Positions 1 to 21,665 of a stretch of DNA of 21,665 nt are shown here, piece after piece (within the stretch, counting starts at the first letter, position 1; each line of letters opens with the position of its first letter). Origin of the DNA: a virus; the IMG/VR virus record IMGVR_UViG_3300007760_000102, positions 1-21,665 of that record; one strand, 5' to 3'. The notes under the pieces are model-generated. The model did not search any database, had not been told where the DNA came from, and worked only from the letters and a program-made list of their open reading frames with translations. Made by a program: the position numbers and the translations under genes.

Positions 1-702
1 AGAACTCAAAGTCTTACAGACTTCGTGGGTTCAGAAAGCCCAATCTCTCAAGCTACAGTAGCATCAGCTGCTGAGCACCTAGAAACTTCTACAAGAAGTG
101 TATCTAGCAAATTGAGAAAAATGGGATTCGATGTAGAGCTAGCATCTTCAGTATCTCACAGAACTTTTTCTGATGAGCAAGAAGCTACTCTATCACAATT
201 CGTTACTGACAACAGCGGTCAGTACACTTACGCAGACATTGCGTCTTCATTCGAAGGCGGACAATTCTCTGCAAAATCAATACAAGGGAAAATCCTATCA
301 ATGGAACTTACTTCCCATGTAAAACCAGCTGAGAAGCCTGCTTCAGTTAGAACTTACTCTCCCGAAGAAGAAGCCACATTTACCTCAATGGTAAATGACG
401 GAGCATTTGTAGAAGAAATCGCAGATGCTCTTGGTAAAACTGTTAATTCAATTAGAGGAAAGGCTCTTAGCTTACTCAGGTCTGGCGACATCGGCGCTAT
501 ACCTAGACAAAAGGTTACAAAAGGCTCAAGTAAAGCCGACCCTTTGTCTGAATTAAACGGTGAAATCGGAGACTTAACTGTTGAAGAGATCGCAGATGAA
601 ATCGGTAAAACCGTAAGAGGCGTTAAAACAATGTTAACCAGAAGAGGTTTAACTTGTGCTGATTACGATGGCGCTGCTAGAAAAGAAAAAGCTTCTAGCT
701 AA
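1..702 (+). CDS. Repeated helix-turn-helix-like phage protein, 5' end outside the window
   Basis: The frame is open from position 1, so the real start lies upstream; the GTG at 25 is only the first possible start codon inside the window. About 233 residues are visible. The protein is built from related units. Two begin with a Myb/SANT-like segment ('RTFSDEQEAT' and 'RTYSPEEEAT') and continue into a predicted helix-turn-helix ('YADIASSF...SAKSIQGKILS' and 'VEEIADALGKTVNSIRGKA'). A fourth copy near the C terminus reads 'VEEIADEIGKTVRGVKTML', and a diverged one ('TSTRSVSSKLRKMGF') lies near the visible N terminus. The unit repeats 'IA..lgKtv.sirgk', where the last helix is basic. This suggests a multi-domain DNA-binding protein, perhaps a regulator or DNA-organising protein; that role is inference. 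A terminator follows directly, so this is the last gene of an upstream transcription unit. Confidence 0.75.
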   Translation, partial: RTQSLTDFVGSESPISQATVASAAEHLETSTRSVSSKLRKMGFDVELASSVSHRTFSDEQEATLSQFVTDNSGQYTYADIASSFEGGQFSAKSIQGKILSMELTSHVKPAEKPASVRTYSPEEEATFTSMVNDGAFVEEIADALGKTVNSIRGKALSLLRSGDIGAIPRQKVTKGSSKADPLSELNGEIGDLTVEEIADEIGKTVRGVKTMLTRRGLTCADYDGAARKEKASS

Positions 703-717
703 ATTTCATTAACATTA

Positions 718-750
718 AGGCAGAGGAACAGATGTTCTTCTGCCTTTCTT
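718..750 (+). terminator. Rho-independent terminator after the HTH-repeat gene
   Basis: A 12-bp stem (718-729 with 734-745, one G-T pair) closes a 4-base loop and is followed by a T-rich tail (TTTCTT). It lies 15 bases after the stop codon at 702 and just before the helicase ribosome binding site, so it separates the upstream unit from the replication genes. Confidence 0.85.
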
Positions 751-754
751 ATCT

Positions 755-760
755 GGGAGG
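755..760 (+). promoter_or_regulatory. Ribosome binding site that selects a TTG start
   Basis: GGGAGG stands 7 bases before the TTG at 768. No in-frame ATG nearby has such a site, so it supports TTG as the helicase start codon. Confidence 0.75.
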
Positions 761-767
761 ATAACGA

Positions 768-2123
768 TTGAACCTAACTTCAGCTTTATTAAAGCAAATT
801 ATTACACAGGAAGATTTTGATACTTGGGGCAACCTAAGGGAGAACTATTTGCCTGCAGAATATCAGTCTTTACATAGACTCATTAGTACACATCTGAAAA
901 ATTTTAATCAACTACCCACATTTGAAGATTTAAAACTATCTATTCGTGATAGAAAACTACAAGAAAAAGTCTTTGCTATAGAAGCCGTTGAGGTTGATGT
1001 AGACGCATGGATTTTATTAGAGTATTTAAAAAATGAATACACACAAGTAGAAATTCTAGATGAATTAGATAAATTTATAGAAAGAACAGTAGCTATATCA
1101 GCTGCTGAAGAAAATGTGGAGTCGTTGCAACAAATAGTTTTAGATGTTGCAGATAGAGTGGATTTAAAACCCCCTGAAGAAGATATGAAAAGTATTAATT
1201 TATTCGATTCTGATAAGAATTTGAAAAAATACTTACCACTTGGTCTTAATGATGATTATGACCAATCAATGAAATTCTCCCCCAGAGATTTGGTGCTTGT
1301 GGGAGGTCGTAGAGGAGCAGGTAAAACATTAACTTGTGTAAATATAGCAAGTAATGTATATAATCAAGGCAGAAGTTCTATCTATTTTACGATAGAAATG
1401 GACAGCCGTTCCATACTACAAAGAATGTGTGCACTAGGAGCTAGAGTACCAGTAGGTAGACTATCCACTCGAAATCTTACTGATGTTGAATGGAATAGAG
1501 TAGCAGAGTGGTGGGCATCAAGATTTGAAGATGGACAAGAAGATTTGCCTAATTTCTATGAAGATAGAGATTTTGATGAATTTCACAAAACTCTCACGAA
1601 GAAAAAACTTACTCGAGACCGTCAGCTAGATGTGGTGTATGATCCGCAATTAAGTTTATCAAGAATCCGTAAGGAACTTGAAAGCAAAATTAACCAAACA
1701 GATGTTGGGGTTATTATAGTAGATTATATAAACCAAGTAAAGCGCCACAACGCACCCTCTCGTTCTGGTCAATATGATTGGACAGAACAAATTGAAGTTA
1801 GTAAAACTTTGAAAAGTATGGCACAGGAATATGAAGTTCCTGTGTTCTCTCCTTATCAAACTGATAATACAGGAGAGGCAAGATTTGCAAAAGGTATTTT
1901 AGACGCAGCAGATGCGGCATTCACTATAGAGACTTGGGCTCCAGAAGATGAATGTATTACATTTAATTGTACAAAAATGCGTAGTGCAAAAATGGAAGGA
2001 TTCACAAGTGTTATGGATTGGGAAACACTTAAAATAGGCCCTCAGTCAACAATGAACCCAAAAGATAGAGCAAAAATTAAAGATGCAGTAGCATCGGGAG
2101 AAGAAATACATGACGCAGTATAG
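768..2123 (+). CDS. DnaB/gp4-type replicative DNA helicase
   Basis: This 451-residue protein is a RecA-fold ring helicase that would unwind the phage replication fork with ATP. Walker A is GGRRGAGKT (K186, T187) and Walker B is 'VGVIIVDYIN' (D319). Between them are the DnaB-family stretch 'IYFTIEMD' and the 'KLSRIRKEL'-type region upstream of Walker B; 'CTKMRSAKMEGF' near the C terminus fits the late helicase motif of DnaB/T7 gp4 proteins. The N-terminal ~150 residues are helical and lack a primase zinc finger. The primase is a separate gene about 760 bases downstream, unlike the fused T7 gp4. It starts at TTG with a strong ribosome binding site. Its end overlaps the next gene by 14 bases. 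Confidence 0.9.
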   Translation: MNLTSALLKQIITQEDFDTWGNLRENYLPAEYQSLHRLISTHLKNFNQLPTFEDLKLSIRDRKLQEKVFAIEAVEVDVDAWILLEYLKNEYTQVEILDELDKFIERTVAISAAEENVESLQQIVLDVADRVDLKPPEEDMKSINLFDSDKNLKKYLPLGLNDDYDQSMKFSPRDLVLVGGRRGAGKTLTCVNIASNVYNQGRSSIYFTIEMDSRSILQRMCALGARVPVGRLSTRNLTDVEWNRVAEWWASRFEDGQEDLPNFYEDRDFDEFHKTLTKKKLTRDRQLDVVYDPQLSLSRIRKELESKINQTDVGVIIVDYINQVKRHNAPSRSGQYDWTEQIEVSKTLKSMAQEYEVPVFSPYQTDNTGEARFAKGILDAADAAFTIETWAPEDECITFNCTKMRSAKMEGFTSVMDWETLKIGPQSTMNPKDRAKIKDAVASGEEIHDAV

Positions 2124-2346
2124 TGATAAAGTAGAAGAAGTTAGACTTAAGCAAGACGCAGAAGAATGGGGTAGAGGTGTAAAATATATACATGGTAGTA
2201 ATGGAATTATTGAAACTGCTTTTTTTAACGGAGATGTACATATTCAAGAAAATTGGGAAGGCGGAAAAAGCTGGACAATATATGCAGAAGAACCCAGAAA
2301 TTTAGTTGATAAATTCTTAAGATGGAGAGCTACTCATGGTAAGTGA
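2110..2346 (+). CDS. Small unknown phage protein (78 aa)
   Basis: I do not recognise this protein. It is short, charged and rich in aromatic residues, with no membrane segment, no cysteines and no enzyme motif. Its centre reads as beta-strand-like ('GIIETAFFNGDVHI', 'SWTIYAEE') and a helix closes the C terminus. The ATG at 2110 lies inside the helicase gene, and its stop overlaps the start of the following ParB-like gene, so all three are probably translated in sequence from one mRNA. The segment WEGGK is encoded by a 17-base string that recurs at the start of the nuclease gene at 4463. Confidence 0.7.
   Translation: MTQYSDKVEEVRLKQDAEEWGRGVKYIHGSNGIIETAFFNGDVHIQENWEGGKSWTIYAEEPRNLVDKFLRWRATHGK
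2254..2270 (+). repeat. 17-base direct repeat, copy 1
   Basis: TGGGAAGGCGGAAAAAG occurs here and again at 4502-4518, both times in the reading frame that encodes WEGGK. An exact 17-base match is unlikely by chance in about 22 kb. Confidence 0.7.
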
Positions 2347-2830
2347 TAGAATAGGTAAAAAGTCTGCTAATTTAGTAGCACAACCACCTTTTGAAATAAG
2401 AAAGGTGAGTACTAATTTTATTTTAGGACAAGAAACTGTAACAGAAAATATAAGAAATGTACCTCTTAATGAACCTCTAGTAAAGAGTATACAAAAAGAG
2501 GGAATGAAAAATCCAATTTTAACTATGACTAATTGGTATCCTTTGGCAGGGAGTCAGAGGATTCGTGCAGTAGCACATATAAAAGATAACCTAGATCCAA
2601 CTTATAATATAGAGATAGAGGTATATAGATTTTTAGCAGATTATCATAATGTATTTTATCTATGGGCAGACGAGGATTTTAGGAAAAAAGCAATAGCCAT
2701 CTGGTTCCAACTTCAAGAATTGGTATTTAAAAGCCTGTACTATGACCATGAAGTTGATGGGCAAGGAAGAAAGATGACTGATTACGAGGACTTAGGCGAA
2801 AACTTAAAATGGGAACACGATAATGAATGA
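2336..2830 (+). CDS. ParB-like (ParB N-terminal/sulfiredoxin fold) protein
   Basis: The 164-residue protein carries a ParB N-terminal type domain at about residues 42-82. The pattern is 'PLVKSIQKEGMKNPI' followed by 'PLAGSQRIRAVAHI', corresponding to the ParB pattern of a helix, a G-x-x-x-P-[IL] strand, then the G-x-[QR]-R nucleotide-binding motif. No ParB-type HTH follows; the C-terminal half is aromatic and charged and not recognised. Phage ParB-like proteins can be nucleases, NTP-binding regulators or partners of DNA methyltransferases; which applies here cannot be told from sequence. The start ATG overlaps the preceding gene by 11 bases, and a short hydrophobic ORF and the primase follow. 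A second, smaller relative lies at 7897-8298. Confidence 0.7.
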   Translation: MVSDRIGKKSANLVAQPPFEIRKVSTNFILGQETVTENIRNVPLNEPLVKSIQKEGMKNPILTMTNWYPLAGSQRIRAVAHIKDNLDPTYNIEIEVYRFLADYHNVFYLWADEDFRKKAIAIWFQLQELVFKSLYYDHEVDGQGRKMTDYEDLGENLKWEHDNE

Positions 2831-2891
2831 AGCATTAATACCAATAATGGGCATTATATTTGTTATAGCTATATTAATTACTATAATATGA
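2823..2891 (+). CDS. 22-residue hydrophobic micro-ORF, possible coupling ORF
   Basis: ATG at 2823 opens a 22-codon frame ending in TGA at 2889-2891. The peptide starts 'MNEALIPIMG' and is then almost entirely Ile, Val, Leu, Ala and Phe, long enough for one membrane helix. GGGA at 2811-2814 gives a plausible ribosome binding site. The ORF overlaps the stop of the ParB-like gene and its own stop forms ATGA with the primase start at 2888. The primase has no ribosome binding site of its own, so translation of this ORF probably delivers ribosomes to it. Whether the peptide itself has a function is unknown. Confidence 0.5.
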   Translation: MNEALIPIMGIIFVIAILITII

Positions 2892-3724
2892 GAGTAGAAG
2901 AACTATTACAAGAAAAACGGTTAGATTTTAAAGTATCTGGAAGGGATTATTTAGTAAAATGTCTTAATCCAGAGCATGAAGATACTAACCCTAGTATGAG
3001 AATTGACAATATAACAGGAATTTTTCATTGCTTTTCTTGTGGTTTCAGGGGAAACTTGTTTAAGCACTTTGGAGCAGCAGCTAACTACTTAGAAATAAAA
3101 AGACAAAAATTAAAAGAAAGAATTGAAGAAACTAGAGCATCAAGTATAGGACTTGAATTTCCAAAAGGATTTACTCCTTATGTTGGAAATTGGAGAGGTA
3201 TTAAACCTGAAACTTATAAAGAGTTTGATGCATTCTTACACCACGATAGGAGTTTTAACGGAAGAATTGTTTTTCCTATTCGTGACATTACAGGGAAAGT
3301 GGTAGCTTTTAACGGTAGACATATGACTATGACGGAGACGCCAAAGTACTTAATATATCCTCCCCAAGCCGTACTACCACTTTATCCCTCTAGTGTAAAA
3401 CCTATAAAAGGCAAGGTAATTCTTGTCGAAGGGATTTTTGATATGATAAATCTTTTCGACAAGGGCTTATCTAATGCAGTTTGTTGTTTCGGAACAAACA
3501 ATGTAGATGAAGATAAACTCGCTATTTTGAAAATGCAAAATATTGACGGAGTAGATATAGTATTTGATGGTGATGAAGCAGGCCAAAAAGCTGCTGAAAA
3601 TATAAAAGGGTTAGCCGAAAGACTGGGATTAATAAGTAGAAATGTGAACTTAGGTGACCATATCGATCCCGGCGCGCTAGCTGAAAGTAAAGTAATTAAT
3701 TTAAAGGAGAGATTATATGAGTAA
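2888..3724 (+). CDS. DNA primase (CHC2 zinc finger plus TOPRIM)
   Basis: The 278-residue protein would synthesise RNA primers for lagging-strand DNA synthesis. The N terminus has a CHC2-type zinc ribbon: C25 and H30 in 'CLNPEHEDTNPSM', then C48 and C51 in 'FHCFSCGFRGN'. The C-terminal half has a TOPRIM fold, with E181 in 'ILVEGIFDM' and the metal-binding D227 and D229 in 'VFDGDEAG'. It is much shorter than DnaG and lacks the C-terminal helicase-interaction domain; in outline it matches the primase half of T7 gp4. Translation is likely coupled to the micro-ORF before it (ATGA). It overlaps the methyltransferase by 8 bases. Confidence 0.92.
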   Translation: MRVEELLQEKRLDFKVSGRDYLVKCLNPEHEDTNPSMRIDNITGIFHCFSCGFRGNLFKHFGAAANYLEIKRQKLKERIEETRASSIGLEFPKGFTPYVGNWRGIKPETYKEFDAFLHHDRSFNGRIVFPIRDITGKVVAFNGRHMTMTETPKYLIYPPQAVLPLYPSSVKPIKGKVILVEGIFDMINLFDKGLSNAVCCFGTNNVDEDKLAILKMQNIDGVDIVFDGDEAGQKAAENIKGLAERLGLISRNVNLGDHIDPGALAESKVINLKERLYE

Positions 3725-4478
3725 AAATATAATTGAAGATAAAAAAGAAGATTTGATAAACCAATTATTCTTAGGAGATTGTTTAGAGATAATGGAGACT
3801 TTTCCAGCAAATTGTGTAGACATGGTTCTATGTGACCTACCCTATGGAACAACTAAGCTTAGGTGGGACACTCCCATTGACTTAGAAAAAATGTGGAAAC
3901 TTTTAAATAAAGTTTGTAAAGAAAGGGCGGCCATGGTATTTACTGCAGCTCAGCCTTTTACTTCTTCACTTGGAATGAGTAATATAAAAAATTTAAAGTA
4001 CGAATGGGTATGGGAAAAACCTCAAGGAACTAACCCACTTAATGCAAAGGTTATGCCCTTAAAAAATCATGAAAACATATTAGTTTTTTATAGAAAAGCT
4101 CCTTCATATAACCCCCAAATGACAGAAGGAGCACCTATTAAAGCTTATGAAGCAAAAGGTGGTCAAACACTTGGAGAAACACAAGGAAGTTTAAAATCTA
4201 TGCATAAAGAGAATAAAGGTACTAGATATCCTAAAACAGTACAAAAGTGGGCACAAGAAAGAACGGGACTTCACCCTACACAAAAGCCTGTACCTATGTT
4301 TAAGTATTTAATTGAAACTTATACCAATGAAGAAGATATAGTCTTAGATATGACAATAGGATCGGGAACTACAGCTATAGCAGCTTTAGAGTGTAATAGA
4401 AGTTTTATAGGTATAGAATTAGATGAAACTTATTTTGATGTAGCAGAGGAGAGGATAAAAAAATGGAACAACAAATAA
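3717..4478 (+). CDS. Site-specific DNA methyltransferase (N6_N4_Mtase family)
   Basis: The 253-residue protein is an amino-methyltransferase acting on DNA adenine N6 or cytosine N4 with S-adenosylmethionine. Catalytic motif IV is DLPY (D40-Y43, in 'VLCDLPYGTTKLRWD'), followed by a central target-recognition region, then 'HPTQKP' (186-191) and the SAM-binding motif I 'LDMTIGSGTT' (210-219) with 'FIGIELDETYF'. The order IV before I is that of the beta class. AAGGAG at 3704-3709 is a good ribosome binding site. A nuclease-like gene overlaps its end by 16 bases, which suggests a restriction-modification-like pair. Alternatively it is a solitary phage methylase protecting phage DNA from the host. 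The target base and site cannot be read from the sequence. Confidence 0.92.
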   Translation: MSKNIIEDKKEDLINQLFLGDCLEIMETFPANCVDMVLCDLPYGTTKLRWDTPIDLEKMWKLLNKVCKERAAMVFTAAQPFTSSLGMSNIKNLKYEWVWEKPQGTNPLNAKVMPLKNHENILVFYRKAPSYNPQMTEGAPIKAYEAKGGQTLGETQGSLKSMHKENKGTRYPKTVQKWAQERTGLHPTQKPVPMFKYLIETYTNEEDIVLDMTIGSGTTAIAALECNRSFIGIELDETYFDVAEERIKKWNNK

Positions 4479-5104
4479 TAGGGGATTGGCAAGTAGACGG
4501 CTGGGAAGGCGGAAAAAGAATAGGCGATCAATGGCGCAGATTTTGCTCAGATAGAGTAGATGAATTTTTAGATCAGCTAAATGGTGAGGAAGTCGCAGAT
4601 AAGTGGCTTTTAAGTAGATATAATTATTGGCAGAAGCAAGGTAATAAGGCAAAAGGTATTACAGGCGAGAAGTTCATAGAGTATATGTTGACTTTTAAGT
4701 ATGAAAACGATCACACAGGAGGAGCTAGTATGGCTTATGACTTATGTTTCAATGGAAATAAGATAGAAGTCAAGACTAGTTTTGCTAATAAACAAAAGGG
4801 AATAATAAAGCACGACAATTTTAAGTGGCAACATATAGGTATGCACAAAGATTGGGACTATATTGTTCTTATTGGAATAAACCCTGAAGAAGAGCTTGGC
4901 CATGTTCGTAGAGGTTGGAGAGATAACCCACAGGAAGTCAATATTGTCTGGCTTAGTAGGAAACAAGTGGAAGATTTTATTAAGCAAGGACTAATAACCC
5001 CTCAACAAGGAGGACAAGACGGTGGAAACGACGATTGGTGGACAATACCAAGTTTCTTTAAGGATATTAATTATGGGTACGACTTTTACGAAGTCCCATT
5101 TTAG
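4463..5104 (+). CDS. Putative PD-(D/E)xK endonuclease paired with the methyltransferase
   Basis: The 213-residue protein is not matched to a named family. It has a plausible PD-(D/E)xK nuclease core: D93 in 'MAYDLCFNG', then E102 and K104 in 'KIEVKTSF', followed by a hydrophobic strand 'WDYIVLIGIN' as in many restriction enzymes. A preceding helix contains 'GEKFIEYML', with a Glu at the usual place upstream of the core. The N terminus and C-terminal tail are unusually rich in tryptophan and glycine. It overlaps the methyltransferase by 16 bases and is the last gene before the polA promoter. The likely role is cleavage of DNA that lacks the partner's methylation, for example host or competing phage DNA. 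A resolvase or repair nuclease is an alternative. Confidence 0.6.
   Translation: MEQQIIGDWQVDGWEGGKRIGDQWRRFCSDRVDEFLDQLNGEEVADKWLLSRYNYWQKQGNKAKGITGEKFIEYMLTFKYENDHTGGASMAYDLCFNGNKIEVKTSFANKQKGIIKHDNFKWQHIGMHKDWDYIVLIGINPEEELGHVRRGWRDNPQEVNIVWLSRKQVEDFIKQGLITPQQGGQDGGNDDWWTIPSFFKDINYGYDFYEVPF
4502..4518 (+). repeat. 17-base direct repeat, copy 2
   Basis: Exact copy of the string at 2254-2270, here encoding WEGGK near residue 15 of the putative nuclease. Confidence 0.7.
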
Positions 5105-5125
5105 AAGGGAGAGGTTATATAGTTC

Positions 5126-5154
5126 TTGACATGGCACTTAAAATTTGATATAAT
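5126..5154 (+). promoter_or_regulatory. Consensus extended sigma70-type promoter for polA
   Basis: TTGACA at 5126-5131, a 17-base spacer and TATAAT at 5149-5154 match the bacterial housekeeping consensus exactly, and TG at 5146-5147 makes an extended -10. The expected start of transcription, 7 bases after the -10, falls on the A of the polA ATG at 5161, so the mRNA may be leaderless. The spacer is similar to that of the promoter at 10083. Use of host RNA polymerase is implied. Confidence 0.88.
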
Positions 5155-5160
5155 ATATAA

Positions 5161-7431
5161 ATGAAAATTGCACTTATTGAAACAAAACCAAGCGTAACAA
5201 ACTATGAAGATAGGTTTGAGCGAGCCTTTGAGTTCGATAGGTATGCTTTATGTTCAGACAAAAGCAAGAAAAAAGTTTTAAAAGCAGATGTTGATATAGA
5301 TATTAACATAGATGAATACGACTGGGTTATTCTAGTTGGATCCGAAGCGCTGAAAATGTATACAAAAGCAACTTCTGTTACAGAGTACAGCGGCAGGGTT
5401 ATAGATGACAAATTTCTGCCTGTTATTAACCCTGCTATGCTTTCTTTTAAACCTGAGGCGCAACCTTTATGGGACGAAAGTAAAAGTAATATAATTAAAT
5501 TTATTAAGGGAGATTTGAAAGTAGTAAAAGTAACTGAAGAAAATGCTATAGGTATTGATAATGTAGAAGATTTATATGAATTTTTAGAAAAAGCATTAAA
5601 GCATGAAAATAAGTTTATAGCATTAGACTCGGAAACAACAGGACTGTATCCAAGAGACGGACATATGATTGGATTCAGTATGTCCTACGAAAAAGATAAA
5701 GGAGCATACATAATTACAGATATAATAGATGAAGGTATTGAAGTACTTATGCAAACTATATTTAATACTAAGTATGTAGTATTTCATAATGCAAAGTTTG
5801 ACTTAGCATTTTTTGAATACCATTTTAATTTTAAGTTTCCAAGATTTCATGATACCATGCTTCTTCATTATTGTTTAGAGGAACAGCCTGGAACACATGG
5901 ACTAAAACAACTTGCGATGAAATATACTCCTTATGGAGACTATGAAAAACCTTTGCAAGATTGGATAGATGGATATAGAAAATCTCATAGAATACTTAAA
6001 AATGATTTTCAATGGGATTCAATACCATATGAAATAATGAAAGACTATGCTGCTATGGACGCAGTATGTACTTTACTTATATTTGAAAAGTTATATCCAG
6101 CAGTTAGAAAAAATAATAAGCTATGGTCAGTATATGAAAATATACTAATACCAGCGTGTAGATTTTTAACAGATGTTCAAGATACAGGAGTTCCTTTCGA
6201 TAAAGATAGACTAGCAAAAGCTGCTGTCTTAATGCAAGAAGATATTGATGAAGCAGTATCTAAACTATATGAATTTGATGAAGTACAAACTTTTGAAAGA
6301 TTACAAGAGAAAGAATTTAATCCTAATAGTACAGTACAGTTACGAACATTATTATTTGATTACGCTGGATTAAAACCCTCTAAAAAGACTGCGACAGGAG
6401 CTTATTCAACAGACGCAGAAGTACTAAAGAAACTTTCTCAAGAACATGAAATACCAAAACATATTCTTAGTATTAGACAAAAGTCAAAAATCAAGAATAC
6501 TTATTTGGATAAAATTTTACCTCAGCTAGACGGAGATAGTAGATTAAGAACAGGGTTTAATATTCATAGTACAACTTCTGGAAGATTATCTTCTAGTGGT
6601 AAAATGAATATGCAACAAATACCTAGAGATAATCCTATTGTAAAAGGTTGTATAAGAGCAAAAGAAGGAAATAAAATAGTTGCTATGGATTTAACTACAG
6701 CAGAAGTTTATGTTGCAGCGGTACTTTCTGATGATATAAACTTACAGAAAGTTTTTCAAGATGGGGGAAACTTTCATAGTAGTATTGCGAAATTAGTATT
6801 TAATCTACCCTGTAATGTAGAAGATGTAGCAGAACACTATAAAACAGAAAGACAGATGGCAAAAGCTGTTACATTCGGAATAATGTATGGAGCAGGGCCT
6901 AGTAAAATATCTCAACAAGTAACACAGGACTCAGGAAGATACTTTAGTATTCAAGAGGCACAAGAAGTTATTGATGATTATTTTAGACAATTTCATAGAC
7001 TAAAGAGTTGGATTAGTAGATGTGAAGCTCTTATTATGAATCATGGTTTTATTTATTCTCACTTTGGAAGAAAAAGAAGATTACCTAATGTAAGGTCAGA
7101 TAATAAAGGAGTAGCTAGTCATGAAGTTAGGTCAGGATTAAACTTTTTAGTTCAGTCCATAGCTTCAGACATAAATTTATTAGGCGCAATTGATACTCAT
7201 AATGAGTTGAAACGTATGCCTTGGGGTTCCGAAGCAAAAATATTTGCATTAGTACATGATTCAATATTAGCAGAAGTATCAGAAACAGCAGTAGATGCTT
7301 ACTGTTATTTAGTAAGAGAATGTGTTCAAAAAGACAGAGGATTAAGTATCCCAGGCTCTCCAGTAGGTTGTGACTTTGATATAGGTGATGACTATTCATT
7401 TGGAAAGTTTGAGGATAAATATGATTTATGA
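5161..7431 (+). CDS. polA: Family A DNA polymerase with 3'-5' exonuclease
   Basis: This 756-residue protein is the phage replicative polymerase. The DnaQ-like proofreading domain has Exo I 'LDSETTG' (D156, E158), Exo II 'HNAKFD' (N210, D214) and Exo III 'YAAMD' (Y296, D300). The polymerase domain has motif A 'MDLTTAEVYVAA' (D510, E515), motif B 'RQMAKAVTFGIMYG' (R564, K568, F572, Y576) and motif C 'LVHDSILAEV' (H699, D700). Position 572, equivalent to E. coli F762, is Phe as in Pol I, not Tyr as in T7. There is no 5'-3' exonuclease domain; that activity is a separate gene at 14095. Residues 1-120 form an extra domain resembling a degenerate uracil-DNA glycosylase fold ('VILVGSEALKMY', 'LPVINPAML'). 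No Shine-Dalgarno is present; the promoter abuts the ATG. The next internal Met is at residue 66, so this start is the likely one. Confidence 0.95.
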   Translation: MKIALIETKPSVTNYEDRFERAFEFDRYALCSDKSKKKVLKADVDIDINIDEYDWVILVGSEALKMYTKATSVTEYSGRVIDDKFLPVINPAMLSFKPEAQPLWDESKSNIIKFIKGDLKVVKVTEENAIGIDNVEDLYEFLEKALKHENKFIALDSETTGLYPRDGHMIGFSMSYEKDKGAYIITDIIDEGIEVLMQTIFNTKYVVFHNAKFDLAFFEYHFNFKFPRFHDTMLLHYCLEEQPGTHGLKQLAMKYTPYGDYEKPLQDWIDGYRKSHRILKNDFQWDSIPYEIMKDYAAMDAVCTLLIFEKLYPAVRKNNKLWSVYENILIPACRFLTDVQDTGVPFDKDRLAKAAVLMQEDIDEAVSKLYEFDEVQTFERLQEKEFNPNSTVQLRTLLFDYAGLKPSKKTATGAYSTDAEVLKKLSQEHEIPKHILSIRQKSKIKNTYLDKILPQLDGDSRLRTGFNIHSTTSGRLSSSGKMNMQQIPRDNPIVKGCIRAKEGNKIVAMDLTTAEVYVAAVLSDDINLQKVFQDGGNFHSSIAKLVFNLPCNVEDVAEHYKTERQMAKAVTFGIMYGAGPSKISQQVTQDSGRYFSIQEAQEVIDDYFRQFHRLKSWISRCEALIMNHGFIYSHFGRKRRLPNVRSDNKGVASHEVRSGLNFLVQSIASDINLLGAIDTHNELKRMPWGSEAKIFALVHDSILAEVSETAVDAYCYLVRECVQKDRGLSIPGSPVGCDFDIGDDYSFGKFEDKYDL

Positions 7432-7900
7432 CGCACTAGAATTTCCTCTATTTGTTGTACATACAGACAATGTAGAACTAATAGACGGGATTTTATGGGT
7501 GGAAGATCAAGTATTGGACGATACAAATATGAAGGGAGATACTATAGGAATAAGAAGATTAAAAAGTCCTATGAAAAGTATGTACCCTTTAAAGTACATG
7601 GTTGATGATATACCATCTCTACTGAATCATCAAGGGAAGCATTACATTGATAATTCAGGCTTCTTTTTCACTAAGGAAAAGAAACATAAAGTAGATTTAA
7701 AATATCATAAGATATTGAGAGTAGAGAAAAAAACTATAGCGAGTACGCTATGGATTAAAGATTGCCCTTTCCCCTTTACTCTTAAAAGGCCTCTGCCCGA
7801 GAATGCTTCTTGGGCAGGGATTCTTCATAGGGCAGGAATTCCGTGGATTTTATATGATATATCGGAGGAAAAGAAAAAGGATACTTGGAGAAAAGTATGA
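7421..7900 (+). CDS. Unknown phage protein between polA and a ParB-like gene (159 aa)
   Basis: I do not recognise this protein. The ATG at 7421 is preferred to ATG codons further upstream because GAGG at 7411-7414 is correctly spaced before it; it overlaps the polA end by 11 bases. It looks like a soluble mixed alpha/beta protein. Blocks that stand out are 'MVDDIPSLLNHQGKHYID', 'SGFFFTKEKKHK' and 'ASWAGILHRAGIPWILYDI' near the C terminus. No catalytic signature, cysteine cluster or membrane segment is visible. Its position inside the replication operon suggests a replication- or metabolism-linked role, which is inference from context only. Its stop overlaps the next start as ATGA. Confidence 0.75.
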   Translation: MIYDALEFPLFVVHTDNVELIDGILWVEDQVLDDTNMKGDTIGIRRLKSPMKSMYPLKYMVDDIPSLLNHQGKHYIDNSGFFFTKEKKHKVDLKYHKILRVEKKTIASTLWIKDCPFPFTLKRPLPENASWAGILHRAGIPWILYDISEEKKKDTWRKV

Positions 7901-8298
7901 AAGTAAATATGTTAACCGCAGATTTGGAACTACTTGAAGAAAAATTTGAAATTGAAAGTATAAAACTTATAGATATATTTCAAATAGTAGGTCATAGACA
8001 TGAACAAGCAGGATATAATGCTCTTTTTGATGATATTGCAGAAAATGGATTTAAAAATCCAATTATAGTAATTCCTAATAATCAGTATAACTATGATCTA
8101 GCTTTAAGACAAGTTAAGTCTAAGTATGTAAATAAATGGGAATACTTTAGAAGATGGATTTGTATGTATGGAAATCAAAGAATGGATATTGCTTTAAAGT
8201 TAGGAATATATACGCTAGAAACAGTAATAACACCTAATATTGAGTGGGCTCACGCAGCTCATCTTAAGCTAAATGGAGATCCCGTAAGTAAGTTATGA
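7897..8298 (+). CDS. Second ParB-like domain protein (133 aa)
   Basis: Start chosen at ATG 7897, which overlaps the previous stop (ATGA) and has TTGGAG 6 bases upstream. The protein resembles the ParB N-terminal fold: 'LFDDIAENGFKNPIIVI' (43-59) followed after an insertion by 'YGNQRMDIALKLGI' (91-104). The pairs GFKNPI and GNQRM correspond to GMKNPI and GSQRI of the protein at 2336-2830, which supports common descent, but here the two halves are separated by about 35 residues. No HTH is present. Function is unknown; a small NTP- or DNA-binding regulator or a diverged nuclease is possible. Confidence 0.6.
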   Translation: MKVNMLTADLELLEEKFEIESIKLIDIFQIVGHRHEQAGYNALFDDIAENGFKNPIIVIPNNQYNYDLALRQVKSKYVNKWEYFRRWICMYGNQRMDIALKLGIYTLETVITPNIEWAHAAHLKLNGDPVSKL

Positions 8299-8801
8299 TA
8301 AAAGTATTTAAAGGAATTATACCAAAAATGGCTTGTAATACTATTATTCGAGAGGGGTTAACTCGCCCTTTAATAGACGCAGGTATTGGTAAAAATAATA
8401 CAAAATCTAAAGGAAGGTCTACAAATATATCTTTTATAGATAATACTTTTCTTAAAAGTTACATATATGAATTAGTTACAAAACACTATAATAATTATGT
8501 AATAGAAAAAGCTGAAGATTTACAGTTTGCAATCTATAGAAAAGATGATTTCTATGGACTACATAAAGACGCAGATGAAGAAAATAATAGAGTACTAAGT
8601 GTAAGTGTTCAACTTTCTAAATCAGAAGATTATGAGGGCGGAGATTTAATATTTGATTATGATAGACACCCTATAGAAAGAGCACAAGGAACTGCTATAA
8701 TTTTTCCTTCTAATCTATATCATGAAGTTACACCTCTAACTGTAGGAGTGAGATATTCATTAGTACAATGGTTTAAAGGACATGAAAGCAGTAATAAGTG
8801 A
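8295..8801 (+). CDS. 2-oxoglutarate/Fe(II)-dependent dioxygenase (PKHD-type hydroxylase)
   Basis: The 168-residue protein has the double-stranded beta-helix signature: iron ligands H90 and D92 in 'GLHKDAD', H143 in 'LYHEVTPLT' and the 2-oxoglutarate-binding R153 in 'GVRYSLVQW'. The strand 'YEGGDLIFD' between them is characteristic of the prolyl/PKHD hydroxylase group. It would couple decarboxylation of 2-oxoglutarate to hydroxylation of a substrate. The substrate is unknown; such genes are frequent in marine phages. It overlaps the gene before by 4 bases (ATGA) and the helicase after by 20 bases. Confidence 0.9.
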   Translation: MIKVFKGIIPKMACNTIIREGLTRPLIDAGIGKNNTKSKGRSTNISFIDNTFLKSYIYELVTKHYNNYVIEKAEDLQFAIYRKDDFYGLHKDADEENNRVLSVSVQLSKSEDYEGGDLIFDYDRHPIERAQGTAIIFPSNLYHEVTPLTVGVRYSLVQWFKGHESSNK

Positions 8802-10062
8802 TAGAATATACTTAGATGTTTTACCCGCTACTAAAAAGAAAATAGACGGGGAGCTTACTTATGCTATCCCATCATTTAAGTTTGGTGATCCACCGCTAAT
8901 AATTAAAAATATGGGAACTATTAGAGAAGATTTAATAACTATTCCATCTGGTTGTATAACCATGATACCATATGGTTACGATATAGTAGACAAAAGAATA
9001 CTTAAACCCGTAGAATTTCCTCCATTTAAGTATGAGTTACGATCAAGCCAACAATTAGTATATGATGAGGTAAATGACAACAGTATAATTAACGCTTGGG
9101 TAAGTTGGGGAAAGACATTTACAGCTTTAGCAATAGCTGCTAAGCTCGGTCAGAAAACACTAGTAGTAACCCACACTCTAACATTAAGAAAGCAGTGGGA
9201 AAATGAAGTTAGAAAAGTATTTGGAATTGAGCCTGGAGTCATAGGTAGTGGAAAATTTGATATAAATAGTCCTATTGTGATAGGAAATATTCAAACTTTA
9301 TACAGAAGGATTCCAGAGATTAGACGAGAATTTGGACTAGTAATACTTGATGAGATGCATCATGTTAGTAGTCCAACTTTTTCAAGAATTATAGATAAAA
9401 GTTGTGCTAGATATAAGATTGGACTTACAGGCACACTAACAAGAAAAGATGGTAGGCATGTAGTATTTAGAGATTATTTTGGAGATAATGTTTTAAAACC
9501 ACCAAAAGAAAACTTTATGATGCCTAAAATAGATATTTTAAACATGGACATTAGATTCATGGACGGAAACGCTATCCCTTGGGCTAATAGAGTGAATGAG
9601 CTGGCATATAATCCAGAGTATCAAAACTCTATAGCTATGACTGCAAGTGCATATGCTGCACGAGGTCACAAAGTGTTAGTGGTATCTGATAGAGTAGATT
9701 TTTTAAAAAACTGTGCCAAACTCACTGGTGATGACGCAGTTTGTGTGACGGGAGCAATCCCTCACGAAGAAAGACCTGATATTATCAATCAGATATTTAA
9801 AGATAAAAACATACTATATGGGACTCAAAGTATATTCTCAGAAGGTATTTCTTTAGATATTCTTAGTTGCTTAATTTTAGGCACACCAGTAAATAATGAG
9901 CCGTTACTTACACAGCTCATTGGAAGAATAATCCGTCAATATGATGGAAAGAAGCAACCTACAGTAGTAGATGTACATTTAATAGGCAAGACTGCAAAGC
10001 GTCAAGCTAGCGCACGACTTGGTTATTATATTAAGCAGGGTTATGAGGTTTCCACCTTGTAA
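8782..10062 (+). CDS. SF2 DNA helicase, UvsW/XPB-like
   Basis: The 426-residue protein has superfamily 2 motifs in order: Walker A 'WVSWGKTFTALAIA' (K111, T112), Ia 'LVVTHTLTLRKQW', II 'LVILDEMHH' (D190-H194), III 'GLTGTLTRKDG', and VI 'QLIGRIIRQ' (378-386). The Walker A loop has Trp where most relatives have Gly (SWGKT rather than GSGKT). The T4 relative UvsW remodels forks and branched recombination intermediates and helps switch from origin- to recombination-dependent replication; a similar role is inferred here, consistent with gp46/47-like genes downstream. It is the last gene before the second consensus promoter. Confidence 0.9.
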   Translation: MKAVISDRIYLDVLPATKKKIDGELTYAIPSFKFGDPPLIIKNMGTIREDLITIPSGCITMIPYGYDIVDKRILKPVEFPPFKYELRSSQQLVYDEVNDNSIINAWVSWGKTFTALAIAAKLGQKTLVVTHTLTLRKQWENEVRKVFGIEPGVIGSGKFDINSPIVIGNIQTLYRRIPEIRREFGLVILDEMHHVSSPTFSRIIDKSCARYKIGLTGTLTRKDGRHVVFRDYFGDNVLKPPKENFMMPKIDILNMDIRFMDGNAIPWANRVNELAYNPEYQNSIAMTASAYAARGHKVLVVSDRVDFLKNCAKLTGDDAVCVTGAIPHEERPDIINQIFKDKNILYGTQSIFSEGISLDILSCLILGTPVNNEPLLTQLIGRIIRQYDGKKQPTVVDVHLIGKTAKRQASARLGYYIKQGYEVSTL

Positions 10063-10082
10063 CAACCTCCAAAAAATACTAC

Positions 10083-10111
10083 TTGACACGGGCTTCAAAA
10101 TTTGGTATAAT
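10083..10111 (+). promoter_or_regulatory. Consensus extended sigma70-type promoter for the SSB-SbcCD-RNR block
   Basis: TTGACA at 10083-10088, a 17-base spacer and TATAAT at 10106-10111 match the consensus exactly; TG at 10103-10104 makes an extended -10. It closely resembles the polA promoter, including the shared AAATTTG run and ATA after the -10. The predicted transcription start is near 10118. No terminator is evident between it and 17909, so it could drive all genes up to there. Confidence 0.88.
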
Positions 10112-10141
10112 ATAATGATAAAATATAATTGGGATAAAATT

Positions 10142-10522
10142 ATGAACGCAACAGAAGGAGATCCAATATCGGTACTCCTCATTATTCATACTTTAACTCA
10201 TAAGAGGCTTCCTAACAGTACGAGAGATCCAGCATATAAGTACTGGGGTAAAAATTTTTCAGGACACAGTTTCTTGATAAACCCAGAAAAGCTATTAGTA
10301 GAACGGAAGAAGTACAGTAGTGTAGAAGCTTCTATGTATGTTATGATAGCATCTTATCGCAACTATTTACATTATAAAGCAACAGGAGATACAACTTTAC
10401 AGTTGATTCATATCCCCTTTTTTACAGAACTAATAAACAAAAACAGATTGCTTCGAATGGAAGATGGAGTAATTCATTTTAAATTCGAGGATAACGCAAA
10501 AGGAAAAAACAATGGCAATTAA
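10142..10522 (+). CDS. Unknown protein preceding the ssDNA-binding protein (126 aa)
   Basis: I do not recognise this protein. The chosen ATG at 10142 lies downstream of the predicted promoter start (about 10118) and has a weak GGGA site at 10131-10134. An alternative ATG at 10115 adds 9 residues (MIKYNWDKI), which fit the following helix well but could only be used by read-through transcripts or if transcription starts unusually close to the -10. The protein is helical with some aromatic blocks ('YWGKNFSGHSFLINPE', 'MYVMIASYRNYLHYKATG'). It overlaps the SSB gene by 11 bases. That link suggests a role at the fork, for example loading or mediation, but no motif shows it. Confidence 0.7.
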   Translation: MNATEGDPISVLLIIHTLTHKRLPNSTRDPAYKYWGKNFSGHSFLINPEKLLVERKKYSSVEASMYVMIASYRNYLHYKATGDTTLQLIHIPFFTELINKNRLLRMEDGVIHFKFEDNAKGKNNGN

Positions 10523-11141
10523 ATTTAATCAAGCGCAAGGCGCAGCAAAAAAAGAAAAGATAGACCAATATACTTATAAAAATGGAGACAACGTTCTTCG
10601 TATAGTAGGCGATCTATTACCTAGATATGTTTACTGGATTAAAGGCGAAAATAACAAGAATATTCCTATGGAATGTCTTGCTTTTGACAGAAATACAGAA
10701 ACATTCAATAACAAGGAAAAAGATCACGTCCGTGATTTCTTTCCTGACCTAAAATGTGGTTGGGCATATGCAGCACAATGTATTGACCCAGCTGATGGCA
10801 ATGTTAAAGTCCTTAACTTAAAGAAAAAATTAATGGAGCAAATTATGGTTGCTGCAGATGACTTAGGTGATCCCACAGACCCTACTGAAGGGTGGGATAT
10901 CCATTTTCAAAGAGTTAAGACTGGACCTAATGTCTTTAATATTGAGTACAGATTACAGGCACTTAAGTGTAAGAAAAGACCTTTAACCGAAGAAGAGCAA
11001 GAAAAAATTGCAGATCTTCGTTCAATGGACGATGTCTTACCTAGACCTACACCTGATGCTCAGTTAGAGTTATTGCAGAGAGTAACAACTCCTGCCAATG
11101 ACACACCTGATGAAGTCAATGAAGAGTTTAGTATTTCATGA
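10512..11141 (+). CDS. gp32-like single-stranded DNA-binding protein
   Basis: The 209-residue protein resembles the core of T4 gp32-type SSBs: an early strand 'NGDNVLRIVGDLLPRYVYWIK' and a later 'EGWDIHFQRVKTGPNVFNIEY', which corresponds to the OB-fold strand pattern of that family. The C terminus is acidic ('DTPDEVNEEF'), as in phage SSBs, where it binds partner proteins. C55, H72, C82 and C90 could form a zinc site as in gp32, but the spacing differs and this is uncertain. It would coat ssDNA during replication and recombination. Being the second gene after a strong promoter fits the high copy number an SSB needs. Stop and next start overlap as ATGA. Confidence 0.75.
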   Translation: MAIKFNQAQGAAKKEKIDQYTYKNGDNVLRIVGDLLPRYVYWIKGENNKNIPMECLAFDRNTETFNNKEKDHVRDFFPDLKCGWAYAAQCIDPADGNVKVLNLKKKLMEQIMVAADDLGDPTDPTEGWDIHFQRVKTGPNVFNIEYRLQALKCKKRPLTEEEQEKIADLRSMDDVLPRPTPDAQLELLQRVTTPANDTPDEVNEEFSIS

Positions 11142-12085
11142 TTTTATTCACGGCAGACTGGCACTTAAAGCTCGGTCAAAAGAATGTACCGCTACCGTGG
11201 GCGTGTAGCCGTTTCGAGTTATTTTTTCAAGATATAAGAGAACTTGAGAAAACTCATGATACGCATATAATAGGCGGTGACCTATTTGACAGAGTTCCCT
11301 CAATGGACGAACTCACACTTTACTTCGATTTTGTAAGGGGGGTAACTATACCCACCTACATTTACGATGGAAACCATGAAGCGACTAAGAAAAATAAAAC
11401 ATTCTTTTCAAATTTAAAGAGAGCAACCCAAGATGTTAATAAGCTTGTTACAATAGTAGACAAGACAACAGAGTACGGGGATTTTACAATACTTCCATAT
11501 GCAGACTTACATAAGCCTACATCAATAGAGGAATGTAATGTGAATAAGCCTCTCTTTATTCATGTGCGGGGTGAGATACCCCCTCACGTAGTACCTGAGG
11601 TTGATCTGGACAGACTAGAAGCATTCCCAGTAGTTTTTGCTGGAGATTTGCATAGTCACTCAAATACACAAAGAAACATAGTCTATCCAGGCAGCCCAAT
11701 GACAACTTCCTTTCACAGAGAAGAAGTCAAGACAGGATATATAACAATACATGACGACTGGACTTGGACATGGCATGAATTTGACCTTCCACAGTTACTT
11801 AGAAAAACTGTAACTGATCCAGCGGATATGATACTAACAGACTTTCACCACACTATTTATGAAATAGAAGGTGATGTAGCTGATTTAGCCAATGTGAAAA
11901 ACTCAGAACTACTGGATAAGAAAGTAGTAAAACGAAGTAGTCAATCTACGCTCGATCTGAAAAATCTCACAATCGAGGAAGAATTAGCAGAGTATTTGAG
12001 TGCAATACTTAATTTAAATGACGAAAAGATAAATACAATAATGGGAGTGTTTAATGATTACTCTAAAAACGCTACAATGGGATAA
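11138..12085 (+). CDS. sbcD: SbcD/Mre11/T4 gp47-type nuclease subunit
   Basis: The 315-residue protein carries the metallophosphoesterase motifs of the Mre11 family: 'TADWHL' (D7, H9), 'IGGDLFDR' (D48), 'YDGNHE' (N79, H80), H142 in 'FIHVRGE' and 'AGDLHSH' (H172, H174). Together with the next gene it would form an ATP-dependent exo/endonuclease that processes DNA ends for recombination-dependent replication, as T4 gp46/47 does, and may help degrade host DNA. Length is near that of gp47. Its 3' end overlaps sbcC by 32 bases, a usual arrangement for this pair. Confidence 0.93.
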   Translation: MILFTADWHLKLGQKNVPLPWACSRFELFFQDIRELEKTHDTHIIGGDLFDRVPSMDELTLYFDFVRGVTIPTYIYDGNHEATKKNKTFFSNLKRATQDVNKLVTIVDKTTEYGDFTILPYADLHKPTSIEECNVNKPLFIHVRGEIPPHVVPEVDLDRLEAFPVVFAGDLHSHSNTQRNIVYPGSPMTTSFHREEVKTGYITIHDDWTWTWHEFDLPQLLRKTVTDPADMILTDFHHTIYEIEGDVADLANVKNSELLDKKVVKRSSQSTLDLKNLTIEEELAEYLSAILNLNDEKINTIMGVFNDYSKNATMG

Positions 12086-13844
12086 CTGTTTCAGCTATGG
12101 ATCAAACAATTCACTTGAACTCAATTCAGGAAATCTTACTCAGCTTGTCGGAACTAACGGACAAGGTAAATCAAGTATTCCTCTCATATTAGAGGAAGTA
12201 TTATTCAATAAGAATAGTAAAGGAATTAAAAAGCAAGAGATTCAAAACCGATTCATTAATGATGGTTATAAAATCAATCTTACATTTGATGTAGATGATG
12301 ACCAGTACGAAATTGATGTAATTAGAAAGGCTACAATTAAGTGTAAGCTGTGGAAAAATGGAGAGGATATATCATCTCACACCGCAACGAATACTTATAA
12401 GACAGTACAAGAACTCTTAGGATTAGATTTCAAAACTTTCACACAGCTAGTATATCAGAACACTAATGCTTCATTACAGTTTTTAACTGCGACAGATACG
12501 AACAGAAAAAAGTTTCTTATCGATTTGCTAAAGTTAACTGAATATGTAGATTACTTTGATATTTTCAAAGAAGCAACACGAGAAGTTACACTAGATATTA
12601 ATAGCTTAAACAGCAAGTCAGATACGATAGTAAAATGGTTAAATGAAAACAAATTGGAGAGTATAGACATACTGCCAATAAAAGATCTACCAAAAATCTC
12701 GAAAAAAGACGAGGAGCAATTACAGCGGTTACGAAGTGATTTTGAAAAAATCTCCGAGAAAAATAAAAAAATTATAGATAATAATTTTTATATCTCTCAA
12801 GCACAGGAGTTAGCTGCAAACCCTGATCGAATGATCGTAGGTGAGATAGTTCCTCTTGAAGCTAAATCGCAGAAACTTGGGACACTTCGTGCCCAAAAGT
12901 CTGCAGCCGATGCGCACTTAGAGAAACTCTCGGATTTGAAGGGACTGTGTCCAACTTGTGAAAGTGAAATAGATATGGACAATCGATATAGATTGATGCA
13001 CTTGTATCAAGATAAACGAGAACTTGCAGAAGATGAAATGGTAACAATAGAGGAAGAACTTGAACTGGCTCGTACAAATAATCTTCGGATTGGAAGAAGA
13101 GATGCGCTCCAGAAGGAATTTGAAGAAACTCTTGGACAGGTGGACAACAATCTGCCTATCACAATTTTCGACAAAGATGAAGTCTCTTCCCAAATTTCCA
13201 CCCTTTCTTCTAAGATACAAGGGTTGCAGGAAGAAGTAAGACGTGTTGCTGATGAAAATAATAGGGCAACACAACATAATACGAGGTTGGAAATAATCCA
13301 AGAACAGACTGCCGATTTTGAGAGGGAACTTGAAGAAATTGTGGAAGCTTTGGGAAAAGTTGAGGACAAATCAACCCATTTAGAAATACTTAAGAAAGCA
13401 TTTAGTACAAACGGACTACTTGCTTATAAAATAGAAAATCTTGTAAAAGATTTAGAAGATTTAACGAACGACTACCTTGCAGAACTTAGTGATGGTCGTT
13501 TCAGTTTAGAGTTCGTAGTAACAAATGACAGACTCAATGTAGAAATTACAGATAATGCGAAGATTGTGGACATATTAGCATTATCAAGTGGTGAACTCGC
13601 AAGGGTTAACACCGCTACTTTACTCGCAATACGAAAATTAATGAGTAGTATTTCGAGATCGCAGATTAACACTCTGTTCCTTGATGAAGTTATAGCAGTG
13701 CTTGACGACAATGGCAGGGAGAAATTAGTTGAGATATTATTGGGAGAGACATTGAACACATATATCGTCTCTCACGGTTGGACTCACCCTCTACTTGAAA
13801 AGATAGAGGTAATAAAGGAGGACAATATAAGCAGGTTAGAATGA
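12054..13844 (+). CDS. sbcC: SbcC/Rad50/T4 gp46-type ATPase subunit
   Basis: The 596-residue protein is an SMC-like ATPase. Walker A is 'LVGTNGQGKSS' (K39, S40). Long charged coiled-coil arms flank a zinc hook CPTC (C299, C302) that lies almost exactly at the midpoint, as expected for dimerisation by the hook. The C-terminal lobe has the ABC signature 'LSSGELARV' and Walker B 'NTLFLDEVIAVLD' (D544, E545), then the switch His in 'YIVSHGW'. GGGAG at 12043-12047 supports the start. It works with the SbcD-type subunit encoded just before it. The last bases overlap a 48-codon zinc-ribbon-like ORF. Confidence 0.94.
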   Translation: MITLKTLQWDNCFSYGSNNSLELNSGNLTQLVGTNGQGKSSIPLILEEVLFNKNSKGIKKQEIQNRFINDGYKINLTFDVDDDQYEIDVIRKATIKCKLWKNGEDISSHTATNTYKTVQELLGLDFKTFTQLVYQNTNASLQFLTATDTNRKKFLIDLLKLTEYVDYFDIFKEATREVTLDINSLNSKSDTIVKWLNENKLESIDILPIKDLPKISKKDEEQLQRLRSDFEKISEKNKKIIDNNFYISQAQELAANPDRMIVGEIVPLEAKSQKLGTLRAQKSAADAHLEKLSDLKGLCPTCESEIDMDNRYRLMHLYQDKRELAEDEMVTIEEELELARTNNLRIGRRDALQKEFEETLGQVDNNLPITIFDKDEVSSQISTLSSKIQGLQEEVRRVADENNRATQHNTRLEIIQEQTADFERELEEIVEALGKVEDKSTHLEILKKAFSTNGLLAYKIENLVKDLEDLTNDYLAELSDGRFSLEFVVTNDRLNVEITDNAKIVDILALSSGELARVNTATLLAIRKLMSSISRSQINTLFLDEVIAVLDDNGREKLVEILLGETLNTYIVSHGWTHPLLEKIEVIKEDNISRLE

Positions 13845-13987
13845 CAGAATTAACAGATACTTTTTGGTTTCACGCTTGTGAAGAACGAAAAGTTTGGATT
13901 CCAAAGGGGAGTCCCTGTGTATTCTGCGGCCTAACCGAAAAGGAAGCCGATGAGGCGTGGAAAAAAGGAACAATTTGGGAGAATTAA
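13841..13987 (+). CDS. 48-residue zinc-ribbon-like small protein
   Basis: ATG at 13841 overlaps the sbcC stop (ATGA) and the frame runs to TAA at 13985-13987. The product has H11 and C13 in 'FHACEE' and C26-x2-C29 in 'SPCVFCGLTEKEAD', an arrangement able to bind zinc, followed by a short helix rich in Trp and Lys. No strong ribosome binding site is visible at the usual distance, so translation is probably coupled to sbcC. Function unknown. The ORF fits the gap precisely, which supports it being real. Confidence 0.6.
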   Translation: MTELTDTFWFHACEERKVWIPKGSPCVFCGLTEKEADEAWKKGTIWEN

Positions 13988-13989
13988 TA

Positions 13990-14094
13990 ATGGAATGGTA
14001 TACAATTTATATGTTAATGAATTTTGTAATAGTGAGTATAGTTTCGTACTATATTGGTCACTGGAACGGAAGACGGAACAGTATGGGAAAATAG
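13990..14094 (+). CDS. 34-residue single-pass membrane micro-protein
   Basis: ATG at 13990 follows GGGAG (13977-13981) at a good distance and the frame ends at TAG 14092-14094, directly before the exonuclease ATG at 14095. The product is a hydrophobic helix ('YMLMNFVIVSIVSYYIG') followed by a basic tail ('NGRRN'), which by the positive-inside rule predicts N-out/C-in insertion. Function unknown; it may also serve to couple translation to the exonuclease gene. Confidence 0.55.
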   Translation: MEWYTIYMLMNFVIVSIVSYYIGHWNGRRNSMGK

Positions 14095-14946
14095 ATGAAA
14101 TTTACAGAAGTAGGAAAATTAGAAGATAACGAAAACTTGATGATAGTAGACGGGCTAAACATTGCGTTTAGGTGGAGGTACAAGAAAGTGCCATACTATA
14201 CTAATGATTATGTGAGAACTGTTGAAAGTTTAGCTAAGTCCTATAACTGTGGAAATATAATTATTCTTGCAGATGGCGGTAGTGTTTACCGCAAAAACCT
14301 TTATCCAGAATATAAAGCAAATAGAAAAGAAAAGTATAAAGACCAAACAGACGCGGAAAAGAAAGAGTTTGAGGTTTTTATGGCGGAATTTGCAAACGCC
14401 TTTAAACGATTAGAGGATAAAGGCTATCTAGTACTAAAACAAAGCGGTTTGGAAGCTGATGACTTAGCCGCTTGGATAGTAGGAAACCGAAATGATTTTA
14501 ATATAGGAGAAATATGGTTAATATCATCTGATAAAGATTGGGATTTACTTATACAAGATGGCGTTTCTAGGTTTTCCACAGTTACTAGAAAAGAAACGAC
14601 AGTAGATAATTGGGACGAACACTATGATTTTGAACCAGAACACTTTCTGACATTCAAATGTTTAGCTGGAGATACAGGAGACAACATACCTGGAATCTCT
14701 GGAATCGGCCCTAAAAGAGCTACACAACTTATAGAACAGTATGGGGACTTATATGATATATACAATTCCTGTCCAATAGACAGTAAGTATAAATTTATAC
14801 AGTCCTTGAATGAAAACGCTGATCGATTATTGTTAAATGCCGAACTCATGGATTTGGAGAGTTATTCAGAGCAAGCATTAATTGAATCAGGAATGGACTT
14901 AGAGGATTTATCCTCAAATGTAAAGGAATATTTGAATGATAATTGA
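14095..14946 (+). CDS. 5'-3' exonuclease / flap endonuclease (FEN family)
   Basis: The 283-residue protein is the stand-alone equivalent of the Pol I 5'-nuclease domain, similar to T4 RNase H and T5 FEN, removing RNA primers and 5' flaps. Acidic metal ligands are visible: D19 in 'IVDGLN', D61-region 'ILADGG', 'LEADD' (E120, D122, D123), 'SSDKDWDLL' (D146, D148) and 'GDTGDNIPG' (D193, D196). The helix-3-turn-helix 'IPGISGIGPKRA' (198-209) binds DNA. It supplies the activity that the polA gene product lacks. The end overlaps nrdA by 11 bases. Confidence 0.93.
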   Translation: MKFTEVGKLEDNENLMIVDGLNIAFRWRYKKVPYYTNDYVRTVESLAKSYNCGNIIILADGGSVYRKNLYPEYKANRKEKYKDQTDAEKKEFEVFMAEFANAFKRLEDKGYLVLKQSGLEADDLAAWIVGNRNDFNIGEIWLISSDKDWDLLIQDGVSRFSTVTRKETTVDNWDEHYDFEPEHFLTFKCLAGDTGDNIPGISGIGPKRATQLIEQYGDLYDIYNSCPIDSKYKFIQSLNENADRLLLNAELMDLESYSEQALIESGMDLEDLSSNVKEYLNDN

Positions 14947-16702
14947 TTACGAGAGAGATAATAGTCTTGATGAATTTAGTAAAAGAACTCTACAAGACAG
15001 GTATATGTTAGATACCGAAAAATCTCCCCAAGAGGCTTTTGCAAGAGCAGCTACTGCTTTTGCTGATGATGAAGAACACGCACAACGAATTTATGACTAT
15101 GCCAGTAAATTATGGTTTATGTTTGCAACTCCCATTCTTTCCAATGGTGGTACACAAAGAGGCCTTCCTATTAGTTGTTTTCTTAATTATGTAGAAGACA
15201 GCAGAGGAGGTATTAGTGAACACTATACAGAGAATGCATGGCTATCTTCCGTTGGAGGAGGGATAGGTGGTACATGGAGTGCAGTTCGTAGTGTAGGTTC
15301 TAAAACAAGTCATGGGAGTGAAAGTACGGGAGTAATCCCGTTTATGAAAGTAGTGGACGCACAAATGTTAGCGTTCAGTCAAGGTGTTACAAGGAGAGGT
15401 AGTTATGCATCATATCTACACATTAGTCACCCAGAGATTGAAGAGTTTCTTGATGTCAGGAAGCCTACTGGCGGTGACATTAACAGAAAATCAACTAATC
15501 TTCATCACGCTGTTGTTATTCCTAACTCTTTCATGGAGTTAATAGATAGAGCAACACAAGAAGATGGATTTGATGATAGCTGGGAATTAATAGACCCACA
15601 TAGTGGGGAAGTGAAAAAGACAGTACAAGCAAAAACATTATGGGTAAAACTGATTCAAAATAGAGTTGAAACAGGAGAACCATACATAATGTTTGAAGAT
15701 ACTGTGAATGAAGCTCTACCAGAGTTTCAAAAAGAATTGGGTTTAAAAGTAAATCATAGCAATCTTTGCTCTGAGATTACTTTACCTACAGATGAAGAAA
15801 GAACGGCAGTATGTTGTCTATCAAGTGTAAACTTGGAGAAATTTGATGAGTGGCAAGATAATGAATTTTTTATCCCAGACTTAGTACGATTTCTAGACAA
15901 TGTATTGACCTACTTCATTGATAATGCTCCAGACTCTCTGGAAAAGGCAAGATTTAGTGCCATGAGAGAAAGAAGTATTGGACTTGGGGCCATGGGCTTC
16001 CACGCATATTTACAAAAGAAAAACATAGCTTTTGAAAGTATGTGGTCTCAAAGTACAAATTATACTATGTTCAGGCATATAAAAGAGCAAGCACAGTTTG
16101 AAACTGAAGAACTTGCTAAAGAAAGAGGAGCGTGTCCTGATGACAAAGGTGGAACAGTACGCAATGCTCATCTTCTGGCTATCGCTCCTAATGCTAGTTC
16201 TAGCATTATCTGTGGTAATACAAGTCCTAGTATTGAGCCTTTCAGAGCTAACGCGTTTACTCAAAAGACTAAGACGGGGAGTTCTCTACTTAAGAACAAG
16301 TATCTTGAACAGTTACTTGAGCAGAAAGGTAGAAACACAGACGAAGTTTGGAAAAGTATTATCACGAATCATGGATCCATTCAACACTTAGAGTTTTTGA
16401 ATGAACATGAGAAAGGAGTATTTGCTACCGCAGTAGAGATAGATCAAAGATGGGTTATACAATTAGCAGCTATGAGGCAGGAATTTATTTGCCAGTCTCA
16501 AAGTTGTAATGTTTTCTTTCCTGCTGATGTGTCAAAACAAGAACTACATAATGTTCATATGATGGCATGGAGAAAGGGAATGAAAACGCTTTACTATTTG
16601 CGTAGTGAAGCAATAAAAAGGGCCGATACAGTATCGGATAAAAAATTAAGAGAGTATATCTTCGACTATGGAGAAGAAGATTGTTTAGCATGTGAGGGAT
16701 AA
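14936..16702 (+). CDS. nrdA: Ribonucleotide reductase class Ia, alpha (large) subunit
   Basis: The 588-residue protein reduces ribonucleoside diphosphates to deoxy forms for phage DNA synthesis. Active-site residues are present: C81 in 'LPISCFLN' (E. coli C225), N276, C278 and E280 in 'SNLCSEIT' (N437, C439, E441), and C293 in 'VCCLSS' (C462). The radical-transfer pair is Y553-Y554 in 'TLYYLRS', and the C-terminal redox pair is C583 and C586 in 'CLACEG'. The N terminus starts almost at the catalytic barrel: the first active-site Cys is about 144 residues nearer the N terminus than in E. coli, so the ATP-cone that senses dATP is absent. The stop overlaps the beta-subunit ATG by 1 base (TAATG). 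Confidence 0.96.
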   Translation: MIIDYERDNSLDEFSKRTLQDRYMLDTEKSPQEAFARAATAFADDEEHAQRIYDYASKLWFMFATPILSNGGTQRGLPISCFLNYVEDSRGGISEHYTENAWLSSVGGGIGGTWSAVRSVGSKTSHGSESTGVIPFMKVVDAQMLAFSQGVTRRGSYASYLHISHPEIEEFLDVRKPTGGDINRKSTNLHHAVVIPNSFMELIDRATQEDGFDDSWELIDPHSGEVKKTVQAKTLWVKLIQNRVETGEPYIMFEDTVNEALPEFQKELGLKVNHSNLCSEITLPTDEERTAVCCLSSVNLEKFDEWQDNEFFIPDLVRFLDNVLTYFIDNAPDSLEKARFSAMRERSIGLGAMGFHAYLQKKNIAFESMWSQSTNYTMFRHIKEQAQFETEELAKERGACPDDKGGTVRNAHLLAIAPNASSSIICGNTSPSIEPFRANAFTQKTKTGSSLLKNKYLEQLLEQKGRNTDEVWKSIITNHGSIQHLEFLNEHEKGVFATAVEIDQRWVIQLAAMRQEFICQSQSCNVFFPADVSKQELHNVHMMAWRKGMKTLYYLRSEAIKRADTVSDKKLREYIFDYGEEDCLACEG

Positions 16703-17664
16703 TGGCAAATTTATTAGAAGAAAGAAATTATTATAAACCTTTTAACTATCCGTGGGCTTTTGAAGCCTACAAGTTACAACAGCAAATGCATTGGCTTCCA
16801 GAGGAAGTAAATCTTGCTGATGATTTAAAGGATTTTAGAGAGAAATTATCAGAGGGTAATAAAAAATTACTTACTCAGATATTTAGATTTTTTACACAAG
16901 CTGATGTAGATGTAGCTAGTGGCTATGCTACTCACTATTTGCCAGTATTTAAACAACCTGAAGTACGAATGATGCTTTCAGCATTTGCTTCTATGGAAGC
17001 AGTACATCAAGAAGCATATGCTTTGCTATTAGATACACTTGGATATGATGAAAGAGAATATAGAATGTTCTCACAGATTCAAACTATGGCAGATAAGCAT
17101 GACTACTTAACAAACTTTAATATGGAAAATCCTTTTGAGATGGCTAAAACATTGGCTGTTTATAGTGGGTTTACGGAAGGAGTACAATTGTTTAGTAGTT
17201 TTGCTATACTCTTAAATTTCCCTAGACATAATCTAATGAAAGGAATGGGACAGATTGTTACATGGAGTATTCGTGACGAATCCCTTCATGTAGAAAGTAT
17301 GAGCAATTTATTTAAGACATTTATAAGGGAGAATCCTTTAGAATGGAATGATAAGTTGAAGTATGAAATCTATTGTGCTGCTGAAAGAGTAGTAGAACTA
17401 GAAGATGCTTTTATTGATACTTGCTTTGAAAATGCAGAAATTCCTGAATTAACAGCAGACGAAGTAAAGGCATATATTAGATATATCGCAGATAGAAGAT
17501 TATTAGGTTTAGGCTTAAAGAATATCTTTCATAGTGATGAAAACCCTTTACCTTGGTTAGATTATATGTTAAATGGTGTTGAGCATACCAACTTTTTTGA
17601 AAATCGTGCTACAGAGTATGCAAGAGGTAGTACAAGTGGAAACTGGAAGGATATATTCAAATGA
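16702..17664 (+). CDS. nrdB: Ribonucleotide reductase class Ia-type, beta (small) subunit
   Basis: The 320-residue protein holds the di-iron centre and tyrosyl radical for the alpha subunit. Ligands by alignment to E. coli NrdB: D68 ('TQADVDV'), E99 and H102 ('SMEAVHQEAY'), E159 ('GFTEGVQ'), E193 and H196 ('RDESLH'). The radical Tyr is Y106, with the E-x2-H-x3-Y spacing of E115-H118-Y122, so this is a tyrosyl-radical enzyme and not a radical-Tyr-less class. It is encoded directly after nrdA with a 1-base overlap and overlaps the following small gene by 4 bases (ATGA). Confidence 0.95.
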   Translation: MANLLEERNYYKPFNYPWAFEAYKLQQQMHWLPEEVNLADDLKDFREKLSEGNKKLLTQIFRFFTQADVDVASGYATHYLPVFKQPEVRMMLSAFASMEAVHQEAYALLLDTLGYDEREYRMFSQIQTMADKHDYLTNFNMENPFEMAKTLAVYSGFTEGVQLFSSFAILLNFPRHNLMKGMGQIVTWSIRDESLHVESMSNLFKTFIRENPLEWNDKLKYEIYCAAERVVELEDAFIDTCFENAEIPELTADEVKAYIRYIADRRLLGLGLKNIFHSDENPLPWLDYMLNGVEHTNFFENRATEYARGSTSGNWKDIFK

Positions 17665-17909
17665 CGGATAATGAAGTTAGAGAAGAACCTGTATTAGTTC
17701 TTAATGATAAGAAATATATTATTTCTGATTTAAGTGATGAAGCTAAGACATTTGTTTTGGAGATTAATTTAGTAGACCAAGAAACTAATCAAGCTAGAAG
17801 AAACTTGGATAGGCTAATTCTTGCTAAAGAAGGCTATACTACTAGACTTCAACAAATTTTGGAAGCTGAACCCGATACAGACGACACAAACGAAGAGCCC
17901 GCTAACTAG
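17661..17909 (+). CDS. Small coiled-coil protein, resembles DUF6447
   Basis: The 82-residue acidic protein has a short beta-strand motif ('LNDKKYIISDLSDEAKTF') followed by a helix with heptad-like pattern ('LVDQETNQARRNLDRLILA') and an acidic tail. The layout, in which a 'Y...dLSdeAK' strand-turn leads into a 'vDqe...r' coiled coil, matches small phage proteins of the DUF6447 type; this is from memory of the family and was not searched. Function unknown. Its stop codon lies inside the terminator stem. Confidence 0.75.
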   Translation: MTDNEVREEPVLVLNDKKYIISDLSDEAKTFVLEINLVDQETNQARRNLDRLILAKEGYTTRLQQILEAEPDTDDTNEEPAN

Positions 17910-17920
17910 CGGGCTTTTTT
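17896..17920 (+). terminator. Rho-independent terminator at the convergent junction
   Basis: AGCCCGCT (17896-17903) pairs with AGCGGGCT (17908-17915) around loop AACT, followed by TTTTTT. It ends the + strand replication/RNR transcript. The stop codon of the small coiled-coil gene (17907-17909) is part of the hairpin, and the T-run also supplies the TAA stop of the - strand gene. In the - direction the stem is followed by a weaker CTCTTCGTTT tail, so it may work partly in both directions. Confidence 0.92.
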
Positions 17921-18185
17921 ATGCGTCTTGTGCTTCTTGATAAGCTGTTTTAACTGATGATGTCCATACTGCATTACATATTGCTTGTACTCTTGCATCT
18001 TCACCTGATATATCTGTATCTCCCCAAGTATCATCTGTTTTAGTGCTTGGTGCTAAGACATGCCTGTGGAAAGTACGAGTCAATTCAACTCCACCTTCTT
18101 TAATAATAGTCGCTGTTCTTACTTGAACACTACCATCTTCAATAGTTTCAATTTTATCTGCTACTGTTGTCTTTGTTATTGCCAT
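17919..18185 (-). CDS. Small unknown protein downstream of tail fibres (88 aa)
   Basis: I do not recognise this protein. AGGAG lies 7 bases before its ATG. It is short and soluble, with 'VRTATIIKEGGVELTRTFHRH' as a beta-hairpin-like core, an insertion with 'TDDTWGDTDISGED', and a C-terminal helix ('ARVQAICNAVW'). Its place right after two tail-fibre genes on the same strand suggests a virion or tail-assembly role, by context only. It is the last gene of the - strand unit and ends at the shared terminator. Confidence 0.75.
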   Translation of the reverse strand: MAITKTTVADKIETIEDGSVQVRTATIIKEGGVELTRTFHRHVLAPSTKTDDTWGDTDISGEDARVQAICNAVWTSSVKTAYQEAQDA

Positions 18186-18227
18186 TTTTTTTCTCCTGTC
18201 CGTGCCTATCTCCGATAGACATAATTG

Positions 18228-19706
18228 TTAAACTGTATAAAATCCATGTATGTGTAGCGCAAATGTTGATGAGTCCATATGAGAATAAGCCCAATACGCT
18301 GTGTTGTTACTCGCATTATAATATAATCCTTCCAGTTGAGAACCATTTGTCCTAAAGTGTGCTTTAGGAGTATTTCCACCTGTATTTGAAGTATCTCCAC
18401 CTAGCGCTATAATTGCTCTTTGTCCTGTAGCACCTGCGTTACTAGCTGTAAATGGTAATCCAGTTATAGTAACGGTTTGACCGGGCAGAGAAGATAGTGT
18501 TACATCTATGTTTGCGTGTATATGAACTATATTTCCAATTTTTGTATATGTAGCAAGATTAATGGTTATTGATGATGTTGTTACTCCGCTATATGTATAA
18601 AAAGCTGGAGTCCAAGTACCTTCTTCATAATCGTCTAAGGCATTGGCTGCTGCTGTGTCTCCGTTAAAAGTTATGCCATTAGCAGTTACTCTTGCCCTTT
18701 CAGTACCACCACACACAAAATTTACTGTACTACCAGTTGGTCTGCTCATGCCTGTAGATGTATCACCTTGAAAAGAATAGGTAGGAGACGATAATGCTCC
18801 TCCTGTTGCTGTAATCGTACCAGTTGCTCCAGCAACTTTTACTTTTTCAGTACCATCAAATTGAACACATAGATCATTTCCTGTAGCACCAATCATTACA
18901 TTCACAGTAGATGAATTATCTCTAAACGAAGCATAACAATCAGCATCAGTACTTTCCCCATAAAAAACCGTATTTTCTGTACCAGAATTTACTGCTAATA
19001 TTTGACCGTCATAACCAGCAGTACCGATACCTACAGATCCATTAGATCTAATACGCATTCTTTCTGCTGAAGTTCCAAATGTCATGACATAATCATCAGA
19101 ATCAAAAAGAAGGTAGCCTCTTTGTGTTCCTCCAGAATCTCTAAAAACTAAACCTAAATTAGCATCTGCAGCTGCACTAGTCAGATTGATATAATTATCT
19201 GCATTACTTTTTATGTATAAATTACCAGTTCCTGCCTCTTCTATATAAGAATTACTGCCATCATGATAAATTTGTAAATCTCCACCACTTGCTGAACCTA
19301 CTTCTATTTTAACATTATCACCTAATATTAAATCACCTGTTAATGTACCACCTGCTAGTGGTAGCCTATTTGATTCTCCTAAGTCACTAACCAATGCTTT
19401 TTTAAGATTGTTTGAGTCTGAGGTATCTCCTATAAGTACATAATCTCCGCTAGCTGCTGTAACTGCTGATAGTCCAGATACAACATTACTATGTAAATGT
19501 CTGGTTTCAATTCCATCTGATACTATTTTTGCTGCTGTTACATTGTTTGCTGCAATCATAGTAGTAGTTATACCACTATCTTGTACTAGTACTCCTGATA
19601 TAGAGTTAGTAGCAATGTGAACTGCTGTGATTGCATTGTCTGCGATAATCGTTCCCGATATCGCATTAGTTGCTATTAATTCTGTTTGTACCTGTGTTCT
19701 AGCCAT
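18228..19706 (-). CDS. Tail fibre / receptor-binding protein
   Basis: The 492-residue protein begins with a repeat-rich segment ('ATNAISGTIIADNAITAVHI', 'ATNSISGVLVQDSGIT', 'IAANNVTAAKIVSDGI') typical of fibrous trimeric tail proteins. It continues with beta-structured blocks common in marine phage fibres: 'GDLQIYHDGSNSYIEEAG', 'RIRSNGSVGIGTAGYDG' and 'DDYEEGTWTP'. The last ~125 residues ('YTKIGNIVHIHANIDV...TVTITGLPF' to 'HIHGFYTV') look like a globular receptor-binding tip. No S74 chaperone is present, unlike its neighbour. It starts one base after the neighbour's stop, with AGAAGGA as ribosome binding site. It would be exposed on the virion and contribute to host recognition. Confidence 0.85.
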   Translation of the reverse strand: MARTQVQTELIATNAISGTIIADNAITAVHIATNSISGVLVQDSGITTTMIAANNVTAAKIVSDGIETRHLHSNVVSGLSAVTAASGDYVLIGDTSDSNNLKKALVSDLGESNRLPLAGGTLTGDLILGDNVKIEVGSASGGDLQIYHDGSNSYIEEAGTGNLYIKSNADNYINLTSAAADANLGLVFRDSGGTQRGYLLFDSDDYVMTFGTSAERMRIRSNGSVGIGTAGYDGQILAVNSGTENTVFYGESTDADCYASFRDNSSTVNVMIGATGNDLCVQFDGTEKVKVAGATGTITATGGALSSPTYSFQGDTSTGMSRPTGSTVNFVCGGTERARVTANGITFNGDTAAANALDDYEEGTWTPAFYTYSGVTTSSITINLATYTKIGNIVHIHANIDVTLSSLPGQTVTITGLPFTASNAGATGQRAIIALGGDTSNTGGNTPKAHFRTNGSQLEGLYYNASNNTAYWAYSHMDSSTFALHIHGFYTV

Positions 19707-19707
19707 A

Positions 19708-21665
19708 TTATCCTTCTAAAGTAGCTATTCTAGCTTCTAGTTCTTGTACTGTTTTTACTAATAAGGGAACTAATTTTGAATGATCTATTCCCTGCAACTC
19801 TGGGTTTCCATCGTCATCTGTAGCATCTTTTTCTCCAGTTATTGCTTCTGGAACAATACTTGATACTTCATGTGCCAAGAAACCATCTTGAAGTGTATTT
19901 GTATCATCTGCTATCCAATTAAATCTAGCAGGTTTTAGTTGCTTGATTCTTGTTGTGGCATCCCATGTGTAGTCTACATTTTCTTTTAATCTATAGTCTG
20001 ATGAAGTTGTATATGATGTATTAGCACTTGAAACTTGTATGTGACCTACATTTGAACCTGAAGAATTTAAATATACCATTGCTTCATAAGTGGTATTGCC
20101 TGGTGGTGAAGTTACTATACAGCCTGTATTAGCATTATAGCCAACACCAGTAATTAGAATCCCTTTAGCACTAGAACCAGTTACCTCTAAAGGATAAGTT
20201 GGACTCGCAGTTTTTATACCAACATTTCCACCTGAAGAAGCATCTATAACTATACCTGCTGTCGCATTGTTTGTTGCAGTTGTAATACATATATCACTTG
20301 AAGCACTACCATCAATAGGCTGCCAGATATTTGGGTGAGCTAATCCTTGCCAAGTTGTGTAGTATTGACCTATTTGAAATGAATAAGTAGCTCCTGATGT
20401 AGTAGACCACCTTGTAGCAACGTCAGTCGCATGATTAATATGTAATGCTACACCTGGACTTGTAGTTCCTATACCAACATTTCCACCAAAACTAGTATTA
20501 TTAGTGCTTTTATCAAACCATACTTGGACATCATCTCTGGCACCAACATCTAATGTTGTGTCTGCTCCTTTATTAATAATGATCAGGTCATCATAGTTAC
20601 CGCTTTCAGAATTATTATTTAAAAAGCCTATACCCCATTTAACATTACTATTAGCATGTCCACCTTGAGAGTAAAATAAAGCTCCATAACCAGCTGCTCC
20701 ACCAGTTGTTGAGTCTGCTTCTATTGTTATACCACCGTCCCAACTACCATCATCAGATTGTACACATAAGTTTCCGTTTCCATGTGCTGTGCCTATTTTT
20801 ACAAGAGGTGTTCCTGCAGAAGAAGCTGAATAAATACGCATTTTTTCAGCATTATTCGTCATAAATGCCATGTAGTTTGTATCATGCTGATAAAGTATTC
20901 TGCCGTATGCAGTTGTTCCGTCTGAATGATTAAAAGCTAAATTACCTTGATGCGTTGAACCTGATTGAATAGTGATACCATCATTAGCATCACCATCTCC
21001 TACTACTAATTTTTGTGCGAATGTATAACCTGTTTGTGAAGTTTGTCCTATAAGTACATCTCCATTTGCAGCAATACGCATAGCTTCATCTAAAGTTTCA
21101 TCATTTTGAGAAGTTTCAAAAACCATATCTGAAGAACTATCACTATCATCAGCTGCAGATCTTACTACTGAAATACGACCACCTACAGATGGGTTAGTTT
21201 CATCATCAGGTACTTTAAATAGTATTGCAGGACCGAGCCCTGCTGCACCATTTGTTCCACCAGCATTTGCATAAGGTACAGCTAAAGTTAAAATATCATG
21301 TGGTGTTGCTTGAGTATCATCAGCAGGATTAGCACTCATTACAATTTTATTAGTTCCCGCGTCTACTTGGAACATATGGGTTGAATCAGCTGATTCAATT
21401 CTGAAGTCTACATCATTACCACTTTCATTAAATACTTGTGCTGCATCTGCATTAAAAGAACTTGCGGCTTCCCAAGCTATATCTGTGCCATCGCTAGTAA
21501 GTACATAATCATTACTACCTATAGCTAGTGCTGTTACATCTGCTGATGAATTTCCTATTAGTATGCTTCCTCGAGCCAAACTAGCCATCTTAGCTAGTGT
21601 TACTGCGTTTGCTCCAATCTTAGCTGCTGTGACTTGTAAATCACCTATATGAGCGGTATCAATTG
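19708..21665 (-). CDS. Tail fibre / neck appendage protein with Peptidase_S74 chaperone, 5' end outside the window
   Basis: The frame stays open to the window end: before the ATG at 21588 the sequence reads on as 'HIGDLQVTAAKIGANAVTLAK', so that ATG is internal and the gene is cut. From 21588, 626 residues remain. The body holds beta-structured fibre repeats ('GNVGIGTTSP', 'GNVGIKTASP', 'NAEKMRIYSASS'). The last ~98 residues (about 19711-20001) are an intramolecular chaperone of the Peptidase_S74 family: 'SDYRLKEN' with S530 and K535 at the five-residue spacing of the endosialidase Ser-Lys pair, then 'LKPARFNW', 'GFLAHEVSSIVPEAI' and a closing coiled coil 'VKTVQELEARIATLEG'. In this family the domain helps trimerise the fibre and then cuts itself off. 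Numbering counts from 21588. Confidence 0.9.
   Translation of the reverse strand, partial: IDTAHIGDLQVTAAKIGANAVTLAKMASLARGSILIGNSSADVTALAIGSNDYVLTSDGTDIAWEAASSFNADAAQVFNESGNDVDFRIESADSTHMFQVDAGTNKIVMSANPADDTQATPHDILTLAVPYANAGGTNGAAGLGPAILFKVPDDETNPSVGGRISVVRSAADDSDSSSDMVFETSQNDETLDEAMRIAANGDVLIGQTSQTGYTFAQKLVVGDGDANDGITIQSGSTHQGNLAFNHSDGTTAYGRILYQHDTNYMAFMTNNAEKMRIYSASSAGTPLVKIGTAHGNGNLCVQSDDGSWDGGITIEADSTTGGAAGYGALFYSQGGHANSNVKWGIGFLNNNSESGNYDDLIIINKGADTTLDVGARDDVQVWFDKSTNNTSFGGNVGIGTTSPGVALHINHATDVATRWSTTSGATYSFQIGQYYTTWQGLAHPNIWQPIDGSASSDICITTATNNATAGIVIDASSGGNVGIKTASPTYPLEVTGSSAKGILITGVGYNANTGCIVTSPPGNTTYEAMVYLNSSGSNVGHIQVSSANTSYTTSSDYRLKENVDYTWDATTRIKQLKPARFNWIADDTNTLQDGFLAHEVSSIVPEAITGEKDATDDDGNPELQGIDHSKLVPLLVKTVQELEARIATLEG

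Follow-up and report, generated by a model that had tools for sequence, protein, structure and literature searches.

The question raised by this locus is what a marine phage might do with a DNA methyltransferase (MTase) gene that overlaps the gene for a small nuclease in the midst of its replication genes. The stretch of DNA analysed (hereafter the window) comprises 21,665 nucleotides of the virus record IMGVR_UViG_3300007760_000102. The earlier note had proposed a compact restriction-modification (R-M) pair carried by a phage, and this proposal is supported by the PD-(D/E)xK fold of the nuclease, by co-occurrence and co-divergence of nuclease and MTase, and by loss of the predicted site in relatives that have no MTase beside the nuclease. 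We estimate a probability of roughly 77% that the pair is a phage type II R-M module, that the recognition site of the family is most likely TCGA and that carriers protect themselves either by the MTase or by loss of the site. In such a module, the PD-(D/E)xK restriction endonuclease would cut unmethylated host or rival DNA, the MTase would modify the same site and spare the phage DNA, and a carrier phage would have to methylate the site, as predicted for the window, or, with the nuclease alone, to lose essentially every TCGA. For the window enzymes we infer cleavage, methylation and TCGA specificity, directed against the host and/or co-infecting phages.

Both open reading frames lie on the plus strand, start with ATG and overlap by 16 bp (4463–4478), as had been described. 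The first (3717–4478) encodes the predicted cognate modification enzyme of 253 amino acids. Sequence and alignment place its catalytic motif IV, DLPYG, at residues 40–44 (3834–3848) and its SAM-binding motif I, DMTIGSGTT, at residues 211–219 (4347–4373; GSGTT at 215–219). This order of motif IV before motif I and a match to Pfam N6_N4_Mtase (PF01555, E 7.7e-30) identify a beta-class amino-methyltransferase, in agreement with the earlier assignment, and the protein also matches phrog_67 (3e-72) and the PADLOC model MTase_II PDLC03251 (1.5e-71). The second reading frame (4463–5104) encodes the predicted type II restriction endonuclease of 213 amino acids. The setting in a replication operon was likewise found as proposed, with a DnaB-like helicase and a primase upstream of the pair and a DNA polymerase downstream. 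The closest relatives of this polymerase (up to 46% identity) are encoded by phages of 104–128 kb that infect Aeromonas, Proteus and Vibrio and which we take to be T5-like. A consensus sigma-70 promoter with a perfect extended −10 element (12/12 match with TG; predicted from sequence) lies on the plus strand at 5126–5154, between the pair and the polymerase gene, and the pair therefore probably closes its transcription unit. A second perfect 12/12 sigma-70 promoter with extended −10 is present in the window at 10083–10111, and ParB-like reading frames with weak PHROG matches flank the pair on both sides (2336–2830 and 7885–8298). In P-SSM7, AG-345-E15 and several other loci, a family of about 400 amino acids with a DG-HR motif is located just 5′ of the nuclease-MTase pair (e.g., L008 9828–11021 and L005 1128–2330).

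The motif D93-x8-E102-V-K104 on which the nuclease assignment had been based is present exactly. E69 (4667–4669), the catalytic-helix glutamate, lies in helix 61–80 of the AlphaFold model, the catalytic aspartate D93 (4739–4741) stands at the start of a strand, and E102-V-K104, the (D/E)xK element (4766–4774), falls within strand 99–111; all are on the plus strand. Among 62 distinct relatives, K62, K64, G65, E69, D93, E102, K104, D130, Q181 and G184 never vary, and invariance of E69, D93, E102 and K104 in all 62 is far more than would be expected of a chance motif. The canonical layout of PD-(D/E)xK enzymes is E / D / ExK (PMC11347163), and the four residues are placed accordingly in the models. 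The model of the window nuclease is of moderate quality (pLDDT 67.5), with NhoI, EcoRV, NaeI, ThaI (3ndh) and DpnI as top PDB matches. A relative that is 29% identical to it (L021) was modelled with a pLDDT of 91.7 and matched I-Ssp6803I at the top, besides NhoI, Eco15I, SPARDA nucleases, Hjc, 3ndh and EcoRV. As the matches are mostly PD-(D/E)xK proteins with modest TM-scores (0.3–0.6), membership in the superfamily is secure and no subfamily can be assigned. Structure prediction, suggested beforehand as a check, thus recovered the fold, and several of the closest structures in the PDB are restriction endonucleases.

The nearest restriction-enzyme folds in the PDB belong to the BisI family (NhoI, Eco15I), likewise small PD-(D/E)xK enzymes. 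BisI enzymes require methylated GCNGC and use QxK (PMC11347163), whereas the window nuclease has ExK (EVK) and a co-encoded MTase that would have to protect rather than license. With EVK instead of QxK, no detectable sequence similarity and no match in PDB sequence searches, it was not placed in the BisI family.

The nuclease had also been described as unmatched to any known restriction family, which does not hold. It matches the PADLOC REase_II model PDLC03515 (2.1e-5), as do 38 of the 39 members of the nuclease alignment (best 4.2e-14) and the nuclease of S-ShM2 (1.4e-22); for Synechococcus phage S-BM3, the database record itself names the homologue a 'restriction endonuclease'. It further matches phrog_6927 (7.8e-18), annotated 'unknown function', and no entry in Pfam or NCBIfam. 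As judged by these profiles, the window nuclease belongs, as a distant member, to a family already covered by PADLOC, the one that contains the cyanophage proteins of PHROG 6927 / T4-GC_685, from which it differs by an identity of only about 30%, some 35 additional residues and the reverse order of the MTase. For the PHROG 6927 / T4-GC_685 family, no description of a recognition site, a pairing or a mode of self-protection was found.

The first tblastn query against GenBank phages recovered four groups (P-SSM7, ACG-2014f, S-SSM4/S-SSM6b and AG-345-E15); with a closer query, S-RIM14/S-SSM2/S-ShM2 and S-BM3 were recovered as well. Relatives of the nuclease were located at more than 180 places in viral contigs: IMG/VR yielded 182 (80 kept) with one query and 160 with another, besides 22 places for a divergent sister nuclease family. 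No relative was detected in the plasmids searched or in two pattern-limited scans of species genomes, scans of a kind that does not prove absence from bacteria. So far, the family has been found mainly in marine phages. In one viral contig (L076), two nuclease-MTase pairs (682–2066 and 4983–6250) are separated by about 3 kb, and the two belong to different families.

A search for conserved co-occurrence in other phages had been suggested. When nucleases were clustered at about 85% identity, an MTase was encoded close by on the same strand in 31 of the 49 groups, compared with 18 of 283 other reading frames of at least 100 amino acids at the same loci. The partner MTases are of several kinds (DLPYG, DPPYF, DPPYN and once Eco57I-type NPPF), and the common arrangement has the nuclease first with an overlap of 7 nt, in contrast to the order MTase-nuclease of the window. 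In a maximum-likelihood tree of 71 MTases, the window MTase falls into a clade of 15 (support 100/98) in which every member is paired with a nuclease, as is each of the nine members of another clade; the loci were largely collected via the nuclease, but none of those collected via the window MTase belongs to the paired clade. The distances of nuclease and MTase correlate with r 0.87 over 24 non-redundant pairs (0 of 5000 permutations) and with 0.72 without two outliers; common descent of the phages would by itself produce part of this correlation. Purifying selection acts on both families (median dN/dS values of 0.10 and 0.07), and this holds for lone nucleases too. The two genes are thus linked and co-inherited, as in type II R-M systems.

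This pairing bears on the reading of the nuclease as a free-standing homing endonuclease. I-Ssp6803I, which heads the fold matches of the high-confidence L021 model, is a homing enzyme encoded in an intron, and the nuclease occurs patchily among ACG-2014f isolates. However, unlike I-Ssp6803I, the nuclease is accompanied by an MTase, in one MTase clade without exception, and by depletion of a 4-bp word, which a long homing site would not clear from a whole genome. We therefore regard a homing function as very improbable.

Nucleases with no adjacent MTase are termed lone here. A search with PF01555 in 22 lone-nuclease contigs gave no MTase above the cut-off, PF01555 MTases occur elsewhere in S-SSM4 and ACG-2014f, and D12-type MTases are encoded elsewhere in G003, S-ShM2 and S-BM3; hence the term covers adjacency only. 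An MTase with the motif SPPYF beside the nuclease in L022/L027 was considered as a cognate partner and is probably not one, because TCGA is hardly found there either; these loci were counted as lone.

An indirect indication of a common site comes from tetranucleotide counts, given here as observed over expected, with expectations derived from trinucleotides. S-SSM4, with a lone nuclease and a genome of 180 kb, contains no TCGA where 327 are expected, and G003, also with a lone nuclease, contains 3/262, all three inside 1 kb. Other lone-nuclease contigs showed 0/85, 0/103, 0/53, 0/94, 0/28, 0/62, 0/25 and 5/25. When all 4-mers were ranked against controls, TCGA was the most depleted in lone-nuclease contigs and the sole one with a ratio of 0.21 or less in all ten. 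By comparison, the paired genomes P-SSM7, G025 and G024 have 256/336, 360/387 and 113/358. A TCGA ratio of 0.02 or less was found in 9/12 lone clusters, 1/23 paired clusters and 1/15 controls (Fisher's test, 2.8e-5 for lone versus paired and 7.5e-4 for lone versus controls, kinship ignored). In the nuclease tree, the lone state appears on several separate branches, and at least seven changes are forced.

A different cause of such a pattern would be restriction of TCGA by the hosts, with MTase-carrying phages keeping the word because they are protected from the host enzyme. Loss of palindromes is a known phage response to host R-M (PMC6286503), and CCGG is near absent from almost all sampled cyanophages, with or without this nuclease. 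However, 11 of 12 nuclease-free cyanomyovirus records retain TCGA at a ratio of 0.59–0.82, the exception being ACG-2014d, and lone-nuclease branches arose several times. In addition, each of the two nuclease families is matched by a word of its own: in S-ShM2, S-SSM2 and S-BM3, which carry the sister nuclease, the top depleted word is TTAA (0/590, 0/188 and 74/515). Retention of TCGA in nuclease-free relatives and the match of two families to two words make host restriction alone insufficient, and we consider this explanation unlikely.

Other words were tried as the site. GATC, suggested at first by the presence of D12 enzymes, is not lost in lone-nuclease genomes. Depletion of CCGG and AGCT was rejected as a signature of the nuclease because the controls have the same depletion. 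Further palindromes are virtually missing from particular phages, namely CCGG from most of the Kyanoviridae genomes examined, GTAC from S-RIM44, GCGC from P-TIM40 and P-SSM7, and GGCC from S-CAM7; these absences may stem from host systems or from other nucleases carried by phages.

Several genomes depart from the TCGA pattern. The paired clusters L019, L031 and L084 have almost no TCGA. In ACG-2014f KJ019103, the nuclease looks intact and no complete MTase adjoins it, yet TCGA is retained (309/388). Its gamma-class MTase appears to be split, with the motif-I half adjoining the nuclease (L006 2513–2917) and the NPPY half 100 kb away (L092 2198–2944), and the split enzyme may protect this phage. 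Conversely, ACG-2014d (L340, KJ019047) has no nuclease homologue and no TCGA (0/208). It encodes an unrelated protein of 198 amino acids with an EKEVKPK stretch (record positions 29562–30158), which could be an unrelated nuclease and whose gene comes directly after the counterpart of the helicase gene that in S-SSM4 stands before the lone nuclease. The helicase is near that of S-SSM4 (79%), so that a recent loss or replacement of the nuclease is possible. Apart from these exceptions, TCGA is lost without an adjacent MTase and kept in most genomes with one, an indirect pointer to a common site, and it is the most likely recognition site of the family.

For the window enzymes themselves, TCGA specificity is a prediction, because the nuclease shares only about 30% identity with other family members and because the TCGA level of the window phage (51/78 over 43 kb) is similar to that of controls. 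This level would be expected for a methylated site and is not diagnostic. On nuclease residues 181–191 (5003–5035, plus strand), the window protein bears QQGG-x4-NDD, a conserved signature that accompanies TCGA loss among relatives, whereas QHGG-x4-SGT or QHAG-x4-QEL accompanies TTAA loss; the signature may accordingly have a role in site recognition. The pair may also be an R-M pair in which the diverged enzymes have a recognition site different from TCGA. The low identity of the window nuclease to relatives with the TCGA signature and the specificity shift to TTAA in the sister family would fit such a change, as would stronger depletion of other palindromes: in the 43-kb contig IMGVR_UViG_3300007508_000011, from a phage closely related to that of the window, the words ACGT (8/59), CCGG (3/33) and GATC (52/112) are more depleted than TCGA over the same 43 kb. 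Restriction by the host could account for this depletion, as could a different site for the window enzyme. Against it, the window MTase is 55–62% identical to MTases of the TCGA clade, QQGG-x4-NDD is common to the window and the TCGA relatives, and divergent lone relatives such as L062 (43–44% to the main clade) are also free of TCGA. A different site is plausible but less likely than TCGA.

Homologues that occur widely without a neighbouring MTase had been named as evidence against an R-M pair. Such homologues do exist, in about a third of the clusters. However, it is their genomes from which the predicted recognition site has disappeared, and this makes restriction a stronger reading rather than a weaker one. 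The same site loss argues against a replication or repair enzyme of the Holliday-junction resolvase type with the MTase as an independent anti-restriction gene, an idea that the Hjc resolvases among the fold matches and the location in a replication operon might suggest. The exclusive pairing of one MTase clade and the REase_II match likewise speak against it, and close T4-like relatives manage without the nuclease; a resolvase role is accordingly highly improbable. Within the R-M module that we favour, the MTase is probably dispensable: lineages without it, with genomes as large as 180 kb, seem to have purged essentially every TCGA (TTAA for carriers of the sister nuclease) and would be self-immune by sequence alone.

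Virus-encoded type II R-M has been reported before, with chlorovirus systems attacking host DNA and marseillevirus systems attacking rival viruses (PMC7253447). These systems (e.g., CviAI, GATC) belong to eukaryotic viruses and recognise GATC, and the window pair would work like them. The TaqI R-M system shares the predicted recognition sequence. TaqI recognises TCGA, and M.TaqI is a gamma-class enzyme, unlike the window MTase with its beta order. TaqI did not appear in the PDB sequence searches or among the listed fold matches.

The new part of these findings is the two-way self-protection, by an MTase or by total site loss; in the literature searched, with partial coverage, no report was found that ties a phage's own nuclease to the loss of its site. 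Restriction-site avoidance in phages is usually taken as a scar of host defence. If the present reading is true, part of the extreme palindrome loss in cyanophages would be self-inflicted and not an answer to host defence; such scars would be read anew where they are tied to the phage's own nuclease, and recognition sites could be read from genomes. The analysis also provides site predictions (TCGA and TTAA) for small, frequently cutting enzymes and their cognate methylases that can be tested at the bench. Only 9 complete R-M systems were reported among 831 phage genomes, with 12 solitary restriction endonucleases (PMC4176335); against this near-absence, the family would represent recurrent phage-borne R-M, and it suggests how lytic phages may distinguish their own DNA from that of a host or a rival.
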